DNA of 64,000 bases from an uncultured Prevotellaceae bacterium (lineage in GTDB: Bacteria; Bacteroidota; Bacteroidia; Bacteroidales; Bacteroidaceae), in NCBI GenBank assembly GCA_945865175.1, contig CAMBDA010000002.1, forward strand, positions 1 to 64,000, in the 5' to 3' direction. Position 1 is the stretch's first letter. Each line of letters begins with the position of its first letter. Both the position numbers and the translations under genes were made by a program. Below, one piece after another: positions 1 to 64,000 of the stretch. The notes beneath the pieces were generated by a model that saw nothing but the letters and a program-made list of their open reading frames with translations, ran no database searches and was not told the DNA's origin.

Positions 1-110
1 CAAAAGTGGGTGGATTAGACCGCTCCGAGTGGGTGGACATGCTCCGTTTTCGCCACTGGCAAAAGAAGCAGATTAGGCAAGCTGGCAATAGAGACACAAG
101 CAATATGCCG
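1..110. other. Unassigned left-edge sequence
   Basis: There is no recognisable gene here. A nonamer GTGGGTGGA occurs twice within the first 40 bases. One plus-strand frame is open from base 3 to a TAG inside the T-tract of the following terminator, so this could be the 3' end of a gene beginning outside the window, but the roughly 49 residues resemble nothing I know. I cannot assign it. Confidence 0.3.
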
Positions 111-150
111 AGAACCGCCTTCAACGTAATGCTGAAGGCGGTTCTTTTTT
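111..150 (+). terminator. Rho-independent terminator
   Basis: A perfect 13-bp stem (AGAACCGCCTTCA at 111-123 pairing with TGAAGGCGGTTCT at 133-145) with a 9-nt loop is followed by more T residues, so it works best for plus-strand transcription entering from the left of the window. On the minus strand it lies just past the stop of the glutamate dehydrogenase gene and may also protect that transcript's 3' end, but no U-tract follows in that direction. Confidence 0.85.
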
Positions 151-158
151 AGGTATTG

Positions 159-1496
159 TCATACGATGCCCTGTGCCATCATGGCCTTGGCCACCTTCAT
201 GAAGCCTGCGATATTGGCACCCTTCACATAGTCGATGTACCCATCAGGTTGCCTGCCGTATTGGGTACATTGTTGATGAATGTCGTGCATGATGCGATGC
301 AGTTTCTCGTCCACCTCTGTCTCGCTCCAGAGCAGGCGCATCGCATTCTGGGTCATTTCCAGTCCAGAGGTGGCCACACCACCAGCGTTTACGGCCTTGC
401 CAGGGGCAAAGAGTTGGTGGGCTGCTACAAACCTCTCCGCAGCCTCGGCTGTACATCCCATGTTCGACACCTCGGCCACACACAGCGTATGATTGGCAAT
501 CAGCATGTCAGCATCTTCCCCATTCAGCTCGTTCTGGGTGGCACATGGCAGGGCAATGTCGCACCTCACTTCCCATGGTTTCCTGTCTGGAATGAAGGTG
601 GAGCCCGGGAACTCATCTGCGTAGGGTGCACAGATGTCATTGCCACTGGCCCGCAACTCCAGCATGTAGGCAATCTTCTCCTCGTTCAGTCCGGCAGGGT
701 CATGGATATAGCCATCGGGGCCGGAGATGGTAACCACCTTGGCCCCCAGCTCGGTCGCCTTCTTGGCTGCTCCCCATGCCACATTGCCAAATCCGCTGAT
801 GGCAACCGTCTTACCTTGCAGTGAGTGGCCCTGCGTCTGCAACATCTCACGCACAAAGTAGAGTGCACCGTAGCCCGTGGCTTCGGGACGGATGCGTGAG
901 CCTCCCCATTCCAGACCTTTTCCCGTAAGCATGCCACTCCACTGGTGGGTGAGTTTCTTGTACATTCCAAACAGATAGCCGATTTCCCGTGCGCCCACTC
1001 CAATGTCACCTGCCGGGATGTCCTCATCCGGACCGATGACACGGTACAGTTCCGTCATGAATGACTGGCAGAACCGCATCACTTCCTGATCACTGCGACC
1101 ACGAATGGAGAAGTCGGAGCCGCCCTTACCTCCGCCCATGGGCAGGGTAGTAAGCGCATTCTTGAATGTCTGTTCGAAGCCTAAAAACTTGAGGATGCTC
1201 AGGTTGACAGACGGATGGAAACGCAATCCGCCCTTGTAGGGGCCTATGGCACTGTTGAACTGCACGCGATAACCGATGTTCACATGCACCTCGCCCTTGT
1301 CATCCACCCAGGGCACACGGAAGGTGATGACACGCTCGGGTTCCACAATGCGTTCAATCAGTTTGGCCTTCTCAAACTCGGGATGCTGGTTATACACATC
1401 CTGAACGGAAACAAGCACTTCTCTCACGGCCTGCAAGTATTCTGTCTCACCAGGATGCTTACGCTGCAGGTCTTGCATGATTTTTTCCACTTCCAT
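159..1496 (-). CDS. gdhA: NADP-type glutamate dehydrogenase
   Basis: Hexameric glutamate dehydrogenase, which interconverts 2-oxoglutarate plus ammonia and glutamate in the cytoplasm and is the main ammonia assimilation route in many Bacteroidales. At 445 aa it has the normal length for the short (about 450 aa) class. The substrate-binding signature PMGGGKGGSDF lies at residues 119-129, with the catalytic lysine at 124, and a Rossmann fold begins around the GFGNVAWGAA stretch near 235. NADP rather than NAD preference is inferred from overall similarity to the bacterial GdhA class. It is the last gene of a minus-strand run behind the AspT-like transporter, with 88 bases between them, so co-transcription is possible. 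I see no clear TAnnTTTG box directly upstream. Confidence 0.95.
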   Translation of the reverse strand: MEVEKIMQDLQRKHPGETEYLQAVREVLVSVQDVYNQHPEFEKAKLIERIVEPERVITFRVPWVDDKGEVHVNIGYRVQFNSAIGPYKGGLRFHPSVNLSILKFLGFEQTFKNALTTLPMGGGKGGSDFSIRGRSDQEVMRFCQSFMTELYRVIGPDEDIPAGDIGVGAREIGYLFGMYKKLTHQWSGMLTGKGLEWGGSRIRPEATGYGALYFVREMLQTQGHSLQGKTVAISGFGNVAWGAAKKATELGAKVVTISGPDGYIHDPAGLNEEKIAYMLELRASGNDICAPYADEFPGSTFIPDRKPWEVRCDIALPCATQNELNGEDADMLIANHTLCVAEVSNMGCTAEAAERFVAAHQLFAPGKAVNAGGVATSGLEMTQNAMRLLWSETEVDEKLHRIMHDIHQQCTQYGRQPDGYIDYVKGANIAGFMKVAKAMMAQGIV

Positions 1497-1584
1497 AGTA
1501 TTATCGTATTTTTAAGATGGTTGCCCGCGCCGCAGGTATAAGCCCACGGCACGGGATGAAATTTTCTGTAGTTTCGTAAGATAC

Positions 1585-3321
1585 CTACACACTGCACAGC
1601 AGCAGGATGATAAGTTGCGCAGTGAGAATGCGCAGGAACATGCTCAGAGGGTACACGGTGCTGTAGCCTACAGCCGGTGCATCGTTGCCCGCTGTCTGGT
1701 TGGCGAAGGCCAAGGCAGGAGGATCGGTGGTGCTGCCTGCAATCAGGCCCATCAGTGTAAAATAGTTGGTCTTGTAACGGATGCGACCGATGATGCCCAC
1801 GATAAGCAGGGGAATCACGGTTATCAGGAACCCACACCACACATAGGTGAGGCCATCGCCTGCAACCACCGTGTCCACGAAGGTAGCACCGGCCTTGATG
1901 CCCACACTGGCCAGGAACAGAGCCAGGCCAATCTCTCGCAACATCAGGTTGGCACTGGTGGTTGTGTAGGCCACCAATTTGGCCCTGTAGCCGAAACGCC
2001 CGATAAGAATGGCGATAATGAGGGGACCACCAGCCAGACCCAGTTTGACAGGGGTGGGTACGCCTGGGATGGCGATGGGCAGCGACCCGAATATGATACC
2101 GATGACAATACCCACAAAAATGGTGGCCAGATTGGGATGGTCGAGGCTCTTCACCGAGTTGCCCATCATGTTGGCCACACGGTCCACGGCATCCTCCGGT
2201 CCCACCACTACAATCTTGTCACCCACCTGCATGCGCAGATTGCGGTCGGCATAGAGGTTGGTTCCCGAGCGACGTATGCGGGTGACATTCACCCCATATA
2301 CCGAGCTGAAGTGCAGCGAGCCAAAAGTCTTTCCGTTCATCGAAGGCTGGGTCACCAGAATGTGCTTACTCACCAGCGGCACGTCCTGCTCCTCCCATTC
2401 CACCTCGCACACGGGACCGATAAAGGCAATGATGGCCTCGGCATCGTCCTCGGCACATACAATGTACATCTTGTCCCCCTCGTGGATGATGGTGTCACGG
2501 TTGGGGATACTCACATGTCCGTCATGCAGGATGCGCGACACCACAAAGTCACGTCCCAGGAACTGGCTCACCTGCATCAGCGTACGGCCGTCGAGCGAGT
2601 GGTTCTCAGCAATGAGTGTCATCTTGTGGGGCTTGGCATGAGGATTCTCGGCCTGTTCTCTGGCAATCTGTTCCTCCTCCTTCTTCAGGCTGATACGGCA
2701 GATGAAGCGAAGGGCAATGGTGGCTCCGATGATGCCAATCACGCCCAGGGGATAGGCACAAGCATAGCCGTTGGCGATGGCTGGGGCGTTGGCTCCGAAG
2801 ATCTGGGTACAAGCCTCATTGGCCGCACCAAGACCGGGCGTATTGGTGATGGCACCGCACAACACACCCACCATCATGGCCAGATTGTACGAGTTCTTGC
2901 CTGCCAGACTTCCGCCTTCATAGAAGACAATGAAGAACAATGCCACGCAACAGATGACGTTGAGCAGGATGATGGCCATAGCCATCAGATTCATGCGGAT
3001 GCCGCCTTCCTTGAAACTCTCAAAGAAACCCGGGCCCACCTGCAGGCCGATGCAGTAGACAAAGAGGATGAGACCAAAGTCCTGCACAAAGCCCAGCACA
3101 TTGAGCGGACAAGCATAGGTGACTCCACCCGGTGACGTACCAAAATAATTGTAAAGATGGCCAGCCAGAATGCCGGCAAAAAGTACGAAGGTGACACCCA
3201 GCGATATGCCGAACATCTTGATACGCCCCAGACCGATTCCCACGGAAATCACCAATGCAAAGAGTACGATGATGTGGGCAATTGACTCGGTGTTGACAAA
3301 TAGATTTTGCAACCAATCCAT
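1585..3321 (-). CDS. AspT/YidE-family putative transporter with RCK_C domains
   Basis: A 578-aa inner-membrane protein with two hydrophobic halves (about residues 12-205 and 390-578), each with several predicted helices, flanking a soluble region of about 180 residues. The soluble part looks like two tandem RCK/TrkA-C domains: note the paired stretches beginning [10 protein letters not shown] and [10 protein letters not shown]. This is the architecture of the aspartate:alanine exchanger family (AspT, and YidE of E. coli). Family members swap dicarboxylic amino acids or stay uncharacterised, and the substrate here is unknown. The position between an aminotransferase and glutamate dehydrogenase makes an amino-acid or dicarboxylate substrate plausible, but that is inference. 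Confidence 0.88.
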
Positions 3322-3375
3322 AATAGATGTTTTAGAGTGATGAAATTTGACGATATATAATTAATTATTGTATAC

Positions 3376-4554
3376 TCAGTTGCCGAAAACCGCGCGCATC
3401 TTTTCCAGGCCCTCCATGAGGAGTGCGGGGGTGGTGCCCACATTCATCCGCATGAAGCCTTTGCCTTCCATGCCGAACATCCGTCCGTCGTTGAGCGCCA
3501 AACCTGCCTGGATGAAAGCATCGCCCAGACTGCCCGACGGGATGTCCAAGTCGCGACAGTCCAGCCACACCAGGAACGAGGCTTCGGGACGGATAGGCCG
3601 GATGCGGGGGACATATTTGGCACAGTAGTCCTCCAGAGTGAGGATATTGTCCTCTATGGCCTTCAGCATCTGCCTGCGCCAGGGCTCGCCCTTGCGGTAA
3701 CAAGCAATGGTGGCAAGGGGTGCCAGCATGTTGGGGTCGTTGAACTCGTTTGCCTCCAGCCAGCCATAGAACTTCTTGCGCAGCACATCGTTGGGAACAA
3801 TGGCATAGGAGGTGACAATGCCAGGTATGTTGAACACCTTGGACGGAGCACCAAAAGTGATGCTGTGGGAAGCAGCCTCAGGACTGACCGTGGCATAGGG
3901 GACATGCTTGTGGCCCCAGAGGCACATGTCACAATGGATTTCATCGCTGATTACCAGCAGATGGTGTTTCTCGCATATTTGAGCCAGCCGCTGTAGTATC
4001 TCTTTGCTCCAGGTCAGCCCGGCAGGATTGTGCGGATTGCTCAAGATAAGCAGTCTGCAACGTTCATCGCACACTTTCTCCAGATTGTCGAAGTCCATCT
4101 CGTAATGGCCACGGGAAGTCTCACGGAGTGGATTGTACACTACATCCATGCCATTTCCCTCAGGCACCAGGCGGAAGGGATGGTACACGGGAGGCTGGAT
4201 GATGACCTTGTCCCCGGGTTGCAGAAAACGGTTGATGACCATTCCAATGCCCTTCACGATACCCGGGATATAGGTTATCCACTCTGGTTGCAGTTTCCAC
4301 TGGTGGTGCGTCATCACCCAGTCCATAATGCTTGGGATAAAATCATCCGGCAAAACGCTATATCCCAGGATGGGGTGGTTGAGCCGTGCAGCAATGGCCT
4401 CGCGCACGCAGGCCGGCGAAGCGAAATCCATGTCGGCCACCCACATGGGATGCAACTTTTCACTGCCGAATCTGTCCTTCAGCTTGTCATATTTGAGGCA
4501 ACCTGTACCCCATCGGCTGAGGGCCGAATCAAATCCATACTCTTCTGTTGTCAT
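3376..4554 (-). CDS. PatB/MalY-type PLP aminotransferase (cystathionine beta-lyase)
   Basis: Fold-type I PLP enzyme of 392 aa. The PLP lysine is K239 in FGAPSKVFNIPG, the cofactor-ring aspartate sits in the SDEIHCDM segment near 203-210, and SNPHNPAG (about 172-179) is the usual aminotransferase motif. The N-terminal MWVADMDFASP block (about 37-47) is typical of the PatB/MalY subgroup, most members of which act as C-S lyases on cystathionine or cysteine, some with regulatory roles. A TACCTTTG -7 box lies 21 bases upstream of the start, supporting this ATG. It heads a minus-strand run with the transporter and gdhA. Its exact substrate cannot be read from sequence. Confidence 0.9.
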   Translation of the reverse strand: MTTEEYGFDSALSRWGTGCLKYDKLKDRFGSEKLHPMWVADMDFASPACVREAIAARLNHPILGYSVLPDDFIPSIMDWVMTHHQWKLQPEWITYIPGIVKGIGMVINRFLQPGDKVIIQPPVYHPFRLVPEGNGMDVVYNPLRETSRGHYEMDFDNLEKVCDERCRLLILSNPHNPAGLTWSKEILQRLAQICEKHHLLVISDEIHCDMCLWGHKHVPYATVSPEAASHSITFGAPSKVFNIPGIVTSYAIVPNDVLRKKFYGWLEANEFNDPNMLAPLATIACYRKGEPWRRQMLKAIEDNILTLEDYCAKYVPRIRPIRPEASFLVWLDCRDLDIPSGSLGDAFIQAGLALNDGRMFGMEGKGFMRMNVGTTPALLMEGLEKMRAVFGN

Positions 4555-4574
4555 AGTTTTTTTTATTTACGACA

Positions 4575-4582
4575 CAAAGGTA
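4575..4582 (-). promoter_or_regulatory. -7 box for the PatB-like gene
   Basis: CAAAGGTA on the plus strand reads TACCTTTG on the minus strand, matching the Bacteroidetes -7 consensus TAnnTTTG. It sits about 20 bases before the ATG at 4554. I see no good -33 TTTG at the expected spacing. Confidence 0.6.
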
Positions 4583-4664
4583 TGAATTTATCTCCTTTTT
4601 GGCTCCACTCTTTCCGAAAAAATGGTATTTAGGAGTATTTCTTGTGCTATTTTTGGAAATATTT

Positions 4665-4695
4665 TTTGAGATAATGAGAAAAATGGCTAATTTTG
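4665..4695 (+). promoter_or_regulatory. Promoter of mutAB
   Basis: A -33-like TTTG (4665-4668) and a -7 box TAATTTTG (4688-4695) are separated by 19 bases, which matches the Bacteroidetes sigma consensus. Transcription would start near 4702, giving a leader of about 70 bases before mutA. A second match, TATTTTTG at 4648-4655, could be an alternative. No B12 riboswitch-like elements were visible in the leader. Confidence 0.7.
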
Positions 4696-4773
4696 CTCAA
4701 AAATAACGCATAAAAACCAACATATACGCATACAACACAACACTTATAAAAACACAACTCAATTACAAGAATC

Positions 4774-6627
4774 ATGGCAGATAACAAAGAAAAACTGTTT
4801 TCTGATTTCACGGCCCCTTCCGCCCAAGAATGGAGGGAGAAGATTGAGGTTGACCTCAAGGGTGCCGATTATCAGAAGAAAATGGTGTGGAGGACCAATG
4901 AGGGGTTCAGTATGGAACCGTTCTACCGCAAGGAGGATGTGGACAAACTCCCTCTGGTGAACGCCTTGCCGGGCGAGTTCCCCTACGTACGTGGCAACAA
5001 GGCCGCTGACAATGCCTGGCATGTGCGCCAGAACATCAAGTGTGCTTGCCCCAAGGAAGCCAATGCCAAGGCACTGGACATCCTGGGCAAGGGTGTGGAC
5101 AGCCTTGGCTTCTGCATTCCTGCAGACAAGCTCAGCGCCGAATACATTGAGCAACTGCTCGATGGTATCTATGTGGAATGTGTGGAGCTCAATTTCCACA
5201 CCTGTCAGCGCCATTCGCTGGAACTGGCCCGCCTGCTGGATGCCTATTTCCGTGCCAAGGGTGCCGACCTTACAAAGATTGAGGGCAGCATTGCCTTTGA
5301 CCCGCTTGAAAAACTGCTCACCAAGGGTGCCGACCGCTCTGCCTTGCTGGCCGACGGCAAGCAGATTATTGAAATTTTTGCCGAATACCCCAACTTCCGT
5401 GCCCTGGCGGTGAATGCCTTCAAGCTCACTGATGCAGGCGCCTACAGCTATCAGGACCTGGGCTATGCCCTTGCCTGGGGTAACGAATACCTCAACAGCC
5501 TCACAGAACTGGGCGTGGCCCCCGAGACAGTTGCCGGCAACCTGAAGTTCAACCTTGGCATCAATGGAGTCTACTTCATGGAGATTGCCAAGCTGCGTGC
5601 TGCACGTATGTTGTGGGCACAGGTGGTGGCACAGTATACAGCCGACAAGGAAGCTGCAAAGATGCACGTGTGCGCCTATACGACCACTTATAACCAGACC
5701 ATCTTTGACAGCTATGTCAACCTGCTCCGCTCCCAGACGGAGACGATGAGCGCTGCCCTGGGTGGCGTGGAAAGCATCGTGGTTCGTCCGTTCGACCTCC
5801 CCTATGAGACTCCCACCGAGTTTGCCGAGCGCATTGCCCGCAACCAGCAGTTGCTGCTCAAGGATGAATGTCACTTCGACCGCATGGTGGACGTAGCCGG
5901 TGGCTCCTACTTCATTGAAGAGCTCACAGCAGCCTTGGCACAGCAGGCCTGGAAGTTGTTCCTGAGCGTGGAAGAGGCCGGCGGCTTCCTGAAGGCTGCC
6001 CAGGCCGGCACCATCCAGACCGCTATCAACGAGACCAACAAGACACGCCACGCCAATGCAGGCAAGCGTAAGGAGTTCCTGCTGGGTACCAACCAGTTCC
6101 CCAACTTCACCGAGAAGAGCGAAGGCAAGCAGCCCGCGGCCTGCTGCTGCGCATGTGGCGGTGGCAAGGAAGGCACCGACACGGTTGCCATCCAGTCTAC
6201 ACGTCTGGCCAGCGATTTCGAGGCCCTACGCCTAACCACCGAGCAGGCCCCCAAGACTCCTGTTGCCTTCATGCTTACCATCGGCAATCTGGCCATGCGT
6301 CAGGCACGCGCCCAGTTCAGCTGCAACTTCCTGGCTGCTGCCGGCTACAAGGTTATCGACAACCTGGGCTTCCCCACCGTGGAGGAAGGTGTGGACAAGG
6401 CCATCGAGGCAGGGGCCGACATCGTGGTCATCTGTTCGAGCGATGATGAATATGCCGAATATGCCATCCCCGCATTCAAGTATCTGGACGGCCGTGCCAT
6501 GTTCGTGGTTGCCGGTGCACCTGCTTGTGCCGAGGAGCTCAAGGCTGCTGGCATCGAGAACTTCATCCATGTGCGTGTAGACCAGTTGCAGACACTCAAA
6601 GCCTATAATCAGAAGTTGGGAATTTAA
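4774..6627 (+). CDS. mutA: Methylmalonyl-CoA mutase small subunit
   Basis: The 617-aa non-catalytic (beta) subunit of adenosylcobalamin-dependent methylmalonyl-CoA mutase. With MutB it interconverts succinyl-CoA and (R)-methylmalonyl-CoA in the succinate-to-propionate fermentation. It has the TIM-barrel domain (roughly residues 35-440) and a C-terminal flavodoxin-like domain (about 490-617) that lacks the B12-binding DxHxxG motif, as expected for this subunit. The linker carries an unusual cysteine cluster, C457-C459 and C461, followed by glycines. The start is supported by a strong promoter 79 bases upstream. It is followed after 17 bases by mutB. Confidence 0.95.
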
Positions 6628-6628
6628 T

Positions 6629-6636
6629 AAGGAGGA
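6629..6636 (+). promoter_or_regulatory. Strong Shine-Dalgarno site of mutB
   Basis: AAGGAGGA lies directly after the double stop of mutA and 8 bases before the mutB ATG. Canonical anti-SD complementarity is uncommon among the starts in this window, so this site probably helps the downstream cistron initiate efficiently. Confidence 0.6.
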
Positions 6637-6644
6637 TTACGAAA

Positions 6645-8807
6645 ATGAGAAAACAATTCAATGATATAGATATCTTTGCCGGACTTGACCAGCGTGATGG
6701 TCTGCAATGGCAAAAGGAGCAGGGTATCACTGCCAACTGGAAGACTCCCGAGCAGATTGATATCCAGCCCGTTTACACACGTGAGGATCTGGAAGGCATG
6801 GAGCACCTCGATTTTGCTGCCGGTATTCCTCCCTTCCTGCGTGGTCCTTACAGCATGATGTACCCCTTCCGCCCCTGGACCATCCGCCAGTATGCCGGAT
6901 TCTCCACTGCAGAAGAGAGCAATGCATTCTACCGCCGCAATCTGGCCAGTGGCCAGAAGGGCCTGTCTGTAGCCTTCGACCTGCCCACCCATCGTGGCTA
7001 CGACCCCGACAATGCCCGCGTGGTGGGTGATGTGGGTAAGGCAGGCGTGAGCATCTGCTCCATCGAGAACATGAAGACACTCTTCGACGGTATTCCCTTG
7101 AACAAGATGTCCGTGTCCATGACCATGAACGGAGCCGTGCTGCCCGTGCTGGCCTTCTACATCAATGCAGGTCTGGAGCAGGGTGCCAAGCTGGAAGAAA
7201 TGGCAGGTACCATCCAGAACGATATCCTCAAGGAGTTTATGGTGCGCAACACCTATATCTATCCGCCTGCATTCTCCATGAAGATTATTGCCGACATCTT
7301 CGAGTTCACCAGCCAGAAGATGCCCAAGTTCAACAGTATCTCCATCTCTGGCTACCACATGCAGGAAGCCGGTGCCACCGCCGACATCGAGTTGGCCTAT
7401 ACGCTGGCCGATGGTATGGACTATCTGCGTGCAGGTATCAATGCGGGTATCGACGTGGATGCCTTCGCACCCCGCCTGTCCTTCTTCTGGGCCATCGGTG
7501 TCAACCATTTCATGGAGATTGCCAAGATGCGTGCAGGCCGTCTGTTGTGGGCAAAGATTGTGAAGAGCTTTGGTGCCAAGAACCCCAAGTCCATGGCACT
7601 GCGCACCCACAGCCAGACCTCTGGATGGTCGCTCACCGAACAGGACCCCTTCAACAATGTAGGACGCACCTGTATCGAGGCTATGGCTGCTGTGCTGGGC
7701 CACACCCAGTCGCTCCACACCAACGCCCTCGACGAGGCCATTGCCCTGCCCACCGACTTTAGTGCGCGTATTGCCCGCAATACACAGATTTACATCCAGA
7801 ACGAAACACAGGTGTGCAAGCACATCGATCCCTGGGCTGGTAGCTACTATGTGGAGAAACTCACACAGGAGTTGTATCGCAAGGCATGGGAGCACATTCA
7901 GGAAATTGAGAAGCTGGGCGGTATGGCCAAAGCCATCGAGACGGGTCTGCCCAAGATGCGTATCGAAGAGGCTTCTGCCCGCACACAGGCCCGCATCGAC
8001 TCTGGCATCCAGACCATTGTGGGTGTCAACAAGTATCGTCTCGACCATGAAGACCCCATCGATATTCTGGAAATCGACAACACCGCTGTCCGTCTGGAGC
8101 AGGAGGCTGGCCTGAAGGAACTGCGTGCCCACCGCGACGAAGCACAGGTGAAGGCCGACCTGGAAGCCATCACGGAGTGTGTGCGTGAATTCAACGAGGG
8201 CAAGAAGAGCGAGCACAACCTGCTCGACCTGGCTGTCACCGCTGCCGGTCATCGCGCCACCCTTGGAGAAATCAGTGATGCCTGCGAAGCAGTCGTGGGC
8301 CGTTATAAAGCCATTATCAGAACCATTTCAGGAGTGTATAGTTCAGAAAGCAAGAACGACAAGGCGCTCGAGGAGGCTTGCCGTCTCACCGAAGAGTTTG
8401 CAAAGCAGGAAGGACGCCGTCCCCGTATTATGATTGCCAAGATGGGTCAGGACGGCCACGACCGTGGTGCCAAGGTTGTAGCCACCGGTTATGCTGACTG
8501 CGGTTTCGACGTGGATATGGGACCCTTGTTCCAGACACCTGCCGAGGCTGCACGCGAGGCTGTGGAGAACGACGTGAATGTGGTGGGTGCCAGCTCATTG
8601 GCCGCCGGCCACAAGACCTTGGTTCCCCAGCTCATCGAAGAACTCAAGAAACTGGGCCGCGAGGACATCATGGTCATTGCCGGCGGTGTCATTCCCGCTC
8701 AGGACTACGACTTCCTCTACAAGGCAGGTGTAGCCGCCATCTTCGGTCCTGGTACCAGCATCGCCAAGTCGGCCTGCGAAATCATGAATATCCTTATGGG
8801 CAAGTAA
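6645..8807 (+). CDS. mutB: Methylmalonyl-CoA mutase large subunit
   Basis: The catalytic (alpha) subunit, 720 aa, of methylmalonyl-CoA mutase. The N-terminal TIM barrel holds substrate and adenosylcobalamin (conserved [10 protein letters not shown] near residues 65-74, and [20 protein letters not shown] near 282-301). The C-terminal Rossmann-like cobalamin domain carries GQDGHDRG with the lower-ligand histidine H605, so it should bind B12 base-off/His-on. It forms an operon with mutA. No mutase chaperone (MeaB-type GTPase) or epimerase is encoded in this window. Confidence 0.97.
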
Positions 8808-8833
8808 TTGCTTTACCCCCATCCACCTTTTCT

Positions 8834-8869
8834 CTACCCTGTGCCCGTCTGTCGACAAGCACAGGGTAG
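8834..8869. terminator. Hairpin between convergent genes
   Basis: A perfect 11-bp inverted repeat (CTACCCTGTGC at 8834-8844, GCACAGGGTAG at 8859-8869) lies between the 3' ends of mutB and the DUF5686 gene. It has no T-tract on either side, so it may be a processing or weak bidirectional termination structure, not a classical intrinsic terminator. Confidence 0.5.
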
Positions 8870-8899
8870 TGTCGTCTGGTGCTCCTTCCGGTATGCACC

Positions 8900-11059
8900 T
8901 TATCTGTCAAACAGTTCGAAGGTAACCTTGGCACCAATCTCGGAATATTTCCAATTGGCAAACGAGGCAAAGACACCCACATCGAAGACACGGGTGCCCA
9001 TGCCATAGCCAAGTTCGATGTAGGGACGCAAGTGGGGTACGATGAGAGCACCGGCATAGAGACGCTCCGAGAACACGTGACGCGAAAGACGTCCAAAATA
9101 GGGGAACAGGAGGAAAGGGGTTTCATAGGTGACATTGGCACTGGCATACTGTCGGGAAGAGTTGTACCACCGTGAGTCGAGCAGCTGGAACACACCTCCC
9201 ATGTCATCGTTCCACCCCGTGGGCAGATTGGAACGCCTGAAGTTCACATAGTCAATAAAATACATTCCCTTGCTTCTGGAATAGCCGCCCCATGCCAGCC
9301 GATAGAAGAGCTGTCGGATGGGGCCCAGAGGGATATGGTGCTGCCAGTCAATCTCCAGACGTCCGTAGCTGTCGGCATGAGAGAGGACACCCTTGAGCCC
9401 ATGCTCACAATCCAGGCTTATCGTAGGATAACGCGAGTAGAGGTTTACCTTGCGTTTCCCGTCGCGATAATAATGCTGTCTGGGAGTCCATGTAAGGCGG
9501 AAACCGGGTGCAAAACTGTTGTAGATTCTCGGGATGTAGACCGTTGACCAGTCAGGGCCCAGCTGGCCGTCGGTCGCCGGGTCGTAGCGTTTGGAGTCTG
9601 TTCGCTGGTGCAGATCAAGCTTCACGTCCAGCGAAAGCCCGTTCACAATCTCCCATTTGTGCCTGAACTTCACATACAGGTCGTTATAGTAGCGCAATTT
9701 CAAGTCATCAAAGTTGAAGAGACTGTCGGGAATATCCTTCAGATAGTCAATATAGGCACTGCTGTAGATGCGGTTGCCATTACCAATCTCCATCGACACG
9801 CCCGTACATCGGGAAGGCAAATAGTCATACGAAGTCAACAGGTTCCAGTAGAAATCGCTTTGCTTGAAGTTGTAACCCAAGCGGGGTGTCACCTGCAGGA
9901 GGCGGTCACCGGAGAAACGATGCTGGAAATTCAGCTTCATACTGTAGGAGATGCCCCTGGAAGGGCTGTAGCCCAGTCTGAAAGGATTGAAAAGAGGCGA
10001 CATCCTCAACGAACTCTCCTCGCCGAAACGGAATGTATGGGAATCGGCCAGCACATCGCCCACCTTGCGCCAGCGCAATCCTCTGATGCTGTCATGCGGC
10101 AGGGAATGGGCCGAATCGAGGTGGAGCTGGTGGGCACGATAAATACCTTTTTCCTCGGATGTGAGCGGCTCAGGTCGCAGGGTGCGGAAGCACTCGGCAT
10201 CGCAATGCAGGGTGCTGGTGTCGGTGCGCAAGGTGTAGAAACTGCTGAGGTCGAGATTGTCCCTGACCGGCTGCTCCACCACGGGGAAAATGTCATCATA
10301 TTGCAGCAGAGCCAGATAGTGTCCGTCCAGTCTGTTACCAAAGAAACGGAATGTCCCGTCGACGGCCACCCTGCAAGGCAGCAGTCGCTCGGGGGTATCT
10401 TCGGCACCCATTGTCAGGTCCACCGTGCAGGCAAAGAACTCGGAATAGACCTTCATCTTCATGGTCCGCACCGTCATGGAGGTCTCGCTCACGGTCATCG
10501 ACCCGTCGACCAGTTGGGAACTGCTGTAGCGCGGGATAAAGGAAATGAAATACATGCGTTTCCCCTCCTCTCCCCCTACGCTGTCCACCTGGAAACGATA
10601 ATACTTGCGTCCCACAGGCGAGAGCGGAGAGAGCAGATGCTGGTCAATCATATAGGTGGAATAGACGTTGAGGTGAAAGTATTCCGGCAACTGGAAGTCG
10701 GCACGCCAAATCCGGTTCATCGTGCCGCTCTGGGAAAGGATTTTAATGTCATAGGTGCCGGGGGCATTGAAATGAAGGTTACTGACAGTTTCGCTGATGT
10801 ATTCACGCTCGCGGGGATTCATCTTGAACATGGAGGGAAGATAGCGGAGCATGAAATTCTTGCGTTTCACCCGCACCACGCCCTTTACATACAACCTTGC
10901 CTCATATCCTCCCACCTCTGCACTGAAGTCGGGGGCGGACGCAAACACCCGCTGCATGACATCGTCCGCAGCGGGCATACGCATATCCTTGCGATGGGTG
11001 CGGGCACACACCTGTCCTCCCACCAGCAACATACAAAGAAAACACACAATCCCCCTCAT
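8900..11059 (-). CDS. DUF5686-type outer-membrane protein
   Basis: A 719-aa exported protein. The start at 11059 is chosen because the frame upstream of it overlaps the metallopeptidase gene, and because it gives a good signal peptide (MRGIVCFLCMLLVGGQVCA) 14 bases after that gene's stop. It matches the Bacteroidetes DUF5686 family by overall pattern: a basic stretch VKRKNFMLRYLP, an alternating beta-rich middle, and a long C-terminal half of amphipathic strands ending in a barrel-like terminus (KVTFELFDR). The carboxypeptidase-regulatory-like domain often found at the N-terminus of this family is absent. Function is unknown; the family is thought to be outer-membrane anchored. Confidence 0.75.
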   Translation of the reverse strand: MRGIVCFLCMLLVGGQVCARTHRKDMRMPAADDVMQRVFASAPDFSAEVGGYEARLYVKGVVRVKRKNFMLRYLPSMFKMNPREREYISETVSNLHFNAPGTYDIKILSQSGTMNRIWRADFQLPEYFHLNVYSTYMIDQHLLSPLSPVGRKYYRFQVDSVGGEEGKRMYFISFIPRYSSSQLVDGSMTVSETSMTVRTMKMKVYSEFFACTVDLTMGAEDTPERLLPCRVAVDGTFRFFGNRLDGHYLALLQYDDIFPVVEQPVRDNLDLSSFYTLRTDTSTLHCDAECFRTLRPEPLTSEEKGIYRAHQLHLDSAHSLPHDSIRGLRWRKVGDVLADSHTFRFGEESSLRMSPLFNPFRLGYSPSRGISYSMKLNFQHRFSGDRLLQVTPRLGYNFKQSDFYWNLLTSYDYLPSRCTGVSMEIGNGNRIYSSAYIDYLKDIPDSLFNFDDLKLRYYNDLYVKFRHKWEIVNGLSLDVKLDLHQRTDSKRYDPATDGQLGPDWSTVYIPRIYNSFAPGFRLTWTPRQHYYRDGKRKVNLYSRYPTISLDCEHGLKGVLSHADSYGRLEIDWQHHIPLGPIRQLFYRLAWGGYSRSKGMYFIDYVNFRRSNLPTGWNDDMGGVFQLLDSRWYNSSRQYASANVTYETPFLLFPYFGRLSRHVFSERLYAGALIVPHLRPYIELGYGMGTRVFDVGVFASFANWKYSEIGAKVTFELFDR

Positions 11060-11073
11060 CCCTGTAGCCAGGC

Positions 11074-11748
11074 TTAGTCCCTGCGTCCCAAGAAAATGGA
11101 GACGTAGTATACCAAGGTTGCCAGGGAACTGAGCGCAGCCACTACATAGGTGTAGGCAGCCGAGCGGAGGGCATCCACGGCCATGGGATAGCTGGACGGG
11201 CTGACTATATCGGCCTGACGCAACCACCGGGTGGCCCGCATACTGGCATTAATCTCCACGGGCAAAGTGATGAAACTGAAGAGGGTGGTCATGGCGAAGA
11301 GGATGATGCCGCCCAGCATAATCTGGGGGAATGTCTGGATGGTGAAGATGCCTATCAGCAATATCCACTGCATCCAGCTGCTGGCAAAGCTGACAGCAGG
11401 CACCAGGGCACTGCGCATCTTCAGGGGACCATAGGCACAGGCATGCTGCACAGCATGGCCGCATTCATGCGCTGCTACAGCAGCCGCAGCCACACTATAG
11501 GAGGCATACACGTCCTCGCTCAGATTGACGGTCTTGTCTGTAGGGTTGTAGTGGTCGGTGAGCCTTCCACTGGTACTGATAACACGCACATCATAAATGC
11601 CGTGGGCACGTAGCATCATCTCGGCCACCTCCTTGCCCGAATAGGGACACGGCTGTCGGGAATACACCTCAAACTTGCGCTTCAGATTGCTTTGCACCAG
11701 ATAGCTGGCCACTGCAATACCAATAAACAATATCCAATACATACTCAT
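11074..11748 (-). CDS. YugP-type neutral zinc metallopeptidase
   Basis: A 224-aa membrane protein with an N-terminal helix, the zincin motif HECGH (H94, E95, H98), and two or three C-terminal hydrophobic segments (about 120-225). This is the layout of the Zn_peptidase_2 (YugP) family, whose substrates are unknown. The DDHYNP-like segment before the motif and the NLSEDVYASYS block are typical. It lies downstream of the phosphoesterase gene (29 bases) and just upstream of the DUF5686 gene, so the three are probably co-transcribed. Confidence 0.9.
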   Translation of the reverse strand: MSMYWILFIGIAVASYLVQSNLKRKFEVYSRQPCPYSGKEVAEMMLRAHGIYDVRVISTSGRLTDHYNPTDKTVNLSEDVYASYSVAAAAVAAHECGHAVQHACAYGPLKMRSALVPAVSFASSWMQWILLIGIFTIQTFPQIMLGGIILFAMTTLFSFITLPVEINASMRATRWLRQADIVSPSSYPMAVDALRSAAYTYVVAALSSLATLVYYVSIFLGRRD

Positions 11749-11777
11749 TTTTCTAATCTTATTTAAACGTTAAACAA

Positions 11778-13634
11778 TCATTCCTTTACGCTCAGCAGCC
11801 CCACCGTACCATCGGTGCTGGTGAAGAGCACACGCCGTCCTGAAAGGGGCACCACAGTGCTAATCAGGCTGTTGCCCACATGGTGGCGCCACAAGAGACG
11901 GCCCGTGAAAGCCTCCACGGCAAAAACCATGCCTTCCTTGGTGCTGCCATACACCACACCGTCCTTCTCCACAGGCATGCTGGGCGCATGTTCGTATCCG
12001 AAACCCACGTTGCAGGCCCACAGTTCTCTGGGCACCCGCTCTTCTGCCGAATAGCACACCAGGCTGTCCTGCATGGTCTTGCTGTATATACGGCGGCCAT
12101 CAGCACTCAGGCCCACCGTCTCGCGCACCATCGACTGCTTGGTGCGCCACACTTGGGCACCCGTAGCCAGGTCTACGGCCGTGAGGGCCCTTTCGGGGTC
12201 TGCGATGAAGACCATGCCATGCGAGGTCACAGGCCAAACGGCAGCCGGACTGTAATGCGAGTGGGTCTTCTGGGTGTGCCACTGCCACTGCTCGCGTCCT
12301 GTTTTCCTGTCCAGGGCATACAGGGTATTGTCCCAGGCACCGAACACCACGCTGCTGGCTGTTACAAGCGGCTTGGTCTCGATATAGTCCTTCACCTGAT
12401 CGTATTGCCACACCAGACGGCCCGCACGCAACGACAGCGCACGCATGCACCCATCACTGGCACCAGCAAAAACCATGCCACGATGAATGGCCACCGCCCC
12501 CAATACCGGGCCCTGGCACTCATGACGCCAACGCAGACAGCCGCTTTTGGCATCAAAGGCATATATGCTGCCATCGGCCGAGCCTGTTACCACCCTACCC
12601 TTGTCCACGGCCGGCGTACCCACGATACGCGCCCCTGTGGCCGCAGTCCAGAGCAGGCGGCCGTCCAGAAGGTCATAGGCCGAGAGGCGACCCAGGTCAT
12701 CCCCCACGTACACCCGCCTGCCATCTGTGCAGGGAGAGGAATAGATGCCCACTCCCGTATGCTGCAGCCACACACGTTCCACCTGGGCATAGCGCGCATT
12801 GTCAGCATCACTGGGATACCGGATGGGGTCCTGCGTGCCGGGACGGTCGCCATGGAGCGGGAAACTGGCAAAGTGGACGGCTGACATGCCTATCTCCTGA
12901 ACACTCACATGGATGCTGTCGTCCGTGACCTCGTACAAGCCATAGCCACCCCTGTCCTGGGCATCGCTGCGGTAGTTGGCCCGCACCAGCACGCCTGGCA
13001 CTCCGTCATAACTGAGATTGCGCATGGCGTGGTAGTGTCCGCCGATGCAAAGCCTCACGTTGTAACGTCGGAGGAGTTCGGTGGCCTGGTACCAGTTGTC
13101 CACATCTCCCTCCATCAGCGGATAGTGGGTGACTATGACAACGGGGTCGGAAGCCGGATAACCTGCCATACATTCCTCCAGCCAGGTGAGATCCTGTGGC
13201 ACCACATGACCCAGGGCCATGCGCATGAGCGGACCGGTGTTGAATCCCAGGAAATGGACACCCTGATGGCTGTGCTGGAATCGCTCATAGCCGAACACCT
13301 GCTGCCATGCCGTACAGCCGCTGTCACTCCATTTGGTTTCATGGTTGCCCAGCACGATATAGTAAGGCACCTGCAGATGGGAGAGGCATTCCTTCACGGA
13401 CAGCAGGGTGGCACGGTCGCCACACTCGCTCACATCACCGGTCACCAGTACAAAGTCGATACCCTGTGAGGCATTGATATGCGCAATGCTGCGCATCAGG
13501 TCATCGGTGTGGGGCCCCTCACTGCCCGTGAGATGGATGTCGGTGAGCTGTGCAAAACGGAAATGACGTGCCCTGACAAAGAGCGTGGCCAGCAAGCATA
13601 CGGCCAAAAACGCAAATCTTATCTTCAAATTCAT
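11778..13634 (-). CDS. Secreted metallophosphoesterase fused to PQQ-type beta-propeller
   Basis: A 618-aa two-domain protein with an N-terminal signal segment (residues 1-22). Residues about 26-270 form a calcineurin-like phosphoesterase with all metal-site motifs: DIH (D32, H34), GDVSE (D67), GNHE (N97, H98), THYP and GHYH. Residues about 300-618 form a beta-propeller of PQQ-like repeats (for example GRLLW, GCLRW, GRLVW and GREQW at repeat ends). The start at 13634 is chosen because a TTTG-19-TATCTTTG promoter lies 23-53 bases upstream; longer starts would run into it. Substrate unknown. The propeller could bind a partner or cell-wall ligand. Confidence 0.88.
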   Translation of the reverse strand: MNLKIRFAFLAVCLLATLFVRARHFRFAQLTDIHLTGSEGPHTDDLMRSIAHINASQGIDFVLVTGDVSECGDRATLLSVKECLSHLQVPYYIVLGNHETKWSDSGCTAWQQVFGYERFQHSHQGVHFLGFNTGPLMRMALGHVVPQDLTWLEECMAGYPASDPVVIVTHYPLMEGDVDNWYQATELLRRYNVRLCIGGHYHAMRNLSYDGVPGVLVRANYRSDAQDRGGYGLYEVTDDSIHVSVQEIGMSAVHFASFPLHGDRPGTQDPIRYPSDADNARYAQVERVWLQHTGVGIYSSPCTDGRRVYVGDDLGRLSAYDLLDGRLLWTAATGARIVGTPAVDKGRVVTGSADGSIYAFDAKSGCLRWRHECQGPVLGAVAIHRGMVFAGASDGCMRALSLRAGRLVWQYDQVKDYIETKPLVTASSVVFGAWDNTLYALDRKTGREQWQWHTQKTHSHYSPAAVWPVTSHGMVFIADPERALTAVDLATGAQVWRTKQSMVRETVGLSADGRRIYSKTMQDSLVCYSAEERVPRELWACNVGFGYEHAPSMPVEKDGVVYGSTKEGMVFAVEAFTGRLLWRHHVGNSLISTVVPLSGRRVLFTSTDGTVGLLSVKE

Positions 13635-13656
13635 GCGGATATTCACTTTATCTCCA

Positions 13657-13687
13657 CAAAGATAAGGCAATCCTGCGAAATGGCAAA
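13657..13687 (-). promoter_or_regulatory. Promoter of the phosphoesterase-propeller gene
   Basis: On the minus strand, TTTG (13684-13687), 19 bases, then TATCTTTG (13657-13664): both Bacteroidetes consensus elements at consensus spacing, with an expected start near 13650 and a leader of about 16 bases. Confidence 0.75.
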
Positions 13688-13718
13688 ATATGCAGGCCTA
13701 TTTTATGTGATGTTAACT

Positions 13719-13748
13719 AAAAAAGGGTGCGCCGCAAGCGACGCACCC
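13719..13748 (-). terminator. Rho-independent terminator of the GLUG protein gene
   Basis: On the minus strand a GC-rich hairpin (GGGTGCG stem, 13725-13748) is followed by six T residues (13719-13724). It starts 28 bases past the stop of the 1288-aa gene and separates that gene from the phosphoesterase promoter. Confidence 0.85.
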
Positions 13749-13776
13749 CATGATAAGGTTGATGGAAAAAGGATGA

Positions 13777-16700
13777 TTACTTGAGAACCACCTTCTTCTT
13801 GTTTACGATGTACAGACCCTTGAGGCCCTTCAGGCTGTTGCCGTTGCGTACCTGGGCACCTGCTACGTTCACTACGTTGTAGTTGCACTCTGCAGCATTG
13901 ATGCCTTCAATACCTGTAGCGCCACCGGCTACGATAGCCATGATACGCTCGATGGTGGCCTCGTCGACAATCTCAGAACCGTGAACATAGTAGGTGAGCA
14001 CAACGTCCTTGTCCTGCTCAACTTCGCCGTTCATGGTAACCATTCCGGCAGGAACAGTAACATAGAGCAGCTTGCTGGTGGTGATAGGCTCAGCCAAATC
14101 CACGTTGATAAAGCCACCGTTTACGGTAACAGTACCCTCTATGTATTCACCTGCGAAGTAGTCGTAGATGGTAATCTGCTTGTCTGCAGCCACTTCTGCC
14201 AATCTGGAACCAGTGGTGAGGGTGATGCGGTTCATGGTGGACACGAGGGTTACATTGTCGCGGGTAGCGATTACGTTCTCGCTGGCGTCAGCGATGACAT
14301 AGCGCTTGTCTACGTCTACGTATGCCACAGTCAGTGTAGAACCCTGGTCGCTGGCAGGACCTGACTGCCACAGACGCATTTCGCTACCACCGGCACCACC
14401 GGAGCGGTTGATCCAGTAGCCGTTGACACCCAGACCGAAGGTGCTGTCGTCCTTCTGGCCGATTTCCCATACAGTAGGCTCTGCAGTCATCAGAGGAGCC
14501 TGACCGTTGCCGGCAGCATCCAGATGCAGATACTTGCCCTCACCGGCAGCGAGGTTCATCACCTTGTAGCCGTCGTAGGGATTGCCATAGAAACTCCAGA
14601 GATACTTGTCGGTGGCCAGGCTCTCGGTAACCATGTTGTATACCTCGGCTTCCTCGCCCTCATACTGGAGGTACTTGTTGGGCTCGTGCATGTTGATAAT
14701 CTCGTACCACTTGGCATCAGCGAAGCTCTCGCTGGCCTCGAACGGAGTGTTCACGGTCACGGGAATGTCGAAGGTCTGGTCACCCTCTACCACACCCTCG
14801 GGAGCAACAGCCTCCACGAACGCGGGAGTAAGCACGGGCGGGAAGGCCTCGCCTACAGTGGCGGTAGTCTTCTGGGTGCGTACGTTCTTCTTGTCCAACA
14901 GCTGGTAGTAGGTAACCTGTGCAAATGCGGGATGCTCAAATTCGGGATACTCCTCAGCAGGAACCACCTCGAAGGCGAAGATAGAACCGCCGTCGCAGTT
15001 CCAGCTGCCAATCTCATTGCCACCCCAGTCGTTCCACCATGCGCCCTGGTCGCCAGTGCTGGTGTTAAGACCGATGTAGAAGCCATCCTTTGACATGGAA
15101 GGATCGAACAGCAGGTTCCACTGGTTGTAACCGGTAGACCAGGTGTCGAACGAAGACATGCAAGCGTCGCCAGCAGCAGCGTTGTAAATACGTACGGGCT
15201 GGAAGCGGCCATTCAGGCTGCCATTTGTTACGAAGTAGTACATAGAAGCTGCGCCTTCGGGCTCAGCAACCTCGGGCTGACGAGCGCCGTTGCCGGCAAA
15301 CTTCAGGTACTTGCCTGTGCGGGTGTTCTTGATGTAGTACAGCTTGGGAGCATCACCGGTGGTGAACTCGGGCACTACATTGTTGGTGTAGCTGCCACAG
15401 ATGCTGTTCACCTGAGCGGTGCTTACGGGAGAGGGATAGCCGTCCTGGCCAATCTGCTGACCCATACCCAGCTTGTATGCCAGCTCACCGCTGGCAAGCA
15501 TCTCTGCAGAAGCCAGCTCGCCCTGCTGAGAGTTTGCAAAGTACTTGTTGACCCATACATTGTTCATGTTGCAGTTGCCTACGTTGCGGCTGATGGTATG
15601 AGTATCGTTCTCGCCTACCTCAATGTCGCCCACCATCAGACAGTTGATGAGGGTTGTAGCGCTACTAGCCCAACCAATGAGACCACCACAGTTGGAGGTA
15701 CCGCCAGTGGTGGTGAGCTTACCTGCGAACACGCAGTTCTTGAGGGTGACAGGATTGTCGGAAACGGCCAGAATACCAGCGTTGGTGGCATCGCCCTGCA
15801 GGCTGCTCTCGATGGTGACAGTGCTCAGCACGTTCTCGATGACAGCACCGGACTTCCAGATGTGAGAAGCCACACCGGCTGCATACTTACCGTTGCTGGT
15901 GATGGTACCGTCGATCCAGAGGTTCTTCACGGTACCCATCAGGCACTGGAAGAGAGCACAGTTCTCCGAACCGTCGGTCTTCACACGCTTGATAGTAACC
16001 TTGTGGCCCTGGCCATCAAATACACCGTCGAAATCGTGATAGTCGATACCGATGGACATGTTGTAGTCCGAGAAGTCGATGTCGGCGGTCAGGCGTGCAT
16101 TGCGTGTATTGTCGACAGTATTGATGATAGTGGCATACCAATAGAGCTGCTTGGCATTGGCAATCTCATAAGCACCGTCAACCATCTCGAATGCATTAAC
16201 ATCTACGTGTCCGCAGACAGCGCAGATACCATCCTCATAAGTGTGGGGAGGAATTACCTGAGGCTCATTGGTGTATACCATATTTTCGCTCAGGGCGGCA
16301 CCATCGCAGCGCAGACCCTCGGAGCAGTTCAGATAAACCTGCTTGTGACCCTCATTGATAACAGGATGAGCATCCTCACCCAGACACTGGGTGTAGACGA
16401 TGTTCTGCTGGTTGCCATTGAGCAGGTAGCACAGGCGACCGCTGGTTACATCCTCTTCGGTGATGGCGGTGCAGCCATTGTTGCCCAGATTCTCGTAGCA
16501 GTTGTTGACAGTGGGATTGCTGCGAACAAAGGAGTTCGAGCCTTCCACACCACTTACTGTGGCAATGCTGTAGCAGTTGGTGAGGACACCGCCAGAAGTC
16601 CAGCCAGAGATGGCAGCAGACTCGTTGTCACCAGAGATGGTACCAGTAACATAGCAGTTGCTAATCTGGAAGGAGCACTTGCCCTCCATGTTCACACCGA

Positions 16701-17643
16701 TGATACCAGCCACGTTCTGTGCAGAACCTGTCATGGTACCCTCGTTGCCCAGACGGTCCATTACGATGGTACCACCATTGATACCACCACCAATGATACC
16801 CATGAAGGCCTTACCCGTGAAGGAGCAGGTAGCATCGAGCACCAGGTTCTTCACCTCTGAGTCGCCGGTAATGGCACCCACGAGACCTACATAGTCTGCC
16901 TCGGGCATATTGATGACCAGGTTGCTGATCCTGTGGCCCTGTCCATTGAGGCTACCGTTGAAAGGAGTGGCCTTGGAACCGATGGGAGCCATTTCCACAC
17001 CAGCCATGTCGATGTCGGCAGTGAGCGCAGCCTTAACGCCAGTGGCACCCTTGGCCACAAAGGCAGACAGTTCCTTCAGGTCGGCAGCGTTGTTAATCTG
17101 GTATACGCCGTCCACCTGTTCCAGTGTAGTGGAAACGGGATTGACATTGGTGACACGCAGGTTGCGAATCTGCAGGGTGGCAGAACTGTTGTTACCGAAG
17201 TCGAAACGAATCTTGCTACCCACCTTACCGAAGTCCCACTCGGCAACAGCTCTAGAAACCTCCACAACCTTCTCTGTCCACTCGGATACTGCGGGTGTAC
17301 CGCCGAAATTGATGGAACGTCCTCCCTGCCAGGGAGAGAAGAAGAACTCCAGCTCGTTACCAATCTCCTGATCAGCTGTGTACTCAAAAATGATGTACTT
17401 GTAGTCCTCTGTCAGCGCGGCTTCCAGAGGGAAGGTGGCGCAGAAGGGGTCAGCCCCCACGCACTTTACCACATACTCATTCTCTGCGGTTTCTGTGATT
17501 TCGACATTGTTCTTGTCGCCCTCGTTGTAGTCCAACTTCAGGGTCACATCCTCCGCATAGGCTGCCTTAGGGGCAAGCAGAGCAACAGCTGCAAGCATTG
17601 GTGCACATGTGAACCAACGCATGAAAGTCTTTAATTGCTTCAT
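13777..17643 (-). CDS. Large secreted GLUG-repeat surface protein
   Basis: A 1288-aa exported protein with a signal peptide ending at AYA (about residue 30). Then follow a beta-sandwich-like region (about 31-170), a GLUG-type beta-helical module (about 178-440), a short segment with a CxxC knuckle (GICAVCGHVD, near 470), a second related module (about 480-760), two beta-trefoil-like blocks (about 775-930 and 965-1110), and a C-terminal tail VAGAQVRNG...GLYIVNKKKVVLK resembling a type IX secretion sorting tail. No catalytic motif is apparent, so adhesion or glycan binding is likely but unproven. The first GLUG module is clearly related to the C-terminal module of the CotH-kinase protein encoded just upstream. 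Confidence 0.78.
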   Translation of the reverse strand: MKQLKTFMRWFTCAPMLAAVALLAPKAAYAEDVTLKLDYNEGDKNNVEITETAENEYVVKCVGADPFCATFPLEAALTEDYKYIIFEYTADQEIGNELEFFFSPWQGGRSINFGGTPAVSEWTEKVVEVSRAVAEWDFGKVGSKIRFDFGNNSSATLQIRNLRVTNVNPVSTTLEQVDGVYQINNAADLKELSAFVAKGATGVKAALTADIDMAGVEMAPIGSKATPFNGSLNGQGHRISNLVINMPEADYVGLVGAITGDSEVKNLVLDATCSFTGKAFMGIIGGGINGGTIVMDRLGNEGTMTGSAQNVAGIIGVNMEGKCSFQISNCYVTGTISGDNESAAISGWTSGGVLTNCYSIATVSGVEGSNSFVRSNPTVNNCYENLGNNGCTAITEEDVTSGRLCYLLNGNQQNIVYTQCLGEDAHPVINEGHKQVYLNCSEGLRCDGAALSENMVYTNEPQVIPPHTYEDGICAVCGHVDVNAFEMVDGAYEIANAKQLYWYATIINTVDNTRNARLTADIDFSDYNMSIGIDYHDFDGVFDGQGHKVTIKRVKTDGSENCALFQCLMGTVKNLWIDGTITSNGKYAAGVASHIWKSGAVIENVLSTVTIESSLQGDATNAGILAVSDNPVTLKNCVFAGKLTTTGGTSNCGGLIGWASSATTLINCLMVGDIEVGENDTHTISRNVGNCNMNNVWVNKYFANSQQGELASAEMLASGELAYKLGMGQQIGQDGYPSPVSTAQVNSICGSYTNNVVPEFTTGDAPKLYYIKNTRTGKYLKFAGNGARQPEVAEPEGAASMYYFVTNGSLNGRFQPVRIYNAAAGDACMSSFDTWSTGYNQWNLLFDPSMSKDGFYIGLNTSTGDQGAWWNDWGGNEIGSWNCDGGSIFAFEVVPAEEYPEFEHPAFAQVTYYQLLDKKNVRTQKTTATVGEAFPPVLTPAFVEAVAPEGVVEGDQTFDIPVTVNTPFEASESFADAKWYEIINMHEPNKYLQYEGEEAEVYNMVTESLATDKYLWSFYGNPYDGYKVMNLAAGEGKYLHLDAAGNGQAPLMTAEPTVWEIGQKDDSTFGLGVNGYWINRSGGAGGSEMRLWQSGPASDQGSTLTVAYVDVDKRYVIADASENVIATRDNVTLVSTMNRITLTTGSRLAEVAADKQITIYDYFAGEYIEGTVTVNGGFINVDLAEPITTSKLLYVTVPAGMVTMNGEVEQDKDVVLTYYVHGSEIVDEATIERIMAIVAGGATGIEGINAAECNYNVVNVAGAQVRNGNSLKGLKGLYIVNKKKVVLK

Positions 17644-17704
17644 AAGCGAAAAATTGTTTAGTTAATAATTGAATGTTTTTTATCATTGTTTTCTATTGCT
17701 TTTA

Positions 17705-20452
17705 TCAGGGTTTCACATACAGTTTGCGGCTCGTGCCGTCGGTCATGCGCACGATGTTCACGCCCGGCATCAGACGCGTGCGTCGCTTACCGTCGGTGCC
17801 ATAGATGGCCTCCACTTCCGTTCCCACCAGCGTAGGTTGCGTCAGGCCGTTCCCGCCCTCGGGCACATTGGTATACACATCATTAATATAATACACGCGC
17901 GCGTGTGTGGAGTTGAGCACAGGATACAAGTCTTCGCCCAGTGTCTGGAAGAAACTTACCGGGTCGTCTGCCGAACTGCCGTTCAGGCTGTAGCAGAGCC
18001 AGCCACTGGCCAGTTCCTCGCTGGAAATGCCCGGGAGGCCCGGCTGACCGTTCACATCGTAGCAGTTGTCGATATACGCCCAACCGCCACGGAGCAAGGA
18101 ACTAGAACCCTCTACGCCCGACACGGAGGCAATGCTGTAGCAGTTACTCAACTGGCCGCCGCTGCCGGCCCAGCCCGTAAGCGCAGCCGACTCATAACCG
18201 CCCTGTACACAGCCGCTCACATAGCAGGCGTCCATCACATAGGTGGACAGGCTGTTCATGTTGCAGCCGATGATGCCACCGGCATTCTGGTTCTTGGCCA
18301 CCACCGTACCCTCGTTGCCCAGACGGCTCATGCACACCGTGCCCGAACCGTGGCTGCCACCGATAAGACCCACAAAGGCATTGCCGCGCAGGTAGCAGGT
18401 GGCATCGAGTGTGAGGTTACGGATGTCGGCACCACCGCTGACCACGCCAAACAGACCCACATAGTCGCTGGTGGAAGACACGTAGAGGTTGCTGATTGTA
18501 TGGCCGCGGCCGTCAAAGGTGCCCGCATACTTGAACTGTTCGGTGCCGATGGGATTGAAACTGCCCTTGTAGGCCTTCATGTCGATATCGGCCGTGAGCA
18601 CAGCATTGGCCGCAGTGAGACCACCCTGGTTCACCACCTTGGCAAAGTCCATCAGTTCCTTGGCCGTGCCTATCTCATAGAGTTTATCCTCGGGTATTTC
18701 CATACCATAGCGCAACTTGGTGTCCAGCCATTCCAGACGTTCCGCCACAAAGGTTCGCACCACGCCCACCTCGGCCTCATAGCTGCCCAGGGCAAAGGCG
18801 TTCATGTGGACATACTGGTTGAGAATGGGCCAGCGCAGGAAGTTGAGGCGTTGCGACTGGTCGAGAACGCCGGCCACGCTGTCCACATAGGCCTGCATCC
18901 CTTCGGCCGTGAAAACGCCTGTATCACGCATTTCCGCCCACAGGGTCTCCAGCCTTCGGGAGGCTGCCTTGTCCGAAAGGATGCGGTTGACAAAGTCGGC
19001 CATGCCGCTTGCTCCGCTACCCCCGCTGCGGAAAATCCAGCCGGGCTTGTCACAAACGGGGTAGATGCGGTAGTCATTGTTAAAGGCCAGGTCGAAATCC
19101 CAGCAAGGGGCCACATGGAAAAGGTCCTCCTCCCGGTTCTTGTACATATACACGCTCCAATAGGTGTCGGTATTGCCCGAGTATTCGCCCACCAGGAAAT
19201 GGCGCAGGAAGCTCTCCACATCCAGGCGGCTGCGATAGCCATAGGTGGAATCGGTATACTGTGCGCTCCATAGGGCCGATTCCAGCAGATTGAAATAGTT
19301 GCGGATATATTCGGACTGTGCGGGCACGATGTCATCCTCTCCGGGTTCCTTGATGGTCACGGGAACACCCCTACTGCTGGTGAACCACGACTTTTCGCTG
19401 TAGGCATAGGCATCCACCTCGATAAGATAGCCGCCCGTGACAAAGGGCTCTTCCACATCCGAGGGTTCCATCTCGACGATGGGCACACGGTGGGGGTCGA
19501 TGGTAATCTGGTCGCACAGCTGGTAGCAGCCCTTGTATTCGCCATTGACTATCACGTCCACAGGCTGGCAATAGGGCGTATAGGGCATCTGCAGGCGACG
19601 ACTGATTTCGAACGACACCATGTTGCGCATCAACGTCTTGTCGCCATAGTTGTTGATGAGGGTCCACTTCTTGGCCTTGGCGGGGCTTTCCAGCCGTCCG
19701 CCCTTCATGATGTGGTGGCTCTTTCCATCGTTGAACTTGATACGGTAGGGCTTCTTGGGAAATCCGGCCGATGCGTTTCCGCGCACACGGGCCAGAATGG
19801 GATATTCCTGAATGAGCGTGCCTTCATCATAGATGAGACACATCTGCGCCTCCAGCTCATTGACCTTGTCCATGGGCTCATTGCCCGAAAGGGTGTGATA
19901 GGAGAGTGTAGGCAGATTGGTAAGCTGATAGAACCGGCTGTCGTCGCCATCGCCCTCATAGCCGTAGAAAGCCAGCTCGGACAGATAGGCCTTGCTGTCG
20001 GCAGGACCACAGTAGCGCACATAGCGGAAGCCACGGCTCACATGGATGTCCACCGTGGTGAGCACACCACTGGCCGGCGACTGGTCTATCAGATAAAGGG
20101 GGACAGCATCCAGGAAGTCAGGGTTGTTGGCGCCCTCAAACAATCCCAGCAACATGCGGGACGAATAGGACTTACCCATGCGCGGGGCAAATGAGATGCG
20201 GGTGATGACATGGCGGGAACCCAAGTCGAGACCCACCCAGGCATGAGAGGATACAGAAGCACTGAAATAGGTGTTGAAATCACCGTCAAAAGCATGCTCA
20301 CGCAAGCCGTTGTTCGTACTGGGCGACGTACCCAGCAACTGGCCCGCGAGCAACTTTTCCTGCTGCGAATATACAGGCATCGTCATCACCGTGCACAGGA
20401 GCAGGGTGAAGACAATATGCACTGGAAATACCTTTTTACACCTTTTCATCAT
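17705..20452 (-). CDS. Secreted CotH-family kinase with discoidin and GLUG modules
   Basis: A 915-aa exported protein. Signal peptide (1-29), an F5/8-type (discoidin-like) domain (about 30-160), then a CotH kinase domain (about 175-500) with recognisable blocks: WTLINNYGDKTLMRN, GEYKGCYQLCDQI, EVDAYAY and APCWDFDLAFNND, the last corresponding to the metal-binding aspartate region of CotH. Residues about 590-860 are a GLUG module, and the protein ends with a sorting-like tail (YGTDGKRR...GVNIVR...RKLYVKP). CotH of Bacillus is an atypical protein kinase that phosphorylates neighbouring spore-coat proteins; members in Bacteroidetes are secreted and mostly uncharacterised. The gene downstream encodes a GLUG protein that could be a partner. 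Confidence 0.85.
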   Translation of the reverse strand: MMKRCKKVFPVHIVFTLLLCTVMTMPVYSQQEKLLAGQLLGTSPSTNNGLREHAFDGDFNTYFSASVSSHAWVGLDLGSRHVITRISFAPRMGKSYSSRMLLGLFEGANNPDFLDAVPLYLIDQSPASGVLTTVDIHVSRGFRYVRYCGPADSKAYLSELAFYGYEGDGDDSRFYQLTNLPTLSYHTLSGNEPMDKVNELEAQMCLIYDEGTLIQEYPILARVRGNASAGFPKKPYRIKFNDGKSHHIMKGGRLESPAKAKKWTLINNYGDKTLMRNMVSFEISRRLQMPYTPYCQPVDVIVNGEYKGCYQLCDQITIDPHRVPIVEMEPSDVEEPFVTGGYLIEVDAYAYSEKSWFTSSRGVPVTIKEPGEDDIVPAQSEYIRNYFNLLESALWSAQYTDSTYGYRSRLDVESFLRHFLVGEYSGNTDTYWSVYMYKNREEDLFHVAPCWDFDLAFNNDYRIYPVCDKPGWIFRSGGSGASGMADFVNRILSDKAASRRLETLWAEMRDTGVFTAEGMQAYVDSVAGVLDQSQRLNFLRWPILNQYVHMNAFALGSYEAEVGVVRTFVAERLEWLDTKLRYGMEIPEDKLYEIGTAKELMDFAKVVNQGGLTAANAVLTADIDMKAYKGSFNPIGTEQFKYAGTFDGRGHTISNLYVSSTSDYVGLFGVVSGGADIRNLTLDATCYLRGNAFVGLIGGSHGSGTVCMSRLGNEGTVVAKNQNAGGIIGCNMNSLSTYVMDACYVSGCVQGGYESAALTGWAGSGGQLSNCYSIASVSGVEGSSSLLRGGWAYIDNCYDVNGQPGLPGISSEELASGWLCYSLNGSSADDPVSFFQTLGEDLYPVLNSTHARVYYINDVYTNVPEGGNGLTQPTLVGTEVEAIYGTDGKRRTRLMPGVNIVRMTDGTSRKLYVKP

Positions 20453-20495
20453 CTGGTTTCTTACACTTTTGTCTTCTTAAGGTTCTTTAAGTATA

Positions 20496-20527
20496 CAAAA
20501 TTACGCATTTCCCCCGAAACAGACAAG
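20496..20527 (-). promoter_or_regulatory. Promoter of the CotH-kinase gene
   Basis: Minus-strand CTTG (20524-20527), 20 bases, then TAATTTTG (20496-20503). Expected start near 20489, 37 bases before the ATG. It probably also drives the downstream GLUG gene, whose own 61-base upstream gap shows no TAnnTTTG box. Confidence 0.65.
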
Positions 20528-20627
20528 GAAACAGTCAAATTTCTTCTCAAAGAAGCCAAAAAAAAACGAAAAGAGGGTGAAAACAAGTGCTAAAAGGCTG
20601 TCAACATGGATTTTCTCTCCGTTTTTC

Positions 20628-21974
20628 CTACTCCAGTGCACGAAGGGTGAACACAAACTCCAGTCCTCCTGCAGACACCTGGCGCACCATGATGGTACCG
20701 TGGTGAAACAGGACAGCATTTTTGACAATGGCCAGACCCAGTCCGGTGCCGCCGATGCGGCGACTGCGCCCCTTGTCCACACGATAGAAGCGTTCAAACA
20801 GGTGGGGCAGATGGTCCGCAGGCACCCCCACGCCATTGTCGCTGAAGGTGAAATGCCAACAGCCCTCCGAGGGACCCTGACACTGAAGGCTCACGCGAGT
20901 ACCTATGCCTGCATAGGCGATGCTGTTGTCCAGCAGGTTGCGGAAGATGCTGTAGAGCAGTCCTTCGTTGCCCATGAGCGGAATCTCGGGCGGGAGGTCG
21001 GGCGAGAGTGTCATCTGACGCTGGGCAGCGGCCAGTTTGGACTCCCCGAACACGTTCTCTATCAGGGGGCGCAGGTCAATGCAGGCACAGGGCAGCTGCT
21101 CGGGTGCCTCGTCGATGCGGTTGAGGGTGTTGATGTCGCGGAGGATGTTGGTGAGGCGGAGCGTCTGCACATGGCAGCGCTGCAGAAACTGGCGCAGGTG
21201 TGACTCGTCAAGGTCGGGATTCTGCAGGATGGTCTCCACATAGCCCTGGATGCTGGCCACAGGGGTCTTCAGTTCATGGCTCATATTGAGGGTGAGCTGC
21301 CGCTTCAGGCGTGCGTTCTCCTGCTCCTGCACCCGGCGCACCATCTGGTCGAGCAGGCGCGCCTGGCGGTAGGACACCAGGGTAAGCACCAACGCCACAC
21401 ACACCGAGAACCATACAAAGCCGCGGTCGCCACTGAGGCTGTGTATGAGCTGCACGTTATAGGGAAGGGCTGTGCGCACCACCATGCCCTGGTCCGGAAA
21501 ACTGCTGGCCACATAGAAATAGTCCTCGCCCATGGTTTCCGAATTGCGGCGCAGGATGAAGCCCGTGCCCTCGCGGAGGGCCTGCTGTATCTCAGGGCGT
21601 TGCAGGTGGTTGGGAAGCCTGTCGGCCTGAGGCTCCATGTTGTCGCTCAGCACATGGCCCAGGGTGTCGAGCACCGTCACACGCAGGTTGCGCAGGTGGG
21701 AGTTCTTCTCGCTGGTCTCAATGATACCGCGCAGCAGACTGTCTCCCCGATTTGCCATGAGGGCCATCTCCTCGTTGAGCTGCAGGAGTTGAGTGGTGAG
21801 CAGTCTCACCTTGAACTCGCGCTCGCGCTGTCCCTGATAGTACACAAAACAGCCCACAAACACCCACAACAGCACCGTGACACTCAGGAACAGGCGCATG
21901 CCCAGCCATTCATCGGCAGGGAACAGTCGGCACCGCAGCACAGCGCGCTCAATCCATCTGAAAACAGTATCCAT
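20628..21974 (-). CDS. PhoR-like sensor histidine kinase
   Basis: A 448-aa membrane kinase. Two transmembrane segments (about 27-46 and 185-201) bracket a periplasmic domain of about 135 residues. The HisKA H-box is NMSHELKTP with the phospho-acceptor H233, and the HATPase domain shows NLLDNSI (N-box), DNGVGV (G1), FERFYRVDKGR (F-box) and GGTGLGLAIV (G2). The start at 21974 overlaps the response-regulator gene by 26 bases; a longer frame would add only ten residues inside the regulator gene. Because the cassette faces a PiT phosphate transporter, a PhoR-like phosphate-sensing role is likely, though Bacteroidetes have many similar kinases. Confidence 0.88.
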   Translation of the reverse strand: MDTVFRWIERAVLRCRLFPADEWLGMRLFLSVTVLLWVFVGCFVYYQGQREREFKVRLLTTQLLQLNEEMALMANRGDSLLRGIIETSEKNSHLRNLRVTVLDTLGHVLSDNMEPQADRLPNHLQRPEIQQALREGTGFILRRNSETMGEDYFYVASSFPDQGMVVRTALPYNVQLIHSLSGDRGFVWFSVCVALVLTLVSYRQARLLDQMVRRVQEQENARLKRQLTLNMSHELKTPVASIQGYVETILQNPDLDESHLRQFLQRCHVQTLRLTNILRDINTLNRIDEAPEQLPCACIDLRPLIENVFGESKLAAAQRQMTLSPDLPPEIPLMGNEGLLYSIFRNLLDNSIAYAGIGTRVSLQCQGPSEGCWHFTFSDNGVGVPADHLPHLFERFYRVDKGRSRRIGGTGLGLAIVKNAVLFHHGTIMVRQVSAGGLEFVFTLRALE

Positions 21975-22641
21975 AACCTTGACGGGTGATGATGCGGGAA
22001 CCATACTGTGCCAGTTTCTTGCGCAGACGGGTGATGTTCACGTCTACGGTACGGTCGAGCACATAGGCATCGTCGTGCCACACGAGCGACAGAATCTCGC
22101 TGCGGCTGAACACGCGCCCCTTTCCCTGGATGAGCAAGGCCAGTATCTCAAACTCGGTCTTGGTGAGCTGAATGGGCTGCAGGTCGATGGTAGCCGCCTT
22201 GCGCATGATGTCGAGCTGGAGGCCCTTGTAGCCCACATAGTCGGGACGCGTGAGCGCAGGTGCATTGCTTCTGCGCAGCACGGCTGTAACCCTGAGCACC
22301 ACTTCCCTGATGCTGAAAGGCTTGGAGATGTAGTCGTCGGCTCCCAGGGAGAGTCCTGTCACGGTATCGTTCTCCGTATCGCGCGCGGTAAGGAAGATGA
22401 TGGGCAGCTGGGCCGTCTCGGGTCGTGCCCGCAGACGCTTGGCCATGGTGAAGCCGCTCACCTCGCCCATCATCACGTCGAGCAACACCAGGTCATAGGT
22501 GGTGAGGTCGGTCTGCATGGCCTCTTCGGCGCTGTAGGCCACATCCACCATATAGCCTTCGTTCTCCAGATTGAACCTGAGTATCTCACAGAGGTCCTCT
22601 TCATCGTCGACCACAAGCAGTCGCATGTTCTTGAATTCCAT
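21949..22641 (-). CDS. PhoB-like OmpR-family response regulator
   Basis: A 230-aa DNA-binding response regulator. The receiver domain has acidic residues D12/D13, phospho-acceptor D55 in LLDVMMGEVSG, the conserved threonine in FLTARD and the lysine in ISKPF. A winged-helix effector domain (about 130-230) ends in RLRKKLAQYG...TRQGYGYCF, typical of the OmpR/PhoB class. It is transcribed from a TAACTTTG promoter, overlaps the kinase gene by 26 bases, and is divergent from the PiT transporter gene, whose promoter holds 11-nt-period direct repeats fitting a PhoB dimer array. The role in phosphate control is inferred. Confidence 0.9.
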   Translation of the reverse strand: MEFKNMRLLVVDDEEDLCEILRFNLENEGYMVDVAYSAEEAMQTDLTTYDLVLLDVMMGEVSGFTMAKRLRARPETAQLPIIFLTARDTENDTVTGLSLGADDYISKPFSIREVVLRVTAVLRRSNAPALTRPDYVGYKGLQLDIMRKAATIDLQPIQLTKTEFEILALLIQGKGRVFSRSEILSLVWHDDAYVLDRTVDVNITRLRKKLAQYGSRIITRQGYGYCFQMD

Positions 22642-22673
22642 TTTTCAATTGGGTTTATTACGATTCGGTATGG

Positions 22674-22681
22674 CAAAGTTA
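22674..22681 (-). promoter_or_regulatory. -7 box of the response regulator-kinase operon
   Basis: TAACTTTG on the minus strand, about 33 bases before the ATG at 22641. It faces away from the PiT promoter within a 185-base divergent region. No convincing -33 element is seen. Confidence 0.6.
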
Positions 22682-22738
22682 CGCATTTTCCCTCATTTTT
22701 TCCACGTTCGGCCTGTTAAAAATACATGCTAGGGCACA

Positions 22739-22796
22739 TTGTAACACGATTGAAACATTTTCTTCATTATGGCTTAACAACTACTGGGTAATTTTG
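22739..22796 (+). promoter_or_regulatory. Pho-box-like direct repeats plus -7 box of the PiT gene
   Basis: TTGTAACACGA (22739-22749) and TTGAAACATTT (22750-22760) are direct repeats with an exact 11-base period. Two weaker units in the same register (22761-22771, and 22772-22782 with TTAACA) bring the array to 6 bases before the -7 box TAATTTTG (22789-22796). The array replaces a normal -33 element, as PhoB sites do at activated promoters. The same type of repeat precedes the porin gene at 42684-42705. Confidence 0.6.
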
Positions 22797-22826
22797 CAGC
22801 GTCAAACAATTTAAATATCGACAATT

Positions 22827-25055
22827 ATGTATCTGTGCCTGATTTGTTTCCTATTCATGCTTGCCATCTTCGACCTGTGGGTGGGAGTGAGCAACGACGC
22901 TGTCAACTTCCTTAATTCCGCGATAGGCGCCCGCGTGTCACGTTTCCGCAACATCCTGATTGTAGCCTCGGTGGGCGTGTTTGTGGGAGCCACACTGAGC
23001 AACGGCATGATGGACATCGCCCGCCACGGCATCTTCCAGCCGGCGATGTTCTCGTTCGAAGAGCTGTTCTGCATCTTTCTAGCCGTGATGGTGACCGATG
23101 TGGTGCTGCTGGACGTGTTCAACTCGCTGGGCATGCCCACGAGCACCACCGTGTCGCTGGTATTCGAACTGCTGGGAGGCACCTTCATCCTGGCACTGCT
23201 GAAGATTGCGGGCGACAGTTCGCTCGACCTGGGACAACTGCTCAATACGGAGAAGGCGCTCAGCGTCATCATGGGCATCTTCCTGAGCGTGGCCGTAGCC
23301 TTTGTGTGCGGCTCGATAGTGCAATGGGTGAGCCGCCTGCTGCTCACCTTCAATTACCGTCCGCGCCTGAAGTACAGCATCGGCGTGTTCGGTGGCATCG
23401 CCTTCACCACCATTGCCTACTTCATCATTGTGAAGGGGCTGAAGGGAAGCCCTGCGTTGCCCGCTGCTTTCAGCGAGTGGCTGTCGGCCAACAACAGCCT
23501 GTTCCTGCTATGCCTGCTGGCAGGCAGCACGCTCTTCATGCAGCTGCTCCACTGGATGGGAGTCAATGTGTTCCGCATCATCATCTTCATGGGCACCTTT
23601 GCCCTGGCCATGGCATTTGCCAGCAACGACCTGGTAAACTTCGTGGGTGTGCCGCTGGCCGCGCTGAGCAGCTACCAGTACTTCTCCGTCGCACCCGGTG
23701 CAGACCCCTCTACCTTCATGATGGGTGCGCTCAACGAGAGTGCGCGCACGCCCTTCATTTTCCTGCTGCTGGCAGGACTGGTGATGGTGGTGTCGCTGGC
23801 CACCAGCAAGAAGGCACACAATGTGGTGAAGACGAGCATCGACCTGAGCCGTCAAGAGGAGGGCGAAGAGATGTTTGGCAGCAGCGCCATGGCAAGGAGC
23901 ATCGTGCGCGGAGCCAACCATATGGGACGTGCGCTGCACACCATACTGCCCGAATGTTTCTTCCGCTGGCTCGACAAACGATTCAACAAGGAGGAGGCCA
24001 TCATGGCCGAAGGGGCTGCCTTTGACCTGGTGCGCGCCTCGGTCAACCTGGTGCTGGCCGCCCTGCTCATCATCATGGGCACCAGCCTGAGACTGCCGCT
24101 GAGCACCACCTATGTCACCTTCATCGTGGCCATGGGCACCAGTCTGGCCGACCGTGCCTGGACACGCGAAAGCGCGGTCTTCCGCATCACTGGCGTCCTC
24201 AATGTCATCGGCGGATGGTTCATCACGGCGGGCGTGGCATTCTCCTGTGCAGCTTTCGTGACGGTGTGCATGTACTTTGGCAGCCTGCCAGCCAGCATCT
24301 TCTTTATCGGGCTGGCCGTATATATCCTCATGCGCAGCAACCTGCTGGGCAGCAAGAAGAAGGCCGACGACGAATGTGACACCATCTTCCGCCAGTTGCT
24401 GGCCGCCAAGGACACACGGCAGCGATGGGAACTGCTGAGCCGACATGTGGCCCTTACACAAGAGATGCTGCTGGGCGAAATCCTCCGGTACTACCATAGC
24501 GTAGCACAGGGATTCACAGATGAAAACCTTTCACTCCTGCGCCACACCGTGCGCGACATCAGCCAGATGAAGCCACGCCTCAAGAAAGCACGACAGCGCG
24601 AAATGCTAGGTCTGCGCAAGGTAGATGACAGCATTTCGCTCAAGAAGAGTACCTGGTTCCATCTGGGATTCAACAGCGGCGAGCAGATGTACTACGGCCT
24701 GCGCCGTATGGCCGAACCCTGCCTGGAGCATGTGGACAACAACTTCAGTCCCCTGCCCGACGAACAACTTCAGGAACTGCAGCGAGTGGCGCAGCAGGTG
24801 GAAGGCTACCTCAACCGCTCACAGGTAATCCTCCGCAGCCACATGATGGAGCAGGTGGACGCGCTCACCACCGAGATGGATGCCTATACGATGGAACTCT
24901 CCCAGCTGCGGAAGAGGCAGATAGATATCCTATCGAGCGACCGCCAAAAAGGGCTCAGAGTACAGTTTGTATACCTGAATGTGCTGCAGGAAAGCCAGCA
25001 ATTGCTCAGCGAACTGCGTCATTTCATGCGTGCATACAAGAATTTTCAACAATAA
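22827..25055 (+). CDS. PiT-family inorganic phosphate transporter (long form)
   Basis: A 742-aa inner-membrane transporter. The two PiT signature copies are present near the start of each half: GVSNDAVNFLNSAIGARVS (residues about 16-34) and AFASNDLVNFVGVPLAA (about 266-282). Ten or more hydrophobic helices extend to about residue 505. The last 230 residues are soluble, charged and helical (coiled-coil-like), a long tail seen in Bacteroidetes PiT proteins, perhaps a PhoU-like regulatory part. It moves phosphate with H+ or Na+. The upstream region has Pho-box-like repeats, and the neighbouring divergent operon encodes a PhoBR-like pair. Confidence 0.92.
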   Translation: MYLCLICFLFMLAIFDLWVGVSNDAVNFLNSAIGARVSRFRNILIVASVGVFVGATLSNGMMDIARHGIFQPAMFSFEELFCIFLAVMVTDVVLLDVFNSLGMPTSTTVSLVFELLGGTFILALLKIAGDSSLDLGQLLNTEKALSVIMGIFLSVAVAFVCGSIVQWVSRLLLTFNYRPRLKYSIGVFGGIAFTTIAYFIIVKGLKGSPALPAAFSEWLSANNSLFLLCLLAGSTLFMQLLHWMGVNVFRIIIFMGTFALAMAFASNDLVNFVGVPLAALSSYQYFSVAPGADPSTFMMGALNESARTPFIFLLLAGLVMVVSLATSKKAHNVVKTSIDLSRQEEGEEMFGSSAMARSIVRGANHMGRALHTILPECFFRWLDKRFNKEEAIMAEGAAFDLVRASVNLVLAALLIIMGTSLRLPLSTTYVTFIVAMGTSLADRAWTRESAVFRITGVLNVIGGWFITAGVAFSCAAFVTVCMYFGSLPASIFFIGLAVYILMRSNLLGSKKKADDECDTIFRQLLAAKDTRQRWELLSRHVALTQEMLLGEILRYYHSVAQGFTDENLSLLRHTVRDISQMKPRLKKARQREMLGLRKVDDSISLKKSTWFHLGFNSGEQMYYGLRRMAEPCLEHVDNNFSPLPDEQLQELQRVAQQVEGYLNRSQVILRSHMMEQVDALTTEMDAYTMELSQLRKRQIDILSSDRQKGLRVQFVYLNVLQESQQLLSELRHFMRAYKNFQQ

Positions 25056-25070
25056 CAACACAAAACAACT

Positions 25071-25223
25071 ATGACTATGAACTTTCTGAAACGACTTTTC
25101 ATCTATCACATCTTCAGGCTTCCCCTCACTTTGCCTGAAATTCCGGCCCCAGCAGCATGTTTTACGTTGCCAAAGGACACCCGGCGTCACAATTTTGAGG
25201 AAGAAGAAGAGGAGGAGGATTAA
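25071..25223 (+). CDS. Small 50-aa protein with acidic tail, downstream of the PiT gene
   Basis: An ATG 15 bases after the PiT stop opens a 50-codon frame. The product starts MTMNFLKRLFIYHIFRLP (basic and hydrophobic, possibly membrane-associating) and ends in a run of seven glutamates and one aspartate. It is not recognisable as a known family. It would be on the same phosphate-responsive transcript as the transporter. The length and strongly patterned ends argue for a real small protein, but a chance frame cannot be excluded. Confidence 0.45.
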   Translation: MTMNFLKRLFIYHIFRLPLTLPEIPAPAACFTLPKDTRRHNFEEEEEEED

Positions 25224-25271
25224 GGGCACAAAAGCCCGTCTGAATGGCTCCTCCTTGTTTTTGGGATAACA

Positions 25272-25305
25272 CCGCAAGTGCCTGTACATCAGGCACTACG
25301 GTTTT
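25272..25305 (+). terminator. Probable terminator of the PiT operon
   Basis: A stem CCG..GTGCCTG / CAGGCAC..CGG (25272-25301, 7 bp plus 3 bp separated by a small internal loop) with loop TACAT is followed by TTTT. A second possible structure pairs the purine-rich end of the small ORF (25210-25217) with CTCCTCCT at 25248-25255, followed by a T-rich run. The rest of 25306-25418, before the convergent TonB receptor gene, shows nothing recognisable. Confidence 0.55.
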
Positions 25306-25418
25306 CAAAGGTTATTTTCACTCTACGTCTTGGAATCATTCCGTACAAGACAAACACTGAGTGGCAAAATGCCCCTCATCCTATGGAGACCATGCCTGAG
25401 AGGGTAACGCTGGCCCTA

Positions 25419-27722
25419 TCAGATATTGAGTTTCACACCGGCAAAGAAGGAACGGGGCACGGAGGGCCCATAGATGTAGCCCGAATCGCGGTCGGGACCC
25501 TTATCGAAATCCTTTTGGTAGGCATTGAAGATGTTCTGGAGGCCGGCGTTCACCTGGAGTGTGGAATGCCTGTAGAGACGGAAATCATAGGCCACCTTGA
25601 GGCCCACATCCATGAAGCGACGCGTGCGACTGGTGCAGTTGGCAGGGATATAGCCCGCATGATGCTCCACAAGCATGGGGCCCGTATAGGTGCCCGAAAG
25701 GGCTATGGACAGGGGCTTGAGGGGCGACCAGGTGGTAGTGAAATAGCCGTATGCATCGGGCGTACGGAACATCCTGCGCTCCATAGGCACCCCTCCGTCA
25801 TCCCACGAACGGGCCTCCTTGTAGCGCGAGCGCTGAAGCGTGAAGCCCGCCTGCATCTGCCACTTGTTTTTCCATGCCAGCTTGCCCTCGAGCGTGAGGC
25901 CGTACACATGCGCGCCGCTCTCGTTGCCCCTCTCCAGGATGATGATGCCGTTCTCCTGGCCAATTTCAGTAAGCGCAAACACATCATCGATGTGGGTGAA
26001 GAAGCACTCTGCCAGCAGATTGGTCTGCCAGGGGCCCCAGCTGTGGTACATGTCGGCCGAAAGGCTCAGGCTCTGTGACTTCTCCTCCTCCAGATTATCG
26101 GCCAGACGGATTATTGACACCGTGCCGCCCACATTCTCGATGTGGAGGTCCTCATCGAAGGCCTGCGGTGCACGGAACCCGAATGAATAGCTGGCACGCA
26201 GGTTGATGTCCTTGCAGGGGTTGTAGCGGAGGTTGGCACGCGGGCTGAAGACAGGCTTTTCCAGCATGCTGTGCTTGTCCAGACGTCCGCCCACAAGCAG
26301 GTCCCAGCGATCATTTTTCCACTCATTCTGCACAAATGTACTGCCTATCCTGGCCCTCTGTGTGATGAGCCTGTCGTAACCCCACTGTGTGTCTTCCAGG
26401 TTGTCCTGATTGTACTCCAGCCCTGCGGTGAAGTCGGCCGGCATGAACAGGCACCTGTCCATGTGGAGAACATATTGGGAGCCCGCCACAAAGGTGAGGT
26501 CGGTAGTGCCGCCGTACGCGTTAGGGTCCTGTCCGCCGCCGTAATAGCTTTCCCTGTCGATATGCTGGGCCGAGGCATAGAGGCCCAGGCGATGCCTCTG
26601 GTCAGAGGTGCAGAAGTCATACTTGAGCCCCCCCGTATTGATGCGATGTTTCACCTGCTCGGCAATGTCCGCCTCGTGGGGCGGACGGGAAAGCTGGTCG
26701 CCGCCCCTGCGGTGTTCCTGCAAATGGTGGTATTCAAGGGTAAGGCGCGAATAGAGGCCCGTTCTGATGAAGGAGCGCATACCCAGCGTCTGGTTGCGGA
26801 GCTCGGGCAGTTCTGTGAAGCCGTCGCCATTGTGATCATAACCGCCACGCTCCCTGTTCTGGGCAAACACTGCAATGCCCATCTTGTTGTCATCGGTCAC
26901 CAGCGAGGCATTGATCGTAGTATTGCCCTCAATCGTCTTGCCGTCGCCCAACCCGGTACAGATGTGTGCCGCCTGAGCAGAGCTACGGGTGGGTTCTCTG
27001 GTGATGATATTGATGGTTCCGGCGATGGCCGAAGAGCCGAAGAGTGCCGACCCCCCTCCACGCATCACTTCCACACGCTCAATCATGTTGGCAGGCAGCT
27101 GCTCCAGGCCATACACGCCCGAAAGTGCCGAGAAGATGGGGCGCGAGTCGATGAGAATCTGGGTATAGGGTCCGTCCAGACCGTTGATGCGCACCTGCTG
27201 GAAACCACAGTTCTGGCAGTTGTTTTCCACTCTGACACCCGGCTGGAAGTTGAGTCCCTGAGCCAGGTTGCACGCATTGGTCTGCTCAAAGGCCTTGGCA
27301 TCCATCACATTCACCAGGGTGGGTGCCATGCGACGCGTGGTTTCACTCCTGTTGGCCGATACCACCACCCCTTCCAAGTCAATCATGTCCTCCTCTATTT
27401 CGAAGTTCATCTCCAAGGTCTTGCCCTTGGTAAGATATACCTTGCGTGTGGCGGTCTTGTAGCCCATGGCCGATACCACCACAGTGAAAGAACCCTCGGG
27501 AAGATTGACCAGATGGTAATGGCCGGTGGCGTCGGTGGCAGTGCCCAAAGTGGTGCCCTGAAGCATTACCTTAATATAGGAGAGATGTTCGCCGGTATGC
27601 CGGTCGGTGACATGCCCCACGATATTGGCATCCGAGTCGTCGACGGGGTTGATGCAAGCATAGGACAGCTGGGGGAGCCACATGAGCATGGCTCCCAATA
27701 TAATGATATATAGGGATTTCAT
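25419..27722 (-). CDS. TonB-dependent outer-membrane receptor
   Basis: A 767-aa receptor. Signal peptide (1-22), a carboxypeptidase-regulatory-like domain (about 32-112), a TonB-box-like stretch LEGVVVSANRSE (about 116-127), a plug domain (about 130-235) with LEQLPANMIERVEVMRGGGS, and a 22-strand-type barrel ending in the aromatic-free GVKLNI. The start at 27722 is the first ATG giving a signal peptide; the open frame upstream is non-coding. The plug contains a CQNCG motif (C169, C172) plus C151, unusual for the periplasmic face and suggestive of metal or disulfide chemistry. No SusD partner is present, so a metal chelate, cofactor or small siderophore is more likely than a glycan. It follows a His-rich membrane protein gene. 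Confidence 0.92.
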   Translation of the reverse strand: MKSLYIIILGAMLMWLPQLSYACINPVDDSDANIVGHVTDRHTGEHLSYIKVMLQGTTLGTATDATGHYHLVNLPEGSFTVVVSAMGYKTATRKVYLTKGKTLEMNFEIEEDMIDLEGVVVSANRSETTRRMAPTLVNVMDAKAFEQTNACNLAQGLNFQPGVRVENNCQNCGFQQVRINGLDGPYTQILIDSRPIFSALSGVYGLEQLPANMIERVEVMRGGGSALFGSSAIAGTINIITREPTRSSAQAAHICTGLGDGKTIEGNTTINASLVTDDNKMGIAVFAQNRERGGYDHNGDGFTELPELRNQTLGMRSFIRTGLYSRLTLEYHHLQEHRRGGDQLSRPPHEADIAEQVKHRINTGGLKYDFCTSDQRHRLGLYASAQHIDRESYYGGGQDPNAYGGTTDLTFVAGSQYVLHMDRCLFMPADFTAGLEYNQDNLEDTQWGYDRLITQRARIGSTFVQNEWKNDRWDLLVGGRLDKHSMLEKPVFSPRANLRYNPCKDINLRASYSFGFRAPQAFDEDLHIENVGGTVSIIRLADNLEEEKSQSLSLSADMYHSWGPWQTNLLAECFFTHIDDVFALTEIGQENGIIILERGNESGAHVYGLTLEGKLAWKNKWQMQAGFTLQRSRYKEARSWDDGGVPMERRMFRTPDAYGYFTTTWSPLKPLSIALSGTYTGPMLVEHHAGYIPANCTSRTRRFMDVGLKVAYDFRLYRHSTLQVNAGLQNIFNAYQKDFDKGPDRDSGYIYGPSVPRSFFAGVKLNI

Positions 27723-27832
27723 TCGATTTATTTTTTTCTTTAAATTAGGTAAACGGGTATAGCCCGCCCGTGCCGTACGGGAGACGGCAGGAGGCGCGCA
27801 CATGCGAGTGTATGAAAAGATTGTGGAAAATG

Positions 27833-28177
27833 TCAGAGACGGGCGGGCGGAGCCCTGAGGGAGGGAATGCAGGGCAGACCGGCAGCCAGCATTCCAGACA
27901 GCGGAGCTACCCGCGTGAGTATCAGCGTCACCGCCCACAGTACAGGCATCCAGGGCTGTTGCAGCCCACCGCCAATAAGCACCTCGGAGAGGAAGAAAAT
28001 GGTCTGCAGCGACTGGGCAGAATGGGTGTGTTGGCCGTTATAGATATGGGAATGCACGATGATTACACCGTTCACCACATGCGTGTGGCTGAACAGTGTA
28101 ATGCTTCCCAGGTGCATCACAAACACCAGAAGGAAGAAATAGCGGAACCACCTGACGGGTCTTTTCTCCTTTGCCAA
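27833..28177 (-). CDS. Histidine-rich small membrane protein
   Basis: A protein of about 114 aa with two hydrophobic segments (about 12-29 and 60-95). Between them, a short periplasm- or cytoplasm-facing region holds three H-x-H pairs: H31/H33, H42/H44 and H50/H52, with H22 in the first helix. That pattern suggests zinc, nickel, copper or cobalt binding. No ATG is available near the 5' end. TTG at 28177 gives a natural basic N-terminus (MAKEKRPVRWF); TTG at 28213 is possible but lies inside a TAAATTTG -7 box. It lies between a glycerophosphodiesterase gene and a TonB receptor gene on the same strand. Family not recognised; a metal-uptake accessory role is an inference. Confidence 0.6.
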   Translation of the reverse strand: MAKEKRPVRWFRYFFLLVFVMHLGSITLFSHTHVVNGVIIVHSHIYNGQHTHSAQSLQTIFFLSEVLIGGGLQQPWMPVLWAVTLILTRVAPLSGMLAAGLPCIPSLRAPPARL

Positions 28178-28210
28178 TGGAATGTGCAGCGAATGGTATG
28201 TTTTGGGCTG

Positions 28211-28218
28211 CAAATTTA
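28211..28218 (-). promoter_or_regulatory. -7 box upstream of the His-rich protein and TonB receptor genes
   Basis: TAAATTTG on the minus strand, about 33 bases before the TTG at 28177 and just after the glycerophosphodiesterase stop, suggesting an independent promoter. No good -33 element. Confidence 0.45.
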
Positions 28219-28242
28219 CGGAAAAAAGGGATTACGAATTTA

Positions 28243-29058
28243 TCACTTGGATTTCTTCTTGGACTTCTTGTCCTTCGGTGTTTCTTCCACGGGCTGGGTG
28301 AGGCGCAGGGCCACATCGGGATCGTCGGTAGTGAAAAGGTCAATGTTGGGGTCCGTCTGATGGGCCTTGATGTCATCCTCGCCACGGAGGGTCCACACGT
28401 TCACCTCCAACCCCAGTTCCTTGGCCTCGCGCGACCAGGAGGGATTGCGCTGGAAGACACCCTTCTCATAGTCGATGCCCGTCCATCCCAGGTTTTTCAC
28501 CTCCTGAGGCGACAGGTCGCCGTTGAGGTATGCAATCTTTGCCTGAGGGTCCACCTCATGCACGCGGGCACACACCACCCGGCTGAAGGCAATATACTCC
28601 ACCTGCTGCTGAAGACCCAGGTCGTGAACCAGCTTGACGATGTCGTCGGTCACCTGCTGCTCTCTGGCAGCATCGCGATGGCTCTTGATTTCCAGCACAA
28701 TCTTCATCTGCGGGTAACGGGCACCCTCCTGCAAGTACTGGATGAGCGTGGGCAGGTATTCCCCGTTGGCCAACCTGCGGTACTGAAGGTTGGGATAGGT
28801 GGTGTCCTCGATGCGCACGTCGTCTATCTTGTTGTCGTGGTTTACCACCAGCACCCCGTCTATGGTGCGGTACACGTCGATTTCCGACCCGTAGCAGCCC
28901 ACTTCGGCAGCCTTGCGAAGCGAGGCGAGGGAGTTCTGGGCACTGCCCTCGGCCTTCCAGTAGCCACGGTGGGCCACCACCTTGTGCTGAGCCATGAGGG
29001 TAAGAGGAGCCATGCTGAGCGCACAGCAGAAGAAAGATGCAAACAGGGCTTTTTTCAT
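28243..29058 (-). CDS. Secreted glycerophosphodiester phosphodiesterase family protein
   Basis: A 271-aa exported GDPD-family TIM-barrel enzyme with a signal peptide (1-23). The family metal and catalytic residues are visible: VVAHRGYWKAEG (His in HRG), GSEIDVYRTIDGVLVVNHD (ExD and the catalytic H in the NHD block, about 58-74), and the metal-binding EIKSH near 123-127. It would hydrolyse glycerophosphodiesters from phospholipid turnover to glycerol-3-phosphate in the periplasm. The C-terminus is a lysine-rich tail (DKKSKKKSK). It is transcribed from a TAACTTTG promoter, divergently from the esterase gene. Confidence 0.9.
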   Translation of the reverse strand: MKKALFASFFCCALSMAPLTLMAQHKVVAHRGYWKAEGSAQNSLASLRKAAEVGCYGSEIDVYRTIDGVLVVNHDNKIDDVRIEDTTYPNLQYRRLANGEYLPTLIQYLQEGARYPQMKIVLEIKSHRDAAREQQVTDDIVKLVHDLGLQQQVEYIAFSRVVCARVHEVDPQAKIAYLNGDLSPQEVKNLGWTGIDYEKGVFQRNPSWSREAKELGLEVNVWTLRGEDDIKAHQTDPNIDLFTTDDPDVALRLTQPVEETPKDKKSKKKSK

Positions 29059-29100
29059 ATTAGTTGCTGTTGAGAAGTTCTATATTTATGATTTCGCACG

Positions 29101-29108
29101 CAAAGTTA
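29101..29108 (-). promoter_or_regulatory. -7 box of the glycerophosphodiesterase gene
   Basis: TAACTTTG on the minus strand, 42 bases before the ATG at 29058. No clear -33 element. Confidence 0.55.
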
Positions 29109-29148
29109 GGGAAATTTCGCTTCCCCCGCATCTTTTTTCCATTTTTTT

Positions 29149-29179
29149 TTTGGCCAGGATGTTTTTTTTCATATCTTTG
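29149..29179 (+). promoter_or_regulatory. Promoter of the sialate O-acetylesterase gene
   Basis: TTTG (29149-29152), 19 bases, TATCTTTG (29172-29179): full consensus at consensus spacing, with an expected start near 29186 and a leader of about 26 bases. Confidence 0.75.
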
Positions 29180-29211
29180 TCACAGTTTAAACAAAAAAAC
29201 GTCATTTATCC

Positions 29212-31185
29212 ATGAGAAAAATATGCTTTGCACTGGCCATGACGCTCACGAGCGTGCCAATGCTGTCGAAAGTGACATTGCCCAGCGTATATACCGATAA
29301 CATGGTGCTGCAGCAGCAGTCCACCCTGCGCATCCACGGCAAGGCTGCACCCGGCAGCCAGGTGGAGTTGCAAACCAGCTGGAGCCGTATGGCCCAGCTG
29401 GTGGAGGCCGATGCCATGGGATGCTGGTATATGGAAGTGGGCACGCCCAAGGCGGGCGGCCCGCACACCCTCACCTTCTCGGACGGCGAGGAACTGACAC
29501 TCCATAACGTGATGGTGGGCGAAGTATGGCTGGGCAGCGGCCAGAGCAACATGGAGATGCCCGTGGCAGGATGGGGCAAGGTGCTCAACTATGAGGAGGA
29601 GATAAGGAATGCCAACTATCCCAACATCCGCCTGTTCCAGGTGAAAAGACAAACCGACGTGCAGGAGCGCGACCGCTTCAGCCTACTATATGACATGGGT
29701 GGATGGCAGGAATGCAGCCCCCAAACGGTTCCCCAGTTCAGTGCGCTGTGCTACTTCTATGCCCTGCGCCTCTGGGAGGAACTGAAGGTACCCGTAGGCG
29801 TGATTGACGACAACTGGGGCGGCACCCCATGCGAGGCATGGGTGAGCGCAGACGCGCTGGGCGCAGTGACGGGATTTGAGGAGCAAGTGGACCGCATGAG
29901 GGGTCTAGGCTTCAACCGGCAGGCCATCCAGGAGGACACCGATGCACGTACAGCCGCCTGGAAGCAGGCAACCGAAGGGGGCGACAAGGGGAGTACCGGC
30001 ATCACGCCTTGGCAGGACGCCAAGCTCGACGACAGCCACTGGAGCACGATGGAACTGCCCGCCCAATGGGAGAAGGCCGGGCTGCCAGGGCTGGACGGTG
30101 TAGTGTGGTTCCGCAGGACCATAGAGGTGCCCGCCGCATGGGAAGGTAAACAGCTGACCCTGTCGCTGGGCCCCGTGGACGACTATGACGTGACCTATTG
30201 GAACGGAACCCTGGTGGGTGCCACAGGTGGCTACGATGCCCCCCGCACCTACACCATCGATGCCTCGCTGGTGAAGGGCGGAAAGGTCACCATCGCCGTG
30301 CGTGTGAAAGACGATGGCAATGAGGGCGGCATCTGGGGCAAACCCGAGCAGATGGCCCTGATACAGGGCGACCAGCGCATAGGACTGGCAGGCACATGGC
30401 ACTATGCCGTAGGATTCGACCTGCGCCAGACAGGTGCCAGGCCCCTGGCCACCAACAGTGCCCATCACCCCACCGTGCTGTTCAATGCCATGATTCATCC
30501 GCTCGTCGACTTCCCCGTAAGAGGCATCCTGTGGTATCAAGGCTGCACCAATGTAGGCCGCGACGAGCAGCATGAAGTGCTCTTCCAAACGCTTATCCAC
30601 GACTGGCGCAAGCAATGGTGCAACCCCGACATGCCATTCTACTTTGTGCAATTATCCAACTATTTGGAACCTAGCGACCTGCAACCCGAGTCGCCATGGG
30701 CATTCCTGCGCGAGTCGCAAGCAAAGGCCCTATGCCTGCCCCACACGGGCATGGTGTGCAATATCGACCTGGGCGATGCCAAGGACATCCATCCCAAGAC
30801 CAAACGCGAGGTGGGCCGCCGCATGGCAGCCATTGCCCTCCACCATACCTACGGCCAGAAGAAGACCCCTTGGACAGCACCCGTATACAAGAGCTACACC
30901 GTGGGCGAAGACGGCAAGGTGACCATCACCTTTGACCGGCCAGAGGGATGCGAGCCGCTGGTGGAGGAGGACAACCTGCCGGGCTTCATCATCGCCAGTG
31001 CAGACCGCCGCTGGCACGTGGCCAAGGCACGTACCAAGGGCGACAAGGTAGTGGTGTGGGCCGATGATGTACCACGCCCAGTGGCCGTACGCTACGGATG
31101 GGCCGACAATCCCACCTGCACGCTACGCACGGCCAGCGGACTCCACGTGGCCCCCTTCCGCACCGACAGCTGGCCGAGGCGCTGA
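29212..31185 (+). CDS. Sialate O-acetylesterase
   Basis: A 657-aa exported SGNH-fold esterase. After a signal peptide (about 1-20), the nucleophile motif GSGQSNMEM places the serine at S112. A jelly-roll-like insertion (about 255-400, with VWFRRTIEVPAAWEGK) splits the hydrolase domain, as in the long sialate 9-O-acetylesterases of Bacteroidales. It removes O-acetyl groups from sialic acids or other acetylated sugars, making mucin glycans accessible to sialidases. Related enzymes also deacetylate plant xylans, so the substrate is not certain. The start is supported by the promoter 33-63 bases upstream. fucO-like follows after 74 bases. Confidence 0.9.
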   Translation: MRKICFALAMTLTSVPMLSKVTLPSVYTDNMVLQQQSTLRIHGKAAPGSQVELQTSWSRMAQLVEADAMGCWYMEVGTPKAGGPHTLTFSDGEELTLHNVMVGEVWLGSGQSNMEMPVAGWGKVLNYEEEIRNANYPNIRLFQVKRQTDVQERDRFSLLYDMGGWQECSPQTVPQFSALCYFYALRLWEELKVPVGVIDDNWGGTPCEAWVSADALGAVTGFEEQVDRMRGLGFNRQAIQEDTDARTAAWKQATEGGDKGSTGITPWQDAKLDDSHWSTMELPAQWEKAGLPGLDGVVWFRRTIEVPAAWEGKQLTLSLGPVDDYDVTYWNGTLVGATGGYDAPRTYTIDASLVKGGKVTIAVRVKDDGNEGGIWGKPEQMALIQGDQRIGLAGTWHYAVGFDLRQTGARPLATNSAHHPTVLFNAMIHPLVDFPVRGILWYQGCTNVGRDEQHEVLFQTLIHDWRKQWCNPDMPFYFVQLSNYLEPSDLQPESPWAFLRESQAKALCLPHTGMVCNIDLGDAKDIHPKTKREVGRRMAAIALHHTYGQKKTPWTAPVYKSYTVGEDGKVTITFDRPEGCEPLVEEDNLPGFIIASADRRWHVAKARTKGDKVVVWADDVPRPVAVRYGWADNPTCTLRTASGLHVAPFRTDSWPRR

Positions 31186-31259
31186 AAGCCTTTGCACCCT
31201 GTTAGAGAATATACCTAAGCATACAGATAAAGAACCAATAAAAATCATTTAAACCAGAC

Positions 31260-32414
31260 ATGGCACAGAGATTTATTTTGAACGAAGTGTCCTACTTCGG
31301 AGCCGGAGCCCGCAAGGAACTGCCGGAAGTGTTGAACCGCATGGGCCTGAAGAAGGCGCTGGTGACCTCGGACAAAGGTCTGATAAAGGTGGGTACCACC
31401 AAGATGGTGACTGATGTGCTCGACGAGGCATCGTTCCCCTACGAGATATACAGCGAAATCAAGCCCAACCCCACTGTCACCAATGTGCAACAGGGCGTAG
31501 AGGCCTTCAAGGCCAGCGGAGCCGACTGCCTGATTGCCATCGGAGGCGGATCGAGCATGGACACCGCCAAGGGTATCGGCATCGTGGCCAACAACCCCGA
31601 GTTTGCCGACATCGTATCGCTCGAAGGCGTTGCCCCCACCAAACACAAGAGTGTGCCCATCATCGCCCTGCCCACCACCGCTGGCACAGGTGCCGAGGTG
31701 ACTATTAATTATGTAATTATCGACGAGAAGCGTCAGGCAAAGATGGTATGCGTGGATCCCAACGACATCCCTGCCGTGGCCATTGTAGACCCCGAACTGA
31801 TGTACAGCCTGCCCAAGGGCTTGACAGCCGCCACCGGCATGGATGCCCTTACCCACGCCATCGAAGGCTATATCACCAAGGGCGCATGGGTGATGAGCGA
31901 CATGTATGAGCTGCAGGCCATCAAGATGATTGCCGAAAACCTGCCGCTGGCCGTAGAAGAGCCCCAGAACCCCGTAGGCCGCGAAGGCATGGCCCTGGCA
32001 CAATATATCGCCGCACAGGCCTTCTCCAATGTAGGTTTGGGCCTGGTACATGGCATGGCCCATCCCATGGGTTCACTCCACGACATCCCCCACGGTGTGG
32101 CCAATGCCCTGCTGCTGCCCACCATCATGGAGTTCAACATGCCCACGCGCATTGAGAAATACGGCGTGATTGCCCGCCAAATGGGCGTGGACACCACGGA
32201 CATGACCCCCGAAGAGGCTGCCCAGGCCGCCGTGGATGCCGTGCGTACACTGAGCATTCGTGTGGGCATTCCACAGCACCTGTCCGATCTGGGCATCACC
32301 GAAGCCGACATTCCCGCACTGGCCGCCCAGGCCATTGCCGACGTGTGCACTCCGGGCAACCCCCGCGACGTGACGGAGGCCGAGATTGTGGCACTCTACA
32401 AGATGGTGCTCTAG
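31260..32414 (+). CDS. fucO: Iron-containing alcohol dehydrogenase, lactaldehyde reductase type
   Basis: A 384-aa group III alcohol dehydrogenase. The nucleotide-binding GGGSSMDTAKG block lies near residues 97-107 and TTAGTGAEVT near 139-148. The metal-site segments are present: GMDALTHAIEGY (Asp and His, about 195-206) and HGMAHPMGSLHDIPHG (two His, about 263-278). Overall pattern and length match FucO, which reduces L-lactaldehyde from fucose or rhamnose breakdown to 1,2-propanediol, though related enzymes use other aldehydes or 1,3-propanediol. No fucose or rhamnose catabolic genes are adjacent, so the symbol rests on similarity only. Confidence 0.85.
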   Translation: MAQRFILNEVSYFGAGARKELPEVLNRMGLKKALVTSDKGLIKVGTTKMVTDVLDEASFPYEIYSEIKPNPTVTNVQQGVEAFKASGADCLIAIGGGSSMDTAKGIGIVANNPEFADIVSLEGVAPTKHKSVPIIALPTTAGTGAEVTINYVIIDEKRQAKMVCVDPNDIPAVAIVDPELMYSLPKGLTAATGMDALTHAIEGYITKGAWVMSDMYELQAIKMIAENLPLAVEEPQNPVGREGMALAQYIAAQAFSNVGLGLVHGMAHPMGSLHDIPHGVANALLLPTIMEFNMPTRIEKYGVIARQMGVDTTDMTPEEAAQAAVDAVRTLSIRVGIPQHLSDLGITEADIPALAAQAIADVCTPGNPRDVTEAEIVALYKMVL

Positions 32415-32458
32415 CCCCCATGTGACATTCCTGTCATCCCTATAAAATCGTTAAACAT

Positions 32459-32498
32459 CCGCACACGTGTGACTCCCGAAATGGTGTCGCGTGTGCGG
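32459..32498. repeat. Inverted repeat upstream of the DNA methyltransferase gene
   Basis: CCGCACACG (32459-32467) and CGTGTGCGG (32490-32498) are perfect 9-base inverted arms with a 22-base spacer, ending 27 bases before the methyltransferase ATG. No T-tract follows, so a fucO terminator is possible but not classical. It could equally be a regulatory site or leader hairpin. An ATTAATTAAT palindrome follows. Confidence 0.5.
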
Positions 32499-32525
32499 AA
32501 CATTAATTAATAAACGCGTTCCTGC

Positions 32526-34277
32526 ATGTGCCCCCCTATTATTGTCAAAACGTCCGCCATCAGCAAGTCTACCGCCGCCAACTGGAAACGGCTGGACACA
32601 ACCGGAAACGGAAGGCTCACCCAAAGAGCCAACAAAACGCTGTCGCAACGGAAGACGTTGGTGACCACCTATGTCCAGTCGGCTGCTGCCGAGGAGGTGC
32701 TGCGCCGCGTGGAAGGACTGCCCCACCCCGTGGAGGGCATCATGAGCTACCTGTGCATGTGCAAGTTGCGCAGATATGGACTGTGGCGCAGCGCCCGCGT
32801 GAAACGCATCTTCCGCCAGCAGCCCCAGCCTGCCCCTCTCCGCAGGCGCATCCCGCCGGCCGTGTGGGACGAAGAAGAGGACATCTTGGGATATGTGTAC
32901 CAGTCACTCCTCACCGAGGGCGAGCGCAACCAAACGGGCCGCTATTACACCACCCTCCCTGTCACCCGCACCATGCTGGAGAACGTGAAACTGAAACGAG
33001 GTGAGCGGCTATTGGATCCTTGCTGTGGCAGCGGAGCCTTCCTGATGCAGGCAGAATGTGCCGACCCTTCTCTCCTCTACGGCGTAGATACCGACCCAGT
33101 GGCCGTGATGCTGGCCACCACCAACCTGCTGTGTAAATATGCCCACAGACGGTTTGTCCCCCACATCTACTGTCACGATTTCCTGGCCGACGCCGAGGGG
33201 TGCGGCTGGGAACCGGACACACGCTTCCAGTATATCTTCACCAATCCCCCATGGGGAACCGACAAGGAATGGAAATACAGCGTCCAGGGCATACACTCCC
33301 ACGAGCGCGCTTCGCTCTTCTTCGCCCAGGCTCTCGCCTGGCTCAAGCCCGGGGGCACGCTGCATTTCCTTCTCCCCAATGCGCTCCTACATGCCCAGAT
33401 GCACAGCGATTTCAGGCAACTGGTGATGGAGCACACCACCATGCGCAGCATCCACCTGTATGACGGTCGGTTTGACGGTGTGTTCACGGGCTTTTTCAGC
33501 CTGTGTGTAGAAGGAAGCACCACGGCAGAGCAGGCCTATGAGGTGCACACCTCTGCTGGCACACACCTGCGCCGGCTCACGCCAACCGACCGACGTATAC
33601 ACCGCATTCCCGTGACACCAGCCGATGCTACGGAGGACAGCATCGTGAACAAAATGAAGCAAAAGCGGAACGACGCGCTCACCCACAGCCAGTGGGCCCT
33701 GGGCATCGTCACGGGCAACAACAAACAATGGCTCATGAACAGCCGCACCCTCTTGGCCGAACCTATCCTCACGGGCAAACAGATACAGCCCTTTGTAGCT
33801 GCCGGACAAACGCCTTTCATCGAGTTCTCTCCCTCCAGATTCCAGCAATGTGCCAGGGAACGCTTCTACCGCGCCCCCGAAAAACTGGTGTATCGCTTCA
33901 TCGCCCGCCACCCCATTGTGGCCTATGACAACCAGCAGCGGCTGTGCCTCAACAGTGCCAACATTCTGATTCCCGACATCGAGGGCATCCCGGTACGCTG
34001 GGTGGGCGCACTGCTCAACTCCAGCCTCTACCACTTCTACTATATCGTGCACTTCCCTGACATCAAGGTGCTCAAGCGCAACCTGCAACAACTGCCCTTC
34101 CCCAAACTGGACGACAGGCAACAGCAGTGCCTGAGGATGGCAGTGGGGAAGGTGTACGAAGAGGGTGCCTCACGCGAAAGCGTAGGGCTACTGGACAAGG
34201 TGGTGTTTGACATCTTTGGCATCACCGATGCCGAGCGCAGTTATGTGTACCGCCGCATAGGGGCCACGGGAGAGTAA
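32526..34277 (+). CDS. Solitary N6-adenine DNA methyltransferase (TaqI/Eco57I-like)
   Basis: A 583-aa gamma-class adenine methyltransferase. The first 50 residues look like a helix-turn-helix/linker (SKSTAANWKRLDTTGNGRL, then a basic RANKTLSQRK). Residues about 130-350 form the catalytic domain with SAM motif I LLDPCCGSGAF (D164-G170) and catalytic motif IV TNPPW (N240-W243). Residues about 390-580 resemble a TaqI-type target-recognition domain (TGKQIQPF, LVYRFIARHPIVAYD, LNSSLYHFYY). I see no PD-(D/E)XK or HNH nuclease motif, and no restriction gene lies within several kilobases. It would methylate adenine in a short unknown DNA motif, either as an orphan epigenetic enzyme or as a remnant or partner of a type IIG system. 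Confidence 0.82.
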   Translation: MCPPIIVKTSAISKSTAANWKRLDTTGNGRLTQRANKTLSQRKTLVTTYVQSAAAEEVLRRVEGLPHPVEGIMSYLCMCKLRRYGLWRSARVKRIFRQQPQPAPLRRRIPPAVWDEEEDILGYVYQSLLTEGERNQTGRYYTTLPVTRTMLENVKLKRGERLLDPCCGSGAFLMQAECADPSLLYGVDTDPVAVMLATTNLLCKYAHRRFVPHIYCHDFLADAEGCGWEPDTRFQYIFTNPPWGTDKEWKYSVQGIHSHERASLFFAQALAWLKPGGTLHFLLPNALLHAQMHSDFRQLVMEHTTMRSIHLYDGRFDGVFTGFFSLCVEGSTTAEQAYEVHTSAGTHLRRLTPTDRRIHRIPVTPADATEDSIVNKMKQKRNDALTHSQWALGIVTGNNKQWLMNSRTLLAEPILTGKQIQPFVAAGQTPFIEFSPSRFQQCARERFYRAPEKLVYRFIARHPIVAYDNQQRLCLNSANILIPDIEGIPVRWVGALLNSSLYHFYYIVHFPDIKVLKRNLQQLPFPKLDDRQQQCLRMAVGKVYEEGASRESVGLLDKVVFDIFGITDAERSYVYRRIGATGE

Positions 34278-34309
34278 CGAGGGGAAGGCCTTGCCGTACA
34301 GTGCAAGCG

Positions 34310-35182
34310 CTACAGTAAAAATTCCGTCCCTTCCGTGGCGGACGAGACACCCCCAGAGGTTGGCACATCCTTTCCTGCCTGGGAAAGCACCTCCTGCACA
34401 CTGCCATGACGCAGCAACAGAGCTTCCGCCTCCTCGTAGCCGATACCCAGCGTCTCCTGCACCATGCGTGTGCCTCTGTCCACAAGCTTGGCATTGGTGA
34501 GCTGCATGTTCACCATGCGGTTGCCCTTCACGCGCCCCAGACGAATCATCAGGCAGGTGGAAATCATGTTGAGCACCATCTTCTGTGCCGTGCCGCTCTT
34601 CATGCGGCTGGAGCCCGTGACAAACTCTGGGCCTACAATAGTCTCGATGGCATGGTGGGCCTCCTGGGACAGCGGAGTGTTGGGATTGCTGGTGATGGCA
34701 GCTGTGAGCAGGCCATGAGCACGTGCTTCGCGGATGGCCCCAATCACGTAGGGGGTGGTGCCGCTGGCCGCTATGCCCACCACAATGTCGACACTGGTGG
34801 GACGAAAAGGTTTCAGGTCGGCCCATCCCTGGTCAATGTTGTCCTCGGCACGCTCCACGGCGTTGCGAAGGGCCGTATCGCCCCCTGCAATCACGCCCCT
34901 CACCCAACCTGCATCCACCCCAAAGGTGGGCGGCAACTCGCTAGCATCCAGCACGCCCAGCCGACCGCTGGTGCCCGCTCCCATGTAGAACATACGCCCT
35001 CCCTGGCGCATACGCACCTCGGCCTCCTTCACAAAGGCCTCTATGCTGGGAATGGTCCGCTCCACAGCATCGGCCACGCGATGGTCCTCCCGGTTGATGT
35101 CGCGCAGTATCTCTCCAGGCTCCATTTGTTCCAGATGGCTGTAGGGAGAGGGTTGTTCTGTAATCTTGTCAGTCAGTTTCAT
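34310..35182 (-). CDS. murQ: N-acetylmuramic acid 6-phosphate etherase
   Basis: A 290-aa SIS-fold enzyme that cleaves the lactyl ether of MurNAc-6-phosphate to GlcNAc-6-phosphate and D-lactate in peptidoglycan recycling. Diagnostic stretches are MGAGTSGRLGVLDASELPPTFG (about 69-90, with the active-site glutamate in ASE) and GPEFVTGSSRMKSGTAQKMV (about 189-208). Length matches the family (about 300). No MurNAc kinase, amidase or PTS gene is adjacent in the window. It is divergent from the M18 aminopeptidase gene and convergent with the methyltransferase (32 bases apart). Confidence 0.96.
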   Translation of the reverse strand: MKLTDKITEQPSPYSHLEQMEPGEILRDINREDHRVADAVERTIPSIEAFVKEAEVRMRQGGRMFYMGAGTSGRLGVLDASELPPTFGVDAGWVRGVIAGGDTALRNAVERAEDNIDQGWADLKPFRPTSVDIVVGIAASGTTPYVIGAIREARAHGLLTAAITSNPNTPLSQEAHHAIETIVGPEFVTGSSRMKSGTAQKMVLNMISTCLMIRLGRVKGNRMVNMQLTNAKLVDRGTRMVQETLGIGYEEAEALLLRHGSVQEVLSQAGKDVPTSGGVSSATEGTEFLL

Positions 35183-35202
35183 GTCATTTTTCTACCATAA
35201 AT

Positions 35203-35233
35203 TTTGCATTCCCCGCAGATTGTTGTATCTTTG
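35203..35233 (+). promoter_or_regulatory. Promoter of the M18 aminopeptidase gene
   Basis: TTTG (35203-35206), 19 bases, TATCTTTG (35226-35233). Expected start near 35240, leaving a leader of about 67 bases. It points toward the murQ promoter lying just downstream on the other strand. Confidence 0.7.
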
Positions 35234-35259
35234 CAGGAGAAAAACCTATTTCCATGCCA

Positions 35260-35292
35260 CAAAGTTACGACTTTTTGGTCAAACAAACAAAA
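35260..35292 (-). promoter_or_regulatory. Promoter of murQ
   Basis: On the minus strand TTTG (35289-35292), 21 bases, TAACTTTG (35260-35267). Its expected start near 35253 lies downstream of the expected plus-strand start near 35240, so the two transcripts would overlap by about 14 bases at their 5' ends. Confidence 0.65.
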
Positions 35293-35306
35293 AAAAAGAA
35301 AGCAAC

Positions 35307-36599
35307 ATGATAGACCGGCTCATAAAGTTTCTCACCCATGCACCCGTCAATTTCCTAGCAGTAGACGAGGTATGCCGCACGCTGGAGGATGCGGGATATA
35401 CATGCATTGACCCCACCCTGCCCCTTCAGGGACTGCAGGCAGGCAGCAAAGTGTACGTCACCAAGAACGATTCCTCCGTCTATGCCTTCCGCCTGGGACA
35501 GAAGCCCATAGGCGAGGCGGGGTTCCGCATCATCTGTGCCCATTGCGACTCGCCCACCTTCCGCATCAAGCCCCGGGCCGAGATGAACGAAGAAGGGGGA
35601 CTGGTGAGGCTCAACACCGAAGTATACGGGGGCCCCATCCTGAGCACATGGTTCGACCGCCCACTGTCCGTTGCCGGCCGCGTTATCCTGCGCGGCAAGG
35701 ATGCGCTCCATCCCGTGACCCGGCTGATGCACGTGAAGCGTCCCATTCTGCAGATTGCCAACCTGGCCATCCATTTCAACCGCCAAGTGAACGACGGAGT
35801 GGCCCTGAGCCGCCAAAAGGACGTGCTGCCGCTACTGGGCATCATCAACGAAAAACTGGAGAGGGGTCACCTGCTGGAAGGGCTCATCTGCAGCGAACTG
35901 AACGTGAAGGCCGAGGACATCCTGGATTTCGATCTGTACCTGTACGACGTAACACCTCCCTGTACCGTAGGCCTGCACGACGAGTTTATAAGCAGCGGAA
36001 GGCTGGATGACCTGAGCATGGTGCATGCAGGTCTGGAGGCCTTGCTGCAAACCGACGATACACCCACCGACCATACATCGGTACTGGCCGTCTTCGACAA
36101 CGAAGAGACGGGCAGCCAAACCAAGCAGGGGGCCGGAAGCCCTTTCCTGAGCCAGATGATCAAGCGCATCGTCCGAGCCACGGGTGGAAACGAGGAGGAT
36201 TTCCTGTGTGCCGTGGAGCGCGCGTTCATGGTGTCGGCCGACAATGCACACGCCTGGCATCCCAACTATAAGGAAAAATACGACCCCACCAACCATCCCC
36301 AACTGGGCGGAGGACCGGTCATCAAGTTCAATGCCGCCCAAAAGTATGCCAGCGATGCCGCATCGGCAGCCGTTTTTGCCGAGGTGTGCCAACAGGCAGG
36401 CGTCCCCTGTCAGCGCTTTGTGAACCACAGCGATGTGGCCGGAGGCAGCACCCTGGGCAACATTCTGGCTTCCTCGCTCCCCATGCGGGGTGTGGACATG
36501 GGCAACCCCATCCTGGCTATGCACAGCGCACGCGAACTGGGAGCTGTGGCTGACCATGCATACTGTATCCGCGCCTTCCGCCAATTCTATGAATGCTAG
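35307..36599 (+). CDS. M18 family aminopeptidase
   Basis: A 430-aa cytoplasmic dinuclear-zinc aminopeptidase. Metal-ligand blocks are in the expected order: ICAHCDSPTFRIKP (His, about 74-87), SSGRLDDLSMVHAGLEALL (Asp, about 232-250), FDNEETGSQTKQGAGS (two Glu, about 268-283), ADNAHAWHPNYKEKYDPTNHP (about 310-330) and VNHSDVAGGSTLG (His, about 373-385). It removes acidic or neutral N-terminal residues from peptides. The start at 35307 was chosen over in-frame codons further upstream because those lie within or before the promoter. It is 38 bases upstream of the GH30 gene but probably a separate unit. Confidence 0.93.
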   Translation: MIDRLIKFLTHAPVNFLAVDEVCRTLEDAGYTCIDPTLPLQGLQAGSKVYVTKNDSSVYAFRLGQKPIGEAGFRIICAHCDSPTFRIKPRAEMNEEGGLVRLNTEVYGGPILSTWFDRPLSVAGRVILRGKDALHPVTRLMHVKRPILQIANLAIHFNRQVNDGVALSRQKDVLPLLGIINEKLERGHLLEGLICSELNVKAEDILDFDLYLYDVTPPCTVGLHDEFISSGRLDDLSMVHAGLEALLQTDDTPTDHTSVLAVFDNEETGSQTKQGAGSPFLSQMIKRIVRATGGNEEDFLCAVERAFMVSADNAHAWHPNYKEKYDPTNHPQLGGGPVIKFNAAQKYASDAASAAVFAEVCQQAGVPCQRFVNHSDVAGGSTLGNILASSLPMRGVDMGNPILAMHSARELGAVADHAYCIRAFRQFYEC

Positions 36600-36637
36600 A
36601 CAATCCCATCTATCAAACCAAAAATAAAACAGTCCAT

Positions 36638-39052
36638 ATGAACAAGATAAAAGACATCATCCTCCTGGCCCTGTGGTTGCTCACCGTGCCTGCAACCGCA
36701 GAAAACATGCAGAAATACCTGATGCACAGCAGTTGCACATTCCTGTCGCGCAACACATCGGACGGCAAAGCCGTGCTCGCGGACGCCACCAGTGCCAAGC
36801 CGCTCAACTTCGTACAGGCCAGCGACGGCTCGTACAGCATACAACTCGACGTGAACGGTGCGCCCTCCTATCTGGGGCTGGGGACCGTGGACGGATGGAG
36901 TACCTATTTCCTCAGCGCCAAGGCAGGAAACAGGACCGTGTACACCATCGAGCAGGCCAACGGTGAATTTGTGAAACTGAAAAACAAGCAGACGGGCAAA
37001 TACCTGGGCACCGACAACACCTCGGCCGGAAGTGCCGTATACTCCGACAAATCGGGGACTGAGGCCAACCATCTGTGGTACCTGGCCGACAAGACCTCCG
37101 ACCGTCCCGCAGAGGACACCATCGCCTATTCAATCCATGCCCAGGCCACCCGCCAGCAGATGGAAGGATGGGGAGTGAGCCTGTGCTGGTGGGCTAACAT
37201 GTGCGGCAAATGGAGCGACGAGAAGATAACGCAGCTGGTGGATTGGATGGTAAGCCCCACAGGGCTGAACTGGAACATCTTCCGCTACAACATCGGCGGA
37301 GGAGACGACCCGCTCAACCGTCACTGCGACCCCCATCACATGGGCAAGGGGAAGGGGCTGAGAGCCGAGATGGAGGGATTTCAGGACGAACCCGGCGGCC
37401 CCTATTTCTGGGAGCGCGACGAAGCACAGCGAAAAATCATGCTCAAGATAAAGGAGCGCCGGCCGGATGCCATTTTCGAGGCTTTCAGCAATAGCGCTCC
37501 CTGGTGGATGACATACAGTGGTTGCTGTGCTGGCAACGTGAACGCCAACGACGACAACCTGAAGCCGGAATACTATGAGGCCTTTGCGCAATACCTGGTG
37601 GATGTGTGCAAACATTACAAGGACACCTACGGCATAGAGTTCAAGACACTGGAACCCTTCAACGAACCCGTCACGCCCTACTGGGGTGCCAACGGTGGAC
37701 AGGAAGGCTGCCACTTCAGCACACCCGAGCAGGTGAAATTCCTGAAGGTGCTGAAGCCCATTCTGGACAAGAGCGGCCTGAGCACCATCATCTCGAGCAG
37801 CGATGAAACGGACTCGCGCCAGAGCGTGACTGACATTATCTATTACACGCAGCAGAACGCACTCCCGCTAGTGGGCCAGTGGAATACCCACACCTATTCG
37901 GCCACCGACCGCTCACGCAGCCAGGTGGGCTCGTTGGCACGCAACGCAGGCAAGCCCGTATGGATGAGTGAGGTAGGCGCAGGAGGCAGCGGTCTGAGCG
38001 GCAACCTGAACCTGTGCCAGAAGTTCTTCGACGACATGCACTACATCCTGCCCTCAGCATGGGTGGACTGGCAGTTTGTGGAGGAGAACAACGACCAGTG
38101 GTGCCTGGCACGCGGCAGCTTTGCCGACGAGAACAGTGTGGCACGTGTTCCCAACTACTACGTGCGCCAGCAGGTAACCCGTTTCATCCGGCAAGGCTAC
38201 ACCATGGTAACGGCCCTTTCGAACAAGGCCCTGGCAGCCGTCAATCCCGCCGGTGACACCCTGGTGGTGGTGATGCTCAACAATACGGCCAGCCAGGTAC
38301 ACCACCGCATACAGCTGCCCGGAGTGAAGACAAAGGGTATCACCAAGGCCTACAGAACTACAAACAATGTGATGATGCAGCAAATCAATGCCAGCAAGAT
38401 GGACGAGAACGGGCAAATGAAGGTGACCCTGCCCGCCCTGAGCATCGTGACAATGGTGATGCCCGTAGAACTGGAGACTACCAACCAGGCCATCGAAACA
38501 GGAGCCACCTACCTGATTGTACCGCAGAGCAACTGCAACATGGCCATTTCGGCCATCGACGGCAAGGTGACCATCCAGCCAGCCAACCTCCATGACAAAC
38601 GGCAACAGTGGACTCTGAAGGCACGCGGCACCGCCTACACGCTGACCAATGGTGAGGGACAGACACTCACACCCACGGATTATGCGCTCACCACCAAGAC
38701 CGTGAGCTCAGCCTCGCAGAGCTTCTACATCAAGCCTGTGGAGGACTATTTCTTCAAGATTGTGAACAGTTCCGGCAAGGGTTTTGACCTGCAAGGCAAC
38801 GGACTCACGGAAGGGACCGTAGTGGGCATATATACATACGGAAACTCAGTGGATGCCGACACCCGCAACTGGCAGCTGGTACGCATCAGCCCCAGCACAG
38901 GCGTGGGCATATCCGCCGTCACCCCCTCAACGCCCAAAGGAAAGACACAGTATTACGACCTGAGCGGACGCAAGCTCCCGGTACCCACCCATGGCGTGAA
39001 TATCTGCCTCACGGACAAAGGCGCAACGAAGATAATCATGCCCGCCCTGTGA
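36638..39052 (+). CDS. GH30 glycoside hydrolase with flanking lectin-like domains
   Basis: An 804-aa exported enzyme. Signal peptide (1-21), an N-terminal ricin-like beta-trefoil region (about 25-150), a GH30 catalytic barrel with side beta-domain (about 160-630) and a second ricin-like region (about 640-770). Catalytic residues fit GH30: acid/base E343 in EPFNEP and nucleophile E445 in WMSEVG. The pattern QQMEGWGVSLCWWANMCG suits the endo-beta-1,6-galactanase branch, which acts on arabinogalactan side chains. It ends in a tail YDLSGRKL...GVNICL similar to that of the GLUG and CotH proteins. The start at 36638 gives the signal peptide; earlier in-frame codons do not. Confidence 0.85.
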   Translation: MNKIKDIILLALWLLTVPATAENMQKYLMHSSCTFLSRNTSDGKAVLADATSAKPLNFVQASDGSYSIQLDVNGAPSYLGLGTVDGWSTYFLSAKAGNRTVYTIEQANGEFVKLKNKQTGKYLGTDNTSAGSAVYSDKSGTEANHLWYLADKTSDRPAEDTIAYSIHAQATRQQMEGWGVSLCWWANMCGKWSDEKITQLVDWMVSPTGLNWNIFRYNIGGGDDPLNRHCDPHHMGKGKGLRAEMEGFQDEPGGPYFWERDEAQRKIMLKIKERRPDAIFEAFSNSAPWWMTYSGCCAGNVNANDDNLKPEYYEAFAQYLVDVCKHYKDTYGIEFKTLEPFNEPVTPYWGANGGQEGCHFSTPEQVKFLKVLKPILDKSGLSTIISSSDETDSRQSVTDIIYYTQQNALPLVGQWNTHTYSATDRSRSQVGSLARNAGKPVWMSEVGAGGSGLSGNLNLCQKFFDDMHYILPSAWVDWQFVEENNDQWCLARGSFADENSVARVPNYYVRQQVTRFIRQGYTMVTALSNKALAAVNPAGDTLVVVMLNNTASQVHHRIQLPGVKTKGITKAYRTTNNVMMQQINASKMDENGQMKVTLPALSIVTMVMPVELETTNQAIETGATYLIVPQSNCNMAISAIDGKVTIQPANLHDKRQQWTLKARGTAYTLTNGEGQTLTPTDYALTTKTVSSASQSFYIKPVEDYFFKIVNSSGKGFDLQGNGLTEGTVVGIYTYGNSVDADTRNWQLVRISPSTGVGISAVTPSTPKGKTQYYDLSGRKLPVPTHGVNICLTDKGATKIIMPAL

Positions 39053-39101
39053 CACGCATCTTTCAAGCCAACCCATATATCCAACCACAAAAGGCAACAC
39101 T

Positions 39102-40781
39102 ATGATGGACCTAAGACATGCTACACTGCGAATGGCTACACTGATGGTAGCCATCGTGACGCTGGGAACACTCAAGGCCGCGGCCCAGCAGCTCAACATA
39201 ACACCCCTGCCAAAGGAGGTGGAGATGCGGCCTGAGCCCGCCACCTTCAAGCTTCCCGCCAAGTATAGCATCGCCACCCAGGGAACCCTGGACGACCGCA
39301 CGATGGAGGACATCGGACGTTTTGTGGAACAGATGCGGCTGGCTACCGACTGTAAGGGCAAACTGAAAAACAGCGGAAAGAGCGACATCCTGCTCATGGC
39401 CGATCCCTCGATGGGAGAAGAAGGCTACCGGTTGCAGGTGGAACCGCAAAGGGTGACCCTGCGCTTTGCCACAGCAGCAGGCTGCTACTACGGCCTGCAG
39501 TCGCTGCGCAAGATGATGCCGGGCCACGTGATTCTGGGCAAACCCGGCCCCAAGGGAGCCGATTACAGCATTCCCTGCCTCACCATCACAGATGCCCCCC
39601 GCTTCGGTTACCGCGGTTTCATGCTGGACGTGAGCAGGCACTTCTTCCCCGTGGAGGACATCAAGCATGTGCTCGACATCATGGCAGTATACAAGATGAA
39701 CCGCTTCCACTGGCACCTGAGTGACGACCAGGGATGGCGCATTGAGATAAAGAAATATCCGCTCCTGACGGAGGTGGGCAGCAAGTCGGAAGATATGCTG
39801 ATGAACGATGAGACACGCACCAAATACTGGTACGGGAAACCCTACGGCCCCTTCTTCTACACCCAGGAGGATGTACGCGACATCGTGCAATATGCCGCCG
39901 AACGGCACATAGAAATCATTCCGGAGGTGGACATGCCCGGCCACATGATGGCCGCCCTTGCAGCCTATCCCGAAATTAGCTGCCACCCCGATCGCACCTA
40001 CAAGGTGTGGAAGGAGAACCCTGGTTTGAGCGTGGACATCCTGGACGTGAGCAACCCCGTGGCGGTACAGTTTGCCCGTGACGTGGTGGACGAGTTGTGC
40101 CAACTGTTTCCAGGTCCCGACATCCACATAGGAGGGGACGAATGCCCCATTATGCAATGGGAGAACAGCGAAGCCTGCAAGACAATGAAGGAGCAACTGC
40201 AACTGCCCACCTTCCGTGCCCTGCAAAGCTGGTTTATCGGCGAGATGGCAAAGGTGGCTGCCAGTCATGGGAAAGGACTCTTTGCCTGGAACGAGAGCAT
40301 CACTTCGGAAGGGGCGGACCTGGCTCCGCTGCAGCAGAACGGTGTAAAGATTATGTGCTGGGTGGGCGCACAGGCGGCTGCCCGCAAGGCCACAAGCCAC
40401 GGACTCACGTCCATCATCACGCCCATCGGCCCATACTATATCAACCGCAAACAGTGGAACAGCGAAGACGAACCCTTCGCAGCCGGCCCGGGAAACGACA
40501 GCCTGAGTGTGACCTACCGCTACGAACCAGTACCCAACGACATCACTCCCCAAATGGCAGCACGCTACACGGGCGTGCAGGCAACCTTCTGGACAGAGTT
40601 TGTGGCTACACGCAGCTACCTGGAATACCTGATGCTGCCCCGCCTGATGGCTGTGGCAGAAGCCGGATGGACACCCAAGGAGAAGAAGGACTTCCCCGAC
40701 TTTGTGCGTCGCTTCAATGCCGACAAGGAACTGCTGGATGCAGGCGGCTACAACTATGGCAAACATTATCTTTATAAATAA
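39102..40781 (+). CDS. GH20 beta-N-acetylhexosaminidase
   Basis: A 559-aa exported enzyme with a signal peptide (1-27), an N-terminal alpha/beta domain (about 30-160) and the GH20 barrel (about 160-520). The substrate-assisted catalytic pair is D346-E347 in HIGGDECP. FRYRGFMLDVSRHF-type and NRFHWHLSDDQGWRIEIKKYP blocks are diagnostic. It cleaves terminal beta-linked GlcNAc or GalNAc from glycoproteins, mucin or chitin fragments in the periplasm or at the surface. It lies between the GH30 and GH43 genes, 49 and 18 bases from them, so the three probably form an operon. Confidence 0.95.
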   Translation: MMDLRHATLRMATLMVAIVTLGTLKAAAQQLNITPLPKEVEMRPEPATFKLPAKYSIATQGTLDDRTMEDIGRFVEQMRLATDCKGKLKNSGKSDILLMADPSMGEEGYRLQVEPQRVTLRFATAAGCYYGLQSLRKMMPGHVILGKPGPKGADYSIPCLTITDAPRFGYRGFMLDVSRHFFPVEDIKHVLDIMAVYKMNRFHWHLSDDQGWRIEIKKYPLLTEVGSKSEDMLMNDETRTKYWYGKPYGPFFYTQEDVRDIVQYAAERHIEIIPEVDMPGHMMAALAAYPEISCHPDRTYKVWKENPGLSVDILDVSNPVAVQFARDVVDELCQLFPGPDIHIGGDECPIMQWENSEACKTMKEQLQLPTFRALQSWFIGEMAKVAASHGKGLFAWNESITSEGADLAPLQQNGVKIMCWVGAQAAARKATSHGLTSIITPIGPYYINRKQWNSEDEPFAAGPGNDSLSVTYRYEPVPNDITPQMAARYTGVQATFWTEFVATRSYLEYLMLPRLMAVAEAGWTPKEKKDFPDFVRRFNADKELLDAGGYNYGKHYLYK

Positions 40782-40799
40782 CCATCAATACCGACGACA

Positions 40800-41789
40800 A
40801 TGAAGCGACTTCTTACAATGGCCCTCTGCGGGACACTGCTGGCAGGCTGTTCCTATTTCGGAAACGAGGGAGAACTCATAGATTACGCCGACCCCACCAT
40901 CATTGTGGCCAACGGCAAGTATTACATGACAGGCACCTCTGGCAGCGATGGATTCACCATGCTGGAGTCGGCCAACCTGAAGCACTGGACACCCTGCAAA
41001 CAAACTCCCTTTATCCTGAAGAAAGGCGACGGCATCTTCGGGACGCACAGTTTCTGGGCACCCCAAATAGTGCCCTACAATGACAAATACCTGCTTGCCT
41101 ATTCGGCAGAACAAAAACTCTGCATAGCCGAAAGTGACGAGGTGACAGGTCCCTATCGCCAGCGGGAGATACGTCCGATATCCGACTGTGAGGAGATGAA
41201 CATCGACCCCTTCCTCTTCCAGGACGACGACGGCAAATGGTACATGTTCCACGCACGCTATATGGAACAGGAGGACTACCCCGGCAACACCATACAGGTG
41301 GCAGAGTGGGACATGGACAACCTGCGCATGAAAGAGGAGACGCTCACGCTGTGCCTGCAGGTGGACGAGCCCTGGGAACTGACCCTCGACGGGATGGACA
41401 AGGGTTACAAGACGGTTGAGGGCCCCACGGTGATGAAACGTGACGGCGTGTATTACCTCTTCTATTCGGCCAATGACTATCGCAGCATCGACTATGCAGT
41501 GGGCTATGCCACAGCCACCAGCCCCTATGGTCCCTGGACAAAGCAGCAAGGCCCCATCATCAGCCGACGGATAATAGGCGAAAATGGTTCCGGACATGGA
41601 GATTTCTTCATCGGCCTGGACAAGAAGCCCTACTACGTGTTCCATGTCCACCAGAACGACAGCACCGTGGATCCGCGTTCCGTAAGAATCATGGAGCTAA
41701 AAATGACGCGCCATCGCACCTCGGGCCTCTTTATGATCTCCATGCGCGGTAACAAGAACGACATCATCGTGCCGCGGGTGTACAGGTAA
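40800..41789 (+). CDS. GH43 family lipoprotein glycosidase
   Basis: A 329-aa five-bladed beta-propeller enzyme with a lipobox LAGC (lipidated C17). The GH43 triad is recognisable: base D31 in DYADPTIIV, pKa-modulating Asp in NIDPFLFQDDDG (about 136-147) and acid Glu in VEGPTVMKRDGVYYLF (about 206-221). Family members are arabinofuranosidases, xylosidases or exo-beta-1,3-galactanases; the specificity here is not decided by sequence. Next to a GH30 of the galactanase type, an arabinogalactan-directed activity is an attractive guess. Confidence 0.88.
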   Translation: MKRLLTMALCGTLLAGCSYFGNEGELIDYADPTIIVANGKYYMTGTSGSDGFTMLESANLKHWTPCKQTPFILKKGDGIFGTHSFWAPQIVPYNDKYLLAYSAEQKLCIAESDEVTGPYRQREIRPISDCEEMNIDPFLFQDDDGKWYMFHARYMEQEDYPGNTIQVAEWDMDNLRMKEETLTLCLQVDEPWELTLDGMDKGYKTVEGPTVMKRDGVYYLFYSANDYRSIDYAVGYATATSPYGPWTKQQGPIISRRIIGENGSGHGDFFIGLDKKPYYVFHVHQNDSTVDPRSVRIMELKMTRHRTSGLFMISMRGNKNDIIVPRVYR

Positions 41790-41849
41790 CCCCTCCACAC
41801 GCTCCCCAAGCATTTAGTCACTGATAACCTAAATAAAAAAACAGTTCTT

Positions 41850-42617
41850 ATGAAAAAAAAACTTCTTTCCCTGGCGGCGTGTGCCCTGATGGGCACAGCT
41901 GTCAGCGCTCAGGTGAACGTGCAGTTCCACTATGACCTGGGCCGTCAGTTTTACCCACAGTCACAAAACGACCGTCAGCACTTTACTGCTACGATCGAAC
42001 AGTTCCGTCCCGACCGATTGGGCAACATCTTTTACTTTATCGACCTGGATTTCTACGCAAAGGGAATGAAGGGGGCATACCTGGAGTTCAGCCGTGAATT
42101 TAACGTCTCCGCCAAGGGACTGGCTGCCCATATCGAATACAACGGAGGATTGACAACAGGACACCACTGCGAGTATGCGAGCCAATTCCAGCATGTATTC
42201 CTGCTAGGACCAAGCTACAACCATGCCAGTGCCGATTTCCGCCGCACATGGAGCGTGCAGGCATTGTTCCGCCAAACGTTCGGAGGACAGTTTGATGCCA
42301 GTGCCTACCCCGGATGGCAAGTGACAGGCGTGTGGGGCATCAACTTCGCACGCGATGACATGTTCACCTTCAGCGGCTACATCGACCTGTGGCGGGGCCA
42401 CAAAGGCGGAGGCGACTATCAGGTGGCAGCCATGACCGAACCGCAACTGTGGTACAACTTCGACAGCATGCGCGGTGCACGCAAGACCCATCTGAGCATC
42501 GGTACAGAGTGGGAGATGAGCCACAACTTCATCTACCCCACCGCCGGCCACAAACGATTCTATCTGAATCCAACCATCGCCCTGAAATGGACCATGAAGG
42601 GGGACGCCTCCAAGTAA
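41850..42617 (+). CDS. DUF5020 family outer-membrane protein
   Basis: A 255-aa exported protein with a signal peptide (1-20, cut after VSA). The rest is rich in alternating amphipathic strands, like the small 10-14-stranded nucleoside-channel-like barrels, and it matches the DUF5020 family seen in Bacteroidales (YFIDLDFYAKG, TGVWGINFARDD and a terminal strand LNPTIALKW). Function unknown; pore or adhesin. It starts 60 bases after the GH43 gene and may be co-transcribed. Confidence 0.75.
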   Translation: MKKKLLSLAACALMGTAVSAQVNVQFHYDLGRQFYPQSQNDRQHFTATIEQFRPDRLGNIFYFIDLDFYAKGMKGAYLEFSREFNVSAKGLAAHIEYNGGLTTGHHCEYASQFQHVFLLGPSYNHASADFRRTWSVQALFRQTFGGQFDASAYPGWQVTGVWGINFARDDMFTFSGYIDLWRGHKGGGDYQVAAMTEPQLWYNFDSMRGARKTHLSIGTEWEMSHNFIYPTAGHKRFYLNPTIALKWTMKGDASK

Positions 42618-42621
42618 GCAT

Positions 42622-42656
42622 GAGGGGGCGTGTCAGTTACTTTCGACACCCCCCTC
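42622..42656 (+). terminator. Hairpin after the DUF5020 gene
   Basis: GAGGGGG-GTGTC pairs with GACAC-CCCCCTC (about 12 bp with one bulge) just after the stop codon, followed by the weakly T-rich CCTTTCTATAAA. A probable terminator, isolating the porin gene. Confidence 0.55.
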
Positions 42657-42683
42657 CTTTCTATAAAACGAAGCCAGGGGATA

Positions 42684-42718
42684 ATGTAATGTGATTGTAA
42701 TAATTTATCCTATTTTTG
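42684..42718 (+). promoter_or_regulatory. Pho-box-like repeats and distal promoter of the porin gene
   Basis: ATGTAATGTGA (42684-42694) and TTGTAATAATT (42695-42705) are direct repeats with an 11-base period, 5 bases before the -7 box TATTTTTG (42711-42718). The pair aligns with the repeats upstream of the PiT gene (17 of 24 bases identical over the core). Confidence 0.55.
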
Positions 42719-42759
42719 CCTTTTTTTGCATATAATGCAGCCATTCACGGAGGCCCTTC

Positions 42760-42790
42760 TTGGCAAAAAGACAGGGACGCACTATCTTTG
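42760..42790 (+). promoter_or_regulatory. Proximal promoter of the porin gene
   Basis: TTGG (42760-42763), then TATCTTTG (42783-42790) 19 bases later, giving an expected start near 42797 and a leader of about 20 bases. Together with the distal box it suggests one housekeeping and one phosphate-regulated start. Confidence 0.6.
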
Positions 42791-42816
42791 TGCCAGATAC
42801 AATCATAAAACACCAC

Positions 42817-44091
42817 ATGACTACATTCAGCACTCGATGCCGTATGGCATTTCTGGCAATGGCCATGACCACAACTGCCACCTGCGTGGCACAAGCGAAC
42901 AATCAGACAAAGGAAAACAAGAAATGGGAGAACCTGATTGAGTCCGAATCGGACGAATTGATGGAACAGCTCATGAACATGCCCTATATCGAGGTGGGAA
43001 AGGGGGTCTCCTTTGCGCCCAAAAACAAACTGTTCAAGATGACACTCAGATTCAGGATGCAGAACCAGGTGACCATGCTCTTTGACGATGACTTCCGTCT
43101 GGAGGAGACCCAGGCACAAGTGAAAAGGCTCCGCCTGCGATTCGACGGATACCTTTATTCACCCAAGCTGCTCTACACCATCCAACTGGGATTCACACCC
43201 TATGATACCAAAACGATACCCAACGGGAACACCAACATCGTGCGGGATGCCATTATCTGCTATATGCCTTCCTCCACATGGAACATCAGCTTTGGCCAGA
43301 CAAAAGTGAAAGCCAACCGCGCGCGCATCAATTCCTCTAGCGCCCTGCAGTTTGTAGACAGGAGCATTGTGAACTCGGAGTTTAATCCCGACCGCGACTT
43401 CGGAGTGTTCGGCGAGTACCACAAGACATGGGACAAGAACCTCAGCCTGGCAGCCAAGGGTTCCGTGACCCTGGGAGAAGGACGAAACTGGGGGACCGAC
43501 AAAAACAAGGGTTTTGCCTACACGACACGGTTGGAACTGTTCCCGCTGGGCCGATTCAAGGGGCTGGGCGAAGTAGTGGAAGGCGACTTCCAGCGCGAGG
43601 AGAAGGTGAAGATGATGCTGGCCGGGGCCTTTACCTACAATGACCGCACCAACCGCACAAGCGGACAAAATGGAAGCCTCATGCCCACGGGCCACGTGCG
43701 CGACCTTAAGCAATACTATATGGACTTTATCCTCAAGTTCCGAGGATTTGCCTTCTACACCGATCTGATGGGACGTGTCTGTGACAGGCCCATAGTGGAT
43801 GAGGAAAACGGCCTGTTCGTATATACGGGAAAGGGTGTGAACGTACAAACGAGCTATCTGTTCAAGAAGAACTGGGAGGTGGCGCTGCGCAACTCCACGC
43901 TGCTGCCCGACAAGGAAGTGGAGCAAATGGCCGGCTACCGCAGATTCAATCAGAGCACACTGGCTGTGACCAAATACCTTATAGGCCACAACCTGAAGGT
44001 GCAGGCAGATGCCTCGTACAACCACCAGGCGCGCCCCACCGACGGATACAACCGGTGGCAACTGCGTTTTGTGGTGGAAGCAGGGCTTTAA
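42817..44091 (+). CDS. OprO/OprP-like phosphate-selective porin family protein
   Basis: A 424-aa outer-membrane barrel with a signal peptide (1-24, cut after CVA). The family pattern of OprO/P porins is visible: a repeated strand-turn pattern, RLRFDGYLYSPKLLYTIQLGF (about 90-112), QFVDRSIVNSEFNPDRDFG (about 168-186) and the C-terminal LRFVVEAGL. The start at 42817 is preferred over 42760 because the proximal -7 box lies inside the longer frame. Bacterial relatives take up phosphate or polyphosphate, and the Pho-box-like repeats upstream support that here. Its stop overlaps the convergent cyclo-ligase stop by four bases. Confidence 0.82.
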   Translation: MTTFSTRCRMAFLAMAMTTTATCVAQANNQTKENKKWENLIESESDELMEQLMNMPYIEVGKGVSFAPKNKLFKMTLRFRMQNQVTMLFDDDFRLEETQAQVKRLRLRFDGYLYSPKLLYTIQLGFTPYDTKTIPNGNTNIVRDAIICYMPSSTWNISFGQTKVKANRARINSSSALQFVDRSIVNSEFNPDRDFGVFGEYHKTWDKNLSLAAKGSVTLGEGRNWGTDKNKGFAYTTRLELFPLGRFKGLGEVVEGDFQREEKVKMMLAGAFTYNDRTNRTSGQNGSLMPTGHVRDLKQYYMDFILKFRGFAFYTDLMGRVCDRPIVDEENGLFVYTGKGVNVQTSYLFKKNWEVALRNSTLLPDKEVEQMAGYRRFNQSTLAVTKYLIGHNLKVQADASYNHQARPTDGYNRWQLRFVVEAGL

Positions 44092-44618
44092 GGGGTGATG
44101 ACCCTGTCCATAGGTATGTCGTGGTTCTCGGCAGGCACAGCGTCCACTAACTGGAAGGAGAAGCACACCCCCCATTTGGGACAATGGAGCAGGGGTAAAA
44201 GGCGGTCGTAGAAGCCCTTCCCCCTACCCAACCGGTTGCCATGTCCATCAAAGGCCATGCCAGGCACAATGGCCAGGTCAATGGTATCATAGGCCGTCAC
44301 CAGGGGACCAACAGGTTCGGAAATGCCAAAAGCGCCGGCCACCATGCGCCCGTCGTACAGACGGAGTTGAAGCACCTCGCCCACCACCACGGGGAGCACC
44401 ACACGCTTGCCCTGCTGAAGCGCATTCTGCAACAAAAGGGAAGTGTCCACCTCGTCGGGCAAAGCATGATAGAGCAACACACATCCGGCCATGTTCCACT
44501 GGGAAGATGACAGGATGCGGCTGCACAGGGAACGGGATGCCTCAGCCAGTTGGGAAGGCACATGGATGGCCTTCTGGCTGCGCACGAAACTGCGAAGTGT
44601 CTTCTTATCAGGCTGCAT
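44088..44618 (-). CDS. 5-formyltetrahydrofolate cyclo-ligase
   Basis: A 176-aa ATP-dependent enzyme that converts 5-formyl-THF to 5,10-methenyl-THF, returning stored folate to the one-carbon pool. The family signature GMAFDGHGNRLGRGKGFYDRLL lies near residues 127-148 and the N-terminal KKTLRSFVRSQ is the ATP-site region. It follows the methionine synthase gene by 2 bases, so the two folate enzymes are co-translated from one transcript. Confidence 0.94.
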   Translation of the reverse strand: MQPDKKTLRSFVRSQKAIHVPSQLAEASRSLCSRILSSSQWNMAGCVLLYHALPDEVDTSLLLQNALQQGKRVVLPVVVGEVLQLRLYDGRMVAGAFGISEPVGPLVTAYDTIDLAIVPGMAFDGHGNRLGRGKGFYDRLLPLLHCPKWGVCFSFQLVDAVPAENHDIPMDRVITP

Positions 44619-44620
44619 CG

Positions 44621-47434
44621 CTAGAAACGGATTTCGGGGCGACGATGGCGGGCCTCCTCGATGGAAGCAAGCGAAGCCTTCTCCTTTTTCTCCTCCTGGC
44701 TACGCAAATCCGCCTGTTCCTGCCACAATGCCTCACGGGCAGCCGAAGCAGTACCGGCATGAAGGAAGCGATTAGCCACCGGCACATTCTGCGCAGCATC
44801 CTTTACCCACACCACAGGGCCTGCATACACGGGGGCTATCCGCAGCGCCGTGTGAAGCGCACTGGTAGTGGCACCGCCAATCATTACAGGAATGTCCACC
44901 CCTGCCTTTGCCAGCATTTCCACCACGCGCACCATCTCCTCCAGACTGGGCGTAATAAGACCGCTGAGCCCGATGATGTCGGGACGCTGTGCCAGAGTTT
45001 CACGCACAATCACCTCGGGAGGTACCATCACACCCAGGTCAATAATCTCATAGCCGTTGCATGCCATCACCACGGAGACAATGTTCTTGCCGATGTCGTG
45101 CACATCACCCTTCACAGTAGCCACCAGCACCTTGCCCGCCTTCTTTCCACCCGAGGCCGACTGTTCCTTCTCGATATAAGGCTGCAGGATAGCCACGGCC
45201 TGCTTCATGGTGCGGGCGGCCTTCACCACCTGAGGCAGGAACATCTTGCCCTCACCAAAATAGGTGCCCACTTGGTTCATGCCCTCCATCAGGGGACCCT
45301 CGATGATGTCCACGGCACGAGGGAAACAGGTGAGTGCCTCCTGCAGGTCGGCCTCCAGATGGTCTCCCCTGCCCTGCAACAGCGCGTTCACAAGCCGCTG
45401 GTCCACAGGCAGCGTTTGCACCTCAGGCCCGGCGACCATAGAAGCCGGGGAAGCCGAGCCAGATGCCTTGACCGCAAGCTGTGATGCCAGCGCGATGAGG
45501 GCTTCTGTGGCCTGGCTCGACGGATGGAGCATCACACGCGTTATCACCTCCAGCTCATCCTGCGGGATATCAGCATACATCACTTTGGCCGCGGGATTCA
45601 CGATACCCATGTCCATACCTGCCTGACGGGCATGATAAAGGAAGACCGCATGCATTGCCTCGCGCAGATAGTTGTTGCCACGGAAACTGAAGCTGAGATT
45701 GCTCACCCCGCCACTCACATGCACACCAGGAAGATGGGTGCGAATCCAGCGAGTGGCCTCTATAAAATCGCGGGCATACCCGTCGTGCTCGGGCATACCC
45801 GTAGCCACGGCCAGCACATTGGGGTCGAAGATAATATCGTGCGGATCGAATGCGACCTTCTCCACCAGCAACCTGTAGGCACGGGCACATACCTCAATGC
45901 GACGCTCCAGCGTGTCGGCCTGTCCCTGTTCGTCGAAAGCCATCACCACCACAGCCGCACCCATGCGCCTCACCTCACGGGCATGGGAGAGGAAATTCTC
46001 CTCACCTTCTTTCAAGCTGATACTGTTGACAATACATTTTCCCTGCACACACTTCAGTCCCGCACGGATGACCTCCCAGTTGCTACTGTCAATCATCACA
46101 GGCACACGGCAAATATCAGGTTCACTGGCCATGCGGCGAAGAAACTCCTCCATCTCCCCACGGGCATCCAGCAGACCGTCGTCCATATTCACGTCGATGA
46201 CCATAGCTCCATCCTCCACCTGCCCGCGAGCAATGGAGAGCGCTTCCTCGTAGGCCTTCTCCTTGATAAGGCGCAGGAACTTGCGCGAGCCTGCCACATT
46301 GCACCGTTCACCCACATTCACGAAGATTTTCCCATCGGAAGGCACTTCCATGAGTTCCAGCCCTGAAAGCCACATTCCCTGTGGCCGGGGTGCCGGCACA
46401 TGCACCGTGCCCTGCTGCCTGAGGGAACACAACCTGGCAATATGCTCGGGGGTGGTGCCACAGCATCCACCAATGATGTTCACAAGACCCTCCTCCACAA
46501 AACAGAGCATCTCGCTGAGCATCATGTCGGGAGTCTGGTCGTAGCCGCCCATCGAGTTGGGCAGTCCCGCATTGGGATGGGCACTGATGTACCAGGGTGC
46601 CTTCTCTGCCAGCACGCGCAGCGATGGCAGCATGTCCAGGGCTCCGAAAGAGCAGTTGATTCCCACGCTCAACAGGGGTGCATGCTGCACGCTGGCCAGG
46701 AAGCCTTCCAGTGTCTGCCCGCTGAGCAGACGACCGGCCTTGTCGCTAACCGTCACGCTGAGCATGAGCGGAATGGGACGTCCCGTCCGCTGCCTGACAT
46801 CCAGATAGGCATGAATGGCAGCCTTGCAGTTGAGCGTGTCAAAGATGGTTTCCACGAGGATGCCATCCGGATTACCGGAAAAGAGCGCCTCCATCTGTTC
46901 CACATAGGCCTGGTACATCTCATCATAGCTGACAGCCCGCATGCCGGGGTTGCTCACATCAGGGCTCATGGACAAGGTCTTGTTAGTAGGCCCCACGGTT
47001 GCCACCACAAATCGCGGCCATTGGGGGGTAGCGTAGCTGTCGGCCATCTTCCGGGCCAGTTTCACCGCCTCGATATTAAGCCTGGTCACGTACGGTTCGC
47101 AATGGTAGTCGGCCATAGATATGCGCTGACAGCTGAAAGTATTGGCTGTAATGATGTCTGCCCCGACCTCAAGATAGCGCCGGTGGATGTCTTCGATGAC
47201 ATGGGGGCATGTAAGCGTAAGAATGTCGTTGTTGCCCATCATCTGGAAGGGTACATCCCTGAATAGCTCCCCGCGGAAATCGGTTTCCGTGAGTCCATAG
47301 GTCTGTATCATCGTACCCATAGCACCGTCAAGCACCAGCAAGCCCTTCCTCAAGGCTTCCTGTAGGGTCGGCCGCTCACTTGGAGCAGCCGACCACACTG
47401 ATATTTCCTGTTCCTTATTATCCTTCATCTTCAT
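44621..47434 (-). CDS. metH: Cobalamin-dependent methionine synthase lacking the activation domain
   Basis: A 937-aa methyltransferase making methionine from homocysteine and methyl-THF through cobalamin. Domains: homocysteine-binding barrel (about 25-330) with zinc ligands GVNCSFG and GGCCGTTPEHI, pterin-binding barrel (about 360-620), B12 cap (about 660-745) and B12 domain (about 755-890) with the cobalamin-ligating H779 in KGDVHDIGKN. The protein ends at LASIEEARHRRPEIRF, the linker that normally leads into the roughly 300-residue SAM-dependent activation domain, which is missing here. The start at 47434 is downstream of the M16 protease stop; earlier frames overlap that gene. Confidence 0.94.
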   Translation of the reverse strand: MKMKDNKEQEISVWSAAPSERPTLQEALRKGLLVLDGAMGTMIQTYGLTETDFRGELFRDVPFQMMGNNDILTLTCPHVIEDIHRRYLEVGADIITANTFSCQRISMADYHCEPYVTRLNIEAVKLARKMADSYATPQWPRFVVATVGPTNKTLSMSPDVSNPGMRAVSYDEMYQAYVEQMEALFSGNPDGILVETIFDTLNCKAAIHAYLDVRQRTGRPIPLMLSVTVSDKAGRLLSGQTLEGFLASVQHAPLLSVGINCSFGALDMLPSLRVLAEKAPWYISAHPNAGLPNSMGGYDQTPDMMLSEMLCFVEEGLVNIIGGCCGTTPEHIARLCSLRQQGTVHVPAPRPQGMWLSGLELMEVPSDGKIFVNVGERCNVAGSRKFLRLIKEKAYEEALSIARGQVEDGAMVIDVNMDDGLLDARGEMEEFLRRMASEPDICRVPVMIDSSNWEVIRAGLKCVQGKCIVNSISLKEGEENFLSHAREVRRMGAAVVVMAFDEQGQADTLERRIEVCARAYRLLVEKVAFDPHDIIFDPNVLAVATGMPEHDGYARDFIEATRWIRTHLPGVHVSGGVSNLSFSFRGNNYLREAMHAVFLYHARQAGMDMGIVNPAAKVMYADIPQDELEVITRVMLHPSSQATEALIALASQLAVKASGSASPASMVAGPEVQTLPVDQRLVNALLQGRGDHLEADLQEALTCFPRAVDIIEGPLMEGMNQVGTYFGEGKMFLPQVVKAARTMKQAVAILQPYIEKEQSASGGKKAGKVLVATVKGDVHDIGKNIVSVVMACNGYEIIDLGVMVPPEVIVRETLAQRPDIIGLSGLITPSLEEMVRVVEMLAKAGVDIPVMIGGATTSALHTALRIAPVYAGPVVWVKDAAQNVPVANRFLHAGTASAAREALWQEQADLRSQEEKKEKASLASIEEARHRRPEIRF

Positions 47435-47480
47435 ACCTTCCTCTCCCCCTTTTCCTGGTTCCTCTATTCTAAAACTATTC

Positions 47481-50411
47481 TCAGAATCCAAATACCTCCA
47501 TCGGAGACACCACAACCACCTTGCCCAGGCTGGTTGCCTGCTTCATGTCCAGTCCGTCGGGATCGCCCGTGATGGCCGAGCGGTATTTGAGTCCGCGCAC
47601 ATTCTCCTGCTGGAACTGCACCACATCGGCCAGCCTGGTCTGGAGCAACTGGTGGTAGCAGAGGCTATCGGGGTCGTAATTGATGCCCAAGTCTTCGGCA
47701 CGGAAGAGGGTATTGAAAACAGCGTCCCTGCACGTACGCTGGGTACGCAGTTGGGTGAGCAATCCCTGACGCGCCACATCGAAGGAAGTCTGGCTCTCGG
47801 GCATGTTGTTGTTGATGTCCTGGAAGACGGTGATGCAGTCCTTCAGCTTGTCGTTCTGGCTCTGGATGTGTGTCCTGAAGGTACAATACTCATCCATCCG
47901 CTGCGGCATGAAATACCGTGCGCCTGCTCCGTAGCAAAGGCTTCGCTTCTCGCGCATTTCCTGGAAGACTACGGTGTTCATGCCCGCACCGAAATACTCG
48001 TTGTACATGCGTGTCACGCCCACCTTGTCGGCATTCCACAACCTTCCATTGCAGGCAAACTGGTTCATCACAAAACTCTTGGTACCCTTGTAGGGCAACA
48101 GGAAGCATACATCCTCTTCCGGCTGGATATAGGCCGGCACGTCGCGAGCAGGAGTGGGCGTGACAATTCCCGGCACCCTATGGGTGGCATCCAGCACGGC
48201 CACCACGTCCTCTCCCTTCAGAGGACCATAATAGGTGATGCGGTGCTGATAGCGCGAAAGGTCGCCAATCAGTTGGGTCAGCTGTGCGGGTACAGCCTCC
48301 TCCACCTCCTTGTTGGTGAGCGTGAGCGCCACACCCTTGGGACCATAATGGAGGAAATCCTGCATGTAAGGCATATACAGGTCGAATGTCTCCAGCGCAT
48401 TGCTTCTGTCCTTGAGTTTGGTCACCACCAGCTTCCGCATAGCAGCCGTATCGGGTTTCAGACGCGAAACGACGTGCTCCACTAGGCGGAGTGCCTCTTC
48501 CATGTTCTCCTGAAGGCCGGAAACGGTGAGTGTGGTGTTGCGTATACCTGTAGACAGACGCATGTTGCATCCCAGCAGATAGAACTTCTGCTGTATCTGC
48601 TCGGCCGTAAGGCTGTCAGTGCCCAGATAGTCGAGGTAGTTGGCAGCCAAAGGCAGATAGCGGGCAAGCCCGTTGTCGAGCAGGCTGGCCGTGCCCAGTT
48701 CATAACGGAAGGAGAGCTGAAACAGGTCGTTCAGCTCGTTGTGCTTGTAGAGCACCTGCAGGCCGTCCTGGGTGGAAAGGCGCACGATGTCGCGCTGCAA
48801 GTCCACAAAGACAGGTTCAATGGGCGCAGCCGTACTGTCAAGGATGGACCTGGCAAAGACGCTGGCCGTGTCGCGATTCATCTGGATGGGTGTGATGGCA
48901 GGCTTTTGCACGGGCTTCACATCCTTGTCCTCACCCTGACGCTTGTAGACGCACACATAGTTGTCCTCCCTAAGATGGGCATTGGCAAAGGCCACGATGT
49001 CCTCCTTCGTGAGCTTGGATATACGTTCCATACGACCCACCTCATCAGCCCAGTCCTTGTCGTTGATGAAGGCATCCACAAACATGCTGGCCCTGGACTC
49101 ATTCTCTTCCAGCGCATGCTGCTGCTTCAGCTTCATTTCCGTCTTGACAGCCTCCACCAGATTCTCGTCAAAATCACCCTTGCGCAGTTTGTCTGCCTCC
49201 GCCATCATCATACCGCGCAGCTCCTCCAGTGTCTGGCCGGGCAGGGGCATGGCAAAGAGTACATACAGCGTATAGTCGCACAGGTCCATTACCATCGCAT
49301 GGCTCTCCACCACCTTGCCAGGAAGGTTGAGGTCGAGGTCAAAGAGGCCGGCCTTACCGTTGCGCATGACCTTGGAAAGGAGTGCCAGCGTATCGTTCTG
49401 GAAACTGGCCGACCCTTCGAAGCGCCATGTCAGGGTGATGTTTTCGGGATTCTGCGTGAGCACCTCCTTCTCCACCACAGCCTTCAACTCGGGCTGGGGG
49501 TCGAACTGGGGCATTTCCAGTTGTGTGTTGGGCTCCATGTCGCCAAAATACTTGGTGATGATGTCCACCATCTCGTCGGGGTCAAAGTCGCCACTCAGGC
49601 AGATGGCCATATTGTTGGGTACATAGTACTGGTGGAAGAAGGCCTCGATGTTCTTGATGCTGGGATTCTTCAGATGGTCGCCGTAGCCAATGACCGTGTG
49701 ATTATAGGGATGGGTGGGCGTGAGAGTCTGCGTGATGGCCGGAAGAATCCTGTCCCAGTCTTCATTAAGATACATATTGTATTCCTCATACACACTCTCC
49801 AGCTCCGTATGGAACCCTCTCAGCACCATGTTCTTGAAACGGTCGCTCTGCACGCGGGCCCAGTTTTCCACCTCATTGGCAGGAATGTCCTCCACATACA
49901 CCGTCTGGTCGTAGCTGGTATAGGCATTGGTGCCGTCGCTGCCGATGTGCGCCATCACCTTGTCATATTCGTTGGGGATGAAATAGGTGCTTGCAAGATA
50001 GCTGATGCTGTCAATCTGCTTGTAGATGGCCGCACGCGCTGCATCGTCCTCAGTGACACGATAGGTCTCATAGAGATCGCGTATCTGATCCAGCAGGACT
50101 TTTTCCTGCTCGTAGTTGGTGGTGCCCAAGTGGGAACTGCCCTTAAACATCATGTGTTCCAGATAGTGGGCCAGACCTGTCGTCTCCGCGGGCTCATGCT
50201 TGCTTCCCGCGTGTACGGCAATGAATGTCTGTATTCTCGGCTGTTCCTTGTTCACGGTCATGTACACCTTCAGCCCGTTGGGAAGGGTATACATCTTGGC
50301 TTTCAGAGGATCGCCCTCCACGGTCTTGTACGCATACTTGTCCTGCGTACATCCCGCCATACACATAACGGCAAGAGCCACACCTGCCAGTGTCCTAATC
50401 AATGCTTTCAT
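47481..50411 (-). CDS. M16 family (insulinase-like) peptidase lipoprotein
   Basis: A 976-aa two-half zinc peptidase. The N-terminus is a lipoprotein signal (lipidated C21 in MCMAGC). The inverted zinc motif is HYLEH (H82, E85, H86) with a distal glutamate in the following helix (ELESVYEEYN, about 198-207). The C-terminal half (about 520-976) is the usual catalytically dead M16 partner domain. It degrades peptides in the periplasm or at the outer membrane. The start at 50411 provides the signal peptide; the open frame further upstream overlaps smpB. It is in a likely operon between smpB and metH. Confidence 0.92.
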   Translation of the reverse strand: MKALIRTLAGVALAVMCMAGCTQDKYAYKTVEGDPLKAKMYTLPNGLKVYMTVNKEQPRIQTFIAVHAGSKHEPAETTGLAHYLEHMMFKGSSHLGTTNYEQEKVLLDQIRDLYETYRVTEDDAARAAIYKQIDSISYLASTYFIPNEYDKVMAHIGSDGTNAYTSYDQTVYVEDIPANEVENWARVQSDRFKNMVLRGFHTELESVYEEYNMYLNEDWDRILPAITQTLTPTHPYNHTVIGYGDHLKNPSIKNIEAFFHQYYVPNNMAICLSGDFDPDEMVDIITKYFGDMEPNTQLEMPQFDPQPELKAVVEKEVLTQNPENITLTWRFEGSASFQNDTLALLSKVMRNGKAGLFDLDLNLPGKVVESHAMVMDLCDYTLYVLFAMPLPGQTLEELRGMMMAEADKLRKGDFDENLVEAVKTEMKLKQQHALEENESRASMFVDAFINDKDWADEVGRMERISKLTKEDIVAFANAHLREDNYVCVYKRQGEDKDVKPVQKPAITPIQMNRDTASVFARSILDSTAAPIEPVFVDLQRDIVRLSTQDGLQVLYKHNELNDLFQLSFRYELGTASLLDNGLARYLPLAANYLDYLGTDSLTAEQIQQKFYLLGCNMRLSTGIRNTTLTVSGLQENMEEALRLVEHVVSRLKPDTAAMRKLVVTKLKDRSNALETFDLYMPYMQDFLHYGPKGVALTLTNKEVEEAVPAQLTQLIGDLSRYQHRITYYGPLKGEDVVAVLDATHRVPGIVTPTPARDVPAYIQPEEDVCFLLPYKGTKSFVMNQFACNGRLWNADKVGVTRMYNEYFGAGMNTVVFQEMREKRSLCYGAGARYFMPQRMDEYCTFRTHIQSQNDKLKDCITVFQDINNNMPESQTSFDVARQGLLTQLRTQRTCRDAVFNTLFRAEDLGINYDPDSLCYHQLLQTRLADVVQFQQENVRGLKYRSAITGDPDGLDMKQATSLGKVVVVSPMEVFGF

Positions 50412-50529
50412 CCGGTTTATCTTGTTTGTTGTTGCTTCTATTTTCCGGCATTCTGCCTTTTCCTTCGGCCGCAGCGCGCTGCCGGGGCTATATATATTAA
50501 TTATGGTAGCGGGCAGGCGCCCGCCTCTG

Positions 50530-51003
50530 TCAGTAACTCTTCTTGAAGGCACGTTGCATGTCACGCCGGTCCTCCTTCTCCTTCAGCGTCTCACGCTTGT
50601 CATATTCCTTCTTGCCCCGGGCAATGTAGATGTCCAGCTTGGCCAGACCCTTCTCGTTGAGAAAGATGAGTGTAGGCACAATGCTGAATCCAGGCTGCTT
50701 CACGGTGGATTGTATCTTGCGTATCTCCCGCGCATTGAGCAGGAGCTTGCGGTCGCGACGCTCCACATGATTGTTGTAGGAGCCCTCCTTGTACTGGGCC
50801 ACATACATGTTCTTCACCCACACCTCCCCGTTGTGGACATAGCAGAACGTGTCCACCAGACTGGCCTTTCCCTGGCGGATGCTTTTTATCTCGGTACCCG
50901 TGAGCACAATGCCCGCCGTGTACTTGTCCATGAGCAGGAAGTCGTGCGAGGCGCGTTTGTTCTTGATGTTCACCTTGCTTTGGGTCGTCGTTTTCTTTGC
51001 CAT
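50530..51003 (-). CDS. smpB: SsrA-binding protein SmpB
   Basis: A 157-aa RNA-binding protein that brings tmRNA to stalled ribosomes for trans-translation. The family is recognised by [36 protein letters not shown], read here in pieces, and by the basic C-terminal tail [26 protein letters not shown]. Normal length. No ssrA gene is visible in the window. It follows the DUF4375 gene by 6 bases. After it lies a GC-rich hairpin (GCGGGC/GCCCGC) without a T-tract. Confidence 0.97.
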
Positions 51004-51009
51004 AGCGTT

Positions 51010-51519
51010 TCAATCCTTGGTTACTTCCACAAAATTGCCGATATGCCCGTCGATATAATGGGCCACCAGCTCGGTGACCTCCTCCTCCATTTCCACAAAA
51101 CGGTCGTCGAGGTCGTCAAGCATAGGATACTGCTCAAAACGGGCCATGAACTCCTCGTCGGTACAGGGGCGTGCTATCTCCTCGCCATACTGCTCAAACA
51201 GCCTACGCCCGTCGTAGATGAGGTTGCACATCTCTCGCGCGCCCCACAGCCGCATAGCCTTGGCAAAAGGATTGAGGAAGATGAAAGGCCCGTAGCCATT
51301 GTAGATAAGCTGGATGAATCCGCCGTCCATCACCTCCTCACGCAGGGTCATATAGGCAATGAGCGTCACCTGGTCGGGGTGGAGTTCCTGCATGTTCTGC
51401 GTCGTGAGCTGGCAGCCGATGGTCTCCCAGATGGCATCGTAGAAACACTGTACGAAAGTGTCCATGCCCTGCGTTGCAGCCTCCTGAATCTTCTTCTCGG
51501 GAACAGTTATTCTCATCAT
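51010..51519 (-). CDS. DUF4375 (DMP19-like) domain protein
   Basis: A cytoplasmic protein of about 169 aa matching the DMP19/DUF4375 family by its core: FYDAIWETIGC, TLREEVMDGGFIQLIYNGYGPFI and ELVAHYIDGHI. Relatives include DNA-mimic proteins of Neisseria, which regulate repressors by imitating DNA, but most members are unstudied. The sequence is acidic toward its C-terminus (DLDDRFVEMEEEVTE), compatible with DNA mimicry, though that is speculation. The start at 51519 is the first ATG after the promoter at 51551. Confidence 0.8.
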   Translation of the reverse strand: MMRITVPEKKIQEAATQGMDTFVQCFYDAIWETIGCQLTTQNMQELHPDQVTLIAYMTLREEVMDGGFIQLIYNGYGPFIFLNPFAKAMRLWGAREMCNLIYDGRRLFEQYGEEIARPCTDEEFMARFEQYPMLDDLDDRFVEMEEEVTELVAHYIDGHIGNFVEVTKD

Positions 51520-51550
51520 CGTATATTGGTTGAATGCACTAATTGTGCTG

Positions 51551-51558
51551 CAAAGGTA
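51551..51558 (-). promoter_or_regulatory. -7 box of the DUF4375-smpB operon
   Basis: TACCTTTG on the minus strand, 31 bases before the ATG at 51519, in a 174-base divergent region shared with the NifU-like gene promoter at 51632. Confidence 0.6.
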
Positions 51559-51631
51559 TGAAAAATCGGCGAAATTTCCCCATTCCACGAAAAAATGATA
51601 CCAAATATTAGGTAGAATACTCAAATATCAC

Positions 51632-51639
51632 TATTTTTG
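51632..51639 (+). promoter_or_regulatory. -7 box of the NifU-like/GGGtGRT operon
   Basis: TATTTTTG, with an expected start near 51646 and a leader of about 48 bases before the ATG at 51694. It lies across the first codon of a longer in-frame start at 51637, which argues against that start. Confidence 0.6.
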
Positions 51640-51693
51640 CACCAAAATAAACGTTTACACGTTATACATAAATCTATAAAAGGATACAAAACT

Positions 51694-52395
51694 ATGGTTT
51701 ATTCTCATGAAGTACAGAACATGTGTTGCGTGGCAAAAGGCCCCAACCATGGTCCTGCTCCTATCCCTGAAGAGGGAAAGTGGATTAAAGCGAAAGAAAT
51801 CAAGGACATCAGCGGACTCACACACGGTGTGGGATGGTGTGCTCCCCAGCAGGGTGCCTGCAAGCTGACGCTCAATGTCAAGGAAGGTGTCATCGAAGAA
51901 TGTCTGGTGGAAACCATCGGATGCTCCGGCATGACCCACTCCGCCGCCATGGCATCTGAGATCCTGCCAGGAAAGACCATCCTCGAGGCACTCAACACCG
52001 ACCTCGTGTGCGATGCCATCAACACCGCCATGCGTGAGCTCTTCCTGCAGATTGTCTACGGACGCACCCAGAGTGCCTTCTCTGAAGGTGGCCTCATGAT
52101 TGGTGCCGGCCTGGAAGACCTGGGCAAGGGTCTGATCTCTCAGACAGGTACCCTGTATGGCACCAAGGTGAAGGGCACACGCTACCTGCAGCTGACCGAG
52201 GGCTACATCACCAAGATGTATCTCGACAGCGACGACCAGGTGTGCGGCTATGAGTTCGTTCACATGGGCAAGTTCATGGACGCCGTCAAGAAGGGTGTTC
52301 CCGCCGACGAGGCGCTGAAGAGTGTTACAGGTACTTACGGCCGTACCAAAGCAGAGGACGGTGCTGTGAAGTCAATTGATCCACGTAAAGAATAA
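51694..52395 (+). CDS. NifU-like iron-sulfur scaffold protein, partner of the GGGtGRT protein
   Basis: A 233-aa protein with a NifU/SufU N-terminal-type fold. Candidate cluster ligands are C49, C56 and C77 (in TIGCSGMTHSAAMASE, the NifU_N hallmark block), with C11, C12 and C70 also present. It is longer than IscU (about 130 aa), with a C-terminal half of about 100 residues unlike NifU's. It is immediately followed by the GGGtGRT gene, an arrangement seen in many anaerobes in established families of unknown function. Probably supplies or holds an Fe-S cluster for the partner. Confidence 0.8.
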   Translation: MVYSHEVQNMCCVAKGPNHGPAPIPEEGKWIKAKEIKDISGLTHGVGWCAPQQGACKLTLNVKEGVIEECLVETIGCSGMTHSAAMASEILPGKTILEALNTDLVCDAINTAMRELFLQIVYGRTQSAFSEGGLMIGAGLEDLGKGLISQTGTLYGTKVKGTRYLQLTEGYITKMYLDSDDQVCGYEFVHMGKFMDAVKKGVPADEALKSVTGTYGRTKAEDGAVKSIDPRKE

Positions 52396-52397
52396 TT

Positions 52398-52403
52398 AGG
52401 AGG
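52398..52403 (+). promoter_or_regulatory. Strong Shine-Dalgarno site of the GGGtGRT gene
   Basis: AGGAGG is 9 bases before the ATG at 52413, like the one before mutB. Both mark the second cistron of a two-gene operon. Confidence 0.55.
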
Positions 52404-52412
52404 ACTGCTATT

Positions 52413-53432
52413 ATGATTAGAGAAGTAAAGTTCGAATCACAAGACCGCCGTATCAAGCAGATTCTCGCTTGCTTGAACGCTCATGGAATCGCTTCCATCG
52501 AGGAAGCCAACCAAATTTGCGAAGACGCAGGTCTGGATCCCTACCAGACTTGTGAGGAGACACAGATGATCTGCTTTGAGAATGCAAAGTGGGCCTACGT
52601 AGTGGGTACTGCCATTGCACTGAAGGAGAAGGCAGAAAACGCCGTGAAGGCTGCCGAGTATATCGGTGAAGGCCTGCAGTCGTTCTGCATCCCCGGTTCC
52701 GTAGCAGACGACCGCAAGGTGGGTATCGGACACGGTGAGCTGGCTGCACGCCTGCTCTCACCCGAGACAAAGTGCTTCGCCTTCCTGGCCGGACACGAGT
52801 CGTTCGCTGCCGCTGAAGGTGCCATCAAGATTGCACAGATGGCCAACAAGTCAAGACCAGCTGACAAGCCCCTGCGCTGCATCCTCAATGGTCTGGGCAA
52901 GGACGCTGCCATGATTATCTCCCGCATCAACGGCTTCACCTATGTGCAGACAGAGTTTGACTACTTCACTGGCGAGCTGAAGGTGGTGAAGACCACTCCC
53001 TACAGCAACGGCCCCCGTGCAGCTGTCAACTGCTATGGTGCCGATGACGTACGCGAAGGCGTAGCCATCCTGTGGAAGGAAGACGTGGACGTATCTATCA
53101 CCGGTAACTCCACCAACCCCACCCGCTTCCAGCATCCTGTAGCAGGTACCTACAAGAAGGAGCGCATCCGCGCCGGCAAGCCCTACTTCAGTGTTGCTTC
53201 CGGTGGTGGCACAGGCCGCACCCTGCATCCCGACAATATGGCTGCAGGTCCTGCCAGCTACGGTATGACCGACACCCTCGGCCGCATGCACAGCGACGCT
53301 CAGTTTGCCGGTTCTTCATCTGTGCCCGCACACGTGGAGATGATGGGCTTCCTGGGCATTGGCAACAACCCCATGGTAGGCTGCTCTGTAGCCTGTGCCG
53401 TGAATGTTGACCTCGCACTGAACCACAAGTAA
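52413..53432 (+). CDS. GGGtGRT protein (conserved, unknown function)
   Basis: A 339-aa protein identified by the family-naming motif SGGGTGRTLHPDN (G264-T270). The N-terminal 60 residues carry four cysteines (C19, C36, C46, C53), the middle is glycine-rich with CILNGLGKDAAMIISRINGF, and the C-terminus has GIGNNPMVGCSVACAV. It is cytoplasmic by composition, with no signal or membrane segment. The pairing with a NifU-like scaffold suggests a metalloprotein or Fe-S-dependent enzyme, but no biochemical role is established to my knowledge. Codon use and the strong ribosome site suggest high expression. Confidence 0.88.
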   Translation: MIREVKFESQDRRIKQILACLNAHGIASIEEANQICEDAGLDPYQTCEETQMICFENAKWAYVVGTAIALKEKAENAVKAAEYIGEGLQSFCIPGSVADDRKVGIGHGELAARLLSPETKCFAFLAGHESFAAAEGAIKIAQMANKSRPADKPLRCILNGLGKDAAMIISRINGFTYVQTEFDYFTGELKVVKTTPYSNGPRAAVNCYGADDVREGVAILWKEDVDVSITGNSTNPTRFQHPVAGTYKKERIRAGKPYFSVASGGGTGRTLHPDNMAAGPASYGMTDTLGRMHSDAQFAGSSSVPAHVEMMGFLGIGNNPMVGCSVACAVNVDLALNHK

Positions 53433-53466
53433 TCAGAAAGAATACCGCATATCATTCAAATCTGAG

Positions 53467-53499
53467 GAGGGCGTTCTCCCGTAACAGGGAGACGCCCTC
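53467..53499. terminator. Strong hairpin after the GGGtGRT gene
   Basis: GAGGGCGTTCTCCC (53467-53480) pairs with GGGAGACGCCCTC (53487-53499), one bulged T and a 6-base loop. No T-tract follows, and the next ATG is 13 bases downstream, so it may be a 3'-stabilising or partial termination structure. Confidence 0.55.
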
Positions 53500-53511
53500 T
53501 GCTATTGGAAT

Positions 53512-53973
53512 ATGGAAGAAACACCTGCCCTCAACGCACACAACAAGGAGGAATACCCTCCCATGCACACGGCCGAACATATCCTCAACCAGACGATGGT
53601 GAGGATGTTTGGATGCGAGCGTTCACGTGATGCGCATATCGAAAGGAAAAAGAGCAAAATCAACTACCAGCTTCCGGCAATGCCCACAGCAGAGCAAATT
53701 GCCGAGATAGAGCGAAGGGTGAACGAGGTAATCGCCCAGGACCTGCCCGTCACATACGAGTTTGTGGAACGCAGCAGCGTGCCACAGGAAGTAAGTCTGG
53801 ACAAGCTGCCCGGCGATGCGTCGTCCACCCTACGGCTTGTGCGCATCGGCGACTACGACGTGTGTGCCTGCATAGGCCTGCATGTGTCGCACACTGCCGA
53901 GATAGGCCAGTTCCACATCAACAGCACATCCTGGCAGGACGGCCGGTTCCGTATTGTATTCAAACTGATATAG
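53512..53973 (+). CDS. AlaX-like stand-alone tRNA editing domain protein
   Basis: A 153-aa protein related to the second additional (editing) domain of alanyl- and threonyl-tRNA synthetases. Zinc-site motifs HTAEH (H19, H23) and C120-x3-H124 (CIGLHVSHTAEIG) are intact, with the usual GGTHV replaced by IGLHV. Such free-standing proteins hydrolyse mischarged tRNA (Ser-tRNA-Ala and others). Substrate class is not decidable. It is followed by the small exported protein gene after 42 bases. Confidence 0.8.
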   Translation: MEETPALNAHNKEEYPPMHTAEHILNQTMVRMFGCERSRDAHIERKKSKINYQLPAMPTAEQIAEIERRVNEVIAQDLPVTYEFVERSSVPQEVSLDKLPGDASSTLRLVRIGDYDVCACIGLHVSHTAEIGQFHINSTSWQDGRFRIVFKLI

Positions 53974-54015
53974 CCCCCTCTCCCCGCCACTCACCATTCC
54001 ATTAATTAATTGTAT

Positions 54016-54432
54016 ATGCTCTACTCCCTGCTTGCCATGCTCTTCATGGCCAACGATACGGTCACCGCCCCACGCGACAGCCTTGCACCACAGGTGGCCG
54101 ACTCGATGCGGGTGGACACGCTCAAGGAGGTGACAGTGCAAGGAGGCAGGCTGCCCTTGGAAAAAGCCATCGACAAGAACCTCCAGCAGAAAGTCCCCCT
54201 GCGTATCCCTTCGCTGGGCGAAATTCTGGAAAAGGTGGCCCCGGGAATCAACGACAAAATCACCCATCCCTTTGCCATTAAGCAACGGAAGATGGAACGC
54301 AGAAAAAAACGCACGCGCAAGATTCTGGAACACTATGACCAGGTGAAGACCTTCGACGACCTGCTTCGGGAGGCCATCCAGCGCGAAGCCCTGCTCCAAG
54401 AGGAAAAGAACGTAAAAAAAGAACAACAATGA
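54016..54432 (+). CDS. Small exported or anchored protein of unknown function
   Basis: A 138-aa protein starting with a short hydrophobic stretch ([13 protein letters not shown]), then a disordered segment with a TonB-box-like sequence [10 protein letters not shown] (about 36-45), a helix-forming region with [13 protein letters not shown] and a highly charged C-terminus ([23 protein letters not shown]). The start at 54016 is the first ATG; TTG at 54010 is also in frame. Its stop overlaps the rfbA start (ATGA), so the two are translationally coupled. I do not recognise a named family. Confidence 0.65.
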
Positions 54433-55334
54433 AAGGTATCGTATTAGCCGGTGGTAGCGGCACAAGGCTCTACCCCATCACCAAGGGAATCAGCAAACAG
54501 CTGATGCCCATCTATGACAAGCCAATGGTATATTACCCCATCAGCGTGCTCATGCTGGCAGGAATAAGGGAAATACTGATTATTTCCACACCATTCGACC
54601 TGCCCGGATTCAAGCGGCTCCTGGGTGACGGTAGCGACTATGGTGTTAAGTTTGAATACGCTGAGCAACCATCGCCCGACGGTCTGGCACAGGCCTTTAC
54701 CATCGGAGCCGACTTTATCGGAGACGATGCCGTATGCCTCGTGCTGGGCGACAACATCTTCCATGGTGCCGGCTTCACCGGGATGCTGAAGGAAGCGGTC
54801 CGCGCAGCTGAACAGGACCATAAGGCCACCGTCTTCGGCTACTGGGTAAACGATCCCGAGCGATACGGTGTGGCAGAGTTTGACCGCGATGGCAACTGTC
54901 TGAGCATCGAGGAGAAACCGGCCAAGCCCAGGAGCAACTATGCCGTAGTGGGCCTCTATTTTTATCCAAACAAGGTGGTCAGCGTGGCCCGTCAAATCAA
55001 ACCCTCCGCACGCGGCGAATACGAGATTACCACCGTCAACCAGCGTTTCCTGGAAGACGGGGAACTGAAGGTACAGACGCTGGGACGCGGATTTGCATGG
55101 CTCGACACCGGGACACACGACTCGCTGAGCGAGGCCAGCACCTACATCGAAGTGCTGGAGAAGCGTCAGGGCCTGAAGGTGGGATGCCTCGAAGGCATTG
55201 CCTTCCGAAAGGGGTGGATTGACGAGAACAGAATGCGCGAACTGGCACAACCCATGATAAAGAACCAGTACGGACAGTATCTGCTCAAAGTGATAGACGA
55301 ACTCAAGAACAGTCACAACCCTAACCTCTACTAA
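54429..55334 (+). CDS. rfbA: Glucose-1-phosphate thymidylyltransferase
   Basis: A 301-aa RmlA-type enzyme making dTDP-glucose from dTTP and glucose-1-phosphate, the entry to dTDP-rhamnose and related sugars. The nucleotide motif [20 protein letters not shown] is at residues 4-23, the magnesium Asp in LGDNIFHG at about 110, and [19 protein letters not shown] is diagnostic. Full length. The usual rfbB, rfbC and rfbD companions are not in the window. It is coupled to the upstream small gene (ATGA) and three bases from the fusion gene. Confidence 0.97.
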
Positions 55335-55337
55335 GCC

Positions 55338-57164
55338 ATGCAAGCAATTATCCTGGCCGCCGGAATGGGCAAACGCCTGGGCGAATACACCCGCAACAAC
55401 ACCAAGTGTATGGTCCCTGTCAACGGCACTCCCCTCATCGACCGGATGCTCAAGCATCTGTCGGCCCTTCACCTGGGCCGCATCGTCATCGTGGTAGGAT
55501 ACGAGGGGCATAAGCTGATGGAATACCTGGGTCCTGACTATCAGGGCACACCCATCGAGTATGTGGAGAATCCCATCTACGACAAGACCAACAACATCTA
55601 CTCACTGGCACTGGCCAAGGAGAAGATGCAGGAAGACGACACCCTGCTCCTGGAGAGCGACCTCATCTTCGACCCACGCATGCTCCAGCTGCTCATCGAC
55701 AACGAAGCGCCCAACCTTGCGCTGGTAGCCAAGTACGAGACCTGGATGGACGGCACGATGGTACGCATCGATGATGAGAACAACATCGTAGACTTCATCA
55801 CCAAGGCCGCCTTTGATTACAGGCACGTGGACGAATACTACAAGACGGTAAACATCTACAAGTTCTCCCGCTCCTTTGCCTGCCACAAATATATCCCCTT
55901 CCTGGAAGCCTACACCAAGGCCGTGGGCAACAATGAATACTATGAGAACGTGTTGCGTATCATCTCCTTCCTCAACAGCCACGACCTCAAGGCGCTCCCC
56001 GTGGGCGACCTCAGATGGTATGAAATCGATGACAAGCAGGACCTCGACATTGCAGAGGCACTCTTTGCCGAGGACGGAGACGTCATACGCAAGTACTACG
56101 GCCGCTATGGCGGTTTCTGGCGCTTCCCCAAGATGCTTGACTATTGCTACCTCGTGAATCCCTACTTCGGTGAGTCGCGCATCGTGGACGAGCTGGAAGC
56201 CAATTTCCGCACGCTCCTGGCCGAGTACCCGTCGGGCATGAAGGTGAACACGCTTCTGGCCAGCAAGTGCTGGGGAGTGAGCGAGGACTATGTGATACCA
56301 GGCAATGGCGCGGCCGAGCTCATCAAGGTGCTTATGGAACATCTGCCCGGCACGCTGGGCATCACCCGCCCCACCTTTGAGGAATACCCCAACCGACGTC
56401 CACAGAACACGCTTGTCACCTTTATCCCCCAAAAAGAGGACTACCGCTATACGGCCGATGACCTGATGGCCTTCTTCGGTGCCCATCCCGCGGAGAACCT
56501 GCTGCTCATCAATCCCGACAATCCCTCCGGAAACTTCATCCCGATGAAGGACATCCTGCGGCTGGCAGCCTGGTGTGAGGAGGCCGGCACCCGGTTGATT
56601 GTGGACGAGAGCTTTGTGGACTTCAGCGTTGGCTATGCCGGCAACACATTGCTCCATGACTCCATTCTGGAAGCCTATCCCCATTTGGTGGTGATGAAGA
56701 GCATTTCCAAGAGCTATGGCGTGCCGGGTCTCCGGCTGGGCATCCTGTGCAGCAGCGACCGCCAGCTGGTGGCCAGCATGAAGAAGGAGGTGAGCATCTG
56801 GAACATCAACAGCTTTGCCGAGTTCTTCATGCAGATTTTCAACAAATACGAGAAGGACTACCAGAAGGCATGCGACAGGTTCATTGCCGAGCGCAACGAT
56901 TTCGAACAGAAGCTCCGCAGCATTCCCTTCCTCCATGTGATGCCCTCCCAGGCCAACTATTTCCTGTGCGAGGTGCTGCCACCCTTCCATGCAAGGTCAA
57001 TTGTCATCAAACTGCTCCGGAAATACAATATCCTCACGCGCGACTGCTCCGACAAATCGGGCTTCGATGGCAAGCAGTACATGCGTCTGGCCGTGCGCAA
57101 CCATGCCGACAACACACGCCTTGTAGAGGCACTCAAAGGCCTCGGAAAGGAGGGCATGATATGA
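55338..57164 (+). CDS. Nucleotidyltransferase-aminotransferase fusion
   Basis: A 608-aa two-domain enzyme. Residues 1 to about 240 are a sugar/choline-phosphate-type NTP transferase: ILAAGMGKRLGEYTRNNTKC (4-23) and an Asp in LLESDLIFDP (about 96-105). Residues about 265-608 are a fold-type I aminotransferase of the HisC/CobD class with LINPDNPSGNF, DESFVDF and the PLP lysine K458 in SISKSYGVPG. The first domain resembles CTP:phosphocholine/aminoethylphosphonate cytidylyltransferases, so the enzyme may make and activate an aminoalkyl phosphate or phosphonate head group for surface polysaccharide. Its stop overlaps the rhamnosidase start. Confidence 0.85.
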   Translation: MQAIILAAGMGKRLGEYTRNNTKCMVPVNGTPLIDRMLKHLSALHLGRIVIVVGYEGHKLMEYLGPDYQGTPIEYVENPIYDKTNNIYSLALAKEKMQEDDTLLLESDLIFDPRMLQLLIDNEAPNLALVAKYETWMDGTMVRIDDENNIVDFITKAAFDYRHVDEYYKTVNIYKFSRSFACHKYIPFLEAYTKAVGNNEYYENVLRIISFLNSHDLKALPVGDLRWYEIDDKQDLDIAEALFAEDGDVIRKYYGRYGGFWRFPKMLDYCYLVNPYFGESRIVDELEANFRTLLAEYPSGMKVNTLLASKCWGVSEDYVIPGNGAAELIKVLMEHLPGTLGITRPTFEEYPNRRPQNTLVTFIPQKEDYRYTADDLMAFFGAHPAENLLLINPDNPSGNFIPMKDILRLAAWCEEAGTRLIVDESFVDFSVGYAGNTLLHDSILEAYPHLVVMKSISKSYGVPGLRLGILCSSDRQLVASMKKEVSIWNINSFAEFFMQIFNKYEKDYQKACDRFIAERNDFEQKLRSIPFLHVMPSQANYFLCEVLPPFHARSIVIKLLRKYNILTRDCSDKSGFDGKQYMRLAVRNHADNTRLVEALKGLGKEGMI

Positions 57165-60100
57165 GAGGGCAAATGATGCGCCGCGTCCTTATAGGTACAC
57201 TTCTACTGTTTCTTCCCATTCCGTCCTGGCCGCAGCCTTCCATTGCACCTTCAGCAGAAGAGGTGGGCGCGCCCTTCTCGCCCGCCGACGAAACATCCTT
57301 CCTGCATCCATCCGCTCTCTACCATCCCGAGACGTGGTTCCACTTCATTGGAGGGAACGTGTCGAAGGAAGGTATTGTGGCCGACCTGGAAGCCATCAAG
57401 CAAGCCGGGTTCTCCGGATTCCAATGGTTCCACGGTCACTTTGGCGGACAATGGCCTGCCACCAACCAGCAAATCAAGGCACTTACGCCGGAATGGGAAG
57501 AAATGGTGTCCTTTATGGGCAACAAGGCAAAGGAACTGGGATTGAGGCTCACCGTGCAGACTTGTCCGGGATGGGCCATGGCCGGGGGTCCATGGATTAC
57601 ACCAGAGAACGCCATGCGCGAACTGGTGTGGAGCAGGACAGACATTGCGGGCAACGCCGACGGACCCCACACGCTGCCCATGCCCCAACCCTCTCAAGAG
57701 GAGTGGCGCAATTATCAGGACGTGGCGGTGGTGGCTTTCCCCACACCCGCTGGTGATACGTCAGGCATACTGCTGCCCGAGGTGGTGGAGAGCAGTTCGT
57801 CCCTCGATTGGAACGCCTGCCTCAGGAACCAGCTCAGCCATCCCATCCAGCTGCCAGCGGGCAGTGTCCACACCATCCGTTTCCGCCTTCCTGCAGGACA
57901 GACAATCCGCACCCTGGAGCTGCCCAGCATCAATTCGTGGCGGCACGAATGGGTGTTCCAGCCCGATGTGCATCTGCGCCTGACCGCAAGCAAGGAGAAG
58001 CAGGAGAAGATTCTGGTCGACCTGGATGCTCCGATGTGCAACTGGCAGGACAACTCTGAACTGGTGCTGGCCTGCAACGAAGTGCCTCAGGCAGACCATT
58101 ATACCCTCACCATCAGCAATGCCCACGGTATGAATCTCCAATACGTGAAGTTCTACTCTGCCGCCCGCAAGAACAGCTGGAGAGCAGAGGCCGGATGGAC
58201 CCTGATGGGGAAAATCCAGCTGCCCGACGGCTTCCGACAGGACCAGAATGCCTATATCCGCAAGGACGAAATCATTGACCTGTCCGGGCGGATGACACCC
58301 GACGGACAACTGACCTGGAAGGCACCAAAGGACAGGAAATGGACGGTTCTACGCATTGGCCACGTCAATAGCGGCCGCAAGAACGGGCCTGCACCAAAGG
58401 AGGCCACCGGCTGGGAGTGTGACAAACTGGATGTCAAGGGTGCCCATCAGCAATTCGCCGGATATGTGGGCCATCTCCATGATGTGCCGCTTCGCGACTG
58501 CCCACCGCAAGGGATGCTTATGGACAGTTGGGAATGCAGCACCCAAACGTGGACCTGGCAGATGGAGGAGATGTTTCGCCAGCACACAGGATATGCCCTG
58601 CGGCAATGGTTCCCCGCACTGATGGGCTACGTGGTGGACAACCCGGAGACCACCAGCCGTTTCCTGCTCGACTGGCGCCGGACACTGGGCGACCTGTACG
58701 TTGAGAACTTCTTCCGCCGGATGACCGACCTGGCACATGAGAAGGGCATGGAGGTGCAATACGAGACGGCCGCAGGCGACGTATTGCCCATTGATGCCAT
58801 CGAGTACCACAAGCATGCCGACGTGCCCATGTGTGAATTCTGGCAACCATTCGAGGACGGATTTGTGGGCGATGCCAACTTCAAGCCCATCTACCCCACC
58901 GCCTCTGCTGCACATCTCTACGGCAAGACTCGCGTGGCTGCCGAAGCACTCACCAGTTTCCATCTCACATGGGACGAACACTGGCAGATGCTGAAGGACG
59001 TGATTCACTACAACATGTCCATGGGCGCCACCCACTGTGTCTTCCACACCTATACCCACAACCCGCAAGTGGGATTCCTACCACCAGGCACCAGCTTCGG
59101 CAACAACATCGGCACTCCCTTCCTCAGAGGGCAGACATGGTGGAAGTACATGCCCCACTTCACAACCTACCTCGCACGCATGAATTATATGCTGGAACGG
59201 GGTAAACCCGTGGCTGATGTGCTGTGGTACCTGGGGGACGAAATCAACCACCGCCCCAACCAGCACGCACCCTTCCCCGAAGGGTATAAGTTCGACTACT
59301 GCAATCCCGACATCCTGCTTCATCGCATCCAGGTGAAGGACAGCACCCTGCAGACACCTGAAGGACTGTCCTACCGGCTGCTGTGGATGCCCGACACAGA
59401 GCGCATGCTGCCCGAGACACTGGAGCGTATGCTTGAGCTCCTCCGTCAGGGGGCAAGGATTGTCTGCCAACGACCCGCTTCCCCTGCCACCCTACAAGGC
59501 GGGCACAAGACACAGAAACGATTCGACAAGGCCTGCCAGGCCATTTTCGGCAATTCCCGCCAAGGCATACGCAAGGTGGGAAAGGGTGCTATCGCCATCG
59601 GCATGACCCTGGAGGAAGCACTCCGCGCCTTTGCCATTCGGCCGGACGTGATGTGTGAAGGAGGAAACGTGCAATGGTTCCACCGTGCCACCGAGGGTGC
59701 CGACTGGTATCTCGTCACAGCACCGGCGAAGGGACAGTTCCAGGGAGACGTTCTGTTCCGAAACGACGGTGAGGTGGAGCGCTGGGACATGCGTGACGGA
59801 TCCATCCACAAGATGCACGCGTCAGCAACCAACGGCTATACCAAGGTGCCCCTACAGCTGCATCCTGCCGAGGCCTATTTCATTGTGTTCAGGCGGAGCG
59901 GTGACTCTCATGCCACGCCCCTGCGCCACCCCAACGAGGGAAAGACCATAGCGCTCGACCATTCATGGCAGGTAGCTTTCCCCAATGGCTGGGGTGCCCC
60001 TGCACGCCTGCAAACCGATACGCTCAAGGCATGGAAAGACCTGCAATTAGGCACTGAGGGACGCGCTTTCTCCGGCACTGCCACCTACACGCACCACTTG

Positions 60101-60415
60101 CAGCTCGACACCTTCAATCCACAAGCCTATTATGTGCTGGACCTCGGGAAGGTAGACATGATAGCCGAAGTGCGCATCAACGGGCAGCAGGCCGGCGTAC
60201 TATGGGCTGCACCTTACGTCCTGCCCATCTCCCAATGGCTGCGAAAGGGCCGGAATGAGATAGAGATTGATGTGACAAGCACATGGTTCAACCGTCTTGT
60301 CTACGATGCCGCACTGCCCGAAGCTGCGCGCAAGACCTGGACCATCGGTTCACCCTCAAAAGACGAACCTCTACGGGAATCAGGCCTAATGGGACCCGTT
60401 GTCATCAGGTACTAG
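57161..60415 (+). CDS. GH106 alpha-L-rhamnosidase
   Basis: A 1084-aa exported enzyme with a signal peptide (1-25). The GH106 pattern is visible from the first domain: PETWFHFIGGNVSKEGIVADL, FQWFHGHFGGQW, RLTVQTCPGWAMAGGPW, then DSWECSTQTWTWQMEEMF (about 447-464), with beta-sandwich domains toward the C-terminus (ITEVRINGQQAG-like at about 1003-1015 and DVTSTWFNRL). It releases alpha-linked L-rhamnose from plant or microbial glycans. The start at 57161 overlaps the preceding stop (ATGA). A start at 57173 is also possible. Placement after rfbA and the fusion gene is unusual for a catabolic enzyme. Confidence 0.88.
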   Translation: MRGQMMRRVLIGTLLLFLPIPSWPQPSIAPSAEEVGAPFSPADETSFLHPSALYHPETWFHFIGGNVSKEGIVADLEAIKQAGFSGFQWFHGHFGGQWPATNQQIKALTPEWEEMVSFMGNKAKELGLRLTVQTCPGWAMAGGPWITPENAMRELVWSRTDIAGNADGPHTLPMPQPSQEEWRNYQDVAVVAFPTPAGDTSGILLPEVVESSSSLDWNACLRNQLSHPIQLPAGSVHTIRFRLPAGQTIRTLELPSINSWRHEWVFQPDVHLRLTASKEKQEKILVDLDAPMCNWQDNSELVLACNEVPQADHYTLTISNAHGMNLQYVKFYSAARKNSWRAEAGWTLMGKIQLPDGFRQDQNAYIRKDEIIDLSGRMTPDGQLTWKAPKDRKWTVLRIGHVNSGRKNGPAPKEATGWECDKLDVKGAHQQFAGYVGHLHDVPLRDCPPQGMLMDSWECSTQTWTWQMEEMFRQHTGYALRQWFPALMGYVVDNPETTSRFLLDWRRTLGDLYVENFFRRMTDLAHEKGMEVQYETAAGDVLPIDAIEYHKHADVPMCEFWQPFEDGFVGDANFKPIYPTASAAHLYGKTRVAAEALTSFHLTWDEHWQMLKDVIHYNMSMGATHCVFHTYTHNPQVGFLPPGTSFGNNIGTPFLRGQTWWKYMPHFTTYLARMNYMLERGKPVADVLWYLGDEINHRPNQHAPFPEGYKFDYCNPDILLHRIQVKDSTLQTPEGLSYRLLWMPDTERMLPETLERMLELLRQGARIVCQRPASPATLQGGHKTQKRFDKACQAIFGNSRQGIRKVGKGAIAIGMTLEEALRAFAIRPDVMCEGGNVQWFHRATEGADWYLVTAPAKGQFQGDVLFRNDGEVERWDMRDGSIHKMHASATNGYTKVPLQLHPAEAYFIVFRRSGDSHATPLRHPNEGKTIALDHSWQVAFPNGWGAPARLQTDTLKAWKDLQLGTEGRAFSGTATYTHHLQLDTFNPQAYYVLDLGKVDMIAEVRINGQQAGVLWAAPYVLPISQWLRKGRNEIEIDVTSTWFNRLVYDAALPEAARKTWTIGSPSKDEPLRESGLMGPVVIRY

Positions 60416-60441
60416 TATTACAAATAGGCATACATATATAT

Positions 60442-61374
60442 ATGATTACCAAGACAGACCAACAGCAAGTCTCACCGGAGTCCTCGCGGGAGAAACGCAT
60501 CTATGCAACCACCCTAATCGGGTCGGCAGTGAATCTCTTGCTCACAGCAGGCAAGATTGTTGCAGGCGTGCTGGGCCAGAGTGGAGCCATGATGGCCGAC
60601 GGCCTGCATTCGCTCTCCGACCTTGTATCCGACTTCATCGTCCTCGCCCTGATAAAGGTGTCCTCCAAGAAGCAGGATGCCGACCACAACTATGGGCATG
60701 GCAAATATGAGACAATGGCGGCCGTGTGTATTGGCATACTGTTGCTGTTTGTCAGCATCGAGCTGCTGAGCACAGGCTGCGCACAAATTTACAAGGTCAT
60801 CAAGGGTGAACCGCTGGCTGCACCCAGCGCAATAGCCCTCTGGGCAGCCCTCATCTCCATTGCAAGCAAGGAAGCGCTATACCAGTATACAGTACGGGTG
60901 GGCCACCAGGTGAAAAGCAATGCCGTGATTGCCAACGCATGGCACCACCGCACGGATGCCCTCTCGTCCGTATGCTCTGCCATAGGCATAGGCTGTGCCA
61001 TCCTGTTTGGCGGGTTCTGGACTATCCTCGACCCAATAGCCTGCTGTGGCATAAGCCTGTTCATCCTCTACATTGCCTTCCAGATGATGCTGCCTGCCCT
61101 CAAGGAACTGCTGGAGGTATCGCTTCCTCTTGAGATGGAGCAGCAGATACTGCAGATTGCCCGTCAGGTGGAAGGCGTGGAGGACATACATGCGCTGAAG
61201 ACACGGCGAAACGGACCCAGCATTATCATAGAAGCCCACCTCGTGGTGTCTCCGTTCATCACCATTGTGGAAGGCCACAATATAGCCTCCAAAGTAGAAC
61301 GGCGGCTGAAGGAAGAGTTTGGGCCCGAAGTGCAGGTAGGCATACACATAGAGCCCTATATCAATGCGGAGTGA
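60442..61374 (+). CDS. Cation diffusion facilitator transporter
   Basis: A 310-aa inner-membrane exporter of Zn2+, Fe2+, Co2+ or Mn2+. The metal-site residues are in place: D53, H56 and D60 in DGLHSLSD (helix 2) and HHRTD (about 171-175, helix 5), then the characteristic DADHNYGHGKYE loop. The C-terminal cytoplasmic ferredoxin-like domain (about 215-310) includes HALKTRRNGP and ends IHIEPYINAE. The start at 60442 is the first ATG past the rhamnosidase stop. It probably ends the operon, followed by a terminator. Confidence 0.94.
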   Translation: MITKTDQQQVSPESSREKRIYATTLIGSAVNLLLTAGKIVAGVLGQSGAMMADGLHSLSDLVSDFIVLALIKVSSKKQDADHNYGHGKYETMAAVCIGILLLFVSIELLSTGCAQIYKVIKGEPLAAPSAIALWAALISIASKEALYQYTVRVGHQVKSNAVIANAWHHRTDALSSVCSAIGIGCAILFGGFWTILDPIACCGISLFILYIAFQMMLPALKELLEVSLPLEMEQQILQIARQVEGVEDIHALKTRRNGPSIIIEAHLVVSPFITIVEGHNIASKVERRLKEEFGPEVQVGIHIEPYINAE

Positions 61375-61432
61375 ATAGTGCTTTGCCCCTCCCGGAAGTA
61401 ATGTTTTTTCCGCCCATCCCTATTGGCCCGTT

Positions 61433-61484
61433 TTTGTTCCCCAGTTGGCTAACATTTGCTGCCCAACTGGGGAACAAATTTTTT
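61433..61484 (+). terminator. Strong terminator with an alternative competing hairpin
   Basis: TTTGTTCCCCAGTTGG (61433-61448) pairs perfectly over 16 bp with 61463-61478, and six T residues follow: a textbook plus-strand terminator for the CDF gene. The middle segment (61455-61470) can instead pair over 15 of 16 bases with CCAGTTAGGCAGCAAA (61485-61500), so two exclusive structures are possible. Confidence 0.85.
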
Positions 61485-61570
61485 CCAGTTAGGCAGCAAA
61501 CGAGGGGAAATCTCCTACGTCGTGCGCGTCCATATAATAGTTTCTATCTGCTAAGGTCATAGACTTTAAA

Positions 61571-61639
61571 GCTGAAAGATTAATAACCTTAGTGCTGAAA
61601 GATTAATAACCCTCATGCCGAAAGATTAATAACCTTATC
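61571..61639. repeat. Three tandem 23-bp direct repeats
   Basis: Units start at 61571, 61594 and 61617, each with the core GAAAGATTAATAACC. The first 18 bases of each are nearly identical (GCTG or GCCG start; CCT or CCC end), while the last five vary. They sit 16 bases downstream of the BASS transporter stop (minus strand) and after the terminator region. Every repeat contains ATTAAT. Confidence 0.8.
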
Positions 61640-61654
61640 CTTGCCAAGACTATA

Positions 61655-62608
61655 TCAGTCCCCCCCATGCTTGCGTTGCTGATAGAGCTGCCAAGAATTG
61701 AAGACATTGTGCCACACACTGTAGAAGCCGCCAGCAATGCTGGTGACAGGCGTGAGGAACGTGTATCCCATCCAGATGGCAAAAACCGTGTTCTTCTGCC
61801 CACATGCCTGAGCTGCACTGATAGGTTCGCCATACTTGCACCCTATCCAGCGGCCGAAGGCGAACTGGACAATGCAGGCCACAAGACTCGCCAGGGCGAT
61901 GCCCGCCTGATAGACCAATGGGCATGTGCTGTGAACAATGCTCCGGGTAGTGACGGCTATGGCCAAGGCCAGGGAAACAGCCCACAAATAAAAGGCAAGG
62001 TCGCGCACCGACGTGATGCAGACAATGGCACGCCTGCTCATCCGTCTCACCAACAAGGCAAGCAGGAAGGGACAGAACAACAGCGGGAACACCTTGCATA
62101 TAATCAGCCAGAAACTGCGCACAAACCCCATCTCGGCCGAAGGATGGACAAGCGGGATAAAAGCCGGCACCAGCAAAGCCACCGCCAGGTTGACAAGAAT
62201 GGTGTAGGTGGTGAGCGTGCCGGCATTGCCGCCCAACTTGCCAGTGACCACCGTGGCCGCAGTGGCCGTGGGGCATATCATGCACAGCATGGCACCCTCA
62301 ATGACAATGCGGCAATGGCTGTGTGGCATGAGCATGAGCCAGCCACACAGGACAGCGAACACCGACGACTGGAGCAAAAGGAGCCATGCATGCCAGGGTC
62401 TGAACTTGAGGTCGCCGGGCTCCACCTTGCAGAACGAGATGAAGAGCATGGCAAAGATGAGAAGCGGCTGCACCACACCGATGGCATGGAGAATACAGGA
62501 TCTGAATGGAAGGAGGGCAGGACATCCGGCCACCATGAAATAGGCACACACACCTGCCAGCATACTGACAGGCAGCGTCCAGTTGCGCAAGAAACGGAGC
62601 AAGGCCAT
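61655..62608 (-). CDS. BASS-family (bile acid:Na+ symporter-like) transporter
   Basis: A 317-aa membrane protein with about nine to ten helices. The sodium-binding type motif is seen in MICPTATAATVVTGKLGGN (about 110-128) and the second half holds SAAQACGQKNTVFAIWMGYTFL (about 267-288), the inverted-repeat crossover regions of the family. Substrates of Bacteroidetes members are unknown; bile acids, pantothenate or other organic anions are possible. It follows ksgA by 25 bases on the same strand. Confidence 0.82.
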   Translation of the reverse strand: MALLRFLRNWTLPVSMLAGVCAYFMVAGCPALLPFRSCILHAIGVVQPLLIFAMLFISFCKVEPGDLKFRPWHAWLLLLQSSVFAVLCGWLMLMPHSHCRIVIEGAMLCMICPTATAATVVTGKLGGNAGTLTTYTILVNLAVALLVPAFIPLVHPSAEMGFVRSFWLIICKVFPLLFCPFLLALLVRRMSRRAIVCITSVRDLAFYLWAVSLALAIAVTTRSIVHSTCPLVYQAGIALASLVACIVQFAFGRWIGCKYGEPISAAQACGQKNTVFAIWMGYTFLTPVTSIAGGFYSVWHNVFNSWQLYQQRKHGGD

Positions 62609-62633
62609 GATAGAGAGGGCTTATGAATATCGG

Positions 62634-63455
62634 CTAAAACAACTGTTCCACGCGGCGCGTCAGGTCCACAAACTCGCCCACACTCAGCTGCTCAGGACGA
62701 CGGTCGAACAGAGGGTCCTGCAACAGGGGGGTGGCATCCACGGAAGGCAGGCCCTTGGCTTCTCGCTCCTGGTTGAGGGTAGTGAGCAGCGGGCGGATGT
62801 TGTTGCGAAGGGTCTTGCGCCGCTGGTTGAAGGTAGTCTTCACCACCCGCTTGAAGAGCCTCTCGTCACAGCCAAGGGCAGACGTGTCGTTGCGTGTCAT
62901 GCGAATCACTGCACTTTTCACCTTGGGCGGTGGATTGAATACATGCTCATGCACGGTGAACAGGTATTCCACATGATACCATGCCTGGATGAGCACACTC
63001 AGGATGCCGTAGGCCTTGCATCCCGGACGGGCGGCGATGCGCTCGGCTACCTCCTTTTGTATCATGCCGGTACAGCATGGAATGAGATGCTTGTTGTCGA
63101 GCATCTTGAAGAAAATCTGACTGCTGATATTATAAGGATAATTGCCAGTGAGCACAAAAGGATGGCCGTCGAAGAGACGGTCTAGGTGCATCTTCAGGAA
63201 ATCGTCTTCGATGATGTGTGGTTCCAGGCTGGGGAACTGTCTGCGCAGATAGGCCACCGATTCGAAATCCAGCTCCACCACCTTGAGCAGCCGGGGCTTG
63301 GGAATGAGGAACTGCGTCATCACGCCCATTCCCGGCCCAACTTCAAGGACTGGAAGGCCGGGACAGGCATCCACCGTGTCTGCAATGTCCTTTGCAATGC
63401 CCAAATCTGTCAAAAAGTGTTGTCCCAGAAACTTTTTGGGTTTAACGGGTTTCAT
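62634..63455 (-). CDS. ksgA: 16S rRNA dimethyladenosine transferase
   Basis: A 273-aa enzyme that dimethylates the two adjacent adenosines (A1518/A1519) of 16S rRNA helix 45 during 30S maturation. Family motifs: KKFLGQHFLTD (7-17), SAM motif LEVGPGMGVMTQ (about 36-47) and the catalytic NYPYNIS (about 104-110), then the C-terminal helical domain with FNQRRKTLRNN. Normal length. It shares a very compact divergent promoter with the flippase-like gene to the right. Confidence 0.97.
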   Translation of the reverse strand: MKPVKPKKFLGQHFLTDLGIAKDIADTVDACPGLPVLEVGPGMGVMTQFLIPKPRLLKVVELDFESVAYLRRQFPSLEPHIIEDDFLKMHLDRLFDGHPFVLTGNYPYNISSQIFFKMLDNKHLIPCCTGMIQKEVAERIAARPGCKAYGILSVLIQAWYHVEYLFTVHEHVFNPPPKVKSAVIRMTRNDTSALGCDERLFKRVVKTTFNQRRKTLRNNIRPLLTTLNQEREAKGLPSVDATPLLQDPLFDRRPEQLSVGEFVDLTRRVEQLF

Positions 63456-63472
63456 ATATGCCGAGTTTTTTG

Positions 63473-63480
63473 TAATTTTG
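63473..63480 (+). promoter_or_regulatory. -7 box of the right-edge membrane protein gene
   Basis: TAATTTTG, with an expected start near 63487 and a leader of about 15 bases before the ATG at 63502. Confidence 0.55.
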
Positions 63481-63483
63481 TTG

Positions 63484-63491
63484 CAAAGTTA
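63484..63491 (-). promoter_or_regulatory. -7 box of ksgA
   Basis: TAACTTTG on the minus strand, 28 bases before the ATG at 63455. It is separated by only three bases from the opposing TAATTTTG box. Confidence 0.6.
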
Positions 63492-63501
63492 CGAATATAT
63501 A

Positions 63502-64000
63502 ATGGAATTGCAGTTCAGTTTTTACAAAAAACTCATTAAATACATCGCCAGAATCGTGCTTCCACTGGCATTGGCCACGGCCATTCTGTGGTGGATGTAC
63601 CGTGATTTTGCCTGGGACGATTTCCGCGAGGCACTGACCCACAAGATGGACTGGACATGGATGTGGCTGAGTTTTCCATTTGGAATCAGTGCACAGGTGT
63701 TCCGGGCACTCAGGTGGAAGCAGGCGCTGGCCCCCATGGGAGAACATCCCCGCCATAGCACCGCCTCGGCCGCCATCTTCATCAGCTATGCCAGCAGCCT
63801 GGTGCTGCCTCGAGTGGGAGAGGTGTTGCGATGCGCCATTCTCCGCCGCTACGACGGTGTAAGTTTCACCCGTTCGGTGGGGAGCGTGGTGACAGAAAGG
63901 GTGATAGACATGGTCATGATTCTGTTGCTCTCCTTTGCGACAGTACTGTGCCAGATTCCCGTGTTCATCCGCTTCTGCAGGCAGACAGGCCTGTCGATGG
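63502..64000 (+). CDS. LPG-synthase-TM/flippase-like membrane protein (partial)
   Basis: A gene cut by the window edge; 166 codons are visible and remain open. The product starts MELQFSFYKKLIKYIARI, then hydrophobic segments (about 17-33, 50-62, 85-100, 135-155). FRALRWKQAL, PRVGEVLRCAILRRY and SVGSVVTERVIDM are the hallmarks of the lysylphosphatidylglycerol synthase transmembrane (UPF0104/AglD-like) family, which handles lipid-linked substrates. Full-length members have about 310-350 residues. The start is supported by the -7 box 22 bases upstream. Confidence 0.85.
   Translation, partial: MELQFSFYKKLIKYIARIVLPLALATAILWWMYRDFAWDDFREALTHKMDWTWMWLSFPFGISAQVFRALRWKQALAPMGEHPRHSTASAAIFISYASSLVLPRVGEVLRCAILRRYDGVSFTRSVGSVVTERVIDMVMILLLSFATVLCQIPVFIRFCRQTGLSM

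Follow-up and report, generated by a model that had tools for sequence, protein, structure and literature searches.

The window, by which we mean the whole 64,000-nucleotide stretch of DNA that was analysed, carries a gene for a PiT-family phosphate transporter and, divergent from it, genes for a PhoB response regulator and a PhoR-like histidine kinase. In the 185-bp intergenic region lies a candidate Pho box made up of four 11-bp units and followed by a −7 box of the Bacteroidetes type. The features are, in order of position:

20628–22004, minus strand: PhoR-like histidine kinase (best model NF053855, Bacteroides PhoR, 479 bits, cut-off 500)
21949–22641, minus strand: PhoB response regulator, divergent (NCBIfam NF053854, Bacteroides PhoB, 345.7 bits against a cut-off of 270)
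22674–22681, minus strand: putative −7 box of the phoB promoter, TAACTTTG (sequence match only)
22739–22749, plus strand: candidate Pho-box unit 1, TTGTAACACGA (consensus TTGTAACA; G, A and A invariant in 52 sites)
22750–22760, plus strand: candidate Pho-box unit 2, TTGAAACATTT (exact 11-bp period; consensus [TA]T[GT]TAA[CT]A)
22761–22771, plus strand: candidate Pho-box unit 3, weak in this window, TCTTCATTATG (can be aligned with TG[TA]CA[TC]A, the consensus for unit 3 in other genomes)
22772–22782, plus strand: candidate Pho-box unit 4, GCTTAACAACT (TAACA in register; consensus TAA[CT]A)
22789–22796, plus strand: −7 box of the PiT promoter, TAATTTTG (fits TAnnTTTG; 50 nt after unit 1)
22827–25055, plus strand: PiT-family phosphate transporter, 742 aa (Pfam PHO4, PF01384, 4.6e-25, 88.8 bits)

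The original prediction had placed a divergent PhoBR-like pair next to the transporter. For the response regulator this holds, as the protein passes the NCBIfam PhoB model. For the kinase, PhoR is indeed the best model but the score stays under its cut-off, and with 458 aa against 583 for the NF053855 profile the protein falls short of full PhoR membership; by position and best match it resembles PhoR. Among solved structures, those nearest to the window PhoB in its DNA-binding domain are of E. coli PhoB (1QQI, 1GXP and 3T72), 1GXP being the protein with DNA and 3T72 the protein with DNA and sigma. Its recognition helix contains DRTVDVNITRLR, the N and T of which are invariant among the Bacteroidales PhoB proteins caught by our search pattern. 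The predicted structure of the transporter fits the PiT fold of 6L85, a sodium-dependent phosphate transporter, with a Z score of 27.6 over 386 residues. In addition, its C-terminus (residues 530–742) is predicted to adopt a PhoU fold (4Q25, Z 20.4, 208 residues aligned, rmsd 2.5), and by sequence no Pfam PhoU match was found in this C-terminal part. A search of the region for E. coli-type sigma-70 promoters, terminators and Rfam RNAs returned none.

The four units run in phase and fill window positions 22739–22782. The direct repeats with an exact 11-base period that had been proposed here are present as TTGTAACACGA and TTGAAACATTT, and the two weaker in-phase units said to follow them are genuine: TAACA in unit 4 is in register with units 1 and 2, and units 3 and 4 each show a position-specific consensus of their own. 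The half-sites TTGTAACA, TTGAAACA and CTTAACA are related to TGTCA or TTAACA, as is the unit-3 consensus TG[TA]CA[TC]A, so that the element has the tandem 11-bp direct repeats and the type of half-site of a Pho box. The proposal that the units abut the −7 box needs amending, since ACTGGG (6 nt) separates unit 4 from TAATTTTG; a box of the TAnnTTTG type does nevertheless stand close by. That the repeats replace the −33 element is borne out, for neither TTTG nor TTG occurs in the expected segment, CTTCATTA.

The best pair score in the intergenic region is 15 out of 16, a value equalled in 5e-5 of 20,000 dinucleotide shuffles, and nowhere else in the 64-kb window, whichever strand is read, does a pair reach 14. 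A weight matrix was derived from 51 sites in other genomes, the window being excluded; by this matrix the complete element scores 55.8 bits and the runner-up among 127,874 positions scores 9.8. When units 3 and 4 are scored alone they reach 10.3 bits and rank 28th, against a training mean of 12.6.

PiT orthologues were gathered from 80 named Bacteroidales loci and from 101 relatives, and the 150 bp preceding the gene were scanned in the 80. A TTGTAACA pair with period 11 and a score of at least 13 was found in 85% of the 80 promoters. The corresponding rates were 0.6% in shuffles and 0.14% in segments drawn at random from these loci, the related sequences in these counts not being independent samples. 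Counted from unit 1, TAnnTTTG lies 50 nt away in 47 of 65 PiT promoters and mostly 39 or 28 nt away in the remainder, which corresponds to one or two units fewer. Altogether 62 of the 65 have an offset of 28, 39, 50 or 61 nt and share one common helical phase; the phase itself is plain, and the kinship of the sequences voids any nominal P for it as a probability. TTTG at −33 is present in none of 51 non-redundant sites, and the repeats in these promoters stand at a fixed distance in place of the upstream promoter hexamer. In the same 51 sites the consensus reads TTGTAACAnnn for unit 1 and [TA]T[GT]TAA[CT]Annn for unit 2, continuing as [AT]TG[TA]CA[TC]Annn, nnnTAA[CT]Annn, 6 nt and TAn[TC]TTTGC. 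The conservation in orthologous promoters that had been suggested as a check is therefore found for the repeats, for the 11-bp phase and for the offset to the −7 box across Bacteroidales PiT promoters.

The window PiT protein is nearer to those of Paraprevotella, Alloprevotella and Caccomonas (59–63%) than to those of its own genus (49–56% for long matches), and PiT is missing from most genomes of that genus. This patchy distribution possibly reflects horizontal transfer or paralogy.

We also searched for the element at other genes. When two units and a −7 box were required at fixed spacing, 16 genomes yielded 61 matches and the reversed control 10; pattern matches with at most two mismatches stand before PiT, phoB and pstS genes and before those of Porin_O_P, the phosphate-selective porins. 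A relaxed 19-nt pattern with three mismatches did not exceed its control in the window's own genome (19 matches against 18), and as informative pattern sites we count only those with at most two mismatches or with the −7 spacing. A near-identical 57-nt sequence with three mismatches to the pattern recurs in several genomes; it is probably part of a mobile element and not a Pho box.

A profile made from 52 sites, the window included, was run over 101 genomes. Its best match in the window's own genome is the PiT site (E 3.5e-10; this site was among those used for training, and the window-free matrix agrees). The second lies before a gene for an NptA Na/Pi cotransporter (E 0.0017) and has a three-unit arrangement with an offset of 39 nt; NptA genes are absent from the training set. 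The top matches in relatives precede NptA, PiT, porin, PstS and phoB genes, those in a class-wide sample precede PiT, phoB, PstS and PhoU_div genes, and Phocaeicola Pst promoters likewise carry boxes. The many weak matches (E above 0.01) are mainly −7-box-like and were disregarded. Taken together, the element occurs at phosphate-regulon genes when viewed across genomes, while in the window's own genome it is limited to the PiT site and the weaker NptA site.

A convincing box was not found at the porin genes of this genome. A weak one, ATGTAATGTGATTGTAATA with a −7-like TATTTTTG, is located at window positions 42684–42718, about 100 bp before the Porin_O_P gene ending at 44091, and is flanked by a GGATAA/TTATCC inverted repeat. 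In three loci with Pst homologues of a second type, no box was found up to 300 bp from either pstS or pstC; because another gene closely precedes pstS there, the promoter of this operon may lie further upstream. Longer arrays were seen as well: the divergent NptA–phoB intergenic region of a same-genus genome (G003:C18:4725-4784) has an extended run of more than four 11-bp units, and a distant genome (G141) has, in several places, TTGTAATACGA-type 11-bp repeat arrays unlike the four-unit element.

We conclude that the element is very probably a Bacteroidales Pho box, that is, two tandem 22-bp PhoB-dimer sites that stand in place of the −33 element and activate PiT under low phosphate. What we observed is the sequence, spacing and conservation of the element, its repeated occurrence before phosphate genes, a PhoB encoded next to it and a geometry shared with the E. 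coli pstS promoter; from these we infer PhoB as the binder, activation as the consequence of binding and phosphate as the signal. Two 11-bp repeats per dimer is the stoichiometry known from E. coli PhoB, and it is because the E. coli pstS promoter shares the geometry that we read the element as activating through two dimer sites. Low phosphate would lead PhoR to phosphorylate PhoB, and PhoB~P dimers would occupy the four head-to-tail 11-bp half-sites on one face of the DNA. Bound PhoB~P would then keep the primary sigma factor in position on TAnnTTTG, the −7 box, replacing the −33 contact, and sigma held there would switch on the transporter.

Within the genus, strong sites track PhoB: they were found in 11 of 17 genomes with the regulator and in 6 of 44 without it (Fisher P 2e-4). 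The association is imperfect on both sides, as six same-genus genomes have strong sites with no PhoB over the cut-off (these are drafts, 61–87% complete) and six others have PhoB with no strong site. The first six would also suit a different reading, in which the repeats are bound by another OmpR-family regulator, one of envelope or ion-transport genes, and not by PhoB. Regulators of this family generally bind direct repeats of about 10–11 bp and several are encoded per genome. However, the genes that carry the element are those for phosphate uptake and phoB itself, the sites follow PhoB within the genus and the pst promoter is bound by PhoB in Bacteroides fragilis, and we regard a different regulator as improbable.

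Slightly less probable still is that the element chiefly serves the divergent phoBR operon, as a site of autoregulation, with PiT a bystander. The element does sit between PiT and phoB, and a phoB located elsewhere carries its own copy. Yet it is the PiT −7 box towards which the units are oriented and from which they keep the fixed 50-nt offset, whereas the putative phoB −7 box (22674–22681) lies 57 bp from the nearer edge of the candidate Pho box and has one half-site only, a lone TTTTAACA at 22721–22714 that begins 40 nt upstream of it. Finally, AT-rich regions commonly hold short repeats, but a chance origin in AT-rich intergenic DNA can be dismissed given how rarely shuffles match the score and given the same spacing kept in dozens of orthologous promoters.

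The PhoU fold at the end of the transporter may bear on how phosphate is sensed. In relatives, phoBR often adjoins PiT, NptA or PstB–PhoU (12 loci); PiT, NptA and Pst(–PhoU) are three unrelated kinds of transporter, and a PhoU domain is also present in some of the NptA proteins of relatives. PstC was not found in the window's own genome, which is about 90% complete, and for this reason we suggest that PhoR may be signalled by the PiT–PhoU fusion. A fuller version, in which PhoR is signalled by the PiT-fused PhoU, PhoB closes the loop by driving the transporter that serves as its sensor, and PiT–PhoU, NptA–PhoU and Pst plus PhoU take one another's place in the phoBR/Pho-box slot of relatives, is a tentative proposal that we think more apt to prove wrong than right. 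PiT, NptA and Pst replace one another under a single operator, and two of the three bear PhoU domains, so that the question of how PhoR could sense phosphate in the absence of PstSCAB becomes amenable to experiment.

Pho boxes, the PhoB protein of Bacteroides and the TTTAACA motif of Riemerella PhoP (PMC9603813) are already known. The literature searched, which takes in only a minority of subscription papers, gave no defined Pho box for the Bacteroidales together with a spacing to the −7 box. In our judgement the Bacteroidales element belongs to an established kind of operator, of which it is a lineage variant. A PhoB regulon is on record for the Bacteroidales, a dominant group of gut bacteria, and the consensus and spacing given here allow the Pho regulon to be predicted in their genomes.

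Three known systems invite comparison. EMSA data for B. fragilis PhoB, which concern the pst promoter alone, show binding there, and pst, the phosphate permease gene BF3715 and a porin O gene are PhoB-dependent (PMC3547664), the same gene classes as those under the element described here. Searching that paper's main text by terms revealed no motif or consensus. Expression of BF3715 drops 52-fold without phoB and does not rise on phosphate limitation in the wild type (PMC3547664). Since the permease gene is not induced in the wild type, PhoB could provide basal activation more than strong induction, and the response of PiT to phosphate may be modest.

In Riemerella anatipestifer, of the same phylum, DAP-seq of the PhoB/PhoP-type regulator PhoP gave the motif TTTAACA, reported as resembling that of E. 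coli ArcA (PMC9603813). The core is near to the units found here; in contrast, a phosphate-regulon architecture and a spacing to the −7 box are not described in the portion of that report we draw on.

The third system is the tandem Pho-box pair of the E. coli pstS promoter, which in our genome collection reads CTGTCATAAAA CTGTCATATTC CTTACATATAA CTGTCACCTGT TTGTCC TATTTT, or four units, 6 nt and a sigma box. The half-site there is TGTCATA, in contrast to TGTAACA in units 1 and 2 of the Bacteroidales element, although unit 3 of the latter keeps TG[TA]CA[TC]A. The recognition helix of E. coli PhoB likewise differs, with DRTVDVHIRRLR in place of DRTVDVNITRLR, the sigma box here is the Bacteroidetes −7 box TAnnTTTG, and the gene downstream is PiT and not pst. 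Both promoters nevertheless have 4 × 11 bp, 6 nt and a sigma box, and in both unit 3 is weak. The original prediction had drawn on the way PhoB dimers bind activated promoters in other phyla; the 4 × 11 + 6 + −10 geometry of pstS is identical to that of the element. That the two promoters share this geometry although sigma factor and −7 box differ suggests an old and rigid contact between PhoB and sigma.
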